Below, piece by piece: positions 1 through 64,000 of a DNA stretch of 64,000 bases. A program made the translations under genes and the position numbers. Numbering within the stretch: position 1 is the first letter of the stretch; each line of letters starts with the position of its first letter. The notes under the pieces were generated by a model. It was not told the origin of the DNA. It saw only the letters and a program-made list of their open reading frames with translations, and did not search any database. The DNA comes from a virus, in IMG/VR virus record IMGVR_UViG_3300031576_000008, positions 41,994-105,993 of that record; one strand, 5' to 3'.

Positions 1-424
1 CCATCTTCTGGATGCCGGGCGACTTCGACTCACGGTTGCCTGCGACATTGATGGTCTTGATGCGGTGGGACTCGACCCATGTCTTGATGCGGGCAGGAGC
101 CGCTTCAGCGTCCTTGGTCAGGTCGATCCACAGAGACGGCTTCTTACGCTCTTCACAAAGACGCATGGTGAGAAGGCTGCCGCGCTCCAGTACGCCGAAA
201 GTGAACACGACCGTGCCATCCGACTCGGCCACATTCCTGCGCGTCCGAGGAGGATAGTCGACCGAGTCCATCTCGGTGAGCTGATAGCGATCTGGGATTG
301 GTCCCGTTTCCGAGCGCCGGCCGCTTGGACACCAACCTCCATGAGGTACGCCAGCATCGATGGCGGCATCAAGACCGCCTTGATCCGCCCCGGTCTGGCC
401 GCCTGAGATGATCTTCTCGATCAT
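1..424 (-). CDS. cpYpsA-type SLOG nucleotide-binding protein, 3' end outside the window
   Basis: The minus-strand frame opens with ATG at 424 and stays open to the window edge, giving 141 codons. The N-terminus shows the SGGQTGADQGGLDAA signature (about residues 7-21), followed by PHGGWCPSGRR and DGTVVFTFG blocks. These are characteristic of the circularly permuted YpsA / putative molybdenum-carrier family (PF12694), a Rossmann-like SLOG fold that binds nucleotide-derived ligands. The start overlaps the stop of the upstream 222-aa gene as ATGA, suggesting translational coupling. The ligand and the role in the phage are unknown; SLOG proteins can act as nucleotide sensors in conflict systems. 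Confidence 0.85.
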   Translation of the reverse strand, partial: MIEKIISGGQTGADQGGLDAAIDAGVPHGGWCPSGRRSETGPIPDRYQLTEMDSVDYPPRTRRNVAESDGTVVFTFGVLERGSLLTMRLCEERKKPSLWIDLTKDAEAAPARIKTWVESHRIKTINVAGNRESKSPGIQKM

Positions 425-1089
425 GGCGATGGTGCCTCTGGCGGCTGCCCATGCTTGGGCTTTGAGTAGAAGTGACCCAAGAACTGGGCATAGCTCTCGG
501 AATCGATTTTCTTGGCCATATCGATCAAGCTAGCGTAGGGCTCCGAGACAAAGAGATGGATCTTGGACTGCGGGGCGATCATCGAGTTCTTGTAATGATC
601 CACGACGAGCACCGAAAGAATGAGCAACTCGGGCGGTATGAGATCGGCGTGGCGCAAGCCCTTGATCGCCAGATGATCGAGGCAGAAACACGCCATCTGG
701 CGACGGTAGTCCTTGGCGACCGTTTCCGGCATGGTCGCAATCTTCTGGTTCAGCCCGTTGATGATCTCCTGAAGCTCGCCGACTTCCTCCTCATGCGCGG
801 TTCTGACGGTCCGCAGATCTTCATTCAGGTTCTGGGTCTCGAGCGTGAGCTTATCGACGGCCGCCTTCATCTCGGCTTCCTTGGCGGCGATCGTCTCCTG
901 CAACTTCTGCGCCTCAGACTGCATCTTCTCCAACGCCTCGCGGGTCGCAAGCGCCGCGCCAGACAGCTCACGAAGCTTGTTGACGTGGGCGGGGCAGAAG
1001 CATCGCTCCTCTTCGATCAGTCGCTTGATGAGAGTCGAGGTGAGTTTCGTGTACTCGCGCGGGCCATCGTCTTTGGTTTTCTTGGCCAT
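421..1089 (-). CDS. Coiled-coil protein of unknown function
   Basis: A 222-aa protein with ATG at 1089. A Cys pair near residues 31-33 (CFCPAH) precedes a long heptad-like Glu/Lys/Leu-rich coiled coil (about residues 40-125). A second CFCLDH motif is near residue 133, and the C-terminus is mixed. The repeated C-F-C-x-x-H pattern could bind metal. It overlaps the downstream SLOG gene by 4 nt (ATGA). No family recognised. Confidence 0.7.
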   Translation of the reverse strand: MAKKTKDDGPREYTKLTSTLIKRLIEEERCFCPAHVNKLRELSGAALATREALEKMQSEAQKLQETIAAKEAEMKAAVDKLTLETQNLNEDLRTVRTAHEEEVGELQEIINGLNQKIATMPETVAKDYRRQMACFCLDHLAIKGLRHADLIPPELLILSVLVVDHYKNSMIAPQSKIHLFVSEPYASLIDMAKKIDSESYAQFLGHFYSKPKHGQPPEAPSP

Positions 1090-1098
1090 GGCTGGCTC

Positions 1099-1863
1099 CT
1101 AGGGGTTCGGCAGTCCATCCTTCTTGATCTGCTCCAGTAGATACTCGTCGTAGATCTTCCCGGTCGGGAGCTCCTCACAAACCAAGGTCATGCGCCGGGA
1201 GACCGTGACCTCCTTCTTCAGCTTGGGATTGAATCCTTTCTTCAGGGTGCTGGCCCAATGGATGCCGGTCCCGTTGCGCTGCCATGCCGGCAGACGCGCG
1301 AAGTTGACTCCGCGCTTGAAGAGAAGCTCGTTTTTGAAATGCGGCCCCTTGTTGAGCAGTTCCTTCGACGCGGCCGCCGCAGATTTTCCCTCGTTCCGGA
1401 GCATCCAGTAGGCCCAGCCATTGAGCGCGCAGCGTGCCGCATCCGCCTGACGCCAGCGGAAGTAATCCACGACCTGCTGATCCCCGATGCCCAGCCAGAT
1501 GCGGCTGTCGAACTCGAGGGCGCAGTGCATCTGAAGCGTCATCTGCGAGGTCGCGATCGCGGCCGAGATCGACACGAGCTTCTCGACTTCCCTGTCGAAC
1601 AGGTCGGCGTTCCGCCGCAGGAGCACCGAGATCTCGTCGCTTTCCGTGTAGGCATAGAGGCCCGAGAGCTTCTGAAGCAGGACGTTGGCCGTCTCCACCA
1701 TCATGCGATGGAAGCGGTCGTCGAAGGGCTTCTCCATCGTCTCCGTCAGCTTGCTGAAGCTGCGGCCATCCACCCGGATGACGATGTACGCGTCGTCGAT
1801 CGCACGCAGGGAATGGAAGTATTCGCCCAGACGCATCTTGGCCTCGAACAGGTCGGGATTCAT
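1099..1863 (-). CDS. Thg1-like tRNA-His guanylyltransferase / 3'-5' polymerase
   Basis: 254 aa from ATG 1863, preceded by an AGGAG ribosome-binding site. The N-terminal half carries the Thg1 palm signature: an IRVDGRSF block with metal-binding Asp32, then KPFDDRF, and a YTESDEISVLL block with Asp76-Glu77. Thg1 enzymes add G-1 to tRNA-His; Thg1-like proteins repair tRNA 5' ends by 3'-to-5' polymerisation. Length is normal for the family (about 240-270 aa). No tRNA gene was found in the window, so a role in repairing host tRNA cleaved during defence is an inference. The gene follows a strong GC hairpin at 1880-1911. Confidence 0.9.
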   Translation of the reverse strand: MNPDLFEAKMRLGEYFHSLRAIDDAYIVIRVDGRSFSKLTETMEKPFDDRFHRMMVETANVLLQKLSGLYAYTESDEISVLLRRNADLFDREVEKLVSISAAIATSQMTLQMHCALEFDSRIWLGIGDQQVVDYFRWRQADAARCALNGWAYWMLRNEGKSAAAASKELLNKGPHFKNELLFKRGVNFARLPAWQRNGTGIHWASTLKKGFNPKLKKEVTVSRRMTLVCEELPTGKIYDEYLLEQIKKDGLPNP

Positions 1864-1879
1864 GGATGATCTCCTAGAG

Positions 1880-1911
1880 GAAGCCCCGGGCCCGTTGGGG
1901 GCGGGCCCGGG
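1880..1911 (-). terminator. Strong GC hairpin between DUF932 gene and Thg1 gene
   Basis: A perfect 12-bp GC stem (arms GCCCCGGGCCCG and its complement) encloses a short G-rich loop, just downstream of the DUF932 stop codon. There is no U-tract on the minus strand, so it may be a partial terminator or an mRNA 3'-end stabiliser. Confidence 0.45.
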
Positions 1912-1937
1912 GCAATTGAGAGAGGGAACTAGCTTGG

Positions 1938-3029
1938 TTAGGCCCCGGCGAGGATCTTCTCCATCGGGGTCGCGAGGACCTTCGCGCCGGCGTCCTCGTA
2001 CATGTTCTTGTCGTCGTCGGACAGGTTCTCCCCGTGGACCTGATACGTGACCGCCTGCACGAGACCATAGCGCGTGAAGTCCTTGTCCTTGATGAACTTC
2101 TCGCGGATCCTGTCGATGGCGCTCTTGGGCAGCTCCGCCAGCTCGACAACCGCCTCGACGGCCTTGACCGGATCGGTGACCTCCTCCTTTTTCGCACCAT
2201 TCAACTTGGCGATCACTTCCTCGAACTTCGCGGGATCGAAGGCCGTCCGGATGATGTCGCGGACCTTTCTCCACGTGAGATTGTCGTCCGCTTTCTTAGT
2301 GTCGTCCGACATCCAGCCCTCTTCCTCGATCTTGCGACCGAGGTGGATCTTGGTCAGGCCCTCATCCCAGACATTGAGGTTCCAGCACACGTAGCGAAGC
2401 GTCGCCGGACGCACCTTGAGCTTGCCCTTGCCCGTCTCGGAATTGCCGATCGAGATGGCGGCCACGTGCCGGTCTCCGGCTTCCCACTTGTATCCCGGGC
2501 GGTCTTCCTTGACCTCGCCGGTGATGCCCGGCGCAACGGCGTAGATCCGGAACTCATCATCGGAGAGCCGGGCCTCCCAGATCTCCGCCTTCACTTTCTC
2601 GAGCTCCTCGACCGAGACCATGAAGAGGTCGAAGTTGTCGAGCGTCTTGTAGCTGTTGGACAGGACCGCGCGCACGCGCCCGTCCAGCGTCCGCACCATC
2701 CGCTTCTGGGGGTCGGTGTGCAGGAGGTGCGTCGCGAAATGGGCGAGCTCCTCGCGGTTCTTGGGATTCGTCTCGACCCGGCTCCAGAAATCGAGCGGGA
2801 AGCGCATCGACTCCGCCAGCTGCGCGCGGCCGGTGCGCGTGAATCCGTAGACCTGCTTGTCCTTGTCCTCCACGTCGAACGTGAAGACGAGCTCGTCGTC
2901 GGCGACCTTGAGCCTCATCTTGCGGGTGTCGCCGACGTAGTCCTTCGACGTCTTCTTGCGGCGCTCGATCTCGGTCATGATCCTGCCGATGCGCTCGCGA
3001 TCGAACGTGAGTCCTGCCATGTCGACCAT
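1938..3029 (-). CDS. DUF932-family phage protein
   Basis: A 363-aa protein, ATG at 3029. The central region reads RVRAVLSNSYKTLDNFDLF, a hallmark of DUF932 / phage-plasmid-like proteins (the TIGR03299 group). Family members are abundant in phages and plasmids, often near replication or recombination genes, but their biochemical role is not established. Length is typical (about 300-400 aa). It sits upstream of the Thg1-like gene, separated by 74 nt with a GC hairpin. No signal peptide or membrane segment is evident. Confidence 0.8.
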   Translation of the reverse strand: MVDMAGLTFDRERIGRIMTEIERRKKTSKDYVGDTRKMRLKVADDELVFTFDVEDKDKQVYGFTRTGRAQLAESMRFPLDFWSRVETNPKNREELAHFATHLLHTDPQKRMVRTLDGRVRAVLSNSYKTLDNFDLFMVSVEELEKVKAEIWEARLSDDEFRIYAVAPGITGEVKEDRPGYKWEAGDRHVAAISIGNSETGKGKLKVRPATLRYVCWNLNVWDEGLTKIHLGRKIEEEGWMSDDTKKADDNLTWRKVRDIIRTAFDPAKFEEVIAKLNGAKKEEVTDPVKAVEAVVELAELPKSAIDRIREKFIKDKDFTRYGLVQAVTYQVHGENLSDDDKNMYEDAGAKVLATPMEKILAGA

Positions 3030-3068
3030 GAGTTCTCTCCAATTGGGTTGGTGGTTTCTGGGCCAGCA

Positions 3069-3725
3069 CTACGCGGCATGACGGATGCCGATCTCCCTGA
3101 GCTTGGTCTCACCCTCCTTGCCAGACTTGATGAGGAGCAGCTGCGCGATGAGCGTGTCCACCGGAGGCATGTTCAGATCCGCGTGGATCAGGCAAAACCG
3201 CTCCACGACCTTATTGCCCTGTGGACCCGCCATGACGTCGATTTTGTGACTGGGCCGCAGGCGGTAGCGGATGCCGGAGATTCCACGAACTTCGAGGAAC
3301 CCCCGCTTCTGGAAGCTCTTGTACGTCTTCTGGCCGATGACGCTCTTGAGCAGGATCAGTGCCTTGGCATTCGCTTTCGCGATGCGCTTCATGCGCTTCT
3401 TGAGCCGGCGACGTGCCATCCTCGAGCGGCGGGTAGGCGACCCAAACTGGAATGGATAAAAGCTGGATGCGACATGAGTCGAGATGATGGCATGGTACTG
3501 AATGCTCTCGATCTGCATCGGGGCGACGACATAGTCGCCGGCCGTCCCATGGTTGACCCAGAAGTTCTCGTCATGCACGTAGAGAGTGGACGCGTCCCCA
3601 CTATTGCAGACAAACTCGTGCGTGGCATACATCGTGTCCGCCATCCAGCTTGTACTTGCGTCGTAAACGTAGCGGACGGACGTGGTCTGACCTCCGAACG
3701 CCGGGAATCCCGTAAGCGCCGTCAT
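3069..3725 (-). CDS. Hypothetical protein with basic central helix
   Basis: 218 aa from ATG 3725. The first part (about 1-95) is beta-rich and Thr/Tyr-rich. It is followed by an Arg/Lys-rich segment (about 105-125) and a domain ending in FCLIHADLNMPPVDTLIAQ and EGETKLREIG. I recognise this C-terminal pattern only as a recurrent phage hypothetical domain. It follows the 106-aa gene by 2 nt, so the two are likely co-translated. Confidence 0.65.
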   Translation of the reverse strand: MTALTGFPAFGGQTTSVRYVYDASTSWMADTMYATHEFVCNSGDASTLYVHDENFWVNHGTAGDYVVAPMQIESIQYHAIISTHVASSFYPFQFGSPTRRSRMARRRLKKRMKRIAKANAKALILLKSVIGQKTYKSFQKRGFLEVRGISGIRYRLRPSHKIDVMAGPQGNKVVERFCLIHADLNMPPVDTLIAQLLLIKSGKEGETKLREIGIRHAA

Positions 3726-3727
3726 GA

Positions 3728-4048
3728 CTAGCCTCCACGCACAGGCGGGGACATCACCAGCCGTTCCGCGAAAGGATCGAAATCGTTGATCATCTCGCCC
3801 TTCTTTCCGTCCTTGTCGAGCTTGAACGAGAGATAGCCCTCCTTCTTGAGTCGGTAGAATTCCTGCTTGGCGTCCTCGGTCTCCCACGGATTCTGCGGGT
3901 TCCACTTGACCGTGAGATCGCCGGACTTTCCCATGACCGCCATCTGGCCCATCGTCTCCTCCTTCTTTTCGGGCATCAGCTCTTCGAGGCGTGCCTTCTG
4001 GCATTCCGGGCACGTGCAGTCTTTCACAGATTTGAATTTGGCCATCAT
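3728..4048 (-). CDS. Small protein with CTCPEC zinc motif
   Basis: 106 aa. The N-terminus has CTCPECQKARL (about residues 12-22), a likely half zinc knuckle, followed by a charged alpha/beta region. A GAAGGAGGAGC ribosome-binding site precedes the tandem ATGATG at 4048/4045. It overlaps the stop of the upstream 123-aa gene at 4045. Function unknown. Confidence 0.6.
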   Translation of the reverse strand: MMAKFKSVKDCTCPECQKARLEELMPEKKEETMGQMAVMGKSGDLTVKWNPQNPWETEDAKQEFYRLKKEGYLSFKLDKDGKKGEMINDFDPFAERLVMSPPVRGG

Positions 4049-4416
4049 GCTCCTCCTTCACGCATCGTGTTGGAAATGGCCACAGTCAGCTTGAGCTTGG
4101 GATACTGCGTCTGGATCATCTTGGCGACGGTCACGTACATCTCATTGGCGATGCCGACCATCCTCGGCTCGTCCAGAGCGTCAATGCCGTTGATGACAAG
4201 AGACGACTGCAGGAGCGCCAAGATGTACCCTTCGATCGTGATGGCGATGACCTTGAGGCGATGGCGTTTCTCGCGCGCCGACAGGCCCCGTTCCTTCTTG
4301 ATCTCGGGATAGTTGAGGGCCGCCTTGACGATCTGGTCATGCCAGAACTTGACCGTCTGCCGCGCAAGGCGTTCGCCAATCGCCTTGGTCCTCCTCTCGA
4401 ATGCCTCCTGATTCAA
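4045..4416 (-). CDS. Hypothetical helical protein (TTG start)
   Basis: 123 aa. I chose TTG at 4416 because AAGGAGG lies at the right spacing upstream; the longer in-frame ATG at 4467 has no ribosome-binding site. The protein is mostly alpha-helical with a hydrophobic stretch around residues 65-85 (VIAITIEGYILALLQSSLVI) that could be a single membrane helix or a buried helix. It overlaps the next gene by 4 nt. Confidence 0.6.
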   Translation of the reverse strand: MNQEAFERRTKAIGERLARQTVKFWHDQIVKAALNYPEIKKERGLSAREKRHRLKVIAITIEGYILALLQSSLVINGIDALDEPRMVGIANEMYVTVAKMIQTQYPKLKLTVAISNTMREGGA

Positions 4417-4487
4417 ACCGGGCCTCCTTGAGAGATATAAAATTGTGACCGGGCTCGGCATAGCCACGCCCGGTCGGAAGTTGTGAC

Positions 4488-5357
4488 CTACTCGCGATCG
4501 ATGAGCGGCTCGATGTAGCTGGCCCGATCATGGCCGAGCACGCCAAACGGGAAGGGATCCGAGATCGGCAACCCGAAGATCTTCCGGCCCACGATGTAGT
4601 AGTGCGAGAGGAAGATCTTGATGGTCAGCCGGAGCGCCTTGGCGTGCTTGTGGGCATCGAAGCACGGGATCGGCTTCTTGGTCTTCTCATCGAGATGGAC
4701 CTTGTGGCAGGGGCGCTGCTCGACCTCCTTGCGGAAATGATCGTAAAGCTTCCGGTAGGAATCGCCCTGCTTCACGAACTGGTTGCCGATCTTCCAGACG
4801 AGAACCTTCGCGCCCGGATTGTAGCCGAGCTTCTCGCCCCGCCGGCGGCGGTCCGCCTCCCCGATGCGAAAGAGCTGGCCCTTGCACTTGGGGCATCCAT
4901 TCTCGAATTCTGGCACATCCGCGACGGGGAACTCTTCCTTGCAGGCACCGCAGTGGTAACGGGTCGTCACGACCGCCATCCCGCAGTACTTCCAGACCGA
5001 GCTGACGTGCGTCGCCCGATAGAGATCGATCCACGCCAGAAGACCGCCCGACAGGCGGGGGCCGATGCCCTTGACCTTCGAAAGCCAGCGGTCATAGATG
5101 GGGTGGTCCTTGATGATCGCAAAGGACTCCTTCTCCATCCATTTCTCGTTCTCGGCATAAGATTCGTCGGCGTGGCTGTGGTACTCCTTGAGCTCGGCTT
5201 CCGTCGTGTCGGCGATCTCGCAGTACTTCTTGATGCGATTCGAGGTGGCGATGCGGACCTTCTGGAGATCGTACATCGTCTCCACGAGGAACCGAAGCTG
5301 GCCGATCTGCTTGGGCGGCAGATTGTTGACGGCCTGCAGGATCTCATTCTCGGCCAT
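4488..5357 (-). CDS. IS110-transposase C-terminal-like (HhH) protein with inserted zinc ribbon
   Basis: 289 aa from ATG 5357. A helical N-terminus (about 1-95) leads to a VKGIGPRLSGGLLAWIDL block and WKYCGMAV, which resemble the helix-hairpin-helix domain of IS110/IS116 transposases (Transposase_20). A CGAC...CPKC zinc ribbon is inserted next. The segment GYNPGAKVLVWKIG and SYRKLYDHFRKE resembles the C-terminal part of that same domain. I see no DEDD/RuvC catalytic half, so this is probably a domesticated DNA-binding relative rather than an active transposase. Neighbours are small phage genes on the same strand. Confidence 0.65.
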   Translation of the reverse strand: MAENEILQAVNNLPPKQIGQLRFLVETMYDLQKVRIATSNRIKKYCEIADTTEAELKEYHSHADESYAENEKWMEKESFAIIKDHPIYDRWLSKVKGIGPRLSGGLLAWIDLYRATHVSSVWKYCGMAVVTTRYHCGACKEEFPVADVPEFENGCPKCKGQLFRIGEADRRRRGEKLGYNPGAKVLVWKIGNQFVKQGDSYRKLYDHFRKEVEQRPCHKVHLDEKTKKPIPCFDAHKHAKALRLTIKIFLSHYYIVGRKIFGLPISDPFPFGVLGHDRASYIEPLIDRE

Positions 5358-5419
5358 GTAGAACTCCTTTGTTTGGAAATGGCTGCGGGAGTATGGTTGC
5401 TGATGTGCCGTGGTGCGCG

Positions 5420-5695
5420 CTAGAGGATCTGCCACTGACCATCCGGGCGGACGGTCATGCCATTGACGCAGGGCCACGAGATGTGGAGATCGCGGAACCA
5501 ACGGACGGCCAGACGAATGCCGCTGCAGCCGTCCATCTTGCAAATCCTCTCGCCATCGAGGACTCTGCCCTTCTGCTTCCCGTCGCGGGAATAAACAAGC
5601 TTGGCCTTGGGATTCGAGTTCACGAACATTCCCCCAAGGCCAAGCGGCTTCATGGCATCGCGGACCTCGTCGATGCGACGCCGGATGACGTGCAT
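5420..5695 (-). CDS. Hypothetical small protein
   Basis: 91 aa, ATG 5695. It has a mixed basic sequence with one CKMDGCSG motif and Trp-rich C-terminal strands. The start lies 1 nt from the stop of the upstream 122-aa gene, consistent with an operon. No family recognised. Confidence 0.5.
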   Translation of the reverse strand: MHVIRRRIDEVRDAMKPLGLGGMFVNSNPKAKLVYSRDGKQKGRVLDGERICKMDGCSGIRLAVRWFRDLHISWPCVNGMTVRPDGQWQIL

Positions 5696-5696
5696 G

Positions 5697-6065
5697 CTAG
5701 GCTCCCTTCTTGCGATCCTCGGCCCTCATGGACACGGCGACCGCCTCGTAAAGCCGGAACGTGCACCGCAGGCACGACCTCTGATGGACTGCTTCCTTGG
5801 ATTTGCGGTTCCGACTCGCCCGCTCAAGACCATCGATGTCAAGGCAGCTTTCGGTCTCCTGCGATGGATGCAGATGGCGAAACCGGGGAGGCAGCTCAAT
5901 GACGGCCACCGCCTTCACCTTCTGCGAGCATTCGTCGCAGACTCTGACACGGACCGCCAGATCGATGATCCAGTCCAGCCATTCGTTGCTCACGCAACGC
6001 GGCGGTCGACAGAACGCGCGGATCGACTTGAGAACATCCGCATGATCGACATGCAAATGGGCCAT
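5697..6065 (-). CDS. Small Cys-rich (zinc-binding) protein
   Basis: 122 aa from ATG 6065, with AAGGAGCGAA upstream. The starting block is MAHLHVDHADVLKS. Cys pairs (CRPPRC, CDEC, and a C-terminal CLRC) suggest one or two zinc sites. Between them is an RFRHLH segment. No known family. Confidence 0.5.
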   Translation of the reverse strand: MAHLHVDHADVLKSIRAFCRPPRCVSNEWLDWIIDLAVRVRVCDECSQKVKAVAVIELPPRFRHLHPSQETESCLDIDGLERASRNRKSKEAVHQRSCLRCTFRLYEAVAVSMRAEDRKKGA

Positions 6066-6108
6066 GTAGTTTCGCTCCTTTCTTCGAAGTTCCCTCTCCA
6101 AAGAAAGG

Positions 6109-6279
6109 TTACCCGATCAGTACCCGCGAGAAGCCGGTCTTCGACGCAACCGAGAAACGGCGCGGCTTCTTGCGACGCATCATCAGCCGGATTTTCCGGA
6201 GCGCATCCCGTTCGCTCTTCGCGCGGATGCGCACCGCCTGCTCATGCAGGCCGGCAATGTAAACCATGAAGTACGGCAT
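6109..6279 (-). CDS. Short basic protein (56 aa)
   Basis: The ORF starts at ATG 6279 behind AGAAAGGAGATATCGA and ends with TAA at 6109. The product is 56 aa and strongly basic in its second half (MMRRKKPRRF). The good ribosome-binding site and the exact fit in the gap between neighbouring genes support it. Function unknown; perhaps a nucleic-acid-binding peptide. Confidence 0.55.
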   Translation of the reverse strand: MPYFMVYIAGLHEQAVRIRAKSERDALRKIRLMMRRKKPRRFSVASKTGFSRVLIG

Positions 6280-6301
6280 TCGATATCTCCTTTCTGGAGC
6301 A

Positions 6302-6676
6302 TCATGGCACTCCCCTCCTCCGGGGCCGGATCTTCCTCTGCTGGACAGGCAGGGGCGGATACGGCCATGTCATCTGTTTGTCCTTCGCCTTCTGGACAGC
6401 AGCCTTGGCGGCCTTCCTGTCGGGTGGAAGCGTAACGACGACATTCTGGGCGACCATGGCGTACTGCTTCTTCACGTGTGTCTCATACTCCATCCGCTGC
6501 TTCTTGGTCGTCGGCGGATACGGCTGCAAACGGATGGGCGGGAGCACGCGGACCTCCACGTGCTCCCGCCCCGACTGACCCCAGCAGAATCCGATGAGCG
6601 GCACGGAATTCCACCACCAATCCGTCCGCCCACAGAGACTGCAGGGTCCCACCGCCTTGTTTCTTAAGTCGCTCAT
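6302..6676 (-). CDS. Hypothetical protein with N-terminal CSLC motif
   Basis: 124 aa. N-terminal CSLCGRTDWWW is a possible zinc knuckle. The middle is proline-rich and the C-terminus is strongly basic (QQRKIRPRRRG). It overlaps the stop of the 88-aa gene by 4 nt. No family recognised. Confidence 0.55.
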   Translation of the reverse strand: MSDLRNKAVGPCSLCGRTDWWWNSVPLIGFCWGQSGREHVEVRVLPPIRLQPYPPTTKKQRMEYETHVKKQYAMVAQNVVVTLPPDRKAAKAAVQKAKDKQMTWPYPPLPVQQRKIRPRRRGVP

Positions 6677-6939
6677 GGACCTGTCTTCGAGGCCTCTTTC
6701 CGCTCACGGAGCTGCTCCTGCCGCTCCTTGATCTGGCGGTACTTGAGACCGTCGATCGAGATGTGGAAGAACTCCTTGTTGTCGCCGGCGTTGTCACCCT
6801 CGTCGTCGAGCATGATGACGATCGCGATCCCCTTGTACTTGATGACGGCGATGAGCAGCTCCTCGTCGGTGGGCGACTCGCTCTTCGCCTCGTTCTCGTC
6901 ATCGCAGATGATGACCTTCGCGGGGAATTTGAACGACAT
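6673..6939 (-). CDS. Hypothetical acidic protein
   Basis: 88 aa, ATG 6939, with GGAGGCAAT upstream. It has an alternating beta/alpha pattern with an acidic centre (DDENEAKSE and DDEGDNAGDN). It overlaps the downstream gene by 4 nt. Function unknown. Confidence 0.55.
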   Translation of the reverse strand: MSFKFPAKVIICDDENEAKSESPTDEELLIAVIKYKGIAIVIMLDDEGDNAGDNKEFFHISIDGLKYRQIKERQEQLRERKEASKTGP

Positions 6940-6954
6940 GATTGCCTCCGGTGG

Positions 6955-7221
6955 TTAGTAGTAGCCCCCGAGTTCCGGGGTCGGAACCGAGGAGAATCGC
7001 GCCCGTGTGACAAGCGAGCTGACACGGTCCCATTCGGAATCCGTGATCACTTCCTCATCACAAAGCGCCGCCCCCGTCCACTTCACGTACTTGCGGATCG
7101 TCTCGTAGAGATGATCGTTGGACGGGTTCCGCCGCAGCATGCTCGTGGCATTGGTCAGCACGCGGTAGAACTTGAGCCGCTTCAGGGCGCGCCTGATCGG
7201 ATTCTTTTCAGGCTCCATCAT
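6955..7221 (-). CDS. Hypothetical basic helical protein
   Basis: 88 aa. Two adjacent ATGs at 7221 and 7218 are possible starts. The N-terminal half is basic (RRALKRLKFYRVL) and the C-terminal half contains a DSEWDRVSSLV helix. It sits in an uninterrupted minus-strand gene string. No family recognised. Confidence 0.5.
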   Translation of the reverse strand: MMEPEKNPIRRALKRLKFYRVLTNATSMLRRNPSNDHLYETIRKYVKWTGAALCDEEVITDSEWDRVSSLVTRARFSSVPTPELGGYY

Positions 7222-7231
7222 GGCATGACTC

Positions 7232-7999
7232 CTAGATCAGCGCGGCGGGGAACCTCGTCGCGATCGCGCCAACCAACATCCCGTTCTGCGCCTCGAAATT
7301 CTTGATCTCGCGGCGGACGACCAGCCGGTCGTGCTCGCTCTGGGCGATGATGGTCCCGGAGATGTCGGCGGAGATGAGGCGGTCGAGGAAGTCGCTGAAC
7401 TCGCTGCAGACGCCCACCTCAACCGCGAACCGGCGCTGATTGTCGTCCTGACGGTCCTCTTCGCAGAGCTTGTCCTCTTCGAACACCTCGTCGGCGATCT
7501 GCTTGACAAGGTGCAGCTTGGCGAGCTGGTGCACGAGGACGACCGTGTCGGCCATCATGTCGATCTTGATCTGGAAGGTCACCGAGTCTTCGAAATCGTT
7601 GTCTCCGATGTCGGCGACCTCCTCGGGTTCCGGTCTGGCGTCCGGCACGCGCATGACATCGGGATCATTTTCCTCAGCCTCCTCGATGCCGAGCGCATCG
7701 AGCTCCTCGTCGTTCGCGTACATCTCATCGGATCCGACGCGGCACGGGGCGACGTCGAGCTTCCTGAGCTCGTGCGAGGCGCGCATCATGAGGTCGTACT
7801 CGATGCGGGTCTCGTCGGTGGACCGGCCTTCCTTGATGATCTTCATGAGCTCCCAGACCCGCTTCTCGATGATCGCGAGATAGCCCGACAGTCCGATCTC
7901 GCCATCCCAGCCCTGCTCCGCCGCGATCTCCTTGACCCGCGTCATGAGCTTGTTCGCCTTCTCCTCGTTCTTCAGGAAGGCCGCTGCGCTGGCGTTCAT
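7232..7999 (-). CDS. Acidic helical protein of unknown function
   Basis: 255 aa from ATG 7999. It is rich in Glu/Asp, especially residues 105-145, and predicted to be largely helical. The start overlaps the stop of the upstream 75-aa gene (ATGA at 7999-7996), and an AAAGGAGAAATC ribosome-binding site lies inside that gene. A long acidic phage protein could be a DNA mimic, but nothing specific supports this. Confidence 0.6.
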   Translation of the reverse strand: MNASAAAFLKNEEKANKLMTRVKEIAAEQGWDGEIGLSGYLAIIEKRVWELMKIIKEGRSTDETRIEYDLMMRASHELRKLDVAPCRVGSDEMYANDEELDALGIEEAEENDPDVMRVPDARPEPEEVADIGDNDFEDSVTFQIKIDMMADTVVLVHQLAKLHLVKQIADEVFEEDKLCEEDRQDDNQRRFAVEVGVCSEFSDFLDRLISADISGTIIAQSEHDRLVVRREIKNFEAQNGMLVGAIATRFPAALI

Positions 8000-8223
8000 C
8001 TTGATTTCTCCTTTTTGATGTTCTTGAAAAGGGGCCGCACTTCCAGCGGGAGGAAGTAGAACCAAAGGGGTCTCCCATTCACGTACTGATAGGGATGCAG
8101 ATAAGCGGCCATGGCCGCCTCTATCGCCATTTTCTGGAGCGCCCTCTGGTAGGCTTCCTCGTATTCAGGCATCAGTTCATGGCGCGGCTTCTTGCACTTA
8201 GATCTCACAAGAACAGCCATCAC
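7996..8223 (-). CDS. Small hypothetical protein
   Basis: 75 aa, ATG 8223. It has a basic N-terminus (VRSKCKKPRHE) followed by an amphipathic helix (YQRALQKMAIEAAMAAYL) and a Tyr/Phe-rich end. It overlaps the next gene by 4 nt. No family recognised. Confidence 0.5.
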   Translation of the reverse strand: MMAVLVRSKCKKPRHELMPEYEEAYQRALQKMAIEAAMAAYLHPYQYVNGRPLWFYFLPLEVRPLFKNIKKEKSR

Positions 8224-8229
8224 GGCCTC

Positions 8230-8607
8230 CTAGACGCCGATCTCGCGTCCGATCTCTTCTTCCCTCCAAAGCGATTCTTCGACCGTCTCTCCATTGGGTC
8301 CCTTGAGCGCAAGGAAGAAACAGGGTCCGCTGGACCATGGCTCCTCCTGCACGAACTCCACGTAGATCCGCCCGTCCGGCAGGATGTAGCGATGCAGGTC
8401 GTACTCGATGTCGAACATGCCGTAGAACTTCTCCCCGGACAACTCACACTTCACCGGGCTGCCATTCACCGGCCGAGGCCCGATGGTTTCCTGACTGCCG
8501 TCCGGATAGATGCGGGTGATCGTCTCGGTGTAGAACAGCTCTTCCTTGGCTTCCAGCAGCTTCTTGGCACGCTCGCAAAGGCCGATGATCTGGTCAGACC
8601 GGCTCAT
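8230..8607 (-). CDS. Hypothetical protein
   Basis: 125 aa from ATG 8607. An N-terminal helix (IIGLCERAKKLLEAKEEL) is followed by beta-rich sequence with DRYILPDGRIYVE-like strands. The ribosome-binding site is GGAGTGAGC, which overlaps the stop codon of the preceding short ORF. No family recognised. Confidence 0.5.
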   Translation of the reverse strand: MSRSDQIIGLCERAKKLLEAKEELFYTETITRIYPDGSQETIGPRPVNGSPVKCELSGEKFYGMFDIEYDLHRYILPDGRIYVEFVQEEPWSSGPCFFLALKGPNGETVEESLWREEEIGREIGV

Positions 8608-8611
8608 GTGC

Positions 8612-8761
8612 TCACTCCTTCTCCGGCGCGGGCTCTTCACGCTTCCTGCTGAAGAGCGAGAGAATCCACGCCCCAATGAACTTCCTGAATCGGACGACGA
8701 ATCCGATGCCAGCCACCGAACTGGTGGCCACCGTGACGACGCAGTGCGGTCAGAGAGCCAT
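8612..8761 (-). CDS. Short membrane protein with in-frame UGA at codon 4 (recoded or broken)
   Basis: A GGAGGGGG ribosome-binding site precedes ATG at 8761. The fourth codon (8750-8752) is TGA. Beyond it the frame stays open for 45 codons and encodes PHC, a hydrophobic helix (VVTVATSSVAGIGFVV), a basic turn and a charged tail ending at TGA 8612. If UGA is read, residues 4-7 form x-P-H-C, a CxxC-like arrangement. Alternatives are a nonsense mutation, a sequencing error, or use of a start I cannot see. See the separate finding. Confidence 0.4.
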
Positions 8762-8775
8762 GATTCCCCCTCCAA

Positions 8776-9138
8776 TTACGGCGTGATCTTCTCGAAGTAC
8801 TTCGAGATCCAGATGACCATGTGCTCGTGGTCCTTCTCGATGATCCGGATCCCTTCCGTCTTCTGAAGGTCCTTGCGCAGGATGTTGAGACGCTCGATCA
8901 TGTCGCCATCGATCACGCGCCCCACGAGGATCGAGAAGTTGATCTGGATGCGCTTGGGGCCGTCCTTGCTCTCGGTGTCGGGAGCCGCCCCGATGGTGAT
9001 CATGTGCTCCGGCAGATGCAGGACGCCGGCGATCTTCTTCACGCATCCGTAGAGCGACGTCGGGTCGTCCGTGAACTTCTTGGCGAGCGGGATCTCCTTG
9101 CAGATCTTCTGTTCGAGCATCAGGTCCGTCTCGTTCAT
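8776..9138 (-). CDS. Hypothetical alpha/beta protein
   Basis: 120 aa, ATG 9138 behind AGGAGTCTGAG. A helical N-terminus is followed by alternating strands and helices (IQINFSILVGRVIDGDMI and VIWISKYFEKI). It is the first gene downstream of the terminator at 9163-9200. No family recognised. Confidence 0.55.
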   Translation of the reverse strand: MNETDLMLEQKICKEIPLAKKFTDDPTSLYGCVKKIAGVLHLPEHMITIGAAPDTESKDGPKRIQINFSILVGRVIDGDMIERLNILRKDLQKTEGIRIIEKDHEHMVIWISKYFEKITP

Positions 9139-9162
9139 CTCAGACTCCTTCTGGTTCCCGGG

Positions 9163-9200
9163 TTAAAAGAAAGGCCCGGCCCCCTTTCGAGGGCCGGGCC
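9163..9200 (-). terminator. Intrinsic terminator, minus strand
   Basis: A perfect 10-bp GC stem (GGCCCGGCCC and complement) encloses a TCGAAAGG-type loop. On the minus strand it is followed by a U-rich tract (TTTCTTTTAA). It lies right after the stop of the 246-aa membrane protein gene. Confidence 0.85.
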
Positions 9201-9221
9201 CCAACGATCCATTCCGAGGTG

Positions 9222-9962
9222 CTAGGCGCAGCCAGCCTCGACGCAGTGGTTCTCGTTGCAGTCACGGCAGAACTGGACCGGGTGCGACTCATTGTTGGAG
9301 TCGTACGACATGTCGCAGTCATTGCAATGGCTGTCATCATCCGGCTCGTCCTGACGAGAACGAACCGGGGACGGCACGGACGAGTACGAGTCGCAGCGGT
9401 GACCCTCGCGGATCGAAACCGCCAGACCGCACTTTCCGCAGGTCATGCCCGAACGGCGGGCGTTGACCGGCATCGGAGCATTGACGTTGCACTGGTGCGG
9501 AGCCATCGTCGCCACGGAAACACCGCACTTGCGGCAGTTCACGGCATTGACGACTCCCTTCCCATGGTGGATCACATTGACCACCGTGGGATGCTCAAGG
9601 GCATTCTTGATCGCGTTCGACTTCACGCGGTCCGCCGCCAGAATCAGCGGGTAGAACACCAACGAGCCCAGCTTGCGCCCGACCTTCCCGCCGGCGAAGA
9701 ACGGCCAGAAGATCGACTGGATGGCCAGCTGCTTGAGCCGGAGACCGCGCTTCGACCGCGCGACCTCCTTCATCTTGGCGTAGATCTCCACCTCGTCCTT
9801 CACCCCGGGGTACGAGGCCGCTTCCTTGGCGTCCTCCTTCCACCAGCGCGAGAGGAAGAGATAGACCACCGCCGACGCGCCCATGGCCCACAGGCCGAAG
9901 AGGAGCGCATTGTGGTGATCGATCACGAACGGCAGGGCCTGAAAAACCAAGAACTCCTTCAT
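9222..9962 (-). CDS. Membrane-anchored zinc-ribbon protein
   Basis: 246 aa from ATG 9962. One clear transmembrane segment lies near residues 17-37 (NALLFGLWAMGASAVVYLFL). A basic cytoplasmic region has a second hydrophobic patch (around residues 95-110). The C-terminal half has several Cys/His motifs: CRKCGVSV, CGKCGLAV, CNDCDMSY and CRDCNENHCVEAGC. It probably tethers zinc-ribbon domains to the inner membrane. It ends at a good terminator, so it closes a transcription unit. Confidence 0.65.
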   Translation of the reverse strand: MKEFLVFQALPFVIDHHNALLFGLWAMGASAVVYLFLSRWWKEDAKEAASYPGVKDEVEIYAKMKEVARSKRGLRLKQLAIQSIFWPFFAGGKVGRKLGSLVFYPLILAADRVKSNAIKNALEHPTVVNVIHHGKGVVNAVNCRKCGVSVATMAPHQCNVNAPMPVNARRSGMTCGKCGLAVSIREGHRCDSYSSVPSPVRSRQDEPDDDSHCNDCDMSYDSNNESHPVQFCRDCNENHCVEAGCA

Positions 9963-10111
9963 GAGCCCTTTCTCCTTCCTTGAGTAAGAAACAGTCGTCG
10001 ACTACGGTGTCATGCAAGCATAGGGTACCCTCCAATCACACGCGCTTGGCGCGTTCCAATGGGAACCAGACTCATGAAGAAGAAGGAGTCTTCTTGAGCC
10101 GATGAGGTTCT

Positions 10112-10369
10112 CTACGCGGACTTCTGCTTCGCCTGCTCTTCGAAAGCACCGGCGAGTTTGCGCAGAAACTCCGGAAATGTCTCAGTCGTCGCCGAGACGG
10201 TCTGCGACACGGCATGGCCGCGACGCAGCTGCTCGATGTATGCCGTAGAGAGAAGTGTGACTACGTTCTTGAGGCCGAACTCAGCCGTGTAGGTGGTGAG
10301 GATCTTTTCGTTGACCGCCAAAAGGGAATCGTTGATCTCGCGCAAGGCCTTGTCTGCCTTCTCGTCCAT
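10112..10369 (-). CDS. Hypothetical helical protein
   Basis: 85 aa, ATG 10369 with a GGAGGCGGCC ribosome-binding site. It is mostly amphipathic helix. It lies between the primase-helicase gene and a 150-nt gap (9963-10111) that contains a short GC hairpin (ACGCGC-CAA-GCGCGT) and no clear promoter. Function unknown. Confidence 0.55.
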   Translation of the reverse strand: MDEKADKALREINDSLLAVNEKILTTYTAEFGLKNVVTLLSTAYIEQLRRGHAVSQTVSATTETFPEFLRKLAGAFEEQAKQKSA

Positions 10370-10401
10370 GGCCGCCTCCTATCGGGACCTATTCATGTCC
10401 C

Positions 10402-12537
10402 CTAATTTTCATCGTCGTCGCTTTCATCATAATCGCCGCCGAGATCTTCTTCAACAGCGACGACGGGTGCCTTGTCATGGTCAGCCGCATTGCCATTGCC
10501 GTTGGTCGGCACAGGCACGGGCTTGTCCACAGGCTTGTCCACGGAAATGCCCAGCCGCTCCTTGATGCGGATGTTGGCGACATGCCGGCCGGCCTTCGCC
10601 TTCGAGATCCTGAGACGGTCGTGGATGAACTGGATGAGCTCCTTCTCGGGGAGGTGCTTGGCCTCCACGTAAACTTTCTGGACCTCTCCCTCTTCGCTGG
10701 CTTCCTCGGAATACGGAAAGAAGCGGAGCGACATCTTGTCGCGGATCATCTTGAAGGGCTTGCCGCCGTTGGGCTCGTCCGAATCGCGCAGCTCGAAGCT
10801 GATCTCCACGAACTTCTGGTCCAGAATCTCGTCCTTGCGGCGCTTGATGATCATGTGCGCGTTGCCCCAGTCGCCGATGACCGATGCGCCACGGATGGCC
10901 TGCAGGCCCTCGCGCTCCTGCCCCTCCTGAGGCTTGCCGTGGTGGTGCACAATGATGCTGGCGATGCAGCCGGCGTCCTGCGCAACCTTCTCAATCGTCG
11001 AGAGCACCTTGGCCATGTCGCCCTGTTTGTTCTCGTTCAGGAAGTGGAAGCGCGCCAGAGGATCGATGACCAGATACTTCGCGCCGACCTTCCTGACCGT
11101 GTTGGTCAAACTGACGACATGGTTGGGCTCTCCCAGATTGAGCCGCTTGTGGAAGAAGAAGAGATCGTGCTGGAGCTTGCAGTAATCCCCGCCACGGGAG
11201 ATCGACATGCGTTCGAGACGGCTCCGGAGCGACGACTTGTTGAGCTCGCTCTGGAGATAGAAGACCGATCCGGTAATCCCGACATTGAAGTGCTCAAGGA
11301 ATTTCCCGTTCGCGCCCGCCAAGAGTAGGATCAGGTCCTCGACCATCATCGACTTGCCCGCCTTGCCGGGGCCGGAGACGATCATCATGCCGCCCACGGG
11401 CAGCAGGTCCTCGATGGCGAACGTGACCATCGTGGCCTTGGACAGGTCATCGGCGGTCTCGTAGGGCAGGACGTCGCCATAGACTTCCTGACCGCGCGTC
11501 GACTCGATCTCGACCTGCAGCCGCGCGTTCTTCCAGTTCTGATCGAGATAGTGGTCGAGATTGCCCTTCTGAGCCTCGGTCTTGAGCGCCTTCTCCGAGA
11601 TGCCGAAGGCCGAGTTCTTGAAGATCGCGCAGTAGTCGTCGAACGAGAAGTTGGCCCTCAGGAGGTCCTTGGTGACCCGGAAGTCGACTTCAGAACGGTC
11701 GAGCTCGCCTTCGGGCGTGATCGCGTTCTTGGAGTAGATGCCGGCATGCTTGTAGCCGAACCAGATCGTGTTCTGCAGCTCGAGGTTCTGGATCTTGCGG
11801 ACCTTCTCCTCGATCGACAGGGAGCTCATGTCGACCTTCTTCTCCGGCTCGGACACGTTGAGCTCGCGGGGGTTGACGCCCTCAAACACGTAATCGATGT
11901 CGCTCGACCAGACCTCGCAGCGGAGCTCCTTGGTGAGGTCCTTCCAGTTCCTCGTGCCCGGCAGGCGCAGGAGCCGCCGGCAGTCGAACGTGTGGTCCGA
12001 GCCGACGTACTTCTTGATCAGGTGCTTCATCTCCCGCTCGGCCTGTTCGGCGGCCACGGGTGCGGCGGTCTTCAGGTAGACATGGCATCCATGTCCGCTG
12101 GAGATGACGAACGTGCCACGGATGTTGTGGATGTTGAGCACCTTCTGCCATTCGGGATGGTCGATGTCCAGCCACAGGCACGGCACGGACGAGACGTGCT
12201 CCTTCTTGCCGGGCATGTAATGGCCGTTTGCGTACCGGTCCATCCGGAAGCGCGGGGCCACGCCGTAGTAGATCTCGTAGCCCTTCTGGTTGTGGTCGGT
12301 CACCCAGTTGCCGAGCGCGCCTTCGAAGGACTTCTCGAGCGCCACGATTGGCGTAACCTCCATGTACCGCTCTTTCATGCCTTGGGGCGGCGGGCGCTTG
12401 CGGCCCGTCTTCTTCCCTTCGGAATAGTCCTCGGGCATGATCGCCCAGAACTCCACGAGCCAGTCCTCCGGCACGTCGCTGAAGAGGAACATGAGCATCG
12501 CCTGAGCGGACGAGAGCGGGTGCTTTTCCGGGAGCAT
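10402..12537 (-). CDS. PrimPol (archaeo-eukaryotic primase) fused to RecA-like helicase
   Basis: 711 aa from ATG 12537 behind GGGGAGGAAG. The N-terminal third is an archaeo-eukaryotic primase domain: metal-binding LWLDIDHP (Asp124, Asp126), SSGHGCHVYL (about 146-155) and RLPGTRNWK (191-199). The C-terminal half is a RepA/DnaB-like ATPase with Walker A GPGKAGKS (389-396), a YLVIDPLARF Walker B-like strand and an IIVHHHGK sensor. Such fusions prime and unwind DNA at phage and plasmid origins. The acidic C-terminal tail resembles SSB-type interaction tails. It probably acts with the PolIII alpha at 17 kb. Confidence 0.88.
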   Translation of the reverse strand: MLPEKHPLSSAQAMLMFLFSDVPEDWLVEFWAIMPEDYSEGKKTGRKRPPPQGMKERYMEVTPIVALEKSFEGALGNWVTDHNQKGYEIYYGVAPRFRMDRYANGHYMPGKKEHVSSVPCLWLDIDHPEWQKVLNIHNIRGTFVISSGHGCHVYLKTAAPVAAEQAEREMKHLIKKYVGSDHTFDCRRLLRLPGTRNWKDLTKELRCEVWSSDIDYVFEGVNPRELNVSEPEKKVDMSSLSIEEKVRKIQNLELQNTIWFGYKHAGIYSKNAITPEGELDRSEVDFRVTKDLLRANFSFDDYCAIFKNSAFGISEKALKTEAQKGNLDHYLDQNWKNARLQVEIESTRGQEVYGDVLPYETADDLSKATMVTFAIEDLLPVGGMMIVSGPGKAGKSMMVEDLILLLAGANGKFLEHFNVGITGSVFYLQSELNKSSLRSRLERMSISRGGDYCKLQHDLFFFHKRLNLGEPNHVVSLTNTVRKVGAKYLVIDPLARFHFLNENKQGDMAKVLSTIEKVAQDAGCIASIIVHHHGKPQEGQEREGLQAIRGASVIGDWGNAHMIIKRRKDEILDQKFVEISFELRDSDEPNGGKPFKMIRDKMSLRFFPYSEEASEEGEVQKVYVEAKHLPEKELIQFIHDRLRISKAKAGRHVANIRIKERLGISVDKPVDKPVPVPTNGNGNAADHDKAPVVAVEEDLGGDYDESDDDEN

Positions 12538-12563
12538 CAGATCTTCCTCCCCTTCCAGTTTGC

Positions 12564-13739
12564 CTAGATGCAATCCTTCGCAACGGTCATCGGCGCGTCG
12601 TTGTGCTCGAATTCGTCGGGACCCCAGTCTTCCATCGGGAGATCCATATCCGGCTTGCGGCCGACGCCATGGACCATCGTGAAGGCGGCTTCGATCGCCG
12701 AGCCCATCTTCGCGTTCTCCCAGATGATGTCGCTGCCCCACTTCGGCTTGTCGTAGTGCTGCGTGATGTAGGTGGCGCGCTGGTCGATGATGCCGTGGAC
12801 GCGGCGGTATTCCTTGACCCGCCGGCAGAGCCGGCGCGGCTTGCGGTTCGGGGCCTGATCGATGCGCTCCGACTTCTTGCCGCCGAGCAGAACGCCATAG
12901 GTGTACGCGAAGAAATGGCGGGCCCTGTCGCGGGCCTTGTAGATCAGCCTCTGGATCGCCCGGATCGGCACCGCGCGCAGGACCTCCCAGCGGAGATTCG
13001 AGTTCCAGTACTTCTGCTTGCCGTCGTAGTCGGGAATGAATGCACGAGTGCCGTTCTTGAGCCCGTTCTTGAGGATGTCGGAAACCTTGCGCACGTCACG
13101 GATGATGTTGAGCGGATCGTAGTAGTCGGGATACTTCAGGAACTCGTTCCGGCGCGAGACGCGCTTGGCGATGCCGGCCCAGAGCACCTTCTCGCCGGCC
13201 TCGGTGATCATCCAGCGATCAGAGTTTCCACCGAGCTTCGACTTCTTGGCCACGAGCCCGTCCTTCTCGGCGCGCTTGAGCATCCTCGCGACCGTCTCGC
13301 GCGGGAGCTTCGTCTCGATCACGATCTCCTTGACGGTCTCGAAGTTCGAGACGTAACGACCCATCTCGTTGTAGCGCGTCGGGAAAAACTGCTCGTCCGG
13401 ATCCACGATGGAGAGGTCGATATTGGTGTTGAAGTCGCTCGCCTCGAGCTGGTTGAACGGATAGACGTCGCTCGCATCGAGATCGTACGAGACCGGCCCG
13501 TTCTTCATGAACTGCGACTTCGACCGGTGCAGGCATCCGAACACGTGCAGCAGCTTGAGTGTCCAGCGGCTGCCATTGTTGTTGGAATGATTGAACGGCT
13601 GGTCGATCTTCCTGTCGACTTTCTTGGTCCACGACCGCCATTCGCGCTGTTGCTGTTTGAAAGGGTCGAGTTCCTTCTTCGAAGTCCGATGCCGCCTAGC
13701 TTTTGAGACGGCAGTACCCCCCTGCTTCACGAAAGGCAT
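12564..13739 (-). CDS. Winged-helix DNA-binding protein, possible replication initiator or regulator
   Basis: 391 aa from ATG 13739, preceded by GGGGGAGAA. Residues about 125-185 read as a MarR/GntR-like winged helix: KEIVIETKLPRETVARMLKR as helix-turn-helix, then KDGLVAKKS and the wing. The flanking regions are basic and unfamiliar, and a long Arg/Lys-rich segment is near 265-305. It lies directly upstream (in transcription order) of the PrimPol-helicase gene and immediately downstream of an attenuator-like leader. A regulatory or initiator role is inference. Confidence 0.6.
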   Translation of the reverse strand: MPFVKQGGTAVSKARRHRTSKKELDPFKQQQREWRSWTKKVDRKIDQPFNHSNNNGSRWTLKLLHVFGCLHRSKSQFMKNGPVSYDLDASDVYPFNQLEASDFNTNIDLSIVDPDEQFFPTRYNEMGRYVSNFETVKEIVIETKLPRETVARMLKRAEKDGLVAKKSKLGGNSDRWMITEAGEKVLWAGIAKRVSRRNEFLKYPDYYDPLNIIRDVRKVSDILKNGLKNGTRAFIPDYDGKQKYWNSNLRWEVLRAVPIRAIQRLIYKARDRARHFFAYTYGVLLGGKKSERIDQAPNRKPRRLCRRVKEYRRVHGIIDQRATYITQHYDKPKWGSDIIWENAKMGSAIEAAFTMVHGVGRKPDMDLPMEDWGPDEFEHNDAPMTVAKDCI

Positions 13740-13747
13740 TTCTCCCC

Positions 13748-13921
13748 CTAGCCGGCGTGAAAAACAAAAACCCCGCTACAGGACGGGTGCGCGGCGCAAT
13801 CAGTTACTGTCCGGGAGGATTCCCAGAAGCAAACGAATTGGTGCGCGTTTGAGGAAGGTTTACGCGCACCGCGCCCTGTAGCGGGGTTTCGCTTTTTCGG
13901 ACCTGCGTTGTCAGAGAGCAT
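13748..13921 (-). CDS. Possible leader peptide ORF overlapping a terminator hairpin
   Basis: ATG 13921 sits 6 nt after AGGAG. The ORF has 57 codons and stops at TAG 13748, right before the ribosome-binding site of the winged-helix gene. It is read through both arms of a perfect 14-bp inverted repeat, which is unusual for a conserved protein. A short leader ORF whose translation controls the downstream gene is one explanation; a chance ORF over a structured RNA is the other. Confidence 0.4.
   Translation of the reverse strand: MLSDNAGPKKRNPATGRGARKPSSNAHQFVCFWESSRTVTDCAAHPSCSGVFVFHAG
13762..13888 (-). promoter_or_regulatory. Attenuator-like leader: long terminator hairpin with alternative pairings
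   Basis: Arms at 13769-13782 and 13875-13888 are perfectly complementary over 14 bp. On the minus strand the stem is followed by a U-rich run (TTTTTGTTTTTC). Inside, GGTGCGCGT at 13840-13848 pairs with ACGCGCACC at 13862-13870, but a second copy of GGTGCGCG at 13786-13793 could pair with the same segment. The two folds are mutually exclusive. The element lies between a sigma70-type promoter and the winged-helix gene. Confidence 0.6.
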
Positions 13922-13980
13922 CGCTGCTCCTAAAAATCCAACCCCGACACAGAAACCGCCTGCGAACCTTCCTGACTTGA

Positions 13981-14009
13981 AGTCTATTCGACTGGTTATT
14001 TGGTGTCAA
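13981..14009 (-). promoter_or_regulatory. Sigma70-type promoter, minus strand
   Basis: TTGACA (14009-14004) is separated by exactly 17 bp from TAGACT (13986-13981), and the surrounding DNA is AT-rich. It points into the attenuator-like leader and the winged-helix and PrimPol genes. The -35 box matches the consensus fully, the -10 at 4 of 6. Confidence 0.7.
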
Positions 14010-14130
14010 GTAGAATTCGTCAAAAATGTTCGATTTTTTCGATTGGTCCCATGGCTGATGGGCCGCCAAACGCGCTAGCCGTTGGCCATCTCACGAGGTA
14101 CGTGAGGAAAACTACGCATCAATGGGTCTC

Positions 14131-14223
14131 TGTGACGTTAATTGAAGTGTAACTCCCCACTCCGTGGGGGTCTGGGGGATATAAGAGCTACGCAGGGGGA
14201 GTTACTCTTCAACTAACGTCACA
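14131..14223 (-). repeat. Imperfect 28-bp inverted repeat in the gap after the helicase gene
   Basis: Arms 14131-14158 and 14195-14223 match over about 26 of 28 positions (starting TGTGACGTTA and ending TAACGTCACA). The 36-nt interior contains a second small hairpin (CCCCAC-TCC-GTGGGG). No U-tract follows. The remaining gap (14010-14289) holds no gene I can support. It could be a processing site, protein-binding cruciform or small RNA. Confidence 0.5.
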
Positions 14224-14289
14224 CCGGGTATCACCGACACATCGTACTCGTAGGACGTGAGACATTCTGGCCCCAGTCTCGTACTCATG

Positions 14290-16959
14290 CTATCTAGTAG
14301 CATGTTTAGGCAACCGATCGGTGTCTGGTGCATTCTCAAGATTGAAGCCTTCCTTTCGACAAGTCCTGACCCGGTCCATCGAGTGCCTGAATGTGTACTT
14401 TGACCCAGTGTCGATGAAGTCGTGGATCGTTGCCTCAGTCTTGCCGGGCGCGATTCGAAGCGCGCGGCCAATCCTCTGGAGCACCCTTACCGCAGACTTT
14501 CCACCAGCGGCGAGCACAACTACTTCCAATTCGGGGAGATCCACTCCTTCATCGAAGATGGGGGTGGCCACGATGACTTCCAGTGCACCCGACCTCATGT
14601 CCTTTCTGGCCTGACTGCGGATCATGCCGGAGTGCTTGCCAGTCAAGATCTTGCAGCGGACGTTCTCCCCGCGCAGGATCTCGGCCACGATCCGTGCGTG
14701 ACGGATGGTGTCGCAGATGATGAGGCAGCGCCGGCCGACGTCTACTTCGGACATGGTGATGGATACGACCTCGGCGTTGCGGTTGGGGTTCTCCTCGATG
14801 AGCATCCGCCGGGCGTCCATGTATGGCGTCCCCGGCGGCACGGACTCGTTCTCGACCTTGTGGTACATGACCTTGCACTTTGAGCTCCACCCGATCGCCT
14901 GCAGGTCCTTGGTCTTGACCTGATCGATGATCGGGCCGGTCGCGGCCTCAAGGCGCAGGTCCCGGACCGGATCGCCGGTCTCCGGGGTTCCCGTGAGTCC
15001 GATCCTGTAGAAGGCTGGAATCGCCTGCGTCACCTTGTACCACGTGGCTGCAGCACCCGTCCGGTGGGCCTCGTCGAGCATGATGACGTTGGCATCCTTG
15101 ACCAGATCACAGAAGTACCGGAGCTCGTCCTGCACAGTCTGGGGCATGATGATCACGAACTTCTGGTCGGGCTTGATGTCGTCCCAGCAGCCGTCTCCAA
15201 AGAGAGCAGCCTTCTGGCCGGTCCGGAGCTTGATGCGCTCCGAGGTCTGGTGCAGCAGGTCCTTCCGGTGGACGATCCAGATGCACTTTCCGGCGATGTG
15301 GGAAGCGATCGCGATGCCGACCTCGGTGTTATGGGTGACGAAATTCTCGACGAGGAAGCTGTGGGTATCCTCGATCTCGATGTCCCATGTCTGTTTGAGG
15401 CCGACGTTTCGAACCTCCTTCACGACATCCCAGCCGACCGAAGATTTCGCCATCGACAGTAGGAGATCGTCATCCAATGCGGTTCCAAGCTTCTCGGCCA
15501 ATCCACGGGACATGAGGGAGTCCGGCAGATAGGACATGCTCGTCTTGATGGGGGCGTTCCAAGCCGGCGAGGTGTCGCGCCCGATGCCATAAGGCCGCGA
15601 ACGCCATTTTGAGGCGTATTCCATCGTGCGCAGCGGGAGGCGGTCATGACCGCTGTTCTTTCTGGGAGCCAGCGCCATCTGCAAGGCGGCCGTCTTGCCT
15701 AGAGGAGGACAAGCGCTCAGGCCGGACACTGAGCGCCTGAGCGAGGCATCGAACTGGAATGCCAGTCGATCAGTAGTTTCTCCCTTATACGTGTACTTGA
15801 TGTGGCGTTCCCGCAGCTTCCCGAATACCCCAAAGCGTAGAAGGAGATCGCGGATGTCTTCAGCCAAGGACTTAGAAACGCTCGTGAAGCTGAAGTCCCC
15901 CCGAGGCATGGTGATTGATCCATCACAACCCAGATAGGCCGACAGAAGATCGGCCACTCGCGCTTTCGGCCAGCTGAAGATGCAGGACGGCACGAACTTT
16001 TCGTGCGCATTCTTGCCCAGCAGTCCATATCGTTCTAGAATCTCGACACAGGCAGGCCGGGGCCTGTGGGCACCTCCTCGAGGCCCCCTACGAACCCTGT
16101 AGTCGACCCTGTCGACGTAGACGAGTTCATCACCGAAGAATTTGACTACCCTCTTCAGCGTCTCCAAACGAGTTGCGTCGGCCACCGAGAATCGCAGAAG
16201 CGTGGAATTAGTGCCATTGCCATCGCCCAAATAGAATCCCAAAAGCAGGGCTTCCTCGCTGCTAGGTCCATCCTGATTGCCGTCGACTTCGATCTTGTCG
16301 GCCACGCCAACAAGCATGCCGGGCTTCAGGTCTTCTGCATGGGTCCATTCATCCGCGCCAGTCAGGAACGGATGGTCATGGGAGACGATGACCGAGTGCC
16401 CACGCTTCGTGATGACTTCGACACAATCCTTGAGTCCATTGCTGACCAAGGCCTTAACGGCGGAAGGCTTGAGATCGTGCGAGATTCTGTCATACCCAAA
16501 AACGCAGTCTCCCTGCTGCAGCTGCTCAATAGCTGTCCGCCGGCCATCGGAGGTCGTCAGCCTCATTCCGCTGGCGACGCATTTGCCGGCGTTCACGGCC
16601 AAGGCAAGGATCCCCCTAGCCTTGTCGAGCGCGATCTTGATCGCCTTCTCCTGATGATCGGCGAAGGTGATGTCCTTCAGGATCTTGGCGTTGTACTCCA
16701 CCGTCGGGGGCCGGACGCGCTCGTCGATGACCCGGGCGATTGGGATGATCTTCCTGATGCGAGTGAGCATGCCCGTCGGGAAGGTGCCACGGATGGGGTC
16801 CACGGGGTGCCAGCGGCCGTCCCAAAGCGGGCGGTGCCGGCGGGCGTATTCCGCTCCGGGAAATTCGACCGCTGTCGCCGTGTCGAGCTTGTAGAGCAGT
16901 TGCCGATCGCACTCGATCTTCGAGACGGCGTTCCCGACCCTGATGATGGGCTGTTCCAT
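14290..16959 (-). CDS. Superfamily II DNA helicase (UvsW-like) interrupted by an intein
   Basis: 889 codons from ATG 16959. The host protein is a DEAH/DEAD-type SF2 helicase: N-terminal domain, a Walker A split as AGK-intein-TEVG, VIMLDEAHRTG (motif II), a GLTGTPETGDP motif III, and a C-terminal helicase domain with a VLQRIGRALR motif VI. After intein removal the protein is 471 aa, the size of phage UvsW-type branch-migration helicases. It is the first gene of the leftward operon starting at the 17.0-kb dyad and is divergent from PolIII alpha. The ribosome-binding site is weak. Confidence 0.88.
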   Translation of the reverse strand: MEQPIIRVGNAVSKIECDRQLLYKLDTATAVEFPGAEYARRHRPLWDGRWHPVDPIRGTFPTGMLTRIRKIIPIARVIDERVRPPTVEYNAKILKDITFADHQEKAIKIALDKARGILALAVNAGKCVASGMRLTTSDGRRTAIEQLQQGDCVFGYDRISHDLKPSAVKALVSNGLKDCVEVITKRGHSVIVSHDHPFLTGADEWTHAEDLKPGMLVGVADKIEVDGNQDGPSSEEALLLGFYLGDGNGTNSTLLRFSVADATRLETLKRVVKFFGDELVYVDRVDYRVRRGPRGGAHRPRPACVEILERYGLLGKNAHEKFVPSCIFSWPKARVADLLSAYLGCDGSITMPRGDFSFTSVSKSLAEDIRDLLLRFGVFGKLRERHIKYTYKGETTDRLAFQFDASLRRSVSGLSACPPLGKTAALQMALAPRKNSGHDRLPLRTMEYASKWRSRPYGIGRDTSPAWNAPIKTSMSYLPDSLMSRGLAEKLGTALDDDLLLSMAKSSVGWDVVKEVRNVGLKQTWDIEIEDTHSFLVENFVTHNTEVGIAIASHIAGKCIWIVHRKDLLHQTSERIKLRTGQKAALFGDGCWDDIKPDQKFVIIMPQTVQDELRYFCDLVKDANVIMLDEAHRTGAAATWYKVTQAIPAFYRIGLTGTPETGDPVRDLRLEAATGPIIDQVKTKDLQAIGWSSKCKVMYHKVENESVPPGTPYMDARRMLIEENPNRNAEVVSITMSEVDVGRRCLIICDTIRHARIVAEILRGENVRCKILTGKHSGMIRSQARKDMRSGALEVIVATPIFDEGVDLPELEVVVLAAGGKSAVRVLQRIGRALRIAPGKTEATIHDFIDTGSKYTFRHSMDRVRTCRKEGFNLENAPDTDRLPKHATR
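15328..16581 (-). mobile_element. Intein with LAGLIDADG endonuclease, inserted in the helicase Walker A
   Basis: Residues 127-544 of the helicase ORF. It begins with Cys127 after AGK, contains a SHDHPFL B block and ends THSFLVENFVTHN before Thr545, as in canonical class 1 inteins (Cys1, His-Asn end, Thr+1). LLGFYLGDG and LLSAYLGCDG are the two LAGLIDADG helices, so it probably encodes an active homing endonuclease. Insertion at the P-loop is typical because the site is highly conserved. Confidence 0.9.
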
Positions 16960-16961
16960 AT

Positions 16962-17022
16962 GAGGTAATCTTCTCGGCATTCTGCAGGAATTTCATGAAA
17001 TTCCTCTGCAGTCCGGAGAAGA
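16962..17022. promoter_or_regulatory. Dyad between divergent helicase and PolIII operons (likely operator)
   Basis: The core, 16987-17004, is a perfect 18-bp palindrome GGAATTTCATGAAATTCC. It is flanked by CTGCA and TGCAG, and further out by TCTTCTC and its complement GAGAAGA, so symmetry extends over about 60 bp. It sits in the 72-bp gap between the start codons of the divergent helicase and PolIII alpha genes. A repressor-binding site or bidirectional control point is the natural reading. Confidence 0.7.
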
Positions 17023-17031
17023 GTACCTTCC

Positions 17032-20000
17032 ATGGGAAACTACGGCATTTTGCACGCTCACTCCGAATACAGCGTCCGCGACTCGCTCATCCGCGCCGAA
17101 GACCTGCCTGTATTGGCCAAGTCGAAGGGCTGGGATGCCTGCGCCCTGACCGACCACGGCGGCATCGAGGGCTTGTACACCTTCTCCAAGGCCTGCCGTG
17201 CGAACGGCGTGAAGCCAATCCTTGGCTGTGAGTTCTACGTCGGATGCTCCGACTCCGACAGGGCCCATCACCTGACGGTGCTGGCTAAGAACGTCCGGGG
17301 CTTCACGTCGATGACGGAGCTCCTGTCGATCGCCCACCGCGATCATTACAACGGCAGGAGGCACCGCGCCGACATCCCCATCGACATGATCCTCGAGAAG
17401 CTGACCGACTGCGTCATCCTCTCAGGCTGCTTCTCGAGCCCGTTCTGGAGGGCGTCGGACAAGTCGATGGACGAACTCGTGGCGTTCGTCGACAGGTTCG
17501 GCGACGACTTCTACTTCGAATTTCAGGGTCTCTGGGATTGGCATGAGCAGGTTGATCTTAATTCGCTCGTCATCACCATGTCACGCGAGCTCGGCCGGCC
17601 GCTCGTGGTCACCCCCGATTGTCATTTTGCGACTCCCGACGAATCGCGCTTCCATGAGGCTCTGCTCGCCGTGGCATCCCGCGCTCCTGTCGGTAGCCCC
17701 AAGGCATGGAGGTTCTCGACGCATCTCAACTACGTCCTGACGCCGGAAGAAAGCGTCGCTGGCCTCGTCAAGGCGGGCGTGCCCGAATCAGATGCAAGGA
17801 AGGCGCTGGAGGAGACCGGGAAGATCGCCGCCAAGATCTCCGACTGGTCGTGGGACGACCTGCCTATGCCGAGGATCCCCGACGTCGGCGGCGACATGAA
17901 GAAGCTCGTCTGGGATGGCCTGACGGCCAAGGGGCTCGACCAGACCGATGAATACAAGACCCGGCTCACCGACGAGCTCGACTGCTTCACCAAGGCCGGC
18001 CTCGATCGCTACCTGCTCCTCGTTAGGCATTGCCTGAATCTCTTCCGCAACAATGGAGCCGAGATCGGGCCGCGCGGATCGGTCGGTGGCAGCCTCGTCG
18101 CCTACTGTCTCGGCATCACCAATCTTGATCCGGTCAAGCACGGGCTCATCTGGCAGCGCTTCTACTTCCCCGGCCGCAAGGGCTGGCCGGACGTCGACAT
18201 CGACGTCGACACCCATTTCCGCGAGCGGGTGCCCGAAGTGCTCAGGAAGGAGTTCGGGGATGACCGAGTCGCCCAGATCTCGAACTTCGGTACGTTCGGG
18301 CTCCGGCAGGCGATCAACGACGCCGCCAAGGCCTACGGCATGAAGGTCGATAATCCGCTGTCGGAGTTCGAGCTCCGGGATCTCATCAAGGCGCATGAAG
18401 GCGACGAGGACAAGGTCCCCATCGAGGAGCTCAGGACTTGGCAGGCTCTCCGCGCCAAGAGCCCCGATGCATCCGAGTTCGCCAAGAAGCTCCGGGGCCG
18501 CATGCGCCAGTTCGGTGCCCACGCTGGCGGATTCGTCATCGCCGCCGACAGCCTCCTGTGCGGACGCGGCGCGGTCGTCACGCGCGGCAAGGACAAGGCG
18601 CTCGTCTGGGACATGGGGACCGCCGATGCGCTCGGTTTCGTGAAATTCGACTTCCTCGGGCTCGATTCGCTGGCGGCCATCCGCGAACTCGGACGCTCGA
18701 TCGACATCAAATGGGATGAAGTGCCGCTCGACGATCCGGCGGTCTACACCGATATCTCCGAGGGGCGCACCGCCGCCGTTCCCCAGTTCCTGACGAGCGG
18801 ACTCAGGAGTTTCGCAGAGCGGCTACAGCCCGACAAGTTCGAGGATCTCGTCTGGGCCAACGCCGCGTTCCGGCCGGGCGCGCTCGGGCAGTTCTCCCCG
18901 CAGGAGCTCGCCGAGCGCTACCACGAGAACCCCGACAGCCTGATCGTCTATCAGGAAGACATCATGGCCATCTGCGTCTACATGGCCGGCTTCTCGTGGA
19001 AGGAGGCCGACGGCGTGCGCAAGGTGGTCGCCAAGAAGGAGGGCAGGGACGAGTGGAAGAAGCTCGCCCCCAAGTTTGCCGAAGGATGCGTCAAGCAGGA
19101 CTCCATGACCTACGAGGAGGCGATCATCCTCTGGTCGAGCCTCGAAGAGTTCACAAGGTACGCGTTCAACAAGGCGCATTCGGCCGCCTACAGCTGGAAC
19201 GCCTATCGCATCGCATGGGCCAAGCGCCGCCATCCGATCCACACGTTCGCGGCGCTTCTCAATTCGAGCAAGGAGGAGAAGATTCCGCGCATTCTCGAAG
19301 AAGCCGAGGACAGCTTCGGGCTCAAGCTCCTGCCGCCGGACGCCAACAAGTCCGGGCTGGTATGGATGATCGAGGGGGACGCAATCCGGGCTCCGCTCAA
19401 TCAGTCGGAGCTGATCGACCTGCGCATCACCAAGGCGATCATGAAGCGCCGGGAGTCGGGTCCTTTCGTCTCCAAGAACGACTTCATCACCCGGATGAGT
19501 ACGATCAAGTACCACCCGCAGGTCGTGGACATCCTCTTCGACGGGCGCGGCTTCGCGGCCCATTTCGCGCTGCCGCTCGTCGATCCGAGGATCATCGTCT
19601 CCAAGGACTACATCGAGACGATCCGCTCCTGCATGCAGTGCGATCTCCGGGGCACCTGCCGTCAGGTCGTTCCTCCCGATCTCGGGAAGACGAATGTCCT
19701 CATCGTCGGAGAGGCTCCCGGCAAGGATGAGGACCGCCGGGGCAAGCCGTTCGTGGGCCCATCGGGCCAGCTTCTTTTCAAGCTTCTCGAGGAGAACGGC
19801 ATCAAGCGCACCGATGTGACGGTGACCAATGCCTGCCACTGCAAGCCGCCGTTCGTGCCCGACGAGGATGCCGACGCGTCCGAGCGCCGCTCCCGCAACG
19901 AGGCGCTCATGCTCGACTGCCCGTGGGTCTTCAAGGAGATCGAGCTCATGAAGCCGCCGCTCATCCTCGCCGTCGGGGCCAAGGCGTGGAAGAAGCTCGG

Positions 20001-20211
20001 CGGCGAGGGCGGGATCACCAAGGCCAACGGCACCGAGATCGAGCGCGGCGGATCGAAGATCATGGCATGCCTGCATCCGGCCTTCGTCCTCCGGGACCCG
20101 ACCCAGATGCCTGAGATCGAGCACGCCATCCGCCGCTTCGGCAGGCTTTACCACGCACTCGTGCCCAAAGTGGCCGCTAAGCCTCTCGTTTCGAAAGGAG
20201 CGACGTCATGA
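17032..20211 (+). CDS. DNA polymerase III alpha subunit fused to a family 4-type uracil-DNA glycosylase
   Basis: 1059 aa, ATG 17032 behind GGAGAAGAG. The N-terminal PHP domain starts HAHSEYSVRDS. The C-family polymerase palm has GPRGSVGGSLVAYCLG and PDVDIDVD (about 385-392), then QFGAHAGGF and a QEDIMAICVYMAGFSW fingers block. From about residue 860 the sequence changes to a family 4 UDG: CMQC (867-870), GEAPGKDEDRRGKPFVG, CHCKPP and CLHPAF, which together supply 4Fe-4S cysteines and the catalytic motifs. The usual C-terminal OB and tau-binding parts seem to be missing. It is the replicase of this phage; the UDG may remove or sense uracil during synthesis. Confidence 0.92.
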   Translation: MGNYGILHAHSEYSVRDSLIRAEDLPVLAKSKGWDACALTDHGGIEGLYTFSKACRANGVKPILGCEFYVGCSDSDRAHHLTVLAKNVRGFTSMTELLSIAHRDHYNGRRHRADIPIDMILEKLTDCVILSGCFSSPFWRASDKSMDELVAFVDRFGDDFYFEFQGLWDWHEQVDLNSLVITMSRELGRPLVVTPDCHFATPDESRFHEALLAVASRAPVGSPKAWRFSTHLNYVLTPEESVAGLVKAGVPESDARKALEETGKIAAKISDWSWDDLPMPRIPDVGGDMKKLVWDGLTAKGLDQTDEYKTRLTDELDCFTKAGLDRYLLLVRHCLNLFRNNGAEIGPRGSVGGSLVAYCLGITNLDPVKHGLIWQRFYFPGRKGWPDVDIDVDTHFRERVPEVLRKEFGDDRVAQISNFGTFGLRQAINDAAKAYGMKVDNPLSEFELRDLIKAHEGDEDKVPIEELRTWQALRAKSPDASEFAKKLRGRMRQFGAHAGGFVIAADSLLCGRGAVVTRGKDKALVWDMGTADALGFVKFDFLGLDSLAAIRELGRSIDIKWDEVPLDDPAVYTDISEGRTAAVPQFLTSGLRSFAERLQPDKFEDLVWANAAFRPGALGQFSPQELAERYHENPDSLIVYQEDIMAICVYMAGFSWKEADGVRKVVAKKEGRDEWKKLAPKFAEGCVKQDSMTYEEAIILWSSLEEFTRYAFNKAHSAAYSWNAYRIAWAKRRHPIHTFAALLNSSKEEKIPRILEEAEDSFGLKLLPPDANKSGLVWMIEGDAIRAPLNQSELIDLRITKAIMKRRESGPFVSKNDFITRMSTIKYHPQVVDILFDGRGFAAHFALPLVDPRIIVSKDYIETIRSCMQCDLRGTCRQVVPPDLGKTNVLIVGEAPGKDEDRRGKPFVGPSGQLLFKLLEENGIKRTDVTVTNACHCKPPFVPDEDADASERRSRNEALMLDCPWVFKEIELMKPPLILAVGAKAWKKLGGEGGITKANGTEIERGGSKIMACLHPAFVLRDPTQMPEIEHAIRRFGRLYHALVPKVAAKPLVSKGATS

Positions 20212-20504
20212 AGAGTTACGCGGAAAAAGGCGCGGAGATCGGTCTCTTCGTCGAGGAGAAGAACAAGGCCTATGGCAGCGCCTTCGCCAAGGCTGGGGAA
20301 TTTCTCAAGCTGCTATACCCGGAGGGGGTGGAGCCCGGGCAGTACCGGGACATGCTCCTCCTGACCCGCATCTTCGACAAGATGATGCGCATCGCGACCG
20401 ACAAGGATGCGCTGGGGGAAAGCCCGTACCGGGACATCGCAGGCTACGGCATCATCGGCGATGACACCGAGGAGCGCGAAGCCCGCGCCAAGAAGCCCGT
20501 CTAG
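20208..20504 (+). CDS. Small Nmad1/MazG-like phage nucleotide-metabolism protein
   Basis: 98 aa. It contains KNKAYGSAFAKAGEFLKLLYP, RIFDKMMRIAT and ESPYRDIAGYGI, a pattern seen in small phage proteins related to DUF1599 / nucleotide-modification-associated domain 1 and MazG-like folds. Its start overlaps the PolIII stop by 4 nt and ThyX follows, so a role in nucleotide metabolism fits. The exact reaction is not known. Confidence 0.65.
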   Translation: MKSYAEKGAEIGLFVEEKNKAYGSAFAKAGEFLKLLYPEGVEPGQYRDMLLLTRIFDKMMRIATDKDALGESPYRDIAGYGIIGDDTEEREARAKKPV

Positions 20505-20513
20505 GAGGACCTC

Positions 20514-21290
20514 ATGCACCGCGTCACGCCAAAGCCGTTCCTCGTCGGGGAGACCAAGCTCGATCAGGGGGCCATCAAGGCCTATCTCGACCATGTCGGG
20601 ACGAAGTGGTGGGAGATGGAGGATGGCGCTTCGGACTCCGAGAAGCTGATCGAGATCATGGGCCGCCTTTGTTACAGGAGCTGGGAACCCGGATTGAATA
20701 AGAATGTCTCCAAGATCCGCAAGGGCAACGATCTCTACGTCGGCAACATCCTCAAGTCGAAGCACGGCTCGGTGACCGAGCACGGCGTTTCGAACTGGAT
20801 CATCGCCGACTGCTCGAGAGTTCTGACACACGAGCTCGTTCGCCATCGCGCCGGGACGGCCTTCTCGCAGGAGAGCCTGCGGTTCGTCCGGCTCGACGAT
20901 CTGGGGCTCTGGATGCCGCCGGAGGTGACCGACCCCGTGCTCATCCGGATGTGCGAGGAGAAGTTCAAGGCCGACGAGGAGTTCCAGAAGAGGCTGTCGG
21001 ACTACCTCAAGCTCGACGAGCCCGGGAAGGACTTTCACTACAAGAAGCTCTGGACGAGCTTCATGCGCCGGTTCGCCCCGGAAGGCCTCGCCACCACGAT
21101 CGGCCTCTCGATCAACATGCGCTCGATGCGGCATGTCATCGAGTACCGCACGGCCGAATCGTCGGAGGTCGAGATCCGGTTCGTCTTCGACCAGATCGGC
21201 CGGATCGCCAAGGAGCGCTGGCCGAACCTCATGCAGGATTTCGTGAGGCAGGAGGACGGCGAGTGGAAGCCGGAGCACTCGAAGATTTGA
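20514..21290 (+). CDS. thyX: Flavin-dependent thymidylate synthase ThyX
   Basis: 258 aa, ATG 20514 behind TAGGAGGACCTC. The ThyX signature RHR-x7-S is present as RHRAGTAFSQESLRF (110-124), with a GSVTEH upstream motif and a C-terminal block (INMRSMRHVIEYR) that supplies substrate-binding Arg and His. ThyX makes dTMP from dUMP using FAD, NADPH and methylene-tetrahydrofolate. It is directly downstream of the polymerase, securing dTTP for phage replication. Confidence 0.93.
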   Translation: MHRVTPKPFLVGETKLDQGAIKAYLDHVGTKWWEMEDGASDSEKLIEIMGRLCYRSWEPGLNKNVSKIRKGNDLYVGNILKSKHGSVTEHGVSNWIIADCSRVLTHELVRHRAGTAFSQESLRFVRLDDLGLWMPPEVTDPVLIRMCEEKFKADEEFQKRLSDYLKLDEPGKDFHYKKLWTSFMRRFAPEGLATTIGLSINMRSMRHVIEYRTAESSEVEIRFVFDQIGRIAKERWPNLMQDFVRQEDGEWKPEHSKI

Positions 21291-21374
21291 CCGTGATGCG
21301 AGAATCTCAGGAAATAGTTCTGGAAGGTCGAGAAGACTACCTATTAGGACCCGAAAGGAAAGGAGGACGGCAGG

Positions 21375-21848
21375 ATGAGGGACGCGCCCTTTGAGGTCAC
21401 GGTCGGCGGGGAAAAGTTCACCTTCTCCACGAAGAGCGAGCTTTTCATCGACCGGGACAACCTCGACGATGATCTCGCAAGGCAGGCGGCCCTGTACGCA
21501 TTCTTCGGCATCAGGCTGTCGGCGGAGCTGAAGAAGGAGAAGGCCATTTTGGAGGCCGACTACGAGGAGCTCTTCAACCGGCTCGATCAGGAGGTCCGCC
21601 CGACGTTCAAGACGAAGCCGACGGAGACCGAGATCAAGAACAAGATCAAGACCGATCCACGGATCATCGTCTTGTCCAAGAAGCTCACGAAGCTGGAATT
21701 TGACGAATACAAGATTTCGATCATGCTCAAGGCGCTCGAGCAGCGCAAGGACATGCTCAAGGCCTTGAGCATGAACCGGAGCATGGAACGCACGATGCCG
21801 TCGTCCGACGAGATCGAGCGCATGAAGTCGAACTTGCTTGGCCGTTAA
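21375..21848 (+). CDS. UvsY-like recombination mediator (probable)
   Basis: 157 aa, ATG 21375 after GGAAAGGAGGACGGCAGG. A strand-rich N-terminus leads into LFIDRDNLDDDLARQAALYAFF and long helices (LEADYEELFNRL and LEFDEYKISIMLKALEQRKDML). The arrangement of helices resembles T4 UvsY. It lies directly before genes for a gp32-like SSB and a RecA protein, the two partners of UvsY. The assignment is by context and pattern, not by a clear signature motif. Confidence 0.6.
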   Translation: MRDAPFEVTVGGEKFTFSTKSELFIDRDNLDDDLARQAALYAFFGIRLSAELKKEKAILEADYEELFNRLDQEVRPTFKTKPTETEIKNKIKTDPRIIVLSKKLTKLEFDEYKISIMLKALEQRKDMLKALSMNRSMERTMPSSDEIERMKSNLLGR

Positions 21849-21878
21849 CCCAAAAACCTATTTGAAAGGAGATCAGTC

Positions 21879-22757
21879 ATGGCCATGGGTCGCAGCGATT
21901 ACCAGTCCGCCAAGGAGCGCTTCCTCGACCGCCAGAAGCGCAAGAGCGAGTCCGAGGGATGGTGGAAGCCCACCGAGGGCCGGCACCGCATCCGCATCCT
22001 GCCCCCGCCGTCCAATCAGGAGAAGCAGAAGTTCTTCTACGTCGAGTACGGCGTCCACTACGGGCTCGTCGGTCCCGAGGGCAACACCGAGACCGTGACC
22101 TGCCCGAAGGCCACGCTCAAGAAGCCCTGCCCGATCTGCGAGTTCACGCGCGGACTCTGGCAGAGGAAGAGCGAGGAGGATCAGGTCATCGCCCGCAAGA
22201 TCGGCGTGAAGACCCGCGCCTGCTGCAGCCTCGTGTTCCTGAACGCCCCGTCCGAGGCGAAGATCTGGTCCTTCGGCAAGAACGTCCGCGACCAGCTGGA
22301 CGAGCTGTGCTTCGCCAACGAAGGCTCGGAGGTCATGATCGACGACCCCGACAACGGCTACAACCTGACCGTCACCGTCTCGGTCAGGAACACGCCCGAC
22401 GGCACGTACCCCGACTACATCGTGACGCCCGAGATGAAGTCGTGTGCCGTCCTCGACAAGGCCGTGCTCGGCAAGACGAAGAACCTCGCCGAGATGATCC
22501 ATTCGGCGGTGAAGAGCTACGATGAGATCCGCTCGATCCTCCTCGGCTCCGGCCACGAGGACGGCGGGGAAGCTCCTGCCCCGGTCGCCCGCAAGGTCGA
22601 AGAGGAGCCGACCGAACCGGCATCCGATGATGTCGTCGAGGATACGCCGGCCCCGGTCGCGAAGGCGTCCTCGCCCGCTCCCAGCCAGCGCCCGTCGGCC
22701 GATGATCTCGTCAAGAAGGCCCGGGCGGCCTTGGCGAGCAAGAAGGCGGGACAGTAG
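21879..22757 (+). CDS. gp32-like single-stranded DNA-binding protein
   Basis: 292 aa, ATG 21879 after AAAGGAGATCAGTC. The N-terminal segment is basic. The OB core has EGRHRIRILPPP, a zinc knuckle (His at HYGLVG plus CPKA and CPICEF), and SLVFLNAPSEAKIW. The C-terminal third is Pro/Ala/Glu-rich and ends in a short basic helix. This is the layout of phage gp32-type SSBs with a C-terminal interaction tail. Neighbours are the UvsY-like and RecA genes. Confidence 0.8.
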   Translation: MAMGRSDYQSAKERFLDRQKRKSESEGWWKPTEGRHRIRILPPPSNQEKQKFFYVEYGVHYGLVGPEGNTETVTCPKATLKKPCPICEFTRGLWQRKSEEDQVIARKIGVKTRACCSLVFLNAPSEAKIWSFGKNVRDQLDELCFANEGSEVMIDDPDNGYNLTVTVSVRNTPDGTYPDYIVTPEMKSCAVLDKAVLGKTKNLAEMIHSAVKSYDEIRSILLGSGHEDGGEAPAPVARKVEEEPTEPASDDVVEDTPAPVAKASSPAPSQRPSADDLVKKARAALASKKAGQ

Positions 22758-22765
22758 GTGGCGTC

Positions 22766-22981
22766 ATGATGAAGAAAAAGAAGTCCCTCCAGCAGCGTCT
22801 GCGCGAATCCGAGCTGCGCGAGCAGGCGTCGGCGCGCAGGCAATGGCGGGTCGTCGACCGGCTGGAGCTCGAGCTGAGGTCGCTTGAATTGCAGATCCGG
22901 AAGATCGAGCTCGAGATCAAGAAGGCGAAGGCCGAAGAGCGGTTCACCCAGTCGATCAACGCCATGAAGAAGGGGGCATAA
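22766..22981 (+). CDS. Small coiled-coil protein
   Basis: 71 aa, very basic N-terminus (MMKKKKS) and then continuous heptad-like helix. It overlaps the RecA start by 1 nt (TAATG). It may be an accessory factor of the recombination module. No family recognised. Confidence 0.6.
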   Translation: MMKKKKSLQQRLRESELREQASARRQWRVVDRLELELRSLELQIRKIELEIKKAKAEERFTQSINAMKKGA

Positions 22982-24105
22982 TGCCGCCTCGCAAGAAGAA
23001 CATGGGGCGCACCAAGAAAGGTGCGCCCCCACCTTCTCCCGACGAAGCTCCGGTGAAGCGGAGGAGGGCCTCGTCACTGGCGCAGCTCGTGGCCGAGATG
23101 CACGAGTACCGCCCGGTCCAGTGGCTGCGCACCGGCGTCCATGCCATCGATCTCATCATCGGACAGGGCATCCCGAGCGGTCGGATGGTCGAGGTCATGG
23201 GCGACCCCTCGACGGCGAAGTCGGCGTTCGGATATGTCATCCTCGCCGCCTACCAGCGCTCGGGGGGATACGCGTTCCTCCTCGACAGCGAGCAGAAGAC
23301 CTATGACGAGTTCGCCAAGCGGATGGGCGTCGACTTCGACAAGATCGGCTATTCCAAGGCCGACTCGATCGACGACTGCGTCCGGCTCATCGGCCAGATC
23401 GTGAAGCTCGCCGATCCGGCCACCCCGACGGTCATCGTCTGGGACTCGATCGCATCGACCCCGGGCGCAGAGGAGTTCGAGAAGGTCACCGACAGTGGCG
23501 AAAAGGGCGGCGTCTCCGGCAGCGGAGGCGCGAAGGCGGAGCGCGCCCGGCAGCTCTCGACGATCTTCAGGGCGACCTTGGGGAAGATGGCCCAGAAGGG
23601 CGTGACGCTGGTGGCCATGAACCAGCTCCGGACGAACTTCAATTTCGCCACGGGCTACACATCCCTCGAATCGACCGGTGGGCGCGCCGGCAAGTATCAC
23701 GCCGCCGCCCGGCTGATCATGCGCCCCAAGGGCCGCATCCGTGCCCAGAACGCCGACATCGTCACCGGCATCCAGATCGAATGCGAGGCGCTCAAGAACA
23801 CGCTCGCGCCTCCGTTCCGCAAGGCCATCGTGAAGTTCAAGTTCGACACCGGCTTCGACACCTGCTCGGGGCTGGACGAGCTCCTGCTCCGGCATGGGCG
23901 CATCGTGACGAAGGCTGGCTGGCTCTGCTACAAGGACAAGAGCTTCCGCCGGTCCGACATGGACCGCATCGTGATTGAGATCCCGGAGATGACCGAGCCG
24001 CTCAAGGGCACGGTGGAGATCAATGAGGTCACGGCGCAGGTGCCCGGCTTCGCAGACGACCAGAAGGAGGCTCCCGTCGAGACCGCCATGGAAGCGGAGG
24101 ATTAA
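22981..24105 (+). CDS. RecA/UvsX-like recombinase
   Basis: 374 aa, ATG 22981. A Lys/Arg/Pro-rich N-terminus leads into the RecA core: PSGRMVEVMGDPSTAKS (Walker A, 74-81), AFLLDSEQKTYDEF, TPTVIVWDSIAST (Walker B), and a MNQLRTNF L2-like region. The P-loop reads GDPSTAKS, with Ala where most RecA proteins have Gly before the Lys. It probably forms filaments for recombination-dependent replication with the SSB and UvsY-like protein encoded beside it. It overlaps the nuclease gene's start. Confidence 0.88.
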   Translation: MPPRKKNMGRTKKGAPPPSPDEAPVKRRRASSLAQLVAEMHEYRPVQWLRTGVHAIDLIIGQGIPSGRMVEVMGDPSTAKSAFGYVILAAYQRSGGYAFLLDSEQKTYDEFAKRMGVDFDKIGYSKADSIDDCVRLIGQIVKLADPATPTVIVWDSIASTPGAEEFEKVTDSGEKGGVSGSGGAKAERARQLSTIFRATLGKMAQKGVTLVAMNQLRTNFNFATGYTSLESTGGRAGKYHAAARLIMRPKGRIRAQNADIVTGIQIECEALKNTLAPPFRKAIVKFKFDTGFDTCSGLDELLLRHGRIVTKAGWLCYKDKSFRRSDMDRIVIEIPEMTEPLKGTVEINEVTAQVPGFADDQKEAPVETAMEAED

Positions 24106-24725
24106 TGCTCGACCCGGCCACGCTCACCTATGCTCCGCCGGAGGCGTTGCGGTACGACGATGAAGAGCACAAGTACTTCATCGGCGACCGTCCCGTCATC
24201 TCGGTCACGAACGTCCTGAGAGAAGCCTCCGTGTACGACTACGGCTTCTCGGACGGGATGGCCATGGATCGTGGCACGGCCGTCCATACCATGACCGAGC
24301 TCTTCGACAAGGGGGCTCTGGACGTCGACAAGCTCGACAATCCGGTCCTGCCGTACTTCGAAGGCTACCTCGCGTTTCTAGAGGACCACAAGCCCATCAT
24401 GGTCTCCATCGAGGAGCTCGTGGGGAACCTTGTCTATTGGTATGCGGGCCGGCTCGACCGTCGGGTGATCCTGCACGACCATGAGGTGCTGCTCGACATC
24501 AAGACCGGCCATCCGGCGGCGTGGCATGGGCTCCAGACGTCGGCCTATGCCAAGTGCATCGGGCGTCCGCTCCGGCGGGCGGCGCTCTACCTGTCCGACA
24601 AGGGAACCTACAAGCTCGAATACTTCGACCATCCCGATGACTGGGACGTCTTCCGGGCGGCGCTCACCCTCGTGATGTGGAAGCGCAACAACGGCGTACG
24701 CCGTCATGTCAACCAGCCCGTGTAA
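24105..24725 (+). CDS. PD-(D/E)XK nuclease (RecB/Cas4-type fold)
   Basis: 206 aa. Motifs in order: DRGTAVHTM (GxxH-like, 56-63), YAGRLDRR (Asp118), LLDIKTG (131-135, the D-x-K core) and LQTSAYAK (143-150). These match phage RecB-like single-domain nucleases. It probably resects DNA ends for the RecA module. It overlaps the RecA stop (TAATG) and is followed by a well-spaced ribosome-binding site for the next gene. Confidence 0.85.
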   Translation: MLDPATLTYAPPEALRYDDEEHKYFIGDRPVISVTNVLREASVYDYGFSDGMAMDRGTAVHTMTELFDKGALDVDKLDNPVLPYFEGYLAFLEDHKPIMVSIEELVGNLVYWYAGRLDRRVILHDHEVLLDIKTGHPAAWHGLQTSAYAKCIGRPLRRAALYLSDKGTYKLEYFDHPDDWDVFRAALTLVMWKRNNGVRRHVNQPV

Positions 24726-24735
24726 GGAGAACGCC

Positions 24736-25434
24736 ATGGCAGAAACGAAGGCGCTGGCTCTGCCCGACACCAAGGAAATTGACAAGAAGGCGATGACGGT
24801 CCTCGAGACGTCGAGGGCGATCACGATCCAGAACAACAAGCAGTACGTCATCGCCGGCGACTTCCTCAGGGACCTGAAGGCGATCGAGAGGGAGATCGAC
24901 GAAACCTTTGATCCGGCGATCAAGGCCGCCTACGATGCGCACAAGGCCGTCTTGGCCGCCAAGGGCAAACATTCCAAGCCGATCGAGGAGGCTGAGAAGA
25001 TCATCAAGGACAAGATGATCGGCTATCAGGAGGAACAGGAGAAGAAGCGCGCTGAGGACGAGGAGAATCTTCGCAAGCTCGCCCATCAGCAGGAGGAAGC
25101 GGACCGCAACTTCCGCGCCGAGAAGCTCATCGAGGAGGGCAAGCCCGAGGAAGCGCTCGCCGTCCTCGGCAGGGAGCTCGAGCTCTCGCCGGTCATCCTG
25201 CCCTCATCGGCCCCCAAGATGAAGGGCATCGTCATGCGCGAGCAGATCAAGGCCGAGGTCTACGACCTGCTCCTGCTCGTCAAGGCCGTCGCCGAGGGGA
25301 AGATCCCGCTCACGCTCGTCGAGCCGAACATGAAGGCGATCAACGGCATGATCCGCGCGGCCGGCGGAGACTTCAAGCTGCCGGGCGTGCGGGTGGTCAC
25401 CGAGAAGATCATGGCGACGGGTGCAATGGACTAG
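24736..25434 (+). CDS. Coiled-coil phage protein of the recombination cluster
   Basis: 232 aa from ATG 24736 after TAAGGAGAACGCC; the longer frame from 24706 lacks such a site. A short N-terminus leads to long helices with charged heptads (about 60-150) and ends LPGVRVVTEKIMA. Similar coiled-coil proteins are common in prophage recombination cassettes. No defined activity. Confidence 0.6.
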   Translation: MAETKALALPDTKEIDKKAMTVLETSRAITIQNNKQYVIAGDFLRDLKAIEREIDETFDPAIKAAYDAHKAVLAAKGKHSKPIEEAEKIIKDKMIGYQEEQEKKRAEDEENLRKLAHQQEEADRNFRAEKLIEEGKPEEALAVLGRELELSPVILPSSAPKMKGIVMREQIKAEVYDLLLLVKAVAEGKIPLTLVEPNMKAINGMIRAAGGDFKLPGVRVVTEKIMATGAMD

Positions 25435-25436
25435 CC

Positions 25437-25928
25437 ATGAGACATCTGACGAGGTACGAGACGCCCGAGACTCAGGGCCCGCAGAATGACGTCCGAAATG
25501 AGATCTGCAAGACGTTCCGTCTGCTCTGGGACAAGAACCCATGGGGCAATGTCGGCATTAACACCATGTTCCGCGACCTGAATGACACGCCCGTCCTCTT
25601 GGCCGATGTACGCGTTCGGAACGTCGATCACAACACCTATCCCACGATCATGATCGGGGTGCCAGATGGCTGGGTCCCGGCCATGAAGATGCTCGACTGG
25701 CTCGACGAACACGAGCTGTCGGGCTTTCCCATCGCCTACGTCCATGGATTTACGGACGGCATCTACTTCTGCCCCATCCGGCGCGAACTGAAGAGATTCG
25801 TGCGCGTCAATCATGGCGGCAGGACAGACCGCGATGATCCTGCAGATTCTGGTTCCTGCGTCTACATCCCTACGGCATACTTCAAGCCGGTCAAGGATCT
25901 GGATCGACTGATCGGGAGGCCGGCATGA
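25437..25928 (+). CDS. Hypothetical protein in recombination cluster
   Basis: 163 aa, start 2 nt after the upstream stop. A globular alpha/beta sequence with PTIMIGVPDGWVPAMKMLDW and AYVHGFTDGIYF. It overlaps the RuvC-like gene by 4 nt (ATGA). Not recognised. Confidence 0.55.
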   Translation: MRHLTRYETPETQGPQNDVRNEICKTFRLLWDKNPWGNVGINTMFRDLNDTPVLLADVRVRNVDHNTYPTIMIGVPDGWVPAMKMLDWLDEHELSGFPIAYVHGFTDGIYFCPIRRELKRFVRVNHGGRTDRDDPADSGSCVYIPTAYFKPVKDLDRLIGRPA

Positions 25929-26479
25929 TCTTCGTGGGCGTAGATCCGGGGAAAGACGGCGGCATTGTCGCCCTTTCGAAGGATTCGAAGATCCTCGAGA
26001 AGTGGAAGCCCCCGCTCATTACGGCGACTAAAGGCAAGACCAAGGACGAGTACGACATCCCGGCCCTCAAGCAGATCTTCGAATTCTCCAAATTGCAGGC
26101 CCGGATGGAATGGGGCGACGAATCGATCATGATCGTCCTCGAGAAGGGCCAGCCAATGCCCATGGCTGGCGTGGCTGCCCAGTTCCAGCGCGGGTTCGCC
26201 TTTGGGATGTATCAGGCGCTCTTCGTCGGTCTGGGGGTCAGCTATCACGTCGTGCCTCCTAGGACATGGCAGAAGGCCATGTTCGCCGGCGTATCCGCCG
26301 ATGACACCAAGGCGGCGTCCATCCTCGTCTCCAAAAGGCTCTGGCCGAGCGAGAACTGGAGGCGGACGGAGAAGTGCAGGACCGACGACGATGGATACAC
26401 CGACGCCGCTTTGCTCGCTGAATATGGCCGGCGGACGCTGGCTACTCCTTCGACAAGTCCGGCAGCTGTTCGCGTATAA
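25925..26479 (+). CDS. RuvC-like Holliday junction resolvase
   Basis: 184 aa. It begins MIFVGVDPGKDGGIVAL (Asp7 of the RNase H fold), has IMIVLEKGQPMP with the second acidic residue, VVPPRTWQKAM, and DDDGYTDAALLAEYG with the terminal acidic residues. This is the typical phage RuvC/Poxvirus A22-like pattern. It closes the plus-strand replication-recombination operon and should resolve recombination intermediates before packaging. Confidence 0.85.
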   Translation: MIFVGVDPGKDGGIVALSKDSKILEKWKPPLITATKGKTKDEYDIPALKQIFEFSKLQARMEWGDESIMIVLEKGQPMPMAGVAAQFQRGFAFGMYQALFVGLGVSYHVVPPRTWQKAMFAGVSADDTKAASILVSKRLWPSENWRRTEKCRTDDDGYTDAALLAEYGRRTLATPSTSPAAVRV

Positions 26480-26822
26480 GCCTGCCGACCCGCCGGAGAT
26501 CCCGCCCGTCTCCCTCAAGGAGCACCTTGAGCGTGTCTTCCTTCATGGCGTAGGGCAGGAGATCGAGGATCTCATGGACGAGCGCCGTCTCGTAGGCGAG
26601 ATCCAAGACGGGCTTGTCATGCCCCATGATGGGGATCCGGATCTGGTTCCACTCCCGCTCCTTCTTGCGGTGGCGGGCGGCCCGGACCTTGGCTCGGCTT
26701 TCAGCGACGTCTGGATCACCGGGACGCCGGCGCTCGGCCAGCGCGCGGCCAAGCGCCTCTTCCTGACGGACGTCGTCCCTGTCAAAGCCGACAACGGTGC
26801 CAATGCGCCGATACTGTGGCAA
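26442..26822 (-). CDS. Basic hypothetical protein (TTG start)
   Basis: 126 aa from TTG 26822, chosen because AGGAAGGAGCC precedes it and an extended -10 promoter lies upstream. The product is basic in the middle (KVRAARHRKKERE), with a helical end. It converges on and overlaps the RuvC-like gene by about 38 nt. Function unknown. Confidence 0.5.
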   Translation of the reverse strand: MPQYRRIGTVVGFDRDDVRQEEALGRALAERRRPGDPDVAESRAKVRAARHRKKEREWNQIRIPIMGHDKPVLDLAYETALVHEILDLLPYAMKEDTLKVLLEGDGRDLRRVGRLIREQLPDLSKE

Positions 26823-26853
26823 GGCTCCTTCCTTCCTCAAACGAGCGAAGGGG

Positions 26854-26882
26854 AGTATAGCACCTACTTTCTGTAAGGTGAA
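26854..26882 (-). promoter_or_regulatory. Extended -10 promoter, minus strand
   Basis: On the minus strand, TGCTATACT gives an extended -10 (TATACT at 26859-26854). TTCACC lies 17 bp upstream as a weak -35. It is placed between the RadC-like gene's terminator and the small basic gene, giving that gene its own transcript. Confidence 0.55.
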
Positions 26883-26883
26883 C

Positions 26884-26925
26884 AAGAAAAAGATGGGCCT
26901 GCCGGCCCTGTCGACCGGCAGGCCC
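26884..26925 (-). terminator. Intrinsic terminator of the ubiquitin-like/RadC operon
   Basis: A perfect 11-bp stem GGGCCTGCCGG / CCGGCAGGCCC with a 9-nt loop is followed on the minus strand by a U-rich run (ATCTTTTTCTTG). It begins 12 nt after the RadC-like stop codon. Confidence 0.85.
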
Positions 26926-26936
26926 CGTTCCATCCA

Positions 26937-27464
26937 TTAGCGTATTACGAACCCGGTGGACACCCTTGAGATCATCTTGAGCGTCTGACTCCGACTCCGC
27001 TTGTTGAGCTTGTGGCCGGCGAGGTTGAGGACGTACAGCGGCCCCTTCTGGAACACCGTGCCAGCATCCTTGAACGAATACGACTCGTTCTTGCCGACGA
27101 CGATGTGGTCCAAGAGGGGCATCCTCGCCGCCTTGCCGACCGAGAACACGCCCTCGGTGAGCGCGATGTCCTCGACGGTCGGGACGGCCCTTTTCTCATA
27201 CGGGTGATTGTGACAAAGGATGATCGCCTTCGTCTCCCGGATGAGCGCCTCCCTGAAGATGTCGCACGTGTCGAAGCAGCAGCTTTGTGAGTTGCCTACG
27301 GCGGCAACCTGCACGTAGCGGGCCACCAAGTCAGGGGTCAGATGGATGACCACCATGACTTCTCGTGGGAGGTTCCGAAACTCCTCGAGGAGCTTCATAG
27401 CATCCGAGGGGCGTCCGATGATCGGCTCCCCCTCGACAGGTCGGACGGCCAATTCGTACTTCAT
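26937..27464 (-). CDS. RadC/JAB-domain metalloprotein
   Basis: 175 aa. The RadC-type JAB motif is CHNHPYEKRAVPTVED (HNHP plus the downstream Asp), with LLDHIVVG after it, as in RadC. The N-terminal helix-hairpin-helix of full RadC is missing; only the JAB domain remains. It is the last gene of the ubiquitin-like operon and provides a second JAB fold alongside the Mov34-type protein at 28.65 kb. It could be a peptidase or an anti-restriction-like protein. Confidence 0.8.
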   Translation of the reverse strand: MKYELAVRPVEGEPIIGRPSDAMKLLEEFRNLPREVMVVIHLTPDLVARYVQVAAVGNSQSCCFDTCDIFREALIRETKAIILCHNHPYEKRAVPTVEDIALTEGVFSVGKAARMPLLDHIVVGKNESYSFKDAGTVFQKGPLYVLNLAGHKLNKRSRSQTLKMISRVSTGFVIR

Positions 27465-27507
27465 CGGTCGCTTCCCCCTGTATTGGCATGCGGGTCTTCG
27501 ATGACGA

Positions 27508-27537
27508 GGGAGGAGGGGGACCGCTCCCCCTCCTCCC
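27508..27537 (-). terminator. GC-rich hairpin after the ubiquitin-like gene
   Basis: A G-rich arm (GGGAGGAGGGG) and its complement enclose a short loop, just after the ubiquitin-like stop codon. No U-tract, so it may weaken rather than end transcription before the RadC-like gene. Confidence 0.4.
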
Positions 27538-27551
27538 CTTGCTGATGCGTG

Positions 27552-27785
27552 CTAGCAGCCCTTGGTGCCGGCGGTCCGGACGAACTCCACCAGATCGCCG
27601 TCCTTCACGATGTAGCTGTCCTGCACCGGGAACGGCTCGCCGCCGTTCTGGGACACGGTCGCCGGGGCCCCCGCCGGGATGTTGAGCTCGTAGGAGAGCA
27701 TGTTCCTGAGCTCGCCGACCGACTTGCCGACGTACTGGTCGCCGATCGGCGTGGACGACGGGCCCGAGCGAACCTGCGCAGCCAT
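27552..27785 (-). CDS. Ubiquitin-like beta-grasp protein (PRTRC protein C-like / MoaD-ThiS-like)
   Basis: 77 aa from ATG 27785 with GAAGGAGGATCCC upstream. Pattern: VGKSVGELRNML helix, PAGAPATVSQNG, then DSYIVKDGDLVEFVR, the classic final strands of ThiS/MoaD/ubiquitin folds. The end is RTAGTKGC; as I remember it, PRTRC system protein C ends in a similar GTKG motif. There is no GG terminus. It lies immediately downstream of an E1-like gene, a JAB gene and two E2-like genes. It is the likely modifier of a conjugation system. Confidence 0.75.
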   Translation of the reverse strand: MAAQVRSGPSSTPIGDQYVGKSVGELRNMLSYELNIPAGAPATVSQNGGEPFPVQDSYIVKDGDLVEFVRTAGTKGC

Positions 27786-27861
27786 GGGATCCTCCTTCTG
27801 AGGGGTTGAAAATGAAACCAAACTGAGACGAACTTCTCACGAGTTGCTTGGGAAACTGCTT

Positions 27862-27877
27862 GCGAGTAACGGCCGTT
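27862..27877. promoter_or_regulatory. 16-bp perfect palindrome at the end of the E1-like gene
   Basis: AGTAACGGCCGTTACT overlaps the stop codon of the ThiF-like gene and precedes the ubiquitin-like gene by about 75 nt. It could be a protein-binding site or an mRNA hairpin separating the two cistrons. Confidence 0.4.
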
Positions 27878-28640
27878 ACTTGCGTGCCACCATCTTCTTC
27901 TTGGCGAAGCCGGAAACGCCCCGGTTGTAGGCCAGCGCGCTCTTCTTCTTCGCGTCGAAGAACACTTCACCGACCGCCTTCAGGTTCTGCGCCATCACCT
28001 CCTTCCCATGCGGGATGTCTTCCATGATCTGGGTGACGTACGTGGCTGCCCATGCCGCCACCATCATGTTCGTCACGGCCAGCTGACCGCCGCCCGGAAG
28101 CCTCGCCCTCTCCTCACAGGAGAGCTCGCCCGGATTCTTGTCCTTGGGCGTGGCGATCTCCGGGTGCGTCTGTTCGAGCTTCTGCGTGATGTCATCGCCG
28201 TCGAATCGAGCGTACACCTGCACGTTGCCGTCCCACATCTCGTTGCCGCCGTGGACGAGGATGACGTTCTTCCTCTTGGCGGCCTGCTGGCTGACGAGCA
28301 GCTTCGTCGCGGCATTGTCGACGAAGAGGAAACTGAGCATGTTGTCCTTGATGGCATCTTCGATGTTCTTCTTCGTGACGAACTTCGACTGCGGCAGGAC
28401 CGCCAGATCGGGGAACGCCCGCTTGATCCGGTCGGCGTACACCTCCGCCTTGGGCTTGTTCTCGTCCTCCTCGAACATGTCCTGCCGGGGCATGTTGTCC
28501 TTGGTGAACTCGTCTCCATCCCAGAGGACGAGCTCCCTCGGCATGCCCTTCTGGTAGACCATCGTCCGGCACAGGATTGGCCAGAAGTACGACCAGATGC
28601 CGCCCAGTCCGATGACGGTCACATTCTCCAGTTTCATCAT
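27876..28640 (-). CDS. ThiF/E1-like adenylating enzyme (PRTRC ThiF-like)
   Basis: 254 aa from ATG 28640. The Rossmann start VTVIGLGGIWS (8-17) is followed by LVLWDGDEFTKDNMPRQ (38-53), the E1/ThiF/MoeB signature with Asp41, Asp43, Asn49 and Arg52-Gln53. A candidate catalytic Cys is at position 175 (ELSCEERARLPGGG). Such enzymes adenylate the C-terminus of a ubiquitin-like protein. The modifier gene is next downstream, and the E2-like and JAB genes are upstream. Confidence 0.85.
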   Translation of the reverse strand: MMKLENVTVIGLGGIWSYFWPILCRTMVYQKGMPRELVLWDGDEFTKDNMPRQDMFEEDENKPKAEVYADRIKRAFPDLAVLPQSKFVTKKNIEDAIKDNMLSFLFVDNAATKLLVSQQAAKRKNVILVHGGNEMWDGNVQVYARFDGDDITQKLEQTHPEIATPKDKNPGELSCEERARLPGGGQLAVTNMMVAAWAATYVTQIMEDIPHGKEVMAQNLKAVGEVFFDAKKKSALAYNRGVSGFAKKKMVARK

Positions 28641-28649
28641 TTCTCCCTG

Positions 28650-29897
28650 TTAGGTGCCCGAATGCCCCAGATCGCCGCTCGTGACGTGGTTGTGCTCGTA
28701 TCCCTTGAGCGGGCACTTCTCGCCGCAGTCGGGCGTCAGGCTCAGGATTTCGGTGATCTTGACTTCTCCCTCCTTGGTCTGGCCTCCTTCCTCACTCTTG
28801 ACCTCATTCTTGTCGGAGGACGTCTCCGATTCGATCTCTCCCACGAGCACGTCGTTGGTCATGCTGGCCACGGACTCGACGATGGTCTGCTCGTGGACCG
28901 GCTTCTTGCATTCCGGGCAGTGGAAGGTCACGACTTCCTTCTCGCAGCCCTTGTTGTCGCACTGGAACAGGGCGCGTTTGGACTTGTCCGACGCGAAGAC
29001 GCTCGGGTCCTGCGACCAGATCTCGTAGGCGTCCATGATGATCTTCTGCGGATCGCTCATGAACGCGTCGCTGACCTCGTCGTTCATCGACTCGACCTGA
29101 TCGATGTGGTCCTCCGGGAAGAGGTGTTGCGATCCCTTCTCGAACTGCCCACGGCGGTTCCTCGACGAGCCCCTCCAGTCTTCTCCATGGCGGTAGCGGT
29201 CCGGCCAGTAGTTGTGGATTGTGGTGACCGGCTTGAGCTTGGCACAAGCGTCGCAGTTGCCGACGTGGAACCTCTGCTTCCATTCCTCGGGGAAGTCGTC
29301 GTCCCCGTCACAAGCCGAGAAGTCGAACACGTGGTCGGGGTTGATTGAGAAGCGGTTGCCCCGGATCGTGCCGTAGACCATGGGGTCGCAGGTCATGATC
29401 GTGAAGTCCCGGACGACGATGAAAAGGCCGTTGTTCTTCACCTCGTCCTTGTGATCGGTCCCGGAGTGCTCGGACGACCCGAACTTGGGATGGCTGTGAA
29501 CGTCGCCGACGATTCCGCAGGCCTCTGCGGGGTGCATCTCCGGGTGGTAGCAGACGCCGCCGGCCGAGTCCCACTGCTCGGGGCAGATGAGCCCCCACTT
29601 CTCATTCCTGTACGTGAAGGCGATGAATCCCTCGCTCTTGTGCTCGTCGTAGCACCAGCGCAGGAACTTCAGGGCCTTCTTCCAGAGGGAGATCGGGATC
29701 GGCTTGAACTTGATGTAGATCTCCTCCTCGACCTTCGGCTTGGACGCGTCCGCCTCGACCCTGTTCCAGCAGTGGTAGATTCCGTCCGCGATCTGCATGG
29801 CATTGGAAAAGAAATCGCCCTTGAACTTCACGACTCCCTTGTAGAGGTCATCCTCGTACTTCTGGAAGATGCCGTTCGAACCGACGATGAGGTCCAC
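28650..29897 (-). CDS. JAB/Mov34 metallopeptidase with C-terminal zinc ribbons (PRTRC protein A-like)
   Basis: 415 aa from ATG 29897. The JAB core has Glu89 and the metal motif HSHPKFGSSEHSGTD (134-148), i.e. H-x-H-P...S-x-x-D, then NNGLFIVVRD. PRTRC system protein A carries a very similar motif. The C-terminal half is an addition: CDACAKLK, CDNKGCEKEVVTFHCPECKK and a terminal Cys-rich end. JAB proteins in ubiquitin-like systems process the modifier or remove it from targets. The start lies 24 nt downstream of the E2-like gene stop. Confidence 0.82.
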   Translation of the reverse strand: MDLIVGSNGIFQKYEDDLYKGVVKFKGDFFSNAMQIADGIYHCWNRVEADASKPKVEEEIYIKFKPIPISLWKKALKFLRWCYDEHKSEGFIAFTYRNEKWGLICPEQWDSAGGVCYHPEMHPAEACGIVGDVHSHPKFGSSEHSGTDHKDEVKNNGLFIVVRDFTIMTCDPMVYGTIRGNRFSINPDHVFDFSACDGDDDFPEEWKQRFHVGNCDACAKLKPVTTIHNYWPDRYRHGEDWRGSSRNRRGQFEKGSQHLFPEDHIDQVESMNDEVSDAFMSDPQKIIMDAYEIWSQDPSVFASDKSKRALFQCDNKGCEKEVVTFHCPECKKPVHEQTIVESVASMTNDVLVGEIESETSSDKNEVKSEEGGQTKEGEVKITEILSLTPDCGEKCPLKGYEHNHVTSGDLGHSGT

Positions 29898-29920
29898 GTG
29901 TGCTCCTTTCAGGTTTGGTA

Positions 29921-30751
29921 TTAACGGCGACGCGGAGTGGACTGTATGAGCTTGCGGACGAGAAGACCCGTGACGTCCTCTTCCTGCTTGGCTTCAGGAT
30001 CGGCATCGTCTTCATCGTTCCCGCACATGTGCGAGATCACTTCTGACAGCGTCCAGTCATCGAGCAACCATGGCAGCTTGAGGACGGCTCTGGGATCTCT
30101 CTTGGAGATGATTTCCCAGCTCTGCAGGAAGCAGGCCGTCGGATCGCCGTTCTCGGTGGCGATTTCGCAGAACTCGGCGCACGTGTGCTTCCCGGCCTGT
30201 CTGACTTCGGCGTCCGGGATGTAATCGGCGAACTCGGTCATGTCGCTGGAGAAGTCCCGCGAGAGGAATGTATTCATGTACTGCTGGGCCGTCTCCATGA
30301 TCGAGCCGCGCACGAGTCCCCGATTTTCTCCGATGCAGATGTGGCCGTAGTCTTCATAGCTGATGTTGGGCATGGGAAGCATGCCGACGAAATCGCGCAG
30401 AGACTTCAGCGGGGCATTGGCGCTCACAGCATGCGCCCTGACAAGCGATCTCTTGCGGAAATAGAAAAGCAGATAGCTGTGCGGCCAGACGAGCGAGTAG
30501 ATGTGCCGTTTCCGGCTGTCGAGGTCGTTGTACCCGACCAGACGCAGCTTGGGGGACAGATAGGCCCCCAAGATCGTCTCCTCGCCGATGAGCGGCATGA
30601 CGAATGCGCATCCCATCTCCGATGGCCAGAAGAACTGGCAGGTCTGCCCCGCCCCGACGATTTTCATGAAGTCCTTGGTCCTACCCTTGGCCGTGATCCT
30701 CCCTTCGATGGTCATCCATTCGCCGTTCTTGATGAAGATCATCTGATCCAT
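29921..30751 (-). CDS. E2-like protein 1 (Prok-E2 family D / PRTRC protein B-like)
   Basis: 276 aa. The region PMPNISYEDYGHICIG with Cys139, followed by TAQQYMNTFLSRDF, matches the end of the UBC-like fold of PRTRC protein B, where a conserved Gly-x-x-Cys-x-Gly is followed by a segment resembling FfxSxFtH. It is 30% or so longer at the C-terminus, which is acidic. A paralogue lies upstream at 31026-31757; both place Cys at residue 139. It probably carries the activated modifier. Confidence 0.75.
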   Translation of the reverse strand: MDQMIFIKNGEWMTIEGRITAKGRTKDFMKIVGAGQTCQFFWPSEMGCAFVMPLIGEETILGAYLSPKLRLVGYNDLDSRKRHIYSLVWPHSYLLFYFRKRSLVRAHAVSANAPLKSLRDFVGMLPMPNISYEDYGHICIGENRGLVRGSIMETAQQYMNTFLSRDFSSDMTEFADYIPDAEVRQAGKHTCAEFCEIATENGDPTACFLQSWEIISKRDPRAVLKLPWLLDDWTLSEVISHMCGNDEDDADPEAKQEEDVTGLLVRKLIQSTPRRR

Positions 30752-30761
30752 GCAGGTCCTC

Positions 30762-31025
30762 CTACGGCCGTTGCATCCGCGCGGCCGTCTGAATCTCGGT
30801 GAGCAATTCCTGCATCTGGGTCAAGTCCGCCGATGCCCCCAAATACTGGTTCTTGATCAGCCAGTCCCTCTGCAGGTCGAGGATCTGGGCGCGGACGATC
30901 CCGAGGTTGGCATTCGTGATCATCCGTCCCGGGTCCCGCAGGACCTGTTCAAGCGTCACCATCTGCCTCCCGCGCTGCCGCACGAGCGCCGACCAGAGGG
31001 TGCGAAAAGCGATGTCATCGCTCAT
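30762..31025 (-). CDS. Small helical protein between the two E2-like genes
   Basis: 87 aa, ATG 31025, overlapping the upstream E2 stop. Helical, with GRQMVTLEQVLRDPGRMITN and a Gln-rich C-terminal helix. Its position between two E2 paralogues suggests a subunit or adaptor of the conjugation system; no family recognised. Confidence 0.6.
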   Translation of the reverse strand: MSDDIAFRTLWSALVRQRGRQMVTLEQVLRDPGRMITNANLGIVRAQILDLQRDWLIKNQYLGASADLTQMQELLTEIQTAARMQRP

Positions 31026-31757
31026 CTAGGCCTCCTCTTCCTTGATGTTCCAGAGCTCCCGGATGATCGACTCCAGCGTGTGCTCCACGTGCCAATCGAG
31101 CGCGAGGATTCCGTCCATCCCCTTCTCATCGGAGTACTTCTGCCACTTATCGAGCATCTCCTCGTTGGCCTTGTAGAAGTCGTTCCGCCAGAGCTTCTGA
31201 TCCGGCTGGATCTCCTTGGGCACGAGGGTGAAGTGGTTGTTGATGTGGGCGGTGAACTCGCTCGTGAGGAAGTACTTGAGGTACGAGCCCGCCGTCTCGG
31301 CCGGATCCTGCGTGATCGGCCACATGGCCCGGGTGCCCGTGCAGATGTGCCCGTAGGGCAGCGACAGGTTCGGGAGGGCCGCCATCCCGAGCTGGTCCTT
31401 CATGCTCATGATCTTCTTCTTGGCCACGAGCGCATAGCCGTTTTCGATCGCGCCCCCACGGAAGAAGAGCGCGATGTACATGTGCGGCATGATGATCGAA
31501 TAGGCCGTGCGTGCGTTCGTGTTCTCGTTCAGGTACTGAATGACCCGCTTCTTGGGCTCCATGTACATCAGGAAGAAGCGGCGACGGTCGTGCTGCCCGA
31601 ACGCGGCGCAGCCGGCATCGCCGTACGGCAGGAAGACCGGGGCGAAGCTGAACCGGTTCTGCAGGGACTTGAGGAGTTCGCTCATCGGCCCGTTCGCCAC
31701 GATGCGTCCTTCGAGCGCGTACCACATGCCATCGCGCGCGAAGAGGATCTGTTCCAT
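31026..31757 (-). CDS. E2-like protein 2 (Prok-E2 family D / PRTRC protein B-like)
   Basis: 243 aa from ATG 31757 (MEQILFARDG), with GAAAGGACCC upstream; the longer frame from 31799 lacks a site. LPNLSLPYGHICTG carries Cys139, and AGSYLKYFLTSEF follows, paralleling protein 1 residue for residue. It is the first gene of the conjugation operon after the 1-kb non-coding region. Duplicate E2s imply two acceptor specificities or a heterodimer. Confidence 0.75.
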   Translation of the reverse strand: MEQILFARDGMWYALEGRIVANGPMSELLKSLQNRFSFAPVFLPYGDAGCAAFGQHDRRRFFLMYMEPKKRVIQYLNENTNARTAYSIIMPHMYIALFFRGGAIENGYALVAKKKIMSMKDQLGMAALPNLSLPYGHICTGTRAMWPITQDPAETAGSYLKYFLTSEFTAHINNHFTLVPKEIQPDQKLWRNDFYKANEEMLDKWQKYSDEKGMDGILALDWHVEHTLESIIRELWNIKEEEA

Positions 31758-32798
31758 GATGGGTCCTTTCGTATGGGTTTTTAAGGGGAATGCTTCCATG
31801 CTTGGAGATCCGGGTTTCCAACGGTCTGGACTCCAGATCCCAGTCGAAGAGAGCGGCTGTATGCGACCGGAGACTGGGATCTGGAGTCCAGTCCGGTGGA
31901 AACGGAGGATCTTCCCCCATCTTCAGCCGCATGAGCGAGAACCAATCAGGCGGTGCGCCTGACGTGCTCTTTGTGCAAGAGCGTGCCATGGAAGCTTGTG
32001 ATGATCAGGCGGGCATCCATCGGATGCCCTCAAGCCGGAAAGCAATACTGAAGGCGGAGAAACACCGAGGCGTCAGCGCCGAGGTCTTCTCACGGGATTG
32101 CCCCGTGAGGATTCTCGCGTCCTACTGGTCTACTGCGTATCGTGCAATTCCGTGAGAAGATCGAGGCGATGTCGCCGGGGTGTTTCGCAGCCGAGCTCTT
32201 CTTCACTGGATGCACGTCATTCCAACCGGTCGGATCAACCGGCCTCGCCATACAGCGCGATGTGCTAAAGCTTTCCGGGTACTACTCCTTCATGCTTGAA
32301 CCCCAGCACGGCGGGACATCGCCGTGCCGAGGACGGATTCGGAGCCCTGTTCTTCAGGGGTCAGGGGTCCCCTAAGAACAGGGGCAGTAGCGGAGAACCC
32401 ACAGGGCGGGCAGGCGGCCCTTCCGGGCCGCCTGCCGTCCGTTCTCGGCCGGAGATGTCCGGCGGTGCGGGGTTCTTCAGCTGCTTCGTGGCATTGGGTC
32501 ACGAACCAGCCCGACGATGCGCCGGGCCATCCGCATGGATCGCTCCATGCAGCCAGTCCATGAAGGAAACTTTCACGCTTCGTAATGTACCGGTAGACTG
32601 CTTCTGAGACAGCCTGTAGTCCTGTCCGGCGATGCACCGGACATGGGATGAAGCATCCTATCGATTGCCGTCCCACCCGAGCCGTGCCCTGCTTCAACCA
32701 ATTTAAGTGACATTTCAAATACTCAGACATTCAACTGATTCGCCATTGTGGGCACCGGACGGCAACGTCACGAATGCAATCAACCCGTGCCGTGAAAG
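31758..32798 (-). other. 1-kb non-coding region packed with hairpins
   Basis: No frame here has a ribosome-binding site with protein-like sequence. I count at least twelve perfect or near-perfect hairpins, for example 31946-31962 (TCAGGCG-GTG-CGCCTGA), 32011-32029 (GGGCATCC stem), 32089-32109 (CTCACGGG stem), 32306-32327, 32347-32383 and 32409-32436 (12-bp stem, TTCC loop). The region lies between the reverse transcriptase gene and the E2-like operon on the same strand. It could encode a structured RNA or several. Confidence 0.6.
31806..31912 (-). ncRNA. Long hairpin resembling a retron msd or large regulatory stem
   Basis: The central arms 31826-31845 and 31872-31891 form a perfect 20-bp stem with a 26-nt loop. 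Pairing continues outward with a few mismatches to 31806 and 31912, giving a stem of about 40 bp. It lies 49 nt upstream of the second E2-like start and about 900 nt downstream of the RT gene on the same strand. Retron msd stems look like this, but known retron RNAs precede the RT gene. Confidence 0.5.
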
Positions 32799-33794
32799 TT
32801 AGATCGTTAGCCTTGCGTCGATGATCGCTTCAGCAGCCAAGAGGTCCTTCGAGTACTTGTCGAAGTACTTCGGATTGATATGTCGTGCGAACGAGAACCA
32901 GCCTTTGAGGCTCGTGAGCTCGTTCTTGAGCTCCTTCCAGTCGGTGACGGCCTTGCCCTCCTTGTTGACGCCGAGAACCGCCGCCTTCTTGATCTGATTG
33001 ACGGCGGCGCGATGATTCCTCCTCGCATCACGCGGGATGTTGAGCTTCTCGTTGATGACGATGCCACAGAGGATCTGCCGCCCGCTCTTCTTGCGCATGA
33101 CGTGGAACTTCGCGCGGTTGAGCTTGAATCCGTTGGCTTCGATGATCCGGCAGAGTCCTCCGACGATGCCGACGACCTTGTGCTTGTTGGATGAGAAGGC
33201 CAGATTGTCGGCGTAGCGCGTGTAGCGCCCGTCCTCCGGGCACTGCTCGCGCATGAACTTGGCCAGCTTGAAGTCGATGATCTTGAATGCCATGTTCGCA
33301 AGAAACGGCGAGAGCGCGCTTCCCTGCGGCAGGCCCAGCTTGAACATGTCCAAGGGTGACGGGATGAACGCGAACTGGATCAGGCCCAAGGGCGGCGGAA
33401 TGTCGAGAATCCTCTTCCCCGTGACGGCCTCGGTCGGGAAGATCTTGAACCGCGTCTCCAGTTCTGCAGGCGTCAGGTTCTCCGCCTCCCATGCCCGCTT
33501 GACGTGCTCGGGCGTGACGTTCGGGAAGAAGTCCTTGATGTCCAGATGCACGATGAAGTTCCGCCCGACGTGGGCGGAGGCGTGCTCCTTGATGCCCTTG
33601 TTGCGCACGAAGCCTGTGGCGTAGGGACCGGCACCGATCCCGGTGCGGTACTCGTTGTACAGCAGCTGACGCTGCTTCATCTTGAGGTCGTCGTCAGGCG
33701 CGTGGATGATGCGCAGTCCGCCGCTCGCCTTGGGAATGACGATCCGCTTGTAGCGCTTCTCCATCAAACGGCAGGCAGCCATGAGCTCTTCCAT
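32799..33794 (-). CDS. Retron-type reverse transcriptase with YADN active-site variant
   Basis: 331 aa from ATG 33794 behind GGGGGAGAG. Motifs: HVGRNFIVHLDIKDFFPNV (Asp85), LGLPQGSALSPFLANM (154-168), YTRYADNLAFSSN (191-203) and a thumb region LCGIVINEKLNIPRDARR resembling the retron VTG-type block. The usual YxDD box reads YADN. A DGR-type box was not seen, so retron or group II-like ancestry is favoured. The gene is followed by 1 kb of hairpin-rich DNA and then the ubiquitin-like operon. Confidence 0.85.
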   Translation of the reverse strand: MEELMAACRLMEKRYKRIVIPKASGGLRIIHAPDDDLKMKQRQLLYNEYRTGIGAGPYATGFVRNKGIKEHASAHVGRNFIVHLDIKDFFPNVTPEHVKRAWEAENLTPAELETRFKIFPTEAVTGKRILDIPPPLGLIQFAFIPSPLDMFKLGLPQGSALSPFLANMAFKIIDFKLAKFMREQCPEDGRYTRYADNLAFSSNKHKVVGIVGGLCRIIEANGFKLNRAKFHVMRKKSGRQILCGIVINEKLNIPRDARRNHRAAVNQIKKAAVLGVNKEGKAVTDWKELKNELTSLKGWFSFARHINPKYFDKYSKDLLAAEAIIDARLTI

Positions 33795-33912
33795 GATCTC
33801 TCCCCCATCCGGGCGGTTCGCCCGGGTCAAATAATTCGGTCCATCTGGCGACGAATTTCTTCGTATTTGCCTCCTAAAGATGCTTTAGGGGCCCTTTTTG
33901 GGCCCGCTGGAC

Positions 33913-33948
33913 AACAAAAAAGGCCGCTAGGAGGAGTTCCCAGCGGCC
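33913..33948 (-). terminator. Intrinsic terminator upstream of the RT gene
   Basis: Arms GGCCGCT and AGCGGCC (33922-33928 and 33942-33948) are followed by a U-run (TTTTTTGTTG) on the minus strand. It ends the transcript of the 183-aa gene. The 33795-33912 leader of the RT gene holds two more hairpins (GGGCCC-AAAAA-GGGCCC and CCTAAAG-CAT-CTTTAGG). Confidence 0.85.
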
Positions 33949-33978
33949 TTCTTGTTGCGACCCTTCCCGTTTCCCGGT

Positions 33979-34530
33979 CTACAGACCGATCGACTGCTCT
34001 TCGTACTTCTTCTTGGCGTACTCGAATCCTTCGACGTCGTCGCTGAAGACGACGAGTCCATGCGAGAACCCGAAGCTCTTGGTCCAGCCCAAGAAGAAGT
34101 CGCCCTTCATCGGGTTGAGCATTTCAGGCTTGAACTCGGTCCGCTTGATGTGGCGGATGTCTTTGTCCTTGAAGACCTCCGCGAAGTCGGCTTCGGCCGG
34201 CGGATTCTTCATGTGCCAGTCCTCGAAGTCCTTGCGCGAGAACTCCGAGCGTTCTGGGTGGATGGCTCCGTAATTCGCGATGGTCCGCCAGAGGAAGAGC
34301 CGCGCGCTCCTCCCATAGACCTCGACATCATGGGCCCCGGACTCCAGCGTCTCGAGACTCGTGTTGACCGATCCGACGAGGTCGGGCGCGCACCAGAGAT
34401 CGGGGTTGCCCTTGACACCTTCGGTATTGTTCCACTTCTCGTCGGCCCATTCTTCCACGCTCTTGTGGAAGTAGACGAACGGCCAGTCATGCTTCGATGA
34501 CAGGTCGTCGCGCGAGACCAGATGAATCAT
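33979..34530 (-). CDS. Hypothetical protein
   Basis: 183 aa from ATG 34530 after CTAGGAGAGCGC. A globular, aromatic-rich sequence (HDWPFVYFHKSVEEWADEKW, RLFLWRTIANYG). It ends 30 nt before a good terminator. No family recognised. Confidence 0.55.
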   Translation of the reverse strand: MIHLVSRDDLSSKHDWPFVYFHKSVEEWADEKWNNTEGVKGNPDLWCAPDLVGSVNTSLETLESGAHDVEVYGRSARLFLWRTIANYGAIHPERSEFSRKDFEDWHMKNPPAEADFAEVFKDKDIRHIKRTEFKPEMLNPMKGDFFLGWTKSFGFSHGLVVFSDDVEGFEYAKKKYEEQSIGL

Positions 34531-34565
34531 GCGCTCTCCTAGTTTCCCTTCCCATTCGTTCCCGG

Positions 34566-34742
34566 TCATTCCGCACACGCTGCAATCGTCTCGATCACCT
34601 TCAAGTGCTCTTCCGGTGACATCCTCTCCCGGCATTTCTGGCAGTTCGTGACGTGCCGCATCAGATGCTTGAGCTCATCCTCGGACAGGGTCCCCAGCTT
34701 TTCCTGACACTTCGTCAGGACCGTGGCCTTGGTGCAATCCAT
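34566..34742 (-). CDS. Small zf-HC2-like (anti-sigma-type) zinc protein
   Basis: 58 aa from ATG 34742. The motif HLMRHVTNCQKCRERM is the H-x3-C-x2-C pattern of the zinc-finger anti-sigma (zf-HC2) fold. GGTGGAGAGAGGA provides the ribosome-binding site. A phage protein of this type could bind and redirect a host sigma factor, but this is inference from the motif. Confidence 0.6.
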   Translation of the reverse strand: MDCTKATVLTKCQEKLGTLSEDELKHLMRHVTNCQKCRERMSPEEHLKVIETIAACAE

Positions 34743-34769
34743 TCCTCTCTCCACCTCTCCATGCTTGGA

Positions 34770-35159
34770 TCAAACGACCGTCTCCTCAAATCTCCTGCTC
34801 CATTCCAACCATGCGAACGTCCGGCATCCCAGACAGCTCTTCACGTGGACTGTCGGCAGCCAGTCATTCGCGTCCTGCTGCAGATGGGCGATCTCCGACA
34901 CCGAGAGACACTCGGACCCCATGGTGTAGGAATGTGTCAGATCCGGCAGCCGCTTCTTCAGCTCGTTTTCGATCTTGGGCAGGCGCTTGGCCCGCTCTTT
35001 GTCGAAGGAGTAAAAGAAGGCGACGAGCTTCTCAAGAAACTCCTTGGCCTTCAAGGTCTTTTCCTTGTCGTAGTGCTGCCGGATCGTGGGGTTGTACTTG
35101 AGCGCCTCTGCCATGAGATCGTATTCGCTCTTCGAGAAATGTCGTTTCCTGTCGCTCAT
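34770..35159 (-). CDS. Hypothetical helical protein
   Basis: 129 aa from ATG 35159 after GGAGGAAACCC. Helical and charged, with a C-terminal CLGCRTFAW Cys pair. Nothing beyond a possible zinc knuckle can be inferred. Confidence 0.55.
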   Translation of the reverse strand: MSDRKRHFSKSEYDLMAEALKYNPTIRQHYDKEKTLKAKEFLEKLVAFFYSFDKERAKRLPKIENELKKRLPDLTHSYTMGSECLSVSEIAHLQQDANDWLPTVHVKSCLGCRTFAWLEWSRRFEETVV

Positions 35160-35260
35160 GGGTTTCCTCCGAAGCCTTCTTCCGCTCGTAGAAATCGAAC
35201 ATCAACGCGGCGAACCACCGCGTCCACGGATCGGATCCGTTGGGGTCCAAGGCTTCTTGA

Positions 35261-35449
35261 CTAGCTTCCGAGTTCCTGCTTGCGTTTCTGGGCCGTCCGT
35301 TCCCAGCGCCGACGCGTCTTCTCGCTGGCGAAGGGATACTCGCGCCCCTCTTGGAGGAGCTTGCAGATCTCCTCGTCCGAGGCCGCCGCCCGCAGCTTGG
35401 AATAGATCCCATCCGTGCGCGACTCCGAGCGTTTGCATTTCACGTTCAT
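35261..35449 (-). CDS. Small basic protein
   Basis: 62 aa from ATG 35449, starting MNVKCKRSESRTDG and ending in an Arg/Lys-rich helix (SEKTRRRWERTAQKRKQEL). AGGAACTCCTC lies upstream inside the overlapping neighbour, with a 4-nt overlap (ATGA). No family recognised. Confidence 0.5.
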   Translation of the reverse strand: MNVKCKRSESRTDGIYSKLRAAASDEEICKLLQEGREYPFASEKTRRRWERTAQKRKQELGS

Positions 35450-35859
35450 GAGGAGTTCCTCCAGTCGTCTTCGCTGAACACCTTCTGGCCTATGGCTTCT
35501 TCGATCTTGCGCATGAGCTCGCTGCGCATGGTTCCGATGACCGACTCCGTCTCCGACATCAGGTCCCGGATCTTCCCGATGCGCGCGTCCACCAGCTCCA
35601 ACGCCATCTCTCCAAGCATCCGGTCGTGCTGCTTGTCCCATTCCTCGCAGACCTCGAGGATCGGTATCTCGACCCCATTCCAAAGGAGCTGGACTTCGCA
35701 CTTGCCTTCTTTCCAGTCGACCATCAGCTTGTCGTCATCCTGCACGCTACGTTTTCTGATCTTCGTCATCGCGTTGAGTAGCATGTGCTCGAACATCCCC
35801 TTTCCGCCCGTGGGCGGATTCCTGAACCATTCCGTTACTTCCTTCGGGTCGAACTTCAT
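35446..35859 (-). CDS. Hypothetical helical protein
   Basis: 137 aa from ATG 35859. Mostly helical, with LELVDARIGKIRDLMSETESV and MRSELMRKIEEAIG. It overlaps the next gene by 4 nt. Not recognised. Confidence 0.55.
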   Translation of the reverse strand: MKFDPKEVTEWFRNPPTGGKGMFEHMLLNAMTKIRKRSVQDDDKLMVDWKEGKCEVQLLWNGVEIPILEVCEEWDKQHDRMLGEMALELVDARIGKIRDLMSETESVIGTMRSELMRKIEEAIGQKVFSEDDWRNSS

Positions 35860-35875
35860 GGGTTGCGTCTCCTCG

Positions 35876-36031
35876 CTAGAATCCGTGTGCCTTCTTCTCG
35901 CATTCCTTCGAGCAGAACACCTCCTCGAGTGCGACGAAGATCTTGCAGTTGGGACCGCCGCATTTGACGAGCTTCTTCGTCTCGTCCTTGGCGGACACTT
36001 TCTGCTTCTCGTCGGGCTGGGTGCGCATCAT
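35876..36031 (-). CDS. Small zinc-knuckle protein (51 aa)
   Basis: ATG 36031 follows AGAGAGGAACC and the stop is TAG 35876. The sequence has a lysine-rich start, CGGPNCKIF and CSKECEKK, the pattern of a small treble-clef or MYND-like knuckle (C-x4-C ... C-x3-C). It was found by reading the frame in a gap between larger genes. Confidence 0.6.
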   Translation of the reverse strand: MMRTQPDEKQKVSAKDETKKLVKCGGPNCKIFVALEEVFCSKECEKKAHGF

Positions 36032-36089
36032 GGTTCCTCTCTGGTTGTCTGCCTCTCTCGGACATAGCGGTCGTGGTTCTCCTTTCAGA

Positions 36090-36578
36090 TCAAGATACGT
36101 TTCGGCGTGCGGGCCGGCCGCTGGCCTCGAGCCACTTCTCGTTTACATGCTTGCACTGGTAATTGTCCGTCTCTTCCCAGTCGAGCGCCTGCAGCAACGA
36201 CCACGGCCCTTCGTCAAACGGTATGAAGCTTGGGCCCACTTCCCATGTGACGCGGCGGCATGCCCATCCGCTTTCTCCGTTCGGCCGCCACGCGGGACCC
36301 TTGAGCAGCACCAGCGTGTTGTGTCCTTCGACCACCGGCAGCTTGGCCGAAAGGATCTTGTTCACCCACGTCTCGTTGAAGTACCGACGGACGCCGAATT
36401 CGATGTACGTCCTGACCAGCCGGATTTCGTCATCTGTCGGCATCGTCGACTCCACGTCGATCGAGACGGTCGGGCGCTCGAACATGATGGCCGCGAACGT
36501 GCAGATGCCAAGCCCGCGCCCTTTTGTCACTGGCACCTTGAACGACTCAATGTGCTGGACCTGTTCCTGAGTAAGCAT
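36090..36578 (-). CDS. Hypothetical protein
   Basis: 162 aa from ATG 36578 behind AAAAGGAGAACG. Alpha/beta globular, with TKGRGLGICTFAAIMFE and a Trp-rich second half. No family recognised. Confidence 0.55.
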   Translation of the reverse strand: MLTQEQVQHIESFKVPVTKGRGLGICTFAAIMFERPTVSIDVESTMPTDDEIRLVRTYIEFGVRRYFNETWVNKILSAKLPVVEGHNTLVLLKGPAWRPNGESGWACRRVTWEVGPSFIPFDEGPWSLLQALDWEETDNYQCKHVNEKWLEASGRPARRNVS

Positions 36579-36595
36579 CGTTCTCCTTTTCTCAA

Positions 36596-36743
36596 AAAGT
36601 GCGAAACCTTGCTTGGCCGCAGGGTATTCCCCGAATACCCAAGGCCCGTGCCCTGAACGGCTAGAGAGATGTCCGGCGCGGCGAATCACCGCGCCTGCTC
36701 CGGATGCCAAATCGCATCCGATGAGCGGTGCCAAGGCTTCTAG
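36596..36743 (-). other. Intercistronic hairpin cluster
   Basis: The gap after the Cys-rich gene has GGGTATTC-CCC-GAATACCC (36617-36636 region), GGCGCGG-7nt-CCGCGCC and CGGATGC-6nt-GCATCCG hairpins. It lacks a convincing ORF or promoter. Confidence 0.45.
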
Positions 36744-39218
36744 TTACTTGTCCTTCTTCCGACGGCCGATGCCGAAGATCCGGTCGACCTCCTCACGCCG
36801 GAACTTCTTGTCGCATTCCTTCTGGAACTCCGGGGTCTCGAACCTCTCGCGCACCGGCTCGAATGACCGCTCGACCTGATAGACAGACCACTTCCTGATG
36901 GATTCCTTGCGCTCCATCATCTCGCGCGCAGCGCAGCGTTCCTCCTCGTCACGCAGGTAGGTGCGTGAGGCGCACTCGTCGCACGCGAAGTAGAGCTTCT
37001 TGCGCTCCTCATTTTCGAGCTCCTTCTTCTCGATCTCTTTCTGTTCGGGCCCTTCTTTCTTGGACTTGGGTGGAACCAGATGGAGCGGACTTCCACAGGG
37101 GACCTCGCAGGCGCACCGGACATACCTTGGCTGGTTGAAGATCGTGTCGATGTCGAACGCTGGCTTGGTGACCGCATGCTCGCTGGCGAGCCGGACAGGG
37201 TGCTCTCTCTGCTTGACGACTTCGATGATGGAGCCATCTGCCCGATGCATCGTGATCTCCCTTTCCACGTTGATCGTCCGGTCGACCACGTAGAGCTTGA
37301 TCACCTCGGTCTTGGCCTTGGGATACATGTCGCCCAGCGAGTAGGGAAGCGTGTGATACGGACAGAACCCTTCGCCCGCGCATTTCGTCCGAAGCATGGC
37401 GTAGTTGATCGTGACGTACCGCTCTTCTTGCTCCTTCTCGCTTACCGAGCCTCCGGTCCGCTCCAGAACCACCGGCCTGACGACGCGCCTCAGCTCGACG
37501 GTCTGGATCTCGCCCGATGCCTTGTCGAACGTCCCGTCCGGACGCCTGACTTTCCACCAGCCCAGCTTGTGGACGCGCTTGACGGGCCTGCCGCAGATCT
37601 CGCAGCAGAACTTGTCGGGCTCGTTGATGATCTTGACCGGCGGGTTGTAGATCACGGCGGTCTCCGCCAGACTCAGGCTGCGAGGCGTGTGGAGGCTGCT
37701 GCTCCCATCGAGGTCTGCATACGTTGTCGAAATCCGCTTGAGCAGGAGCAGCAGGTCGAAGTGAACCACCCCTGTCTGGCTGGCGACTTCCTTGGCCAAC
37801 GCGAGCTTCCGGCGGCTCTTGTCGATCTCCTGCCGCATGCCGAGGATCTTCGCCTTGGAGAGCTCGTACTGGATCTGGTCCTCGCGGGTGGACAGGTTGA
37901 GATCCTTTTGGAACATCTCCAGATAGACGATCTGATCGACACTACGCCGGATCTCATCCTCGAAGCGGGCCACCCGCTCGACGGCCCCCGCGAACCGCTT
38001 TCTCGTGGAATTGAAGTAGTTGCGGATGCGTTGCCTCAGCTCGACGATCTGGGCAGGGTTCTCGAACTTGCGCTGACGCTGGATGGTCGAGCCGAGTCCT
38101 TTGACCGTCCGGTGCTCATCGCAGAGGAGCGATCCGGCGGCCTGTGGCTGCTTGCAGTCCGGGTAGCGGATGCACTTCGCATGATCGCTGCAGAATGGGC
38201 CCGGCTCGTCGATCCGGAGCTTCCTGACCTTGAGGGACGTAGGATCGATCGCATCCGGATCTTCGCCTCGTTGCTCCGCCTCCCGGCGGGCTTCATCCAT
38301 GGCCTTGTCCTTGCACGTCGGGCAGTGGGAGCGATCCGTATGAGCATGGCAGGTCTTGTCGTTGTGATGGTTGAGGATCTCCTCGCAGGCCACTTCGCCC
38401 GCGCCAAGACATGGCCGGCACATCTCGAGAACCGGATCCTTCTTGACCGTCCGCCTGCCGAGACACGTGACGCAGGCGCGCTTCCTGTCGCCGAGGCATT
38501 CCGGGCAGACCGCGTCCTCGCCGGTTTCCACCTCGCGCTTGCCGGCGCAAGCGGCACACTTCTTCTTCGCGTTGCACTTCCGGAGCATGATGCCCGCGCC
38601 TTCACAAGCGTAGCAATCACCGTTCGCCTGCTTGTCCCCATTGCACGCCGGACAGGGATCATCCATGCGCGGCCGATGCACGATCACTTCGGGGTTGGCG
38701 CAGAGGAAGCAGACGTATTTCCCTAGATATGGTGCAAGCCGCTCCCGGAAGATGCTATCGACATCGTTGAGATAGACGCGATCAGTCGAGCCGATGGGAC
38801 CGCGCCGACCCCAGCGAAGCGACGCGCTCCGGGGCTCCCGACCTTCGGGATCGGTCATCTCTTCGTGGACCTTGCAGAAGAGCGAACCCGAAAGGGCCAG
38901 CTCCTTGCAGTCGGCCTTCTCCCAGCTGCAGAGCTTCTGGGCAACCTTCATGAGGACGGCCGAGACCTCCTCGCCGCAGGAGGCGCACGTGCCGGGCCTG
39001 AGCCAGTAGCACTTCTCGCACCGCTGCGAGACGCCAACATTGACAGTCTCGCACTCGGGGCAATTCCAGCTGAAGGTCTCCCGGTAATGCTCACGGCAGA
39101 GGAGCATGATGCCGAGAGCCTCCACCTCGACTTCCCATGTCGCCTCGTGCGCGCACAGGGGATACGTGCATTGTCCCTGCACGCCCATGCCGATCGCTTT
39201 GATGAGTCTTGCGGTCAT
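36744..39218 (-). CDS. Giant Cys-rich protein with DnaJ-like CxxCxG zinc repeats
   Basis: 824 aa from ATG 39218 after GAAGGAGAAACGC. More than ten CxxC pairs: CPECETVN, CASCGEE, CFLCANPE, CPACNGD, CYACEGAG, CAACAGK, CPECLGD, CVTCLGR, CRPCLGAG, CPTCKD, CCEICGRP, CDEC. Six of them resemble the CxxCxGxG units of the DnaJ central domain (which has four), but no J-domain is present. A coiled coil lies around residues 400-490. A zinc-bound scaffold for protein or RNA binding is the cautious reading. Confidence 0.65.
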   Translation of the reverse strand: MTARLIKAIGMGVQGQCTYPLCAHEATWEVEVEALGIMLLCREHYRETFSWNCPECETVNVGVSQRCEKCYWLRPGTCASCGEEVSAVLMKVAQKLCSWEKADCKELALSGSLFCKVHEEMTDPEGREPRSASLRWGRRGPIGSTDRVYLNDVDSIFRERLAPYLGKYVCFLCANPEVIVHRPRMDDPCPACNGDKQANGDCYACEGAGIMLRKCNAKKKCAACAGKREVETGEDAVCPECLGDRKRACVTCLGRRTVKKDPVLEMCRPCLGAGEVACEEILNHHNDKTCHAHTDRSHCPTCKDKAMDEARREAEQRGEDPDAIDPTSLKVRKLRIDEPGPFCSDHAKCIRYPDCKQPQAAGSLLCDEHRTVKGLGSTIQRQRKFENPAQIVELRQRIRNYFNSTRKRFAGAVERVARFEDEIRRSVDQIVYLEMFQKDLNLSTREDQIQYELSKAKILGMRQEIDKSRRKLALAKEVASQTGVVHFDLLLLLKRISTTYADLDGSSSLHTPRSLSLAETAVIYNPPVKIINEPDKFCCEICGRPVKRVHKLGWWKVRRPDGTFDKASGEIQTVELRRVVRPVVLERTGGSVSEKEQEERYVTINYAMLRTKCAGEGFCPYHTLPYSLGDMYPKAKTEVIKLYVVDRTINVEREITMHRADGSIIEVVKQREHPVRLASEHAVTKPAFDIDTIFNQPRYVRCACEVPCGSPLHLVPPKSKKEGPEQKEIEKKELENEERKKLYFACDECASRTYLRDEEERCAAREMMERKESIRKWSVYQVERSFEPVRERFETPEFQKECDKKFRREEVDRIFGIGRRKKDK

Positions 39219-39250
39219 CGCGTTTCTCCTTCGTGTCGAAAGTGTTCGCC

Positions 39251-39269
39251 GGAGAAGAACGCCTTCTCC
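39251..39269 (-). promoter_or_regulatory. Pentaloop hairpin (GCGTT loop on minus strand)
   Basis: Stem GGAGAAG / CTTCTCC with plus-strand loop AACGC, 33 nt upstream of the Cys-rich gene's ATG. Member of a recurrent family described in the findings. Confidence 0.65.
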
Positions 39270-39278
39270 TACATGGCG

Positions 39279-39361
39279 CTCTCGGATCCATGCCCTTGTG
39301 AGACTCGACGCACGAGTCCCATAAGGGACCCACCGCCTCGCGGTGAGCCCCGATCCGAGAG
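39279..39361 (-). promoter_or_regulatory. Branched structure with conserved TGCGT-loop hairpin
   Basis: CTCTCGGATC (39279-39288) pairs with GATCCGAGAG (39352-39361). Enclosed are hairpin 39293-39327, whose minus-strand loop TGCGT is closed by CTCG/CGAG, and a CACCGC-CTC-GCGGTG hairpin. It follows the stop of the 297-aa gene. Same architecture occurs at 48.13 kb and 61.27 kb. Confidence 0.6.
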
Positions 39362-39369
39362 AGGGATGA

Positions 39370-40263
39370 TTACTGCTGGAACTTCCTGATGTCCCGGCTG
39401 AGTGCGGCCTCGACTTCGGCCGGCGACGGATCCTTGGCGAGCTGTTCCTCCGGCCCCTTCAGGGCCTTCTCGATCTGCTTGGGCGACGGTTCTTTCTCCG
39501 TGACCATCACGGACTGCGGGGCCTCGCGGATGACCGTGCTGGTCATCTTCTCCTCGGCCTCGGCGACTTCATCCTTGTCGAAGCCGTCCTCGAGCCTGAA
39601 GATCCGCTCGGCCCTCTCAGCGCCCTGAACGCGCAGCGAGAAGTCGTGACCGACCTTGACGGTCACATGCGATGGCGCGCCTTCGAGGTCGCCCGAGCGG
39701 CGAACCTCGAAGACATCGCCCGGCGCGACCACCAGAAGCGCCTCGCTCGAATAGCCGTTGTACGAGAAACTGCCCTTGCGATTGAACTCGATGAGCGACT
39801 CCCCGCGCGCCAGAACCGTGTTCTGCTTCGCGGGGACGATTATCGCGCGCCCACGCAGGCCGGGCTCCGCGACGAAGTGGATTCCGATCTTCTGTCCCCT
39901 CACCTCCTCCGTGCTCTCCTCCACCAGCACGAGGGTCTTCTTCTGGGTGACGAAGATGGAACCCTCGAACGGATTGTGTATGGCCAGCTTCTTGACGAAC
40001 GGGTGCTCGTTGTTCGGGCCCAGCACGGCCGGACCCTTGCAGATTTCGCAGGGCTTCGCCCCGATGGGCTGCCCGTCGTTGTCGCAGAGGTGCTCGCGCA
40101 TGACCGAGAGCAGCCTCATGAACTTCTGCCCAACGGCGACCCAAACCGACGCTCTCTTGAGCGTCCCCACCTCGAAGTGAGGATACGGCAGCACTTCGAT
40201 CGGGATGCCCGGACCACAGTTGACGATCCCGGACTTCGTCAGGACAGCGTTGTAGAGCTTCAT
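39370..40263 (-). CDS. Hypothetical AIM24-like beta-rich protein
   Basis: 297 aa from ATG 40263 after ACTGGAGAGACG. Beta-rich with repeated Gly turns (GRAIIVPAKQNTVLARGESLIEF, then LLVVAPGDVFEVRR). It has one Cys pair (CEICKG, about residue 72). The C-terminus is acidic/helical (EKEPSPKQIEKALKGPEEQL). The pattern resembles TerD/AIM24-like barrels weakly; I do not claim a family. Confidence 0.5.
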   Translation of the reverse strand: MKLYNAVLTKSGIVNCGPGIPIEVLPYPHFEVGTLKRASVWVAVGQKFMRLLSVMREHLCDNDGQPIGAKPCEICKGPAVLGPNNEHPFVKKLAIHNPFEGSIFVTQKKTLVLVEESTEEVRGQKIGIHFVAEPGLRGRAIIVPAKQNTVLARGESLIEFNRKGSFSYNGYSSEALLVVAPGDVFEVRRSGDLEGAPSHVTVKVGHDFSLRVQGAERAERIFRLEDGFDKDEVAEAEEKMTSTVIREAPQSVMVTEKEPSPKQIEKALKGPEEQLAKDPSPAEVEAALSRDIRKFQQ

Positions 40264-40294
40264 CGTCTCTCCAGTTTCTTTGCCGCTAGGTTCG

Positions 40295-40331
40295 GCTGCC
40301 CCGGTCGCGGCGTAGACCTTAATGGGGCAGC
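40295..40331 (-). promoter_or_regulatory. Two-step hairpin after the thioredoxin gene
   Basis: GCTGCCCC (40295-40302) pairs with GGGGCAGC (40324-40331), with an inner GGTC...GACC stem. It lies in the 134-nt gap before the 297-aa gene. Confidence 0.45.
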
Positions 40332-40397
40332 GTCGATACCGATTTCCCCTACTGCTACATGTGCTCTTCGTGGCGTGATACTGCGTAGAGTCCGCTT

Positions 40398-40781
40398 CTA
40401 GACCTTCGCGGGCTGGAACTTCCCGGCGACGAGATCTTCGAGGTTCGTTGCGACCCTCGTTTCCTTCGTGCCGGCGTAGCGGGCGACCTCGACTCCTTTC
40501 TCGTAGAAGATGAACGTCGGGATCATCTCGATCTTGAGCGTGTCGATGATCCAGAGATTCTTGTCGCAGTTGACCGTGTAGAACGCGACCAGCCCGAACT
40601 TCTGGTTGAGCCGCTCGAGCATCGGACCGGGCTGCTCTTGCAGATCCTGTTTCTGCTCCTGCACGGGAGCGATCTCAGTGCAGCCGCCTCACCACTTCGC
40701 GTAGAGGGTGAGCAGCGTCCAGCGGTTCATCCTCATGCGGTCCTCGAGGGTGTCCATCGTGATCGTGTGTGGAAGGAACAT
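40398..40781 (-). CDS. Thioredoxin with in-frame UGA at the first active-site Cys position
   Basis: ATG 40781 follows AAAGGAGAAGAAA. Reading through the UGA at 40691-40689 (codon 31) gives one 127-residue thioredoxin fold: LLTLYAKW-x-GGC, then VAFYTVNCDKN, IPTFIFYEKG and RYAGTKE. The UGA sits exactly where WCGxC thioredoxins have their first Cys. Downstream the longest AUG-free remainder (40398-40664) has no ribosome-binding site. Selenocysteine, readthrough, mutation or sequence error are all possible. Confidence 0.6.
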
Positions 40782-40821
40782 TTTCTTCTCCTTTCTGCCA
40801 TATGCTAGGCCTCGCTTGAGT

Positions 40822-40838
40822 GTGTGAACCGCTCACAC
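40822..40838 (-). promoter_or_regulatory. Pentaloop hairpin variant (GCGGT loop)
   Basis: Stem GTGTGA / TCACAC with plus-strand loop ACCGC, enclosed by GCTTGAG / CTCAAGC. It is 41 nt upstream of the thioredoxin ATG. Confidence 0.6.
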
Positions 40839-40873
40839 TCCTCATCTCAAGCGGGCCATCTAGTGCCTTATAG

Positions 40874-41344
40874 TTAAATGACCAGCGGGCGGACGCCTTC
40901 CGTCAGCTTGCCGGCGCGCGCATCGGTGATGAAGCGCTCGATGGCCGTGATCTAGTGCCAGAAGAGAACGACCTTGGTCTCCGGCTTGAGCCTCTTGATC
41001 CGCCGGAGGACGTCCTTGTTCCACTCGCTGAAACCATTGCAGTCCAGCTTCGCCAGCTCGCCAGCCGTCGAGTACGTCAGCGGCTCGCCGTACGGATCCT
41101 TCGTGACGATGCCGGCCCGGCAGTCATCCGGACCCGGCTTGAAGACGCCGAACGGCAAGTGCGTCTCGAGGATCCGGAACTTGACCTGTTCCGGCAGCGG
41201 CTTCGGCTTACAGGCCTGCTTCACCTGCTCTTCGCACATGACCGTGTTGTCGATCTTGGCGAAGAGCTGGTAGTCCCGACTCAGTCCCCAACCCACACTC
41301 TTCTTCTCGGCCCCCAGCGGGTACAACGTCAAATCCATGCCCAT
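40874..41344 (-). CDS. Hypothetical protein with in-frame UAG near its end
   Basis: 130 aa from ATG 41344 to UAG at 40952-40954, ending KVVLFWH. The frame stays open for 25 more codons with protein-like sequence (ITAIERFITDARAGK...) to TAA 40874. The shorter product (40952-41344) may be the real one. The sequence includes LYPLGAEKK and a CRAGIV segment. Function unknown. Confidence 0.5.
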
Positions 41345-41353
41345 GTCGCTTCC

Positions 41354-41632
41354 TCACACATGCGAAAGGTCTGTCGCCTTCCGCTCGTTGTTGATCTTCC
41401 TGAGCGCCGCGAACCGCTCGCGACCTTCCTTGCTCTTCTCCCATGGATCGCATCCGCCCGAGCAGGTCTCGGTCAGGCACATTTCCAGCTTCTCGACCTT
41501 CGTCCTGAGCGCCGCATATCCTTCGGTCCCGCCGAAGAGAAGTGAGTTGATTACTCACATCGGCTTCAGGCACCGCTGGCAGCGGACGATCTCCTCCCAT
41601 GGGAATTTGACTCCGCCGTAGCTGTCGTTCAT
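41354..41632 (-). CDS. Small zinc protein with in-frame UGA
   Basis: ATG 41632 overlaps the upstream stop (ATGA). After 25 codons ending RCQRCLKPM, a UGA at 41557-41555 interrupts. The same frame then continues for 66 codons with coherent sequence (TEGYAALRTKVEKLEMCLTE, CSGGCDPWEKS) to TGA 41354, directly before the ribosome-binding site of the next gene. No start codon with a ribosome-binding site serves the second part, so this is one gene, recoded or broken. Confidence 0.5.
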
Positions 41633-41905
41633 GAATTCACCCCCGACACACGGATGTACTGGATGTTCAGGATCTTGATCATGCGACAGGCCGGGCAATT
41701 GCCGAGATCCTGATCCGCCTTGGGAACGAGGACCTTGTTCTGGACGAAGTCCTCGACGACCGACGGCTCCAGCTTCTGTGGGCTGAGAATCATGACATGG
41801 CAGTCCGTGCACTCGCCGATGCGGGTCCGGTCCCTCCGGTCGTTCAGGATCGCGGCAGCTACTTCGGCCGCCACCCTCGCGCTTGAGCTCCTGAGCCGTC
41901 TTCAT
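41629..41905 (-). pseudogene. Zinc-knuckle protein with a +1 frameshift near its start
   Basis: ATG 41905 overlaps the upstream stop by ATGA and has AAGGAGGCATC before it, but its frame fails to join the protein-like frame that runs from 41874. One extra nucleotide in the GAGGGTGG stretch would explain it; removal gives a smooth MKTAQELKREVAAEVAAAIL. The body has CTDCHV and CPACRM pairs. Sequence error, decay or programmed shift. Confidence 0.5.
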
Positions 41906-42723
41906 GATGCCTCCTTCGGAAAAGGTCCGATCGCCGTCCGCACGCGTTCCGGCAACAGGCCGTAGCGCTCCGCCTCGATCTTGTGGATGGCGCTGTAGTC
42001 GCGGGGATAGCGCTCTCCGGTGCGCTTCTCCTCGTTCACCCAATCCATGTAGTGCGTGAAGCCCATGTAGGGATTGGCCTTCCACGGCTTCATGAACTGG
42101 CCATGCAGCTCCATCTGCCGGATGTGATGGCATAGGGCCTCGCGGCAGTCGTGACCGCCAGCCCAGCAGCCCGTCTCATTGTCGCCTTCCCAGCGGCCGC
42201 TAGACGTCAGCGTGTACCATTTGCCATCCACGTCCGCCGGCCGCCAGTTGTAGTAGAAGTTCCCGCCGTTGATCGACCGTTCGCAGTACGTGTCGAAGAC
42301 AAGCAGGATTCCGTTCTTCTCCTGCCAGCGGAAGAAGAGCTTGTTGGTCTTTTTCTCTTCCTTGTCCAGAAACGGGATCTCGAGCACCGTCTCGAAGCCG
42401 ATCGCATCCGTGAGTCTGAAGACGTCGGGCAGCGGGATGCCGTGATAGAAGTCGTCCTGCTCGACGAGCATCTGCTTCTTCTGGGCGTTGTGTTGGAAGA
42501 AAACACCAAGCGCGATGCCTTCGAGTTCCTTGTCGCCCTCAATCCGCTTGCCGGCGATCTTCTCGATCGTATGGATCGTGTCGAACTCAAGGACTGCCTT
42601 GACTTCCTGCGGATGGCGCTTGCCGCAGACGGCGCATCCATGCCCCTTGCAGCCGTCCTTGCAGCCGCTGTACTTCCCTTCGCAGTAGACGAGCCCGGTG
42701 TCGTTGCAGTTCGCGCAGCCCAT
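41902..42723 (-). CDS. Hypothetical protein with N-terminal Cys-rich knuckles
   Basis: 273 aa from ATG 42723. The N-terminus has CANCNDTGLVYC, CKDGCKGHGCAVCG (two knuckles, DnaJ-like), followed by a globular alpha/beta domain with Trp-rich strands. Overlaps on both sides (TGATG with the upstream gene, ATGA with the downstream). No family. Confidence 0.6.
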   Translation of the reverse strand: MGCANCNDTGLVYCEGKYSGCKDGCKGHGCAVCGKRHPQEVKAVLEFDTIHTIEKIAGKRIEGDKELEGIALGVFFQHNAQKKQMLVEQDDFYHGIPLPDVFRLTDAIGFETVLEIPFLDKEEKKTNKLFFRWQEKNGILLVFDTYCERSINGGNFYYNWRPADVDGKWYTLTSSGRWEGDNETGCWAGGHDCREALCHHIRQMELHGQFMKPWKANPYMGFTHYMDWVNEEKRTGERYPRDYSAIHKIEAERYGLLPERVRTAIGPFPKEAS

Positions 42724-43058
42724 CACTTCTCCTTCCTGTCCGGGATCACGATGTCCTCGAAGAATTCCGAGAGCATCCACGCGCAGCCAGCGGTCTTGTG
42801 CTCGTGCTGGGGCTCGAACGATCGCATGCACGTGCCGACCATTCGGAGCGCCATCGCCTTGTCCACGCCTTCCTTCGGCTTCCAGACGGTCTCCTTGGGC
42901 AGCCCCTCGAAGAACCAGAGGTGCACGATCTTGTTCCACTTCGTGTGGTCGTCCTTGAACTCCTTGGGGATGTCCTCCCATTTGGGTAGGAGCGCTCCGA
43001 TCACCCTGCCGGGGAAGACGGCCATGACCTTGTCGACATCCTTCACTTCGAGCTTCAT
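42723..43058 (-). CDS. Hypothetical protein
   Basis: 111 aa from ATG 43058 after TAGGAGGAACC. Globular with two Cys in the C-terminal half and aromatic strands (HLWFFEGLPKETVWK). Not recognised. Confidence 0.55.
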   Translation of the reverse strand: MKLEVKDVDKVMAVFPGRVIGALLPKWEDIPKEFKDDHTKWNKIVHLWFFEGLPKETVWKPKEGVDKAMALRMVGTCMRSFEPQHEHKTAGCAWMLSEFFEDIVIPDRKEK

Positions 43059-43066
43059 GGTTCCTC

Positions 43067-44326
43067 CTAAACCGATCTCAAGATCCGGTCCCAGTTGTGC
43101 TTCATCACATCCGGTCCGACAGCGACGAAGTTGAGATTGCGGGAATCGAAGATGAGCTTCGCGGCCTCATGCACCTCCTTGGGCGTCACCGCCCGATTCA
43201 TCATGATCACGACGTCAGGGTCATGATCGAGCCCGTAGTCGAACTGGTACGTGGCCTTCCAAAGCGCCATGTCCTTGGCCCGTTCAAGCGACCGGATGAA
43301 CTCGCCGATCATCATCTCCTTGGCCCGGTCGACTTCCTCCCGTGTGACGCCCTTGTCGACGATCTTCTCCGTTTCCTTGAGGATCGCCTTTAAGGCCTTC
43401 GGAGCTTGGTGAGGAGAGGTGGACGTGTTCACCCGGAAGACACCCGTGTCCGGCAGGAAGGCCGTTTCAGCCCCGATCAAGTAAGCCAGTCCTTCGCGAT
43501 CCCGCACCTGTTCGAAGAGCCGCGATGACTGGCTTCCTCCAAGCACGACGGAGAGGACATTGATGGCGCGCCGCACCTCTTGCGAACATCCCCCGGTGGT
43601 GACGCCGACCGTGAAGTGGGTCTGCTCTAATCTCTTCGTCTTCAGGCTCGTCTGGAAGCCGTTCTGATTGTTCCTGAAGTGCTCGAGATGCCGCCTTGGT
43701 CCGATCTGGATCTTGGTGAACTGGCGCACGGCCTGTCGCTCGATCTGCTCGTCGATGTCGCCGGCAATCGAGACGATGATGTTGGTCCCCGAGTAATAGG
43801 TGCGCCACCAGTCGACCATCTGCTTATGGCGGAGTGCCGAGATGCTCTTGATCGATCCGCCGATTGGGAGCGCCAGCGGGTTGGGGTCGTAGACGAGCTT
43901 GTGCCAGAGATTCTGAAGGATCCATTCCGGCTCATCTTCCTCGGAGCGGATCTCCTCGAGGATGACCTTGCGCTCCATTTCGAACTCGTCCTTCGGAAAG
44001 CGCGGCTCGATCGTCATGCTGGTGATGATGTCGAGCGCCGACTTCACCTTGTCGGCCTTGGTAACGATGAAGTACCACGTCCGGTCGATCTCCGTGAACG
44101 CGTTGAAGTCCGCGCCCATCCGGTCGAGCATCCTCGAAACTTCCGTGGACTTGGGGAACTGCCGGCATCCCTTGAAGCACATGTGCTCCAAGAAATGCGA
44201 GACACCCGACGTCTCTTTCTCCTCGTATCTCGAACCGGTCTTGACCATGACGACGATGGCCACCGCCCGCGTTCCCGACATGGGCGTCGTGATCAACGTC
44301 AGCATATTGGAAAGGTTGTGTCGCAT
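43067..44326 (-). CDS. M16-family zinc metallopeptidase
   Basis: 419 aa from ATG 44326 with AGTAAGGAGGACCG upstream. The inverted zinc motif HFLEH (44-48) and Glu124, 76 residues after His48, form the M16 site. The C-terminal half has the second M16 fold (GGGSQSS-like loop, RDREGLAYLIGA). Length matches single-chain processing peptidases of the PqqF/MPP/YmxG type. Such peptidases are rarely seen in phages. The target is unknown; candidates are host peptides or a phage precursor. Confidence 0.9.
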   Translation of the reverse strand: MRHNLSNMLTLITTPMSGTRAVAIVVMVKTGSRYEEKETSGVSHFLEHMCFKGCRQFPKSTEVSRMLDRMGADFNAFTEIDRTWYFIVTKADKVKSALDIITSMTIEPRFPKDEFEMERKVILEEIRSEEDEPEWILQNLWHKLVYDPNPLALPIGGSIKSISALRHKQMVDWWRTYYSGTNIIVSIAGDIDEQIERQAVRQFTKIQIGPRRHLEHFRNNQNGFQTSLKTKRLEQTHFTVGVTTGGCSQEVRRAINVLSVVLGGSQSSRLFEQVRDREGLAYLIGAETAFLPDTGVFRVNTSTSPHQAPKALKAILKETEKIVDKGVTREEVDRAKEMMIGEFIRSLERAKDMALWKATYQFDYGLDHDPDVVIMMNRAVTPKEVHEAAKLIFDSRNLNFVAVGPDVMKHNWDRILRSV

Positions 44327-44358
44327 CGGTCCTCCTTACTGATGCATCCTAGCGGACA

Positions 44359-44375
44359 CAGGAGAACGCCTCCTG
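44359..44375 (-). promoter_or_regulatory. Pentaloop hairpin (GCGTT loop)
   Basis: Stem CAGGAG / CTCCTG, plus-strand loop AACGC, 33 nt upstream of the M16 peptidase ATG and directly after the upstream stop. Confidence 0.65.
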
Positions 44376-44993
44376 CTATAGATCCACCCGCGCGGCCAGC
44401 TGTTCTGCCAGATGCTCCGTTTCGCGCACGACTTCTTCGACCTCCCACATCTTGCCTGCGCAGTCGCCGATTTCAGGCGGCATGGCGACCCAGTCGCCTC
44501 CATGGGCGAAGTCAAAGCCGAACCACGAGCCTCCGCCTTCCGCCTTCTGCCGGAAGGACAGGCCGCAATGCACGGTCACATCCCTGTCCAGCTCGTCATC
44601 CGTCTTGTGCTCGTCGGGGTGCCCTTCCGGGAGATGCACGTAGGCGCAATAGGCGTGCTGGGTGTTGGCGATACAGCACCGAAGCCCATGGGCCGCCCAT
44701 TCCTTGACGAGCGTTCCTTGAGGCGGCCAGACCATCGGATCTTCCAAGGACTGGCGCAATCGTTCCTGCTGCCGCTTGTCGGATTCTTCCTCGGCCTTGA
44801 TGGACTCGGCGCAGGGCATATCGTCGCTGTGGGAGCCGCTGCAGAACACGCACTGCCATGACTCCAAGCCGGGCGGACGGGGCGGACGAAGCACCTCGAA
44901 AAACTTGTCCAAGGCTTCGTATAGCGACCCCATCGGGTCGCACTCGCAGTCCTTCTTGGCCTTCCCGCAGACCACACAGTCGAAGTCTCTCAT
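44376..44993 (-). CDS. Hypothetical Cys-rich protein
   Basis: 205 aa from ATG 44993. N-terminal CVVCGKAKKDCEC and CVFCSGSH knuckles, a Glu/Arg-rich helix, then a globular domain (CIANTQHAYCAYVHLPEG). It starts 1 nt after the upstream stop. No family. Confidence 0.55.
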   Translation of the reverse strand: MRDFDCVVCGKAKKDCECDPMGSLYEALDKFFEVLRPPRPPGLESWQCVFCSGSHSDDMPCAESIKAEEESDKRQQERLRQSLEDPMVWPPQGTLVKEWAAHGLRCCIANTQHAYCAYVHLPEGHPDEHKTDDELDRDVTVHCGLSFRQKAEGGGSWFGFDFAHGGDWVAMPPEIGDCAGKMWEVEEVVRETEHLAEQLAARVDL

Positions 44994-45395
44994 TCAGACT
45001 CCCTTTCGCATGCACTCCTTCATGAGCGCCATCTTGACCTGCGACATCATCGATCGCTCCTTGGTCTCGCAATGGGGACACCCATCGATCGGCCCCTTGA
45101 TGAACTTCGGGTCGTACCAGACGACGAAGACGCGGTCTCCCGGCGGGATCACCGTGATCTCCGAGTCCTCCCAGTACGTGTGCCAGCCGAAGAGCGGCTC
45201 CGAGTCCGTGGCCATCTTCATGGCCATTTCGTACTCGGCGTCAGTCCCATACTTCTCGATGTTCGCCGCCTTCTTGGCTTCCTCGGCCACCTTCGTCATG
45301 AAGTCGACTCCGAAGATCCGTTTCTCGTACTGCCGGCGCTGCTGCCTCCGCGCCTCGCGGCCTTCCGGCGTGCCGATACCGCACGACTCACACAT
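44994..45395 (-). CDS. Hypothetical protein with terminal Cys pairs
   Basis: 133 aa from ATG 45395. MCESCGIGT at the start and CPHCETK near the end could together bind one zinc. The rest is charged helix and strands. It overlaps the 63-aa gene by 8 nt. Confidence 0.55.
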   Translation of the reverse strand: MCESCGIGTPEGREARRQQRRQYEKRIFGVDFMTKVAEEAKKAANIEKYGTDAEYEMAMKMATDSEPLFGWHTYWEDSEITVIPPGDRVFVVWYDPKFIKGPIDGCPHCETKERSMMSQVKMALMKECMRKGV

Positions 45396-45579
45396 GTTTC
45401 TCCTCCTTGCTCACGATCTTCTGCGCGTCCTCTTCGCAGTAAGGCTTTCCGCCCTGCTCGAACATTGGGACGCGGACGCCGTCCTTCATGAAGACGGCAT
45501 CGAACATGCACAAAGGGCCGTTGCAGACGGTGCAACGGCCCAAGCCCGACACATCCAGATCACAATCTTTGCACTTCAT
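45388..45579 (-). CDS. Small LIM/treble-clef-like zinc protein
   Basis: 63 aa. Pattern CKDCDLDV ... CTVCNGPLC ... YCEED is like a small LIM-type or FYVE-like zinc ribbon. It begins at the kinase stop (1-nt overlap), suggesting coupling with the kinase gene. Confidence 0.6.
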   Translation of the reverse strand: MKCKDCDLDVSGLGRCTVCNGPLCMFDAVFMKDGVRVPMFEQGGKPYCEEDAQKIVSKEEKHV

Positions 45580-47120
45580 CAGTTCCCTTTCTCCTTGAGG
45601 GAGCGCAGTCGTTCCGTGAACAGCTTGCGCGGGGGATAGTCGGCGGGCGCGATCTTGAGGAGCATCTCAATATCAGAGATGGCCCCCTTGACGTCGCCAC
45701 GGATGGACCGGATCTGGGCCCGGTTGCCATAGGCACCCAGCGCCTTCGGATTAAGCTCGATCATCCGATTGAAGTCGGGCAATGCCCCGTCATAGTTCTT
45801 CATCTGCATGTAGGCCGTGGCTCGTGCGCCCAGCGCATCTGTCGAATTCGGGTCGATCTTGAGCGCGTCGCTGGCGTCCTCGATGGCGGCGATGTAATCG
45901 AGCTTGTAGACCTTCGCGACAGCCCGATTGGCGAGTGCGGTGACGTTGGTTGGATCGGACTTCATCGCTGCGCTGTAATGCTCGATGGCGCGATCGTAGT
46001 TGCCGTTCTGCATGCAGACCATCGCCTCGTAGATGGACTTCTGCGCGTCCTTCCGGCGGGACTCCTCGGCGGCGCGCTTCTTCTCGTCCTCCGCACGCTT
46101 GGTCTCCTCCGCGCGCTTTTCGCCCTCTCGCTTGGCCTTCTCATCGGATGCCAGCCGGTCACGCTCCACCTTCTCGTGGGCGGTCTTGAAGCCTTCCTCG
46201 GCCTTCTTCTTCTGCCAGATGATGATGCCTACGGCCGCAAGAGGAAGAAGTGCACCCAGCACCACGGCCGTGATCAGGTTCCTCCGGCGGAACATGAACT
46301 TCTTGGCGCGATAGATGACGCTTGGAGCGTGAGCGAGGATCGGCTCCCCCTTGAGCCAGCGGTCAAGATCGGCGGCAAGTCCGCCAGCCGTCTGATAACG
46401 CGCCCGCTTGTCCTTTTCGAGGCACTTCATCACGATTGTCTGAAGCTCGGAGTCCACATCCTCGATGGGCTGGGGGTCGTCTTCCTCGACCCTTTTCAGG
46501 GTTTCGTAGATCGTCTTGCCCTTGAATGGACTCTGGCCCGCCAGAAGCTCGTAGAGTGTCACACCGAGCGAATAGACATCCGTCCGCTCATCGACCTTCT
46601 CCCCACGGGCCTGCTCCGGCGACATGTAGGACGGCGTGCCTACGATCAGGCCGGAGGCGGAGAGATTGGATGCGCCCTTGGTAGAACGTGCGAGTCCGAA
46701 GTCCATGACATAGACGCGGTGTTTCCGATTCTTCTCCTCGACCATGATGTTGGCGGGCTTGATGTCGCGATGGATGACGCCTTCCCTGTGCGCGAAGGCG
46801 ATGGCCCGCGCCGCGTTCATCATGAGCCGGACGAGCAGCTTGACATCGCCTCCATGAATGATGTAACCGTTGATGTACTGCATCGCGATGTAGTGGCGTC
46901 CATGGTCCTCGCCGATTTCGTAGACTGACGCGATGTTGGGGTGATTGAGCTTGGCGGCCAGCTGCGCCTCGCGGTGGAAACGGGCCAGCTGCTCCTCGTC
47001 GAAACCCTTCATGAATTTGAGGGCGACCCGACGGTCGAGCTCCGTGTCATGAGCAAGCCAGACCTCGCCCATGCCGCCTTCGCCAAGCTTTTCCTCGAGC
47101 ATGAACTTTCCGAGGTTCAT
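45579..47120 (-). CDS. Membrane-anchored PknB-type Ser/Thr kinase with TPR repeats
   Basis: 513 aa from ATG 47120 after ACAGGAGTAACCA. Kinase domain: GEGGMG loop (13-18), Lys35, Glu51, HRDIKPAN (117-124), DFG (140-142) and GTPSYMSPEQARG activation end. All catalytic residues are present. A transmembrane helix (about 285-306) follows a basic patch, then a Glu/Lys-rich coiled coil and about three to four TPR units. This layout is typical of bacterial PknB kinases with extracellular or scaffolding TPRs. It may phosphorylate host proteins. Confidence 0.92.
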   Translation of the reverse strand: MNLGKFMLEEKLGEGGMGEVWLAHDTELDRRVALKFMKGFDEEQLARFHREAQLAAKLNHPNIASVYEIGEDHGRHYIAMQYINGYIIHGGDVKLLVRLMMNAARAIAFAHREGVIHRDIKPANIMVEEKNRKHRVYVMDFGLARSTKGASNLSASGLIVGTPSYMSPEQARGEKVDERTDVYSLGVTLYELLAGQSPFKGKTIYETLKRVEEDDPQPIEDVDSELQTIVMKCLEKDKRARYQTAGGLAADLDRWLKGEPILAHAPSVIYRAKKFMFRRRNLITAVVLGALLPLAAVGIIIWQKKKAEEGFKTAHEKVERDRLASDEKAKREGEKRAEETKRAEDEKKRAAEESRRKDAQKSIYEAMVCMQNGNYDRAIEHYSAAMKSDPTNVTALANRAVAKVYKLDYIAAIEDASDALKIDPNSTDALGARATAYMQMKNYDGALPDFNRMIELNPKALGAYGNRAQIRSIRGDVKGAISDIEMLLKIAPADYPPRKLFTERLRSLKEKGN

Positions 47121-47152
47121 TGGTTACTCCTGTCTTGCTCAAGATTGGCAGC

Positions 47153-47169
47153 GCGGAGACCTCCTCCGC
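47153..47169 (-). promoter_or_regulatory. Pentaloop hairpin variant (GAGGT loop)
   Basis: Stem GCGGAG / CTCCGC with plus-strand loop ACCTC, 33 nt upstream of the kinase ATG. Confidence 0.5.
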
Positions 47170-47190
47170 ATTCATCTGCCTCCAGATTGT

Positions 47191-47646
47191 CTAGCTATCT
47201 TCTCCACGCATGACGCCCGGCAGCTCTTCGCCACTTCGTGCGAGCCGGATGAGTTCGTCCTCCTTTTCCTGCGTCCAGCGGCTCCGTTCGCGCAGATAAA
47301 GAATCTTTTCTGCGGCCGCCACGCTGATGCCGAACTCGAATGCGGTTTCCTGCACATGCGGATTTTCAGTCTGCAGCATGTTGCGAATCGCATCCGAGCA
47401 CGTGAGGTCACCTTGGGCACGGGCCGATGCCCAATCAATAGCGACCTGCTCGTCTGGTATGGGGAAGAGATGTCCTTCCTTTTCGAGCTCGGCCCGGTTG
47501 GCGAGGACAAATCCATCCTTGGTGTCGATGATGACTTGCGTGATCGATTTTGGCAGCCGTACGCCAAATTGCGTGCTGATGACACCAATGACGTCGTTCT
47601 GCAGCAGCTTCTCTGCTTCTTGCCGCGTGATTCTATGACCTTTCAT
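47191..47646 (-). CDS. Lysozyme-like or HTH protein (hypothetical)
   Basis: 151 aa from ATG 47646 after TTGGAGATCTGGC. The start KGHRITRQEAEKLLQNDV recalls the beginning of phage lysozyme-like or T4-lysozyme fold domains (ITxxxAxxLLxxDV). The C-terminal part, ERSRWTQEKEDELIRLARSGEEL, looks like a Myb/SANT-type helix. Both readings are by eye; I cannot decide. Confidence 0.45.
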   Translation of the reverse strand: MKGHRITRQEAEKLLQNDVIGVISTQFGVRLPKSITQVIIDTKDGFVLANRAELEKEGHLFPIPDEQVAIDWASARAQGDLTCSDAIRNMLQTENPHVQETAFEFGISVAAAEKILYLRERSRWTQEKEDELIRLARSGEELPGVMRGEDS

Positions 47647-47684
47647 GCCAGATCTCCAATTGTTCAATAATCTTTCCCTTTTAC

Positions 47685-48026
47685 TCACTCAGGAAGTTCT
47701 CGATCAGCAGGGCGATCGGATCCGCCTGCTCCCCGGAGCGTCTCGCTGCGCTCCTCATTGTCGGCGATCCGCGCGAGGACGCGGTGCGCCTCGGCGAGGA
47801 CTTTCCGCTCGGCAGGCGAGAGCTTCTCGATGCAGGGCTCACAGGTCCCGTAGACGCCGTCCTTGCCGCACGCCTCACACTGGTTCGCCTTCCGCGTGCA
47901 GTCGATGCAGAGATTGAGGGTCCGCCCACTGGTCCGCTCGAACGTCGCCGCGAGCGGCTTCGCGTCGATGAGCGCGTGTTCGCACCACTCGTCCGCGACC
48001 GGCTGGACCTCTTCGAGTCGCTTCAT
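47685..48026 (-). CDS. Small zinc-ribbon protein
   Basis: 113 aa from ATG 48026 after TTGGAGGGCCATTCCG. CIDCTRKANQCEACG and CEPCIEK form a probable zinc ribbon, followed by a helical tail. Preceded by a hairpin array (48075-48186). No family. Confidence 0.55.
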   Translation of the reverse strand: MKRLEEVQPVADEWCEHALIDAKPLAATFERTSGRTLNLCIDCTRKANQCEACGKDGVYGTCEPCIEKLSPAERKVLAEAHRVLARIADNEERSETLRGAGGSDRPADRELPE

Positions 48027-48074
48027 CGGAATGGCCCTCCAACAAGTATCCAAAGAATAAAGGGTCGGAAGAAG

Positions 48075-48095
48075 CAATGCAGAACGCCTGCATTG
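48075..48095 (-). promoter_or_regulatory. Pentaloop hairpin (GCGTT loop)
   Basis: Perfect 8-bp stem CAATGCAG / CTGCATTG, plus-strand loop AACGC, 49 nt upstream of the zinc-ribbon gene's ATG. Confidence 0.65.
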
Positions 48096-48124
48096 ATTGT
48101 CTTCTCCCAGCCCAGAAGGAGTTT

Positions 48125-48186
48125 CTCTTGGATGCTCGACGCACGAGCACCCAAGAGAGGGCACGACCCCGAGAGGAGCCGTGCCC
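48125..48186 (-). promoter_or_regulatory. Hairpin pair with conserved TGCGT loop
   Basis: Hairpin 48125-48157 (13 of 14 pairs, minus-strand loop TGCGT closed by CTCG/CGAG) with a second hairpin 48159-48186 (GGGCACG/CGTGCCC). It lies just after the stop of the 142-aa gene. Confidence 0.6.
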
Positions 48187-48204
48187 CATGCGAGAGAGAG
48201 GGAA

Positions 48205-48633
48205 CTAGCGCTTGAAGCACTTGCACCGGGCGAGCTCGCCGGAAAGCGGCTGGAGCTTCTCATCGAAGAGGAGCCAGCCGTTCTCGCCGACGAGGACGAT
48301 CTTCGCCTTGGTCCGATCGCCGTCCTTGAGCTCGGTGCACTTCTCATCGGAGTGCAGCGCGCCCTTCTGGACGATGCCGTCCATCGTCCGGAACTCGACC
48401 TTGGAGGTCGAGACCGGCTTGGGGACGACTTCCACGGTCGTCTTGCCGTCGGGCGTCGTGGAGATCTTGATCACGTCGCCGGCTGGTTCCGGCTTGGGCG
48501 GGCAGCAGGAGTCCGTTTTGCGCAGCTGCACGATGGGTCTGATGACGCCCGTCATGTAGAGCGCGAGGGACACGAGGGAGATGAACAGGACGAAGGACTT
48601 GAGGTTGGAGCCCGGAGTGAGTTTGTCGCTCAT
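48205..48633 (-). CDS. Membrane protein with N-terminal TM helix
   Basis: 142 aa from ATG 48633. Residues 12-32 (LKSFVLFISLVSLALYMTGV) form a transmembrane helix. Then SCCPPKPEP and a beta-rich domain with CTEL and a terminal CKCFKR. The soluble part probably faces the periplasm or carries a zinc site. No family. Confidence 0.6.
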   Translation of the reverse strand: MSDKLTPGSNLKSFVLFISLVSLALYMTGVIRPIVQLRKTDSCCPPKPEPAGDVIKISTTPDGKTTVEVVPKPVSTSKVEFRTMDGIVQKGALHSDEKCTELKDGDRTKAKIVLVGENGWLLFDEKLQPLSGELARCKCFKR

Positions 48634-48699
48634 GGTTTCGATTCCAAGTGGGTTTGAAAAACCGGGAGGGCTGGCACAGCGCCAGCCCTCCCAAGGAGA

Positions 48700-49542
48700 C
48701 TACGCCTTGATGCCGAAGGTGAGCGCCCAGCGCAAGACGTTGACGAAGGCGCTCTGGCTGCTCTCACCCGCGATGATGACGACGAGGAAGATGGCGAAGT
48801 ACGCGACCGGGATGGACCACCCGTACTTCTCGATCCACGCCTTGGCCCGGGGCCACGCCTTCGTCCGGGGCCACCACCGCGTCGGGGGATGGATGGGCTC
48901 ATAGCGCCGGAACAGGGACTGCAGGATCTTCTTCCAGAAGGAGATCGGAACCGGCTTCTGGGATTCCTGCGCCGGCTCCTGCGCCATCGGCTCCTCCTTG
49001 GCCGGAGGCTTGCCTGTGATCTCGAGCTTGATGATGTTGGGATTCTCCTCCGGACTGACCATGGCCGGAGCGTCATCCCTCATACGCTCGGCGTTCTCGA
49101 GTTCGGCCTTGCGCTCCTCGAGCTCGACGCCGAGCTGCTTGCCCAGTGCGCTCGATGCCGCGAGATCTGGCTTGACGCTACGAAGCCGCTCGATCTCGTT
49201 CTTGGCGACCTCGAGAAGACCCTTCGTCTCCTCGAGCTGTCCCTTGAGACGCTCGACTTCAATGAGCGTCTGGCGGTGCTTGGCGATCTCGCCCGAGATG
49301 GAGAAGTCGGCGACCATCATGTCCGACTTCTGGAAGGCCTGCGGGATGGCCTTTAGCGCCTCGAAGAACGAGAGCTTCTGCGACGTCCGTGCGCTCGGGA
49401 CGAGAGTCCAGAATCCCGGCCCCACCAGCCACGCGAGCAGCCGGTGCTTCCAGCCCAATTCCTTGGGCAGCGGAAAGTGCACCATGTTCCAGACGAACCA
49501 CGTGATGACGATCGCGATGAGGATGCCAAGGGTCCAAAGCAT
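48700..49542 (-). CDS. Membrane protein with long coiled coil
   Basis: 280 aa from ATG 49542 after AAGGAGGGGTCCT. TM1 near residues 2-20 (LWTLGILIAIVITWFVW), a second hydrophobic segment near 33-48, a coiled coil about 85-160, a Pro/Glu linker and a C-terminal TM (VAYFAIFLVVIIAG). A bitopic or polytopic inner-membrane protein, perhaps a spanin- or holin-associated factor, though nothing specific shows this. Confidence 0.6.
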   Translation of the reverse strand: MLWTLGILIAIVITWFVWNMVHFPLPKELGWKHRLLAWLVGPGFWTLVPSARTSQKLSFFEALKAIPQAFQKSDMMVADFSISGEIAKHRQTLIEVERLKGQLEETKGLLEVAKNEIERLRSVKPDLAASSALGKQLGVELEERKAELENAERMRDDAPAMVSPEENPNIIKLEITGKPPAKEEPMAQEPAQESQKPVPISFWKKILQSLFRRYEPIHPPTRWWPRTKAWPRAKAWIEKYGWSIPVAYFAIFLVVIIAGESSQSAFVNVLRWALTFGIKA

Positions 49543-49580
49543 AGGACCCCTCCTTGAAAGAAAAGATGGTCTCTTGGCCT

Positions 49581-49599
49581 GATGCGGAACGCCCGCATC
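49581..49599 (-). promoter_or_regulatory. Pentaloop hairpin (GCGTT loop)
   Basis: Stem GATGCGG / CCGCATC, plus-strand loop AACGC, 39 nt upstream of the coiled-coil membrane protein ATG. Confidence 0.65.
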
Positions 49600-49612
49600 T
49601 AAAAGGCCCGTG

Positions 49613-49801
49613 CTACTTCTTCTCGTACTTCTCGATGGCTTCGATGAGTTCCTTGCTGAAGCGCTGGTCGCGCGCCTCATTCATGAGCTCTTTGCGCGTC
49701 TCCGGCGGAAGCTGGTGAAGCTGCTTCATGATGGCGTCCACGTTGAGCTGCTTCCACGCGTTGAGCATCTTGATGACGCTATTGATTGATGACCCGTCCA
49801 T
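49613..49801 (-). CDS. Small helical protein
   Basis: 62 aa from ATG 49801. Wholly amphipathic helix, basic C-terminus. Preceded by a weak CGGAG-TCTC-CTCCG hairpin at 49844-49857. Not recognised. Confidence 0.5.
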   Translation of the reverse strand: MDGSSINSVIKMLNAWKQLNVDAIMKQLHQLPPETRKELMNEARDQRFSKELIEAIEKYEKK

Positions 49802-49885
49802 TCAGTCCTCTTCTCGTCAAATGAACAAGGGCAGGGCGAAGCGCGGAGTCTCCTCCGGCAACCTCTTCGCCCTGCCCCGTTTGTG

Positions 49886-50830
49886 CTAGATGGTGGGGGT
49901 CATCGGCATGATGAGGGGCTCGCCGCACCTCCCGATGGCCTTGCTGATCGCCTCGGCCAGCCATGCGGCTGGGACGCGCGACGGGGTCAAAGCCGGGGCC
50001 TTGTAGGTGCCGCGCGCCGCGAGGAACCCGGCGGCGTGGAAGAACCAGCTCTGGATCTCGTCCGATGCGCACTCCTCGATGATCGGGCGGACGATCGTGC
50101 CGAGGTTGAACGTCTCCTCGGAGTTGCGCACGGCCCCGAGATTGAAGCCGTCGATGAAGACGACGACCTTGGCCCCCGCCTCGAAGAGGAGCCCGTTCGT
50201 CATCTTCGACTTGGCGTTCTCGATGAGGGCGACCTGCTGATACCACCTCGCCTTGATCGCCTCGGCCTGCGCCCCCTCGCGCTCGAGCGCGGCCTCGTAG
50301 ATGGCATCGAGGATTTTCGCCATCTCGACGAAGACCTTGATGTCCTCGCCGTAGATACGCTCGTAGATGGTCCTCAGGCTGGCGAGGTTGCACAGCCAGA
50401 GAGATGCGGGCACATCCTTACGACCGACGGGCGTGCCGTCGTCTCGGAGCCAGCCCTGCTCCGAGATGATGCCGAAGATCCCGTCGCCAGTCGAGTCCTG
50501 CTCCTCGACGAACTCCGTGAGCGGGAAAAGCGCCTTTGAGAGGCCCGGATCGGCCACCTTCTCGATGACGCTGGCGAACGCGCTCATGACGCGGACGGAC
50601 CCGTCGATCATCGTGCGCTTGTGGCCCTTCAGGCCCTTGCCGCCCGCCTCGATGTCAAGGGCGACGTCGCCCGGGCCGATCTCGGCCCCGTTCCAGTTCG
50701 CGGGGACGAACTTGACCGACGAGAGCATGTCCTCGATGCCCCGGCCGAGGACGAACCGGATCCACGCCCACACGGACGCGATCGCGTCGAGGTCGGGCTT
50801 GATGTGCGTGTAGATCGTCATGATCCACAT
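49886..50830 (-). CDS. DHH/MYG1-like metal-dependent hydrolase (probable)
   Basis: 314 aa from ATG 50830 (a second ATG at 50821 is also possible). The N-terminus YTHIKPDLDAIAS has the TH-x3-D-x-D-A pattern of DHH-type phosphoesterases and the MYG1 superfamily. DVALDIEAGGKGLKGHK resembles the second motif. If correct, it may hydrolyse nucleotides or short oligonucleotides. The C-terminal part is not diagnostic. Confidence 0.6.
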   Translation of the reverse strand: MWIMTIYTHIKPDLDAIASVWAWIRFVLGRGIEDMLSSVKFVPANWNGAEIGPGDVALDIEAGGKGLKGHKRTMIDGSVRVMSAFASVIEKVADPGLSKALFPLTEFVEEQDSTGDGIFGIISEQGWLRDDGTPVGRKDVPASLWLCNLASLRTIYERIYGEDIKVFVEMAKILDAIYEAALEREGAQAEAIKARWYQQVALIENAKSKMTNGLLFEAGAKVVVFIDGFNLGAVRNSEETFNLGTIVRPIIEECASDEIQSWFFHAAGFLAARGTYKAPALTPSRVPAAWLAEAISKAIGRCGEPLIMPMTPTI

Positions 50831-50869
50831 GCCTTTCTGGGTCTGTGACCCATGGGTTGCGAAGAGCAG

Positions 50870-50890
50870 TCGCGGAGAACGCCTCCGCGA
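50870..50890 (-). promoter_or_regulatory. Pentaloop hairpin (GCGTT loop)
   Basis: Perfect 8-bp stem TCGCGGAG / CTCCGCGA, plus-strand loop AACGC, 40 nt upstream of the DHH-like gene's ATG and 7 nt after the upstream stop. Confidence 0.65.
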
Positions 50891-50897
50891 GAATCTG

Positions 50898-51143
50898 CTA
50901 GCCGACGATCGGCTTCGTGACGCAGGCGACCTGCGTCTTCCTGTTGATGCGCTTGATCATGTACTCCTGCCCGTTGAGCGTGACGAAGTCCCCGCCGTCG
51001 AGCTTGGCCGACAGCTGGATCTCTTCACCCGCGATCCCCTGCCGGCGCGCCCACAGATAGGCCTCCTTCAGGTCCTCCGCCGCGAGCGCGAACGCCTTCG
51101 TCCGGATCTGGAACTGCCGCTTCCCGACGCTCACCGTGGTCAT
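50898..51143 (-). CDS. Small beta-rich protein
   Basis: 81 aa from ATG 51143, chosen because GGAGGAGAGC lies directly upstream. Short strands and one helix (AAEDLKEAYLWARRQG), ending in a beta hairpin (QEYMIKRINRKTQVACV). No family. Confidence 0.5.
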   Translation of the reverse strand: MTTVSVGKRQFQIRTKAFALAAEDLKEAYLWARRQGIAGEEIQLSAKLDGGDFVTLNGQEYMIKRINRKTQVACVTKPIVG

Positions 51144-51174
51144 GCTCTCCTCCATTGCCTTATGGTTCTGGCAG

Positions 51175-51193
51175 TGTCGAGAACGCCTCGACA
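51175..51193 (-). promoter_or_regulatory. Pentaloop hairpin (GCGTT loop)
   Basis: Stem TGTCGAG / CTCGACA, plus-strand loop AACGC, 32 nt upstream of the 81-aa gene's ATG and 9 nt after the upstream stop. Confidence 0.65.
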
Positions 51194-51201
51194 AGTGCTG
51201 C

Positions 51202-51519
51202 CTAGTTCTCCGCCGTGATGACGTCCTCGAACTGGTTGGCTTCGCGCTGATTCTTGAGCAGGCCCAGCTTGAGCAACTGGTCGCACCAGTTCTGGACTTC
51301 GTGCTCCGCGTCCGCCATGCACGGCACAAGCTCGTGCGCGGCCTTGATGCTCGCGACAACGCCTTCTTCGCCACACGCGCTCTCGGGCATCCTCTCGATG
51401 CGCCGGACCATCCGAGGCATCAAGCACCACTTGCACTTGAAGATGGGCGAACCATCTCCTTCCGGGTTCGTCACGGTGGCCCCGGAAGCGCAGTCCTTCT
51501 GGCAGACATCGCAGATCAT
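51202..51519 (-). CDS. Small zinc-ribbon protein
   Basis: 105 aa from ATG 51519 after AGGAGGAAAC. MICDVCQKDC and FKCKWCLMPR form a zinc ribbon, followed by helices with Cys residues. Part of the string of tiny zinc proteins. No family. Confidence 0.55.
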   Translation of the reverse strand: MICDVCQKDCASGATVTNPEGDGSPIFKCKWCLMPRMVRRIERMPESACGEEGVVASIKAAHELVPCMADAEHEVQNWCDQLLKLGLLKNQREANQFEDVITAEN

Positions 51520-51546
51520 GTTTCCTCCTATCCGAGTTCGGGCGAA

Positions 51547-51606
51547 TGCCCATGAGTCCCTCCAAGTGGAGGAGCTTATGGGCAGGCCTCCCATTGCTGG
51601 GAGGCC
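51547..51606 (-). repeat. Double-hairpin intercistronic element, copy A
   Basis: Hairpin 1 is TGCCCAT ... CCTCC-AAGT-GGAGG ... ATGGGCA (51547-51584). Hairpin 2 is GGCCTCCCA-TTGC-TGGGAGGCC (51585-51606). Two more copies occur at 52181 and 52422. Confidence 0.65.
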
Positions 51607-51613
51607 ATGCCAC

Positions 51614-52120
51614 TTACTGGGGAGTCTTGTGCTCCGCCTCTTCCTTGGCCTTGCGTTCGTCGCGCTTCTTGCGGATCTCGACGATCTCGGCCTTGGCCTT
51701 CTCGATCGCGGCCTTCCGCTCGGCCGGGCTGTCGAACTCGTAGTAGTCGTAGCAGAGATCGACCTCCGTCTCGGCGCGGTCGATGTCCCGGCACATGGAG
51801 CAGACCATGTATTCCTCGTGGGTCTCATGGTCGGTGAGGCCGCTGACATCGGTGCCCCGGTGATGGCACCAGTCGCAGGTCCACTCTTCCTTCTCGGCCT
51901 CGCGGTTGCAGTCGAGGCAGAGTAGGTGAACCTCGCCGGGGCCGAAGCAGTCGCGCTCATTGTGCGCGACGACCTTCTGCTCGATGCGCTCGTTAAGAAG
52001 CCAGTTCCCCTTCTCGTCCATGACATGGGAGCAGCCGGTCGTGCCCTCATAGTGCTCGTTGTCGAAGCGCTCGATCGCCGCCTTGAGGTGGTATTCGCCG
52101 AGATTGTGAATGCCGCTCAT
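51614..52120 (-). CDS. Hypothetical protein with zinc ribbons
   Basis: 168 aa from ATG 52120. A globular start with an early Cys, then CLDCNREAEKEEWTCDWCHHRG and CSMCRD give two or more zinc ribbons; the C-terminus is a charged helix. No family. Confidence 0.55.
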   Translation of the reverse strand: MSGIHNLGEYHLKAAIERFDNEHYEGTTGCSHVMDEKGNWLLNERIEQKVVAHNERDCFGPGEVHLLCLDCNREAEKEEWTCDWCHHRGTDVSGLTDHETHEEYMVCSMCRDIDRAETEVDLCYDYYEFDSPAERKAAIEKAKAEIVEIRKKRDERKAKEEAEHKTPQ

Positions 52121-52157
52121 GTGATTGCCGCCTTGTCTAAAGACATGAACTGGCAGC

Positions 52158-52174
52158 GCGCAGAACACCTACGC
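52158..52174 (-). promoter_or_regulatory. Pentaloop hairpin variant (GTGTT loop)
   Basis: Near-perfect stem (one mismatch) with plus-strand loop AACAC, 38 nt upstream of the zinc-ribbon gene's ATG. Confidence 0.45.
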
Positions 52175-52180
52175 ATCATC

Positions 52181-52235
52181 TGCCCATTGGATCCTCCAAG
52201 CGGAGGACCCAATGGGCATGGCTCCCGAAGGAGCC
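52181..52235 (-). repeat. Double-hairpin intercistronic element, copy B
   Basis: TGCCCATTGG pairs with CCCAATGGGCA, inner TCCTCC-AAGC-GGAGGA (52181-52218), then GGCTCC-CGAA-GGAGCC (52220-52235). Same organisation as copy A with compensatory changes. Confidence 0.65.
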
Positions 52236-52243
52236 AATGCCAT

Positions 52244-52420
52244 CTAGCAGGAGATCTCGAACCGCCCGAGGATCTCCCGTGCGGTTGCTGAAGGGTCATC
52301 CGTAATGATGACTTCGACCGGCTCGTCGAGTTCGCGGAGCGTCTCGACGTTCGCCTCGGCCTCGGACTCCCTACGGATCACGAGATGACTCTCTCCATTG
52401 GGAGCGGCGACCATCTCCAT
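52244..52420 (-). CDS. Small acidic protein
   Basis: 58 aa from ATG 52420, inside a longer open frame. Acidic, with ESEAEANVETLRELDEPVEV. The start overlaps copy C of the double-hairpin element, so its translation may be affected by that structure. No family. Confidence 0.45.
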   Translation of the reverse strand: MEMVAAPNGESHLVIRRESEAEANVETLRELDEPVEVIITDDPSATAREILGRFEISC

Positions 52421-52421
52421 C

Positions 52422-52481
52422 TGCCCATTCGCCTCTCCAAGTGGAGGGGCGAATGGGCAGGCCTCCCATCGCTGGAAGGCC
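52422..52481 (-). repeat. Double-hairpin intercistronic element, copy C
   Basis: TGCCCATTCGCC pairs with GGCGAATGGGCA around CTCC-AAGT-GGAG (52422-52459), followed by a GGCCT...AGGCC hairpin (52460-52481). Confidence 0.65.
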
Positions 52482-52488
52482 AACCCGT

Positions 52489-52947
52489 TCACGCGCGCTT
52501 ACGAGCCCGCTGCGCGAGCTCGTACTCGAGTCTCGCGTTCAGTCCCACCCACATCTCTGTGGGTTTGGCGGGCAGCCGGAGCATCGCCTCGCGCCGGTAC
52601 TCGCCAAGCGCGAAGAGCGTCTGCCGCAGTAACCCCGCCTCCACCCCGCGCAGGAAGTGGATCTTGTAGTCACGCTCGATCGAACGGACCACGTCCTCGG
52701 CGATGCCGAGGACTTCACGCCGATTGCTCGGCGTGTCGTACTGGTACCGCTCATTGCGGTTCAGACGCGCGCCAATGGCGTCGAACGCCTTGGGCCGCTT
52801 CTCCAGCAGACAGTACGAGTTGGAACTGAGGTGGAGACCCACCCCAGTCGGCCTATTGATGGCCGCGTTGTCGATCACCTCGACTTCGAGATAGACGCCG
52901 GCTGCCGTTACGGCGACGGCGTGGAACAGATGATGTTCTGTAAGCAT
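52489..52947 (-). CDS. Hypothetical alpha/beta protein
   Basis: 152 aa from ATG 52947. Beta-rich start (FHAVAVTAAGVYLEVEVID), helical end with basic patches. A globular phage protein of unknown type. Preceded by a pentaloop hairpin at 52981. Confidence 0.55.
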   Translation of the reverse strand: MLTEHHLFHAVAVTAAGVYLEVEVIDNAAINRPTGVGLHLSSNSYCLLEKRPKAFDAIGARLNRNERYQYDTPSNRREVLGIAEDVVRSIERDYKIHFLRGVEAGLLRQTLFALGEYRREAMLRLPAKPTEMWVGLNARLEYELAQRARKRA

Positions 52948-52980
52948 AACGAAGTCTTTCTGCTGTGGACATTAGGGCAG

Positions 52981-52999
52981 GCAGGAGAACTCCTCCTGC
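52981..52999 (-). promoter_or_regulatory. Pentaloop hairpin (GAGTT loop)
   Basis: Stem GCAGGAG / CTCCTGC, plus-strand loop AACTC, 34 nt upstream of the 152-aa gene's ATG, immediately before the stop of the upstream gene. Confidence 0.6.
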
Positions 53000-53000
53000 T

Positions 53001-53213
53001 TCATCTGCCCAGCTTGTCCAGAATGCCCTCCATCCGGCGGAGCCGGTTGAGGGCCATGGGGATGTTGGGATCAGGCCGGTCATCGAGGGAGAGGATCGCT
53101 TCTCTGATCTCGTGGCCGAACTTCTCCCTGATCTCGCCTGCGATCTTTGCGACCGCGTCCTTGACCTTCGCCTTGAGCCAGCCATCGACTGCAAGGCGCT
53201 CGTCATCGGTCAT
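53001..53213 (-). CDS. Small helical protein
   Basis: 70 aa from ATG 53213 after AAAGGAAATGC. Helical, with VDGWLKAKVKDAVAKIAGEIR. It is the first gene after the 1.2-kb non-coding stretch. Not recognised. Confidence 0.5.
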   Translation of the reverse strand: MTDDERLAVDGWLKAKVKDAVAKIAGEIREKFGHEIREAILSLDDRPDPNIPMALNRLRRMEGILDKLGR

Positions 53214-54374
53214 AGCATTTCCTTTCTGCCAGAGACCGTCTGGCGCGGTTTTCCAAAGGACCTCGAACCGGCCTCTTGTGGCTAGCAAGAGACCGGGAAA
53301 CGAGGTTCTTGGGAAGGGTCTCGTTTGCTCCTCTCCACAACTTCCGCCCCGTTCCGAACTTCGATCCTTGGGAGTGCCATGGATCGGCTTACCTGATCCC
53401 GCATTGCGCGTTCAGCAGGTGCCGGAGGGCGTTCGTTCTTTGTCCCGATGCTTACTGACCTAGGGGTCTGGGATTCGTCATCGGAGAACCAGAGGTGCCC
53501 ACGGACTTGTGGCTGCCCGCATACACCTGAATGCCAGCGCGATATCGCTAGGCTTGTGGCCCGCGTCTATATCTTCTACGGGATTGCTTGGAGACTTCCC
53601 TGTGATCTTTCATCCGACCTCCACCGTGGCCATGGAACCGTGACCGTTAGGGATTCGTCATCCCCCTCATGATCTACCACCTCTTCAACCTACTAAGGCT
53701 TACCCTGCCCGTTCGATCCAGTTCGACGTTTGCAGGAGCATTCGCTCCCGCGCCCGTCTGATGACCCTCACCCAAGAACCTCTTGCTTCCGCGACTACCC
53801 AAGCCGGAAGCGCCTTGTCCTTGGACTAGGTACCGTTTGAAGAGGCGACGTCTGCCTCACCCCACCCGTGTCCATGTGTGGGGGATATTGGCTTCGACCA
53901 TGCAGTCACTCGGCTTCGATCGAACGCCCAACCACCACCGAGCTACCCGTCGCCGGGTCTTAGAAGGGGCATAGGCTTGCGGCCCGAGCCAGTTCCTTCA
54001 TCAACCCTCCCAATTGTCGGTCACCCGTGTCGGCCGCTACCTGTCCGGTCGTCGTGGGTGTCCGAAAGATCAATCCCACTCCCAGAGGGAGGGGCATTGG
54101 AATTTGCCCCAGTCGCCCATTACCCGGGCTTGGCCGGTCCGTTGACTGACGACGGGCTACCGGTCTGACTGGAACCTGCCGGAGCGCATCAATCCCTAAT
54201 CCCGAAATTAAATATTCAGCTTGGTGCTGAACCCCTATTTCGGGCTTTTGGGAATCGACCGCCCTCGGCAAGCCTTCCTAACCATACCTTTAGGCTGATT
54301 TCCACCCCTAGGGGGGCCTAGGGGGCCCCTTCCCGCACCAAGGCATTTGATTAATTAGTTGAATATTTAATTGG
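53214..54374 (-). ncRNA. Candidate large structured RNA (1.16 kb without a convincing gene)
   Basis: No frame here has a ribosome-binding site plus protein-like sequence. On the minus strand there are many local stems, among them ACCCG-GCGA-CGGGT with a GNRA loop, GGAGC-GAAT-GCTCC, GCTTCCG...CGGAAGC and GGGGCA...TGCCCC. A two-tier hairpin near 54201-54244 is followed by a short T-run on the plus strand. Phages are known to encode very large structured RNAs (GOLLD, ROOL), but I cannot assign a class. Confidence 0.45.
54201..54249 (+). terminator. Two-tier hairpin with T-run
   Basis: CCCGAAAT pairs with ATTTCGGG, enclosing TTCAGC-TTGGT-GCTGAA; the plus strand continues CTTTTGGG. It could end a plus-strand transcript or close the large RNA region. 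Confidence 0.5.
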
Positions 54375-54404
54375 CTATTTATGGCCCCTAGGGCCCCCTA
54401 GGCC
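54305..54404. other. AT-rich core flanked by GC-rich inverted arms (origin-like)
   Basis: Arms of CCTAGG/GGGCCC-rich sequence (54305-54329 and 54383-54404) enclose a segment with an AT-rich core (54345-54382, TTGATTAATTAGTTGAATAT). It lies near where leftward and rightward gene blocks meet. This is the shape of a duplex-unwinding region, but no initiator-binding repeats are visible. Confidence 0.35.
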
Positions 54405-54614
54405 GGCCAGCTCCCTGACCCTCTTCCCAGCCTTCTCGTAGAAGTGCCCGCAGCCGGCGCAGAACCACCCAGTCGTTTCGAAGGTTCCGGCATTGATCGT
54501 CACGGTCACCCCGTTGGGGTGGTAGTTCATATCGCAGGCCCCGCCGCACTCGTCGCAACAGTGGGAAGGAGCATCGGTCCAGAAGCCGTCCTTGGTTTCG
54601 TGGCGGTGCGGCAT
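54375..54614 (-). CDS. Small zinc-ribbon protein
   Basis: 79 aa from ATG 54614 behind CGGAGAAAAATTC. CCDECGGACD and FCAGCGHFY give one zinc ribbon, followed by a short basic end encoded inside the inverted arm. No family. Confidence 0.6.
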   Translation of the reverse strand: MPHRHETKDGFWTDAPSHCCDECGGACDMNYHPNGVTVTINAGTFETTGWFCAGCGHFYEKAGKRVRELAGLGGPRGHK

Positions 54615-54659
54615 TTGAATTTTTCTCCGAAAAACTGTTGACGCGCCCACCCAGTCAGG

Positions 54660-54881
54660 CTACTCTTTGGGCCATAGGGGCAACCGGCCGCAGGGGCTAA
54701 ATCGCAGAGCCCGATAAACGGCCCACTTAAAACGCGCCCGCGTGTTGGTGGACTGGTTCAAGGCTTCGAATCTAGGAAGCCCGAATGGCCCCTGCCCTCG
54801 CCCTCGCGGATCTACAGAAGCACACCATCCCTGCAGATCACAGGCACGTACCCACATCTCGCGGATTCTCTCCTTGGACAC
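54660..54881 (-). CDS. Doubtful small ORF (GTG start)
   Basis: 73 codons from GTG 54881 with no good ribosome-binding site. The first half looks protein-like (KERIREMWVRACDLQGW) but the end is not. It fills part of the gap between the zinc-ribbon gene and the structural operon. The rest of 54615-54968 shows nothing else I can support. Confidence 0.25.
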   Translation of the reverse strand: MSKERIREMWVRACDLQGWCASVDPRGRGQGPFGLPRFEALNQSTNTRARFKWAVYRALRFSPCGRLPLWPKE

Positions 54882-54968
54882 TTACCGTGATCAGGACATT
54901 CTCGATTCTTGAGATCACGAAGAAGTCAATTTGTGGAAATGATTGAGCCTCCTATGGAGGAAAAGAAA

Positions 54969-56972
54969 ATGGCTGGTCGTCGGGCACATGTTGACGGCAC
55001 GAAGTTCGTCGAGTTCCTGCAGTCGATTCCCGAGGACGCTTTGGGGCAGGGCTATTGGCGAATCAAGCGGGAGACCAAGACCGACAAGGGCGGGGGAGTC
55101 CTCCAGTCCGTCATCGGTTACTTGGAATTCAAGTCGGATGAGGGGTATGCCGAACTCCGTGATCGCATTAGGGAAGAGATGGCGAATCATCGCGGTCCGG
55201 GGGTCTATTACGCGATCCCCTGTGACCAGACGAAAAAAGAGCTCAAGAATGTGGACATGGCGCGTTTCGAGTATAAAGATGGGGAGGTCGAGATGGCTGA
55301 GCCGCAGGTGCCTGACAATGCCAGCCCGTTGGGCGACACCCTGAAGGCTGTGAAGAAGGTCGCACAGGATGCGGCGGCCCTCCAGAATATCGACTTCCAG
55401 CGCCAGATTCTGGAGCGCTATCTCGGGAACGGCAAGGACAAGAAGGAGGAGAACGAAGTGAAAGAGACGTCGTCGTCCGGTGGCATGGACCAACTGCTCA
55501 TGATGAAGATGCTCTTCGGCGACGAGAACAAGAAGGCCACGACCACGCCGGCGGCGGAGGTCCAGCAGCTTATCGACGCCAAGCTGCAGGGCGCGATGGC
55601 CGAGATGAAGGGCCTTGTCTCTGGTCTGCAGGGCGACCTCAAGGTTATGCAGATCACGTCCCAACAGAAGCCCTCCGACGATGGCAAGTTCGAGAGGCTG
55701 CTGGAACGAATCATCACCCGGGACGACAGCAGCAAGAACGAGAGCTCCTTCCAGCAGATGATGACACTCCAGATGAAGCAGGCCGAGGACCGTGACCGCT
55801 CGAGGCAGGAGGAGGACCGCCGGCGTGACGAGACCCGCCGGGGGGAGGAGACGCGTAGAGAAGAGGCCCGCCGCGAGGATGAAAAGAAGCTCGTCGAAGA
55901 GCGCCGCATCGAGGAGAAGCGCCGGGAGGATGAACGCATCCGCTATGAGGGCGAGCGCAAGGCCGAGGAGAAGCGCCGCGAAGATGAGCGCAAGGCCGAG
56001 GAAAAGCGCCGGGACGAGGAGAGGAAGGGCGAGGAGAAGCGCCGCGAGGAGGAGCTCAAGCTCGAGCGCCAGAAGTGGGAGGAGTCGATCAAGACCGAGC
56101 GCGAGAAGTCTACCGAGACGGCCAAGGAAGAGCGCCGGCGTTACGACGAGGAGCTCAAGATCCGCCGTGAAGAGATGAAGCTCGAATCCGAGAAGTCCCG
56201 GACGAACGCCGTCGAGCAGCAGAAATACCAGCTGCAGATCCTCGATCTCGTGAAGAACTCGAAGGAATCCGGCCTCGAGCTCACGGCCAAGGTCATGGAG
56301 ACGATGACGACGTCGGGTATGGCGTCCATGAAGACGGCGCATGAGGCAGCGACCTCGATCATCGATATTGCCAAGAGGGCTGGTCCGCACAAGGAGGAGG
56401 GTGGGATCGGCGACACGATCAAGGACATCGCCGGGCTCGCCGCCCCGCTCCTTGCGCCGTACGCGGACGCTCACGCCAAGGCGGGCCTCATGCAGCAGTT
56501 GCAGGCCCAGAGGGCCGCCATGGGTGGGACCCCCAAGAGGCCGCGCCCGGAGCAGCCCGCTCCTGCCCCGGCTCCTGCCCCTGCTGTAACCTCGACGCCT
56601 GCCGCAGACAACGCTAACATGTCGGGAACGACTGGTTCCGAAACGAAGCCGAAGGAGGGCTTTTCGATGATCGCTCAGTACATGAAGACGTACCCGGTGA
56701 TGAAGTATGCAATGCTCGGCAACATCAAGGACAAGATCGGGGTCAAGAAGTTCCTTCCGATCATCACCGGACTCAATCAGGAGACGCTGGAAGGTCTCTT
56801 GGCCAACCTGCCGCCCGAGGTCCTCATGTCCGAGGTGAAGCAGGTCTGCACCGACGAGGAGAAGAAGCTCGTCGACGAGAACAAGCCGTGGTTCGAGGAG
56901 TTCCGCAAGGAGATGATCGCGCTGCTCGACGAGGAGGAGGAAGAGGAGGAAGAGGTCCCGGCCAAGAAGTAA
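54969..56972 (+). CDS. Large coiled-coil protein (probable virion or scaffold protein)
   Basis: 667 aa from ATG 54969. The N-terminal domain (about 1-105) is globular. A highly charged Glu/Arg/Lys-rich coiled coil of REEE-RR type fills about 265-430. A helical part, a Pro/Ala linker (about 515-545) and a Glu-rich C-terminal tail follow. Upstream, CCTCC-TAT-GGAGG can fold and hide the ribosome-binding site. First gene of the plus-strand late block, suggesting a structural or assembly role. Confidence 0.6.
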   Translation: MAGRRAHVDGTKFVEFLQSIPEDALGQGYWRIKRETKTDKGGGVLQSVIGYLEFKSDEGYAELRDRIREEMANHRGPGVYYAIPCDQTKKELKNVDMARFEYKDGEVEMAEPQVPDNASPLGDTLKAVKKVAQDAAALQNIDFQRQILERYLGNGKDKKEENEVKETSSSGGMDQLLMMKMLFGDENKKATTTPAAEVQQLIDAKLQGAMAEMKGLVSGLQGDLKVMQITSQQKPSDDGKFERLLERIITRDDSSKNESSFQQMMTLQMKQAEDRDRSRQEEDRRRDETRRGEETRREEARREDEKKLVEERRIEEKRREDERIRYEGERKAEEKRREDERKAEEKRRDEERKGEEKRREEELKLERQKWEESIKTEREKSTETAKEERRRYDEELKIRREEMKLESEKSRTNAVEQQKYQLQILDLVKNSKESGLELTAKVMETMTTSGMASMKTAHEAATSIIDIAKRAGPHKEEGGIGDTIKDIAGLAAPLLAPYADAHAKAGLMQQLQAQRAAMGGTPKRPRPEQPAPAPAPAPAVTSTPAADNANMSGTTGSETKPKEGFSMIAQYMKTYPVMKYAMLGNIKDKIGVKKFLPIITGLNQETLEGLLANLPPEVLMSEVKQVCTDEEKKLVDENKPWFEEFRKEMIALLDEEEEEEEEVPAKK

Positions 56973-57101
56973 CGATCGGACGGGAAGAGGCCGGGATTTC
57001 TGAAGGGCCTTCGAGTCGCTACGCCCTAGCGGGCTTGGTACGCTGAGACGAGGCTTGTTGTAGAGCCCATGAGTGTTGTACACTCATCTCTCGGAGGCAA
57101 T

Positions 57102-58784
57102 GTGGTCAGAATCCTACGCGTCCTTGCCGATCTTGCGGAAGCCAAGCAGCGGCTTGCGAATCTCTCGGTGCCGCCGCCGATGCAGGTCACCGTGGCTACG
57201 ATTCCGGGCGGCGACGCCGGTACGAAAGAGACGCTGGAGCGGATGCGCAACATCGTCTGGCGTTCCATCAAGGACAGGGATCAGGGCGCGTTCATTCGTG
57301 GGCTGGCGATCAAGATCACATCCGCCGCCGGCTGCAAGACCAAGGAATTCAGGTGCGAAGCCAAGGCTCTCTTCGAATGGGTCCGCGACAACGTCAAGTG
57401 GATCCGCGACGTCAAGGGCTTTGAGACGCTGCAGTATCCTCACCGGACGCTCGCCTACGGCGCGGGCGACGCCTTCCGGAAGGACACCAAGATCATCGTC
57501 CGGAAGAAGCTCGACAATACGTACAGGACTGTCGAGATCGGCTCGCTCGAGAATTGTTCCAGCGAATACGATGCCCTTTCGTTCAACTACGGGAAGGGCG
57601 AGTTTGAATTCAAGCCGATCGTGGCTTGGTACGACAAGGGCGTGAAACCCATGTACCGGATCGAGACCCGGAACCATCGGGTTCTCAATGTCTCGACGAA
57701 GCATCTGATCGATGCCTTCTGCCTGAAGAACTCGAACTTCGGTTCCATGGCGCTCCGTCGCGGCGTGGAGGCGGAAGAACTGTTCACGACCTTTCCGCCG
57801 AGACACCGGCCCCAGCTCCCGTTCGCGACCAAGATCCCGGAACTCGGCACGATCAATCATCTGACTAGTGAGCAGATGTTCCTCGAAGGAATGTATCTGG
57901 CCGAGGGATGGGCTGAAAAGCACTCAAGCGGAGCACGTACGGCCGAAGGGGACGTTCCTGCCCGCATCTGCATCGGCGTCAAGGATGACGTCCTTTTCCA
58001 GAAGCTGGAAGATTCGGCTAAAGCATGTGGGATCGGCTACTACACGCACACGCAGCCGAACGGAGTCAAAGTGCTCCGGACGAGCGACCATGGCTTCCGT
58101 CAGCGCATCTTGACCAAGTTCGGGAAAGGTTCCTTCGAGAAGACGATTCCCGAAGAATATCTGTCGATCTCACGGGACCGCATGACCGAACTTGTGGGGG
58201 CCTATGCCGCCGGCGATGCCTACAAGCCCAAGCCGGGGAGCCGCTGGTCGAAGATGGCGAATCTCATCCATAACACGAGTTCGTCAAAGCTCGCTCAGAT
58301 GCTCGGATTCCTCCATCTCGTCATGGGCCGTCCGCTGCATCCGATGCTCCAGATGAACCACATGGGATCAGGGCATTCGCCGATCTGGCGGCTCATCGAG
58401 CGGAAGAACATCAAGTGCTATAAGCCGAAGATCGGCGATGTGGCAGGTGCCGCGATTGCCAAGTTCGAGGAGAACGGCGAGGCCGAATGCTGTGACATCA
58501 CGGTACTCGATAACCACAACGTCGTGACCGACTGTGGTATTGTTGTACATCAGTGTGATGATCTGTCCACACTTCTCGCGGCGCTGGCTGTCTCCATTGG
58601 CATCCCCACGCAGTTCCGCGCCATCGCCGCCAATCCCCAGAAGAAGCACATGTACTCGCATGTTTATGTGATCATGGATCCGTTGGGGACCGAGCACTGG
58701 ATCGCAGCAGACCCCACCGTCAAGAGCGCGCCGTTCGGATGGGAGAGCTCGATCAGGTACAAAACTTTTGACCTTGAGGTCTAG
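57102..58784 (+). CDS. Transglutaminase-like protein interrupted by an intein
   Basis: 560 codons from GTG 57102, chosen because GGAGGCAAT is correctly spaced; ATG 57069 has no such site. The extein reads FEWVRDNVKWIRD ... YGAGD, then CDDLSTLLAAL, YSHVYVIMD and IAADPT, i.e. the Cys-His-Asp triad of transglutaminase-like peptidases. The intein lies directly before the catalytic Cys. After splicing the protein is 199 aa. Such enzymes in phages may trim or crosslink virion proteins or degrade peptidoglycan. Confidence 0.82.
   Translation: MVRILRVLADLAEAKQRLANLSVPPPMQVTVATIPGGDAGTKETLERMRNIVWRSIKDRDQGAFIRGLAIKITSAAGCKTKEFRCEAKALFEWVRDNVKWIRDVKGFETLQYPHRTLAYGAGDAFRKDTKIIVRKKLDNTYRTVEIGSLENCSSEYDALSFNYGKGEFEFKPIVAWYDKGVKPMYRIETRNHRVLNVSTKHLIDAFCLKNSNFGSMALRRGVEAEELFTTFPPRHRPQLPFATKIPELGTINHLTSEQMFLEGMYLAEGWAEKHSSGARTAEGDVPARICIGVKDDVLFQKLEDSAKACGIGYYTHTQPNGVKVLRTSDHGFRQRILTKFGKGSFEKTIPEEYLSISRDRMTELVGAYAAGDAYKPKPGSRWSKMANLIHNTSSSKLAQMLGFLHLVMGRPLHPMLQMNHMGSGHSPIWRLIERKNIKCYKPKIGDVAGAAIAKFEENGEAECCDITVLDNHNVVTDCGIVVHQCDDLSTLLAALAVSIGIPTQFRAIAANPQKKHMYSHVYVIMDPLGTEHWIAADPTVKSAPFGWESSIRYKTFDLEV
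57471..58553 (+). mobile_element. Intein with Ala1 and C-terminal Gln, LAGLIDADG-type
   Basis: Residues 124-484. It starts AFRKDTKIIV (Ala instead of Cys/Ser), has a STKHLID B block, LAGLIDADG-like helices (LEGMYLAEGW and LVGAYAAGDAY) and ends HNVVTDCGIVVHQ before Cys485. Both ends are non-canonical: Ala1 requires class 2-type splicing through Cys+1, and the final residue is Gln instead of Asn. Confidence 0.85.
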
Positions 58785-58785
58785 C

Positions 58786-58995
58786 GTGTCTGATCCTCTT
58801 GAGCTCATGCTCGACGATGAAGCTTTGATGCTTGCATCGGCGGGGATCGAAATGTATCGTCAAGACCATCTGGAAGAGCTTGCCGAGAAGCTTGCCGACG
58901 AGATCGAGTTCATCGAGGAGCTCGCCGCACTAGGGGCCGTGGTCATGAGCCCAGCCGGATTCATGTCTCAAGAATTCCCTGAAAAGGAGGCCTAG
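58786..58995 (+). CDS. Small acidic helical protein (GTG start)
   Basis: 69 aa from GTG 58786, just after the transglutaminase stop, with GAGGT upstream. Helical, acidic (LEELAEKLADEIEFIEEL). Probably coupled to the upstream gene. No family. Confidence 0.55.
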   Translation: MSDPLELMLDDEALMLASAGIEMYRQDHLEELAEKLADEIEFIEELAALGAVVMSPAGFMSQEFPEKEA

Positions 58996-58999
58996 GCTC

Positions 59000-59473
59000 A
59001 TGGTCACTGTGATGGAGCGCGCTCACGCAAGCAACGAGTCGCTGTTCAATATGGGCGACTACGACAGCGGGATGTTCGGTCAGGACTATTCGATGTTCGG
59101 CGACAAGCTCGGCCAGACGATGGTCCCGCCGCCCGAACAGCTCTTCTCGCTCTCGGCGCTTTCGGCGGGTCTTCCCGGACTGGCGCAGTTGCCGGCGGTG
59201 AACCTCGCGTTCAACCAGAAGAAGTTCGACGTGCGCATGGACGGACTCGGGCAGGCCATGCCTCAGCTCGCTGGTGGTACGCTCATGGCGGCCGGCCTCA
59301 TCAGCGGCACGCTTCAGGCGCTGATGTTCGGATTCCTCTGGCGCAACATCGGCCACGAGCAGAACAACTTCTGGAAGATCATCGGCTATCTCGGCTTGGC
59401 GTCGTCCGGCATCGGCGTGCTCGGGTCGGTCGCGGCCATTGTTGGCGGTGGTGTGGCGGCGGCGAAGAGCTAG
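59000..59473 (+). CDS. Membrane protein, probable virion or injection component
   Basis: 157 aa from ATG 59000. A Met/Phe/Gly-rich N-terminus, then two hydrophobic segments, about 95-113 (LAGGTLMAAGLISGTLQALM) and 128-152 (IIGYLGLASSGIGVLGSVAA). Small membrane-active proteins of this type occur in virion operons. Function not shown. Confidence 0.6.
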   Translation: MVTVMERAHASNESLFNMGDYDSGMFGQDYSMFGDKLGQTMVPPPEQLFSLSALSAGLPGLAQLPAVNLAFNQKKFDVRMDGLGQAMPQLAGGTLMAAGLISGTLQALMFGFLWRNIGHEQNNFWKIIGYLGLASSGIGVLGSVAAIVGGGVAAAKS

Positions 59474-59494
59474 GAGAAATAAGAGCGAAGTATA

Positions 59495-59523
59495 TTGACA
59501 CCGTGCTAAGTCGCGCGCATAAT
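59495..59523 (+). promoter_or_regulatory. Sigma70-type promoter
   Basis: TTGACA (59495-59500), 17-bp spacer, CATAAT (59518-59523). It drives the Com-like gene and probably the protamine-like and split structural genes. It is the best consensus promoter in the window. Confidence 0.75.
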
Positions 59524-59617
59524 CAGACGTATAGGGAGCAGCTGGCTCCGATCCCGAGAGGGGCTTTCTCGAGGGCCCGAGGTGACGAGATGTATGGGCC
59601 TACTATCGAGAGCCAAC

Positions 59618-59911
59618 ATGCCGGACGTGACAAAGACGTCAAGTGCGGGGAAAACGGAAGAGCCTGCTCTGGAGCCGCAGAACAAAGCTGCGGGGACGCC
59701 TCCCGAGGCGACAATCTCCGGATCCGAAACAAGCTCGTCCGTACCGGGACCTCGCAAGCTGCCGAAGCGCAAGGGCATTGAAGGAGCGAAGAGACTCGTG
59801 TGCAAACGGTGCAACCATTTCTTGGGTGAGGTGAAGGGCAAGGATTTCGAAGCCCTCCTCCTCTGTCACCGCTGCAAGACGGAAAACTCGTTCGCTTTCC
59901 AAGAGCTGTAG
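59618..59911 (+). CDS. Com-like small zinc-ribbon protein
   Basis: 97 aa from ATG 59618. A disordered Ser/Thr/Pro N-terminus is followed by LVCKRCNHFLGEVKGKDFE and LLCHRCKTENSF. The pattern C-x2-C...C-x2-C with NxF resembles Com of phage Mu, a translational activator that binds mRNA. The longer frame from 59582 has no better start. A role in controlling nearby mRNA is inference. Confidence 0.65.
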   Translation: MPDVTKTSSAGKTEEPALEPQNKAAGTPPEATISGSETSSSVPGPRKLPKRKGIEGAKRLVCKRCNHFLGEVKGKDFEALLLCHRCKTENSFAFQEL

Positions 59912-60014
59912 CACATCAAGGGGCATCAGAGCCCGATGGTTTAAGGGGCACCCGCCCAACTTGTCACAGGGGCACAAGAGCCCGTGGACTGGTTTTCTAT
60001 CATCGAGGACTCTG

Positions 60015-61238
60015 ATGCTGAAAAACGCTTCCGCCCCGGTCGGAACAGAGGTCGAGGACATCGATCTCGTGAAGCTCCTCGAGGACGTCGACATCAACAT
60101 CGACGAGCTCGGTATCCCCGAGCTCGGCATCGACGAGCTCGAGCTGGATGAAGAAGAAGAGGATGGTCTGGGCGAACTCGGCCGCGCCCGTCGCGCCCGT
60201 CGTCGCGGTCGCAAGTCCCGTCGCGGTCGCGCCCGCGCCCGCAAGGGTGGCAAGAAGGGCCGTCGCGGCAAGAAGGTCCGCATGCCCAAGGGCAAGAGCA
60301 AGAAGGCGAAGGCCGCTCGCGGCCGTCTCATCGCCAAGATTCTGGCCCGCACGAAGACGGGCCGGTTCAAGAGCCGCAAGACGCCGATCGGCGTCTCGGG
60401 CATCGAGGGGTCGCCCGAGCTCATGGACCTCATGGCTCTCTCCGCGATCGACTCGCTCGGCGCGGTGAAGGGCAAGCGGCGCGGCAAGAAGGGCCGCAAG
60501 GCCAGCCGCAAGGCCAGCCGCAAGGCCGGTCGGAAGGGCCGTCGTCGCGGTCGCAAGGGCATGCGCGGTCTGGCCGGTCTGGCCGACATGGCCAACGGTC
60601 TGGCCGAAGTCGAAGTCGCCAACTCGATGCCGGTTCTGGGCGTCTTCCAGTACCTCGCCACGCCGGCAGGTCTCGAGGCGCTCGGCGGCGTCGCGCTCGG
60701 CGCGGTGGTGCCGGGCCTCGTCGGTCGCGGCATCTTCGGGAAGCTCATCGGCGCTCCGATCAATCCGCTGACGGGCGCTCCGAAGGACTGGTACTGGGAC
60801 GTGGCTTCGAGCCTCGTCGGTGCGATCGGCGTCTGGGAGTTCGGCCGGCTCATCGGCGCGGGCAACGCGGCCAAGTTCGGCGCGTTCTACGCGCTGGGCA
60901 GCCTGATCGATCGGCTGCTGCTCACGCCGTGGGTTCTCGACAAGATCCTGCCGGTCCCCGGAAGGCCGACGTCCGGCCTCGGTCAGATCCTCTTCCCCGG
61001 CGTCAAGCGTCCGGACTACGCGACGAACCCGCTGTCGGGGTTCGGCACGGTCCGGATCCCCGATCAGGATGAGCTGAAGGGGCTGGGCACGGTTCGGATC
61101 CCCGATCAGGATCCTTCGCTGGGCACGGTTCGCATCCCTGACACCGAGATGGTCGGTGTTGGTGAGGACATCGTGACCGAGGAGGAACTGCTCGGTCAGG
61201 ACGATGGAACGTCGGTGGAGGACTCCGAGATCTTCTAG
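60015..61238 (+). CDS. Protamine/histone H1-like basic membrane protein with C-terminal repeats
   Basis: 407 aa from ATG 60015. An acidic N-terminus (residues about 15-60) is followed by low-complexity Arg/Lys/Gly segments (GRKSRRGRARARKGGKKG, KGRKASRKASRKAGRKG). The second half has hydrophobic segments (GGVALGAVVPGLVGRGIFG and WEFGRLIGAG region) and ends with three GTVRIPD-type repeats. It may compact DNA in the capsid or line the inner wall. The mix of acidic, protamine-like and membrane-like parts is unusual. Confidence 0.6.
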   Translation: MLKNASAPVGTEVEDIDLVKLLEDVDINIDELGIPELGIDELELDEEEEDGLGELGRARRARRRGRKSRRGRARARKGGKKGRRGKKVRMPKGKSKKAKAARGRLIAKILARTKTGRFKSRKTPIGVSGIEGSPELMDLMALSAIDSLGAVKGKRRGKKGRKASRKASRKAGRKGRRRGRKGMRGLAGLADMANGLAEVEVANSMPVLGVFQYLATPAGLEALGGVALGAVVPGLVGRGIFGKLIGAPINPLTGAPKDWYWDVASSLVGAIGVWEFGRLIGAGNAAKFGAFYALGSLIDRLLLTPWVLDKILPVPGRPTSGLGQILFPGVKRPDYATNPLSGFGTVRIPDQDELKGLGTVRIPDQDPSLGTVRIPDTEMVGVGEDIVTEEELLGQDDGTSVEDSEIF

Positions 61239-61246
61239 ATCTCAAA

Positions 61247-61312
61247 CCGGAGAGGGTCGAAAGGCCCTCTCCGGACCTCCGGGCGCTCGTGCGTCGAGCG
61301 TCCAGAGGTCCG
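61247..61312 (+). promoter_or_regulatory. Hairpin pair with conserved TGCGT loop, plus strand
   Basis: CCGGAGAGGG...CCCTCTCCGG (61247-61274) overlaps a longer hairpin (61272-61312) with loop TGCGT closed by CTCG/CGAG. It follows the stop of the protamine-like gene, as the minus-strand copies follow other genes. Confidence 0.6.
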
Positions 61313-61334
61313 GCGGTTCTTTGAAAAGCGGGTA

Positions 61335-61931
61335 TCAGGCAAGAAGCAGGGATCGAATGTCCTCTTCGGACATCTCGCGATTGTCGAACTCCCAGTGATG
61401 GTTCTTGCAGAGGGCCACAAGATTCCCGATGTCGTTGATCTCGGAGATGAGCGCATCGGGCGGGAAGTCGGCCACGTCGCGCTTGTGGGCCACGTCGAAG
61501 TGCCTGTCGTAGCCGCAGATGACGCACTTCTTGGGCTTGTCGGTCTTCAGGTAAGTACGGCGAGCGTGATTTGAGATTTTGGAATGGGCATTTTTGTTGC
61601 CGACATCGGCCTTACGGCCAATGGTCTTGTCCCGAAGTTTTTCGACTTCCATGCGGAAAACATCGAGCTTGCTCATGTCTGGCAACTGGTTCCGGAATCT
61701 CAATGTGGGCTCCCATCCATCTCGGGCACGAGCAGAACATTGATAACCACAAAAGCGACGTCCTCTGGCTTGACGTGGATGCCAGTGACTCTTGACTTCA
61801 ATCGGCTTTCCACAGAACTCACAGCGGTTCGGATTGCGATAGTAGTCTTCAAGGGTCTTGAGACGTTGCTCGGCTCCTCGCAGCAATCCACCTTTCGAGC
61901 CATTTTTGGCGGAATCGGTTGGGTTAAACAT
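61335..61931 (-). CDS. HNH endonuclease (free-standing homing-type)
   Basis: 198 aa from ATG 61931 (a GTG at 61958 is also possible). Two zinc ribbons (CEFCGKPIEV, CGYQCSARA), a basic linker (GNKNAHSKISNHARR) and a C-terminal HNH core: CVICGYDRHFDVAHKRD ... NLVALCKNHHWEF. It lies on the opposite strand, beside the group I intron, and probably promotes intron or flanking DNA spread. Confidence 0.8.
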   Translation of the reverse strand: MFNPTDSAKNGSKGGLLRGAEQRLKTLEDYYRNPNRCEFCGKPIEVKSHWHPRQARGRRFCGYQCSARARDGWEPTLRFRNQLPDMSKLDVFRMEVEKLRDKTIGRKADVGNKNAHSKISNHARRTYLKTDKPKKCVICGYDRHFDVAHKRDVADFPPDALISEINDIGNLVALCKNHHWEFDNREMSEEDIRSLLLA

Positions 61932-62025
61932 CTGAGATGAAGACGTGCCTTGATGCACGTTCTTAGAAAAATTCGTTCCGATGGAAGCGCGCTATCGGGA
62001 CACCGCAGGTAGATGGACGGACACA

Positions 62026-62427
62026 CCTGCATAAATAAGTGTTCGTCAAGCAGGTCGGTGATAGGCAACCTGCGTACACAATGCCTATCGGAAGCTTTGA
62101 AGGAGGTTCTTTGTGAGCCGAGTCAAAGGCGCAAAGAACGTGTTAGGCCTTTGACCCGTAAGGACTTAGAGATAAGTCCTACTGATGCACCTTCCACGAG
62201 TAATCGTGGTCGAAAAACCGGGTGAATTCGGTGGAGCCCAAACGGGTAATGCCGTGGGGAATACCGAGCGAAGCCTCGAAAGAGGAACGTGTAGAGACTA
62301 TCCCGAAAGGGAGTAGGCCCAGAAGGGGAAGTTCCTTCTGAGGTCGAAGCGCCCGGCCCCGCGAAAGCGGGTGATGATATAGTCCGATCCTTCGGGAAAC
62401 CGGAGAGCGAGCTTAAGTGCTTGCATG
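62026..62427 (+). ncRNA. Group I intron (self-splicing), splice sites approximate
   Basis: The core motifs are present: GAATTCGGTGG (P element), ATGCCGTGGGGAATACC (Q), GTGTAGAGACTAT (R, P7 5' strand) and GATATAGTCC (S, P7 3' strand). Upstream hairpins carry GNRA loops (GGACTTA-GAGA-TAAGTCC, CCACGA-GTAA-TCGTGG). CAAGCAGGT near 62051-62059 is complementary to ACCTGC of the 5' exon and TGCTTG at the 3' end, as an internal guide would be. About 395-400 nt, no ORF inside. Confidence 0.85.
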
Positions 62428-62960
62428 CCAAAGATCAGGGCTGGCTTTACGACACCAACGTGGTGGCGGCGGCTCCGGCGGTGACGACGGAGCAGCTGTA
62501 CTTCGTGGTGCCGAAGGGTCAGGCGGGCAAGACGGCGTCGGACACGAACCTCGACGTCGGCGGGCAGTTGACGGGCGTCAACGCCTTCCAGATCAGGAGC
62601 TGGGTCTTCAAGATGGAAGATCTGACGCTCACGGCCAACGCGAAGCTGCTGCAGATCGGCAACTTCACGCTGATCATCAACAGCACGCCCATCCCCGACC
62701 CGATCCCGATCGAGTTCATCATGGGTGGGGCGGCGCTGCTCGAGTCGGTTCGTGGCCCGGCGGCGGCTCCGGAGTTCCGCTCGATCGGCGGCACCGGCAA
62801 CATCACGAACGTGCTGAGCTTCACTCGGCCGTTCCTCGTGACGCTCGATCCGGGCGACACGTTCAACGTGCAGGTGGTGTACCCCGGCGGCATCTCGCCG
62901 ACGGAGACCATCCGCACGCGCGTGAACCTGTTCGGTCGTCGCGCGAAGCCCGTGATGTGA
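62421..62960 (+). CDS. Probable virion structural protein, 3' exon of a split gene
   Basis: The 3' exon codes for about 178 aa: KDQGWLYDTNVVAAA, then beta-rich sequence with TLIINSTPIPDPIPIEF and GGTGNITNVLSF, as in small capsid-decoration or head-fibre proteins. Its 5' end is joined in frame to a short upstream exon: either ATG 61981 to 62032, joined to 62428, or ATG 62013 joined near 62418. Both keep the frame open. Followed by a plus-strand terminator. Confidence 0.65.
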   Translation: MHAKDQGWLYDTNVVAAAPAVTTEQLYFVVPKGQAGKTASDTNLDVGGQLTGVNAFQIRSWVFKMEDLTLTANAKLLQIGNFTLIINSTPIPDPIPIEFIMGGAALLESVRGPAAAPEFRSIGGTGNITNVLSFTRPFLVTLDPGDTFNVQVVYPGGISPTETIRTRVNLFGRRAKPVM

Positions 62961-63023
62961 ATCCTGTTGGTATACAAGGACTTACGTTCTTGTGTACCGA
63001 AGGGCCACAAGAAGGCAAAGATC

Positions 63024-63062
63024 AGGTGGGGTCGAAAGGCCCCACCTGTTTCTTTTTCTCTT
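63024..63062 (+). terminator. Intrinsic terminator after the structural gene
   Basis: AGGTGGGG pairs with CCCCACCT around GTCGAAAGG, followed by TGTTTCTTTTTCTCTTTC. Same GTCGAAAGG-type loop as the hairpin at 61247. Confidence 0.85.
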
Positions 63063-63131
63063 TCTCTTCAAGTTGTATCTAAGTTTAGCGGTCTAAGATC
63101 CGCCACACAGAAAGCTAAACTTGGAGACAAC

Positions 63132-63881
63132 GTGGGTGATCGTGATGAGGCCGTTAGGCAGTTTCTGGCTAATCCCGAGAAGCGCGGTGTGGTCTACGGC
63201 ACACTTCTTGGCGATGCCACGCTGACGTGGATCCCGCCGGGGCGCTATCAGTACAAGAAGAACCATCTGAAGTGCGGCAAGGACGGGACCTGTTATATCC
63301 GCGTCAAACATGCCGCTGACCAGAAGTCGCTCGTCCTGCACAAGCACGAGTTCATGAAGGAGATCGCCGGCAAGATCTTCGAGGCTAAACCGGCCAATCT
63401 CAAATGGCAGATGAACTACGGCTTCTACACCCAGACGTCGCTTGTATGGAAGGAGATCTACGACGAGTTCTACAAGGACGCACGCATCACGACGAACACA
63501 AAGGGGCGCATCCAGAAGTACAAGCGTATCAACCGCCAGATCCTCGATCAGGTGACTGATCGAGGTCTCGCATGGTGGATCATGGACGACGGCTGTTACA
63601 GCTACAATAAATCCAGCAGCTTCTTCCGTCTCTCCACACAGGGCTACAGCAAAGAAGAAAACCAGCTCATCATCGACTGGTTCAAGGACAAGTACAACGT
63701 CAAGGCGAGTATGCAGAAGAACGCCAGCAGAGCCACCAATGCGCTCGCCACTTACGACTCCTACGTGATCTACATCGGCGAGAGGAACTTTGCCAGCCTG
63801 CGTGATCGTCTGTCTCCCTTCATCATCCCGTCTCTCTGTACCAAGCTCGGCTATCCGGTCCAGCCGCTTCAGGTCGTCTGA
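63132..63881 (+). CDS. LAGLIDADG homing endonuclease
   Basis: 249 aa from GTG 63132, chosen because GGAGACAAC is well spaced, and the longer frame runs through the terminator. Motifs GTLLGDATL (about 23-31) and LAWWIMDDGC (about 153-162) are the two LAGLIDADG helices; a YNKSSSFFRLSTQGYS block follows. The leader folds as AAGTTTAGC...GCTAAACTT. It is a free-standing mobile gene next to a group I intron-containing gene. Confidence 0.88.
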   Translation: MGDRDEAVRQFLANPEKRGVVYGTLLGDATLTWIPPGRYQYKKNHLKCGKDGTCYIRVKHAADQKSLVLHKHEFMKEIAGKIFEAKPANLKWQMNYGFYTQTSLVWKEIYDEFYKDARITTNTKGRIQKYKRINRQILDQVTDRGLAWWIMDDGCYSYNKSSSFFRLSTQGYSKEENQLIIDWFKDKYNVKASMQKNASRATNALATYDSYVIYIGERNFASLRDRLSPFIIPSLCTKLGYPVQPLQVV

Positions 63882-64000
63882 TCACTTACTCCGAATTCGC
63901 GCCGGATGGCGGCCTTCGCTTCGGCGTATAGAACTCGCGGCGCAACCTGCGGAGTCGCCACGATTACCGGGTAGATCGCATCGTCGGCAGCCTGACAGCA
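63869..64000 (-). CDS. Partial gene at the window end (minus strand)
   Basis: The minus frame from 64000 to TGA at 63869 is open for 43 codons with protein-like sequence (YPVIVATPQVAPRVLYAEAK and IRREFG). It overlaps the endonuclease end by 13 nt. The start lies outside the window, so nothing more can be said. Confidence 0.4.
   Translation of the reverse strand, partial: CCQAADDAIYPVIVATPQVAPRVLYAEAKAAIRREFGVSDQTT

Follow-up and report, generated by a model that had tools for sequence, protein, structure and literature searches.

A divergent phage PRTRC/type 6d cassette with two E2-like proteins, predicted to form a ubiquitin-like conjugation pathway

A compact operon carrying two E2-like genes

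The window analysed here (64,000 nucleotides, corresponding to bases 41994-105993 within a 105,993-base IMG/VR virus record) has a G+C content of ~60%, and no tRNA genes were found in it. It encodes a bacterial-type DNA polymerase, a helicase and RecA-like genes. Its minus strand carries a tightly packed series of genes for, in this order, an E2-like protein (E2a), an 87-aa protein, a second E2-like protein (E2b), a JAB metalloprotease, a ThiF adenylyltransferase, a putative ubiquitin-like modifier and a RadC-like protein (Table 1). Intergenic gaps measure at most 23 bases from E2a to ThiF, 90 bases before the modifier and 87 before RadC. All ORFs named in an initial annotation, made from the letters alone, were recovered on this strand and in this tight order, and the motifs that it had listed (DGDEFTKDNMPRQ, HSHP...SGTD, YGHICxG in both E2s, and the tail AGTKGC) proved exact. 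E2a has an alternative, longer start at an in-frame ATG (31799); its Cys139 is numbered here from the Met at 31757.

The sole strong intrinsic terminator on the operon strand (26925-26895) closes the series, and E2a through RadC probably form a single transcription unit, as predicted from the sequence. A strong ribosome site (AGGAGG) precedes the modifier ATG at 27785, and a very stable GC hairpin devoid of a T-run (GGGAGGAGGGGGA/TCCCCCTCCTCCC; 27480-27552, minus strand) occupies the gap between the modifier and RadC, where it could perhaps set the ratio of their expression. A 163-aa ORF (26442-26933) was disregarded on account of a start that overlaps the terminator.

Table 1. Coordinates of the operon and of the features upstream of it in the window
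Feature	Position	Strand	Remarks
Intrinsic terminator	26895..26925	-	13-bp stem, then ATCTTTTTCT; closes the operon directly behind RadC
RadC-like JAB protein, 175 aa	26937..27464	-	PF04002 E 7e-22; HNHP-x6-T-x2-D
Putative ubiquitin-like modifier (PRTRC C-like), 77 aa	27552..27785	-	ends ...AGTKG-C
E1-like ThiF adenylyltransferase, 254 aa	27876..28640	-	PF00899; Cys175
JAB/JAMM metalloprotease, PRTRC_A type, 415 aa	28650..29897	-	HSH-x8-S-x2-D intact
E2b, second E2-like protein, 276 aa	29921..30751	-	Asn129, Cys139, Asp170
87-aa protein between the E2s	30762..31025	-	no homologue found
E2a (PRTRC protein B / Prok-E2_D-like), 243 aa	31026..31757	-	Asn130, Cys139, downstream His171
Non-coding stretch with many stable hairpins	31800..32798	-	between RT and E2a; ~1 kb, no evident gene
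Retron-type reverse transcriptase (RT)	32799..33830	-	retron_St85 E 5e-46; PADLOC RT_XIII E 5e-53

Homology with plasmid and phage PRTRC cassettes

Iyer et al. 2006 (PMC1779556) described, as type 6d, an association of a ubiquitin-like protein, a helical protein, an E2-like protein, a JAB with an N-terminal domain and an E1-like protein, for which they predicted a conjugation relay. A tblastn search with the window ThiF, together with a weak E2 match, led to plasmid loci and to the Bacillus phage vB_BauM_KLEB27-3; the plasmid loci either are annotated as PRTRC (ParB-related ThiF-related cassette) E, C, B, A and ThiF or have the same layout without these names. A search with the ThiF alignment yielded 27 IMG/VR loci (L015-L041, several of them near-identical) with the same B-A-ThiF order, alongside weaker ThiF-only matches. 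The order E2-JAB-E1 of the window is the PRTRC B-A-ThiF order of these plasmid and phage loci.

When profiles built from the plasmid and phage cassettes, with the window excluded, were searched against the 507 window ORFs, the expected protein ranked first for every profile (E2a, E 2.1e-13; E2b, 4e-6; ThiF, 4.9e-33; JAB, 4.7e-19), and E2a and E2b were the only significant matches to the E2 profile. The modifier gave a marginal E value (0.01), yet the best among the 507 ORFs. Because profiles made without the window recover E2a, E2b, ThiF and JAB, chance resemblance is excluded for these proteins on profile evidence. Curated libraries matched ThiF (PF00899, E 1.5e-19) and RadC (PF04002, E 7e-22), and those searched gave no match for the E2s or the modifier. 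The equivalog cut-offs of NCBIfam PRTRC_A (19.3 of 101.8 bits) and PRTRC_ThiF (24.1 of 144.75 bits) were missed, the cassette being therefore a divergent relative and no PRTRC equivalog in NCBI's sense.

Judged by these similarities, the operon is a divergent, complete-looking phage PRTRC/Iyer type 6d cassette and does not represent a new class. The earlier view of it as a phage PRTRC-like variant stands as regards the cassette; carriage by a phage, however, is not peculiar to this genome, as 29 other phage records or fragments carry such cassettes. The genome itself is isolated: scans of viral contigs with E2a, ThiF, both E2s together, the GHIC stretch or a ThiF pair as queries returned no close relatives, and no relative of the window E2, ThiF or DNA polymerase was confirmed in IMG/VR. 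The scan with the DNA polymerase, intended to supply controls for RT frequency, gave no match. The only genome-contig match, in a Bacteroidetes MAG, turned out to be an ordinary MoeB-like gene. The literature searched contained no paper describing PRTRC cassettes in phages and none with a biochemical test of PRTRC/6d cassettes.

Some parts of the cassette differ in place or presence. A fast-evolving protein of 180-567 aa adjoins the E2 in 23 loci. The large helical protein that normally precedes the E2 is absent from the window, where E2a and the 87-aa ORF stand in its place; for the latter, Pfam, NCBIfam and PHROG gave no match over cut-off, and phmmer found no relative among the loci. The window modifier follows ThiF instead of preceding it.

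The modifier and its C-terminal tail

A small protein with the conserved C-terminal Gly of the family is present in the window, with marginal similarity in its core, and its AF2 model (pLDDT 48) is too poor for fold assignment. In both plasmids and phages, the family C-termini read GTKG or similar (GNKG, GVKG, ETKG or KPKG), after which some members have a short extra tail beyond the conserved Gly (C in the window; F, N, AI or ND elsewhere) and others have none. Tandem modifier precursors, a poly-ubiquitin-like arrangement of two to four units joined after GTKG or GVKG, occur in phages and in a plasmid (L015, 4708-5460; L020 and L021, 4981-5730; L007, 1745-2452; L005, 2544-2885; L035, 6070-6450), and the joining of units after TKG in Bacillus phages implies a processing protease. 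These extra tails and junctions therefore point to cleavage after that Gly and make GTKGC ordinary for the family, contrary to the initial annotation, which had taken it for a departure from GG. The terminal Cys of the window modifier is thus probably a removable tail, as in other members.

Two diverged sister E2 proteins

E2a and E2b share 27% identity (E 6e-28) and pair as sisters in a 29-member E2 tree (support 100/100), on branches of 0.56 and 1.89, respectively. Since they are sisters at such identity, the duplication is, according to this tree, ancient and arose inside this lineage. When 37 whole records were searched by profile, only the window had two E2s in the same cassette, so that the duplication noticed in the initial annotation is unique among the cassettes of these records. 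A second E2 located 20-33 kb from the cassette exists in Bacillus phages and in one plasmid, in which it adjoins its own ThiF. The possibility that the second window E2 is the counterpart of the helical PRTRC F was discarded, as the helical proteins have no E2 similarity and the two E2s are sisters.

Both copies keep the active-site Asn and Cys of the E2/UBC superfamily. Every row of a 29-row E2 alignment, both window copies among them, has the Cys and a Pro, and nearly every row has the Asn and the CxG Gly, as do both window copies. Classical E2s have an HPN...C arrangement with an Asn-to-Cys spacing of 8; the spacing is also 8 in the typical members counted, and 9 and 10 in the window E2s. 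At a site further downstream, a His is found in E2a and in several PRTRC B proteins, and an Asp in E2b and in most phage members; Iyer et al. 2006 placed the His of classical PRTRC B near the active site (PMC1779556).

The AF2 model of E2a (21 rows; pLDDT 77, pTM 0.73) comprises a helix, a beta meander and helices following the Cys loop. Foldseek searches with it gave no PDB match below 0.001 (UBE2N ranked fifth, E 0.63) and, in BFVD, four uncharacterised phage proteins. The UBC and beta-grasp folds are accordingly putative assignments, drawn from sequence motifs and from the family assignment in the literature.

E2a and E2b probably serve different targets or steps, and a division of labour between them is plausible. 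A rival view, in which a single E2 is active while its partner serves as a scaffold or pseudo-E2 (compare Mms2 with Ubc13) or is decaying, would agree with the longer branch of E2b, its lower score on the family profile and its Asp170 in place of the His, but each copy retains its Cys and Asn as well as the invariant Pro and the Gly of CxG, and an Asp at that site is also found in most phage members of the family; we consider it rather unlikely, if deserving of attention, and favour two working enzymes.

JAB, ThiF and RadC

The metal motif HxH...S/TxxD is kept by the window JAB and by all uninterrupted JABs of the family (26/26), and matches of the window protein to TIGR03735 (E 6e-4) and PF14464 (E 3e-4) stay below cut-off. 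Its C-terminal third is a Cys-rich extension (CDAC, CDNKGC, CPEC, CGEKC) with a sub-threshold zinc-finger match (E 0.04) that could bind zinc. An apparent pair of JABs in L029, L030 and L033 is a single JAB gene, interrupted within its metal-motif codons by a probable group I intron: the insert inside the HSH codons is non-coding (L033, 8695-8970; L029 and L030, about 7943-9078), and that of L033 matches a group I intron model with E 1.6e-5, below the gathering score.

In ThiF, D41, D43, N49, R52, Q53, K64, D108 and Cys175 are conserved over an alignment of 35 rows, Cys175 being kept in 34 of them. The glycine loop of the window protein reads GLGGIW, not GxGGTG, the sole such row among the 35.

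Of 32 cassette-bearing records, only 6 contain a RadC gene, in most cases kilobases away. RadC was consequently rejected as a constant partner of the cassette, and its place in the window operon is only suggestive. The extra JAB reported initially does lie in the operon, but does not belong to the core of the system, in which the PRTRC_A-type JAB probably acts as the maturation protease; its tail-cleaving activity is proposed by analogy with JAMM biology and from Iyer et al. 2006.

A reverse transcriptase and a structured stretch upstream

The RT gene upstream of the cassette encodes a YADN active site instead of YADD (YGDN in L024). RTs were detected in eight cassette phages (the window, L022, L024, L031, L033, L035, L051 and L052), in every case no more than 13 kb from the cassette and on the same strand, a closeness with p about 1e-5 under uniform placement and with near relatives dropped; the stop of ThiF and the start of the RT overlap in L024. 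None of five plasmids has an RT. In L051, a Bacillus-type phage, a retron-like RT gene (12899-16000) is apparently split by a group II intron with its own RT.

Between the RT and E2a, the non-coding stretch is dense in GC-rich hairpins, with 49-nt and 32-nt arms and several perfect stems of 7-12 bp, and its fold z-scores range from -8.6 to -2.5 over 31800-32599 and reach -1.0 over 32600-32799, making 31800-32798 a candidate structured RNA. Because phage genes cluster by function and time, we treat the linkage between RT and cassette as a lead and not as a result. That the RT, the structured stretch and the twin-E2 pathway form one functional locus, in which reverse-transcribed DNA or structured RNA would regulate or couple to tagging, is a long shot.

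A proposed conjugation pathway

We think it moderately probable that the operon works as a PRTRC/6d-type conjugation cassette with a JAB-E1-E2 relay, each catalytic step being modelled on the protein families concerned. The PRTRC_A-type JAB would clip the terminal Cys of the 77-aa modifier, exposing ...GTKG; ThiF/E1 would adenylate the modifier Gly and then load the modifier on Cys175, from which it would move to Cys139 of E2a or E2b, and these would join it to lysines, or to other groups, on target proteins, from which the JAB might also detach it. As for the targets, our guess would be host proteins or replication proteins during infection.

Alternatively, the modifier could be a sulfur carrier, converted by the E1 into a thiocarboxylate that donates sulfur for the thiolation of tRNA, nucleotides or cofactors, the JAB serving for processing in the manner of ThiS/MoaD/CysO-like systems. 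The window ThiF is nearest to ThiF/MoeB by curated models and PDB sequences, and the DGDLVEF segment of the modifier looks ThiS/MoaD-like by eye, but sulfur transfer would leave two E2-like proteins with a conserved Cys without a function, the operon showed no rhodanese, cysteine desulfurase or thiolation enzyme, and type 6d was kept apart from sulfur operons by Iyer et al. 2006 (PMC1779556); we regard this alternative as improbable. It is likewise quite unlikely that the cassette is a counter-defence or decoy against host ubiquitin-like defence (CBASS Cap2/Cap3, Bil) instead of a stand-alone tagging system, since, even if host E1/E2/JAB systems do act against phages (PMC10097602) and the window E1 has weak local matches to CBASS E1-E2 models, these matches reflect general E1 similarity, plasmids carry the same cassette far from defence genes, and the cassette is a complete pathway by itself.

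If the conjugation relay is real, bacterial viruses employ, while infecting, a ubiquitin-like tagging system of their own. In 2006, PRTRC/6d cassettes were put forward as genuine ubiquitin-like pathways of bacteria, a prediction that the phage cassettes make directly testable, offering as handles a minimal six-gene set and two diverged E2s that can each be inactivated singly, while the modifier tails and natural poly-modifier fusions reveal the exact processing site.

Comparison with known systems

Among ubiquitin-related systems with defence functions or similar gene content, Bil (BilABCD) resembles the window in combining a ubiquitin-like protein, E2, JAB and E1 in one operon. However, the window E1 is a single-domain protein of 254 aa whereas BilD has two domains, and the window E2s lack, after Cys139, the CEHH motif reported for the BilB E2 (PMC11354881), the comparison being with the published description of BilB. 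CBASS encodes a fused E2-E1 protein, Cap2, beside a CD-NTase, in contrast with the separate E1 and E2 genes of the window. The last gene of the operon has the HNHP motif in common with the RadC family (PF04002) but differs from it in being short (175 aa) and in lying in an operon with a conjugation cassette.

Every enzyme class of Iyer type 6d is present in the window, as is the modifier's C-terminal Gly; the window departs from that type in its duplicated E2 and in the helical protein, which has either been lost or shrunk to the unrelated 87-aa ORF. With the PRTRC of plasmids (TIGR03735-03738) it has in common the ubiquitin-like protein C with a GTKG tail, proteins B and A and ThiF, as well as the B-A-ThiF gene order; unlike PRTRC, it has two B proteins and a modifier behind ThiF, has neither protein E nor the large helical protein, and scores far under the NCBIfam cut-offs. 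Bacillus phage vB_BauM_KLEB27-3 and related IMG/VR phages carry, like the window, a phage-borne B-A-ThiF cassette, but one with a single E2, four tandem modifier units and the large helical protein.
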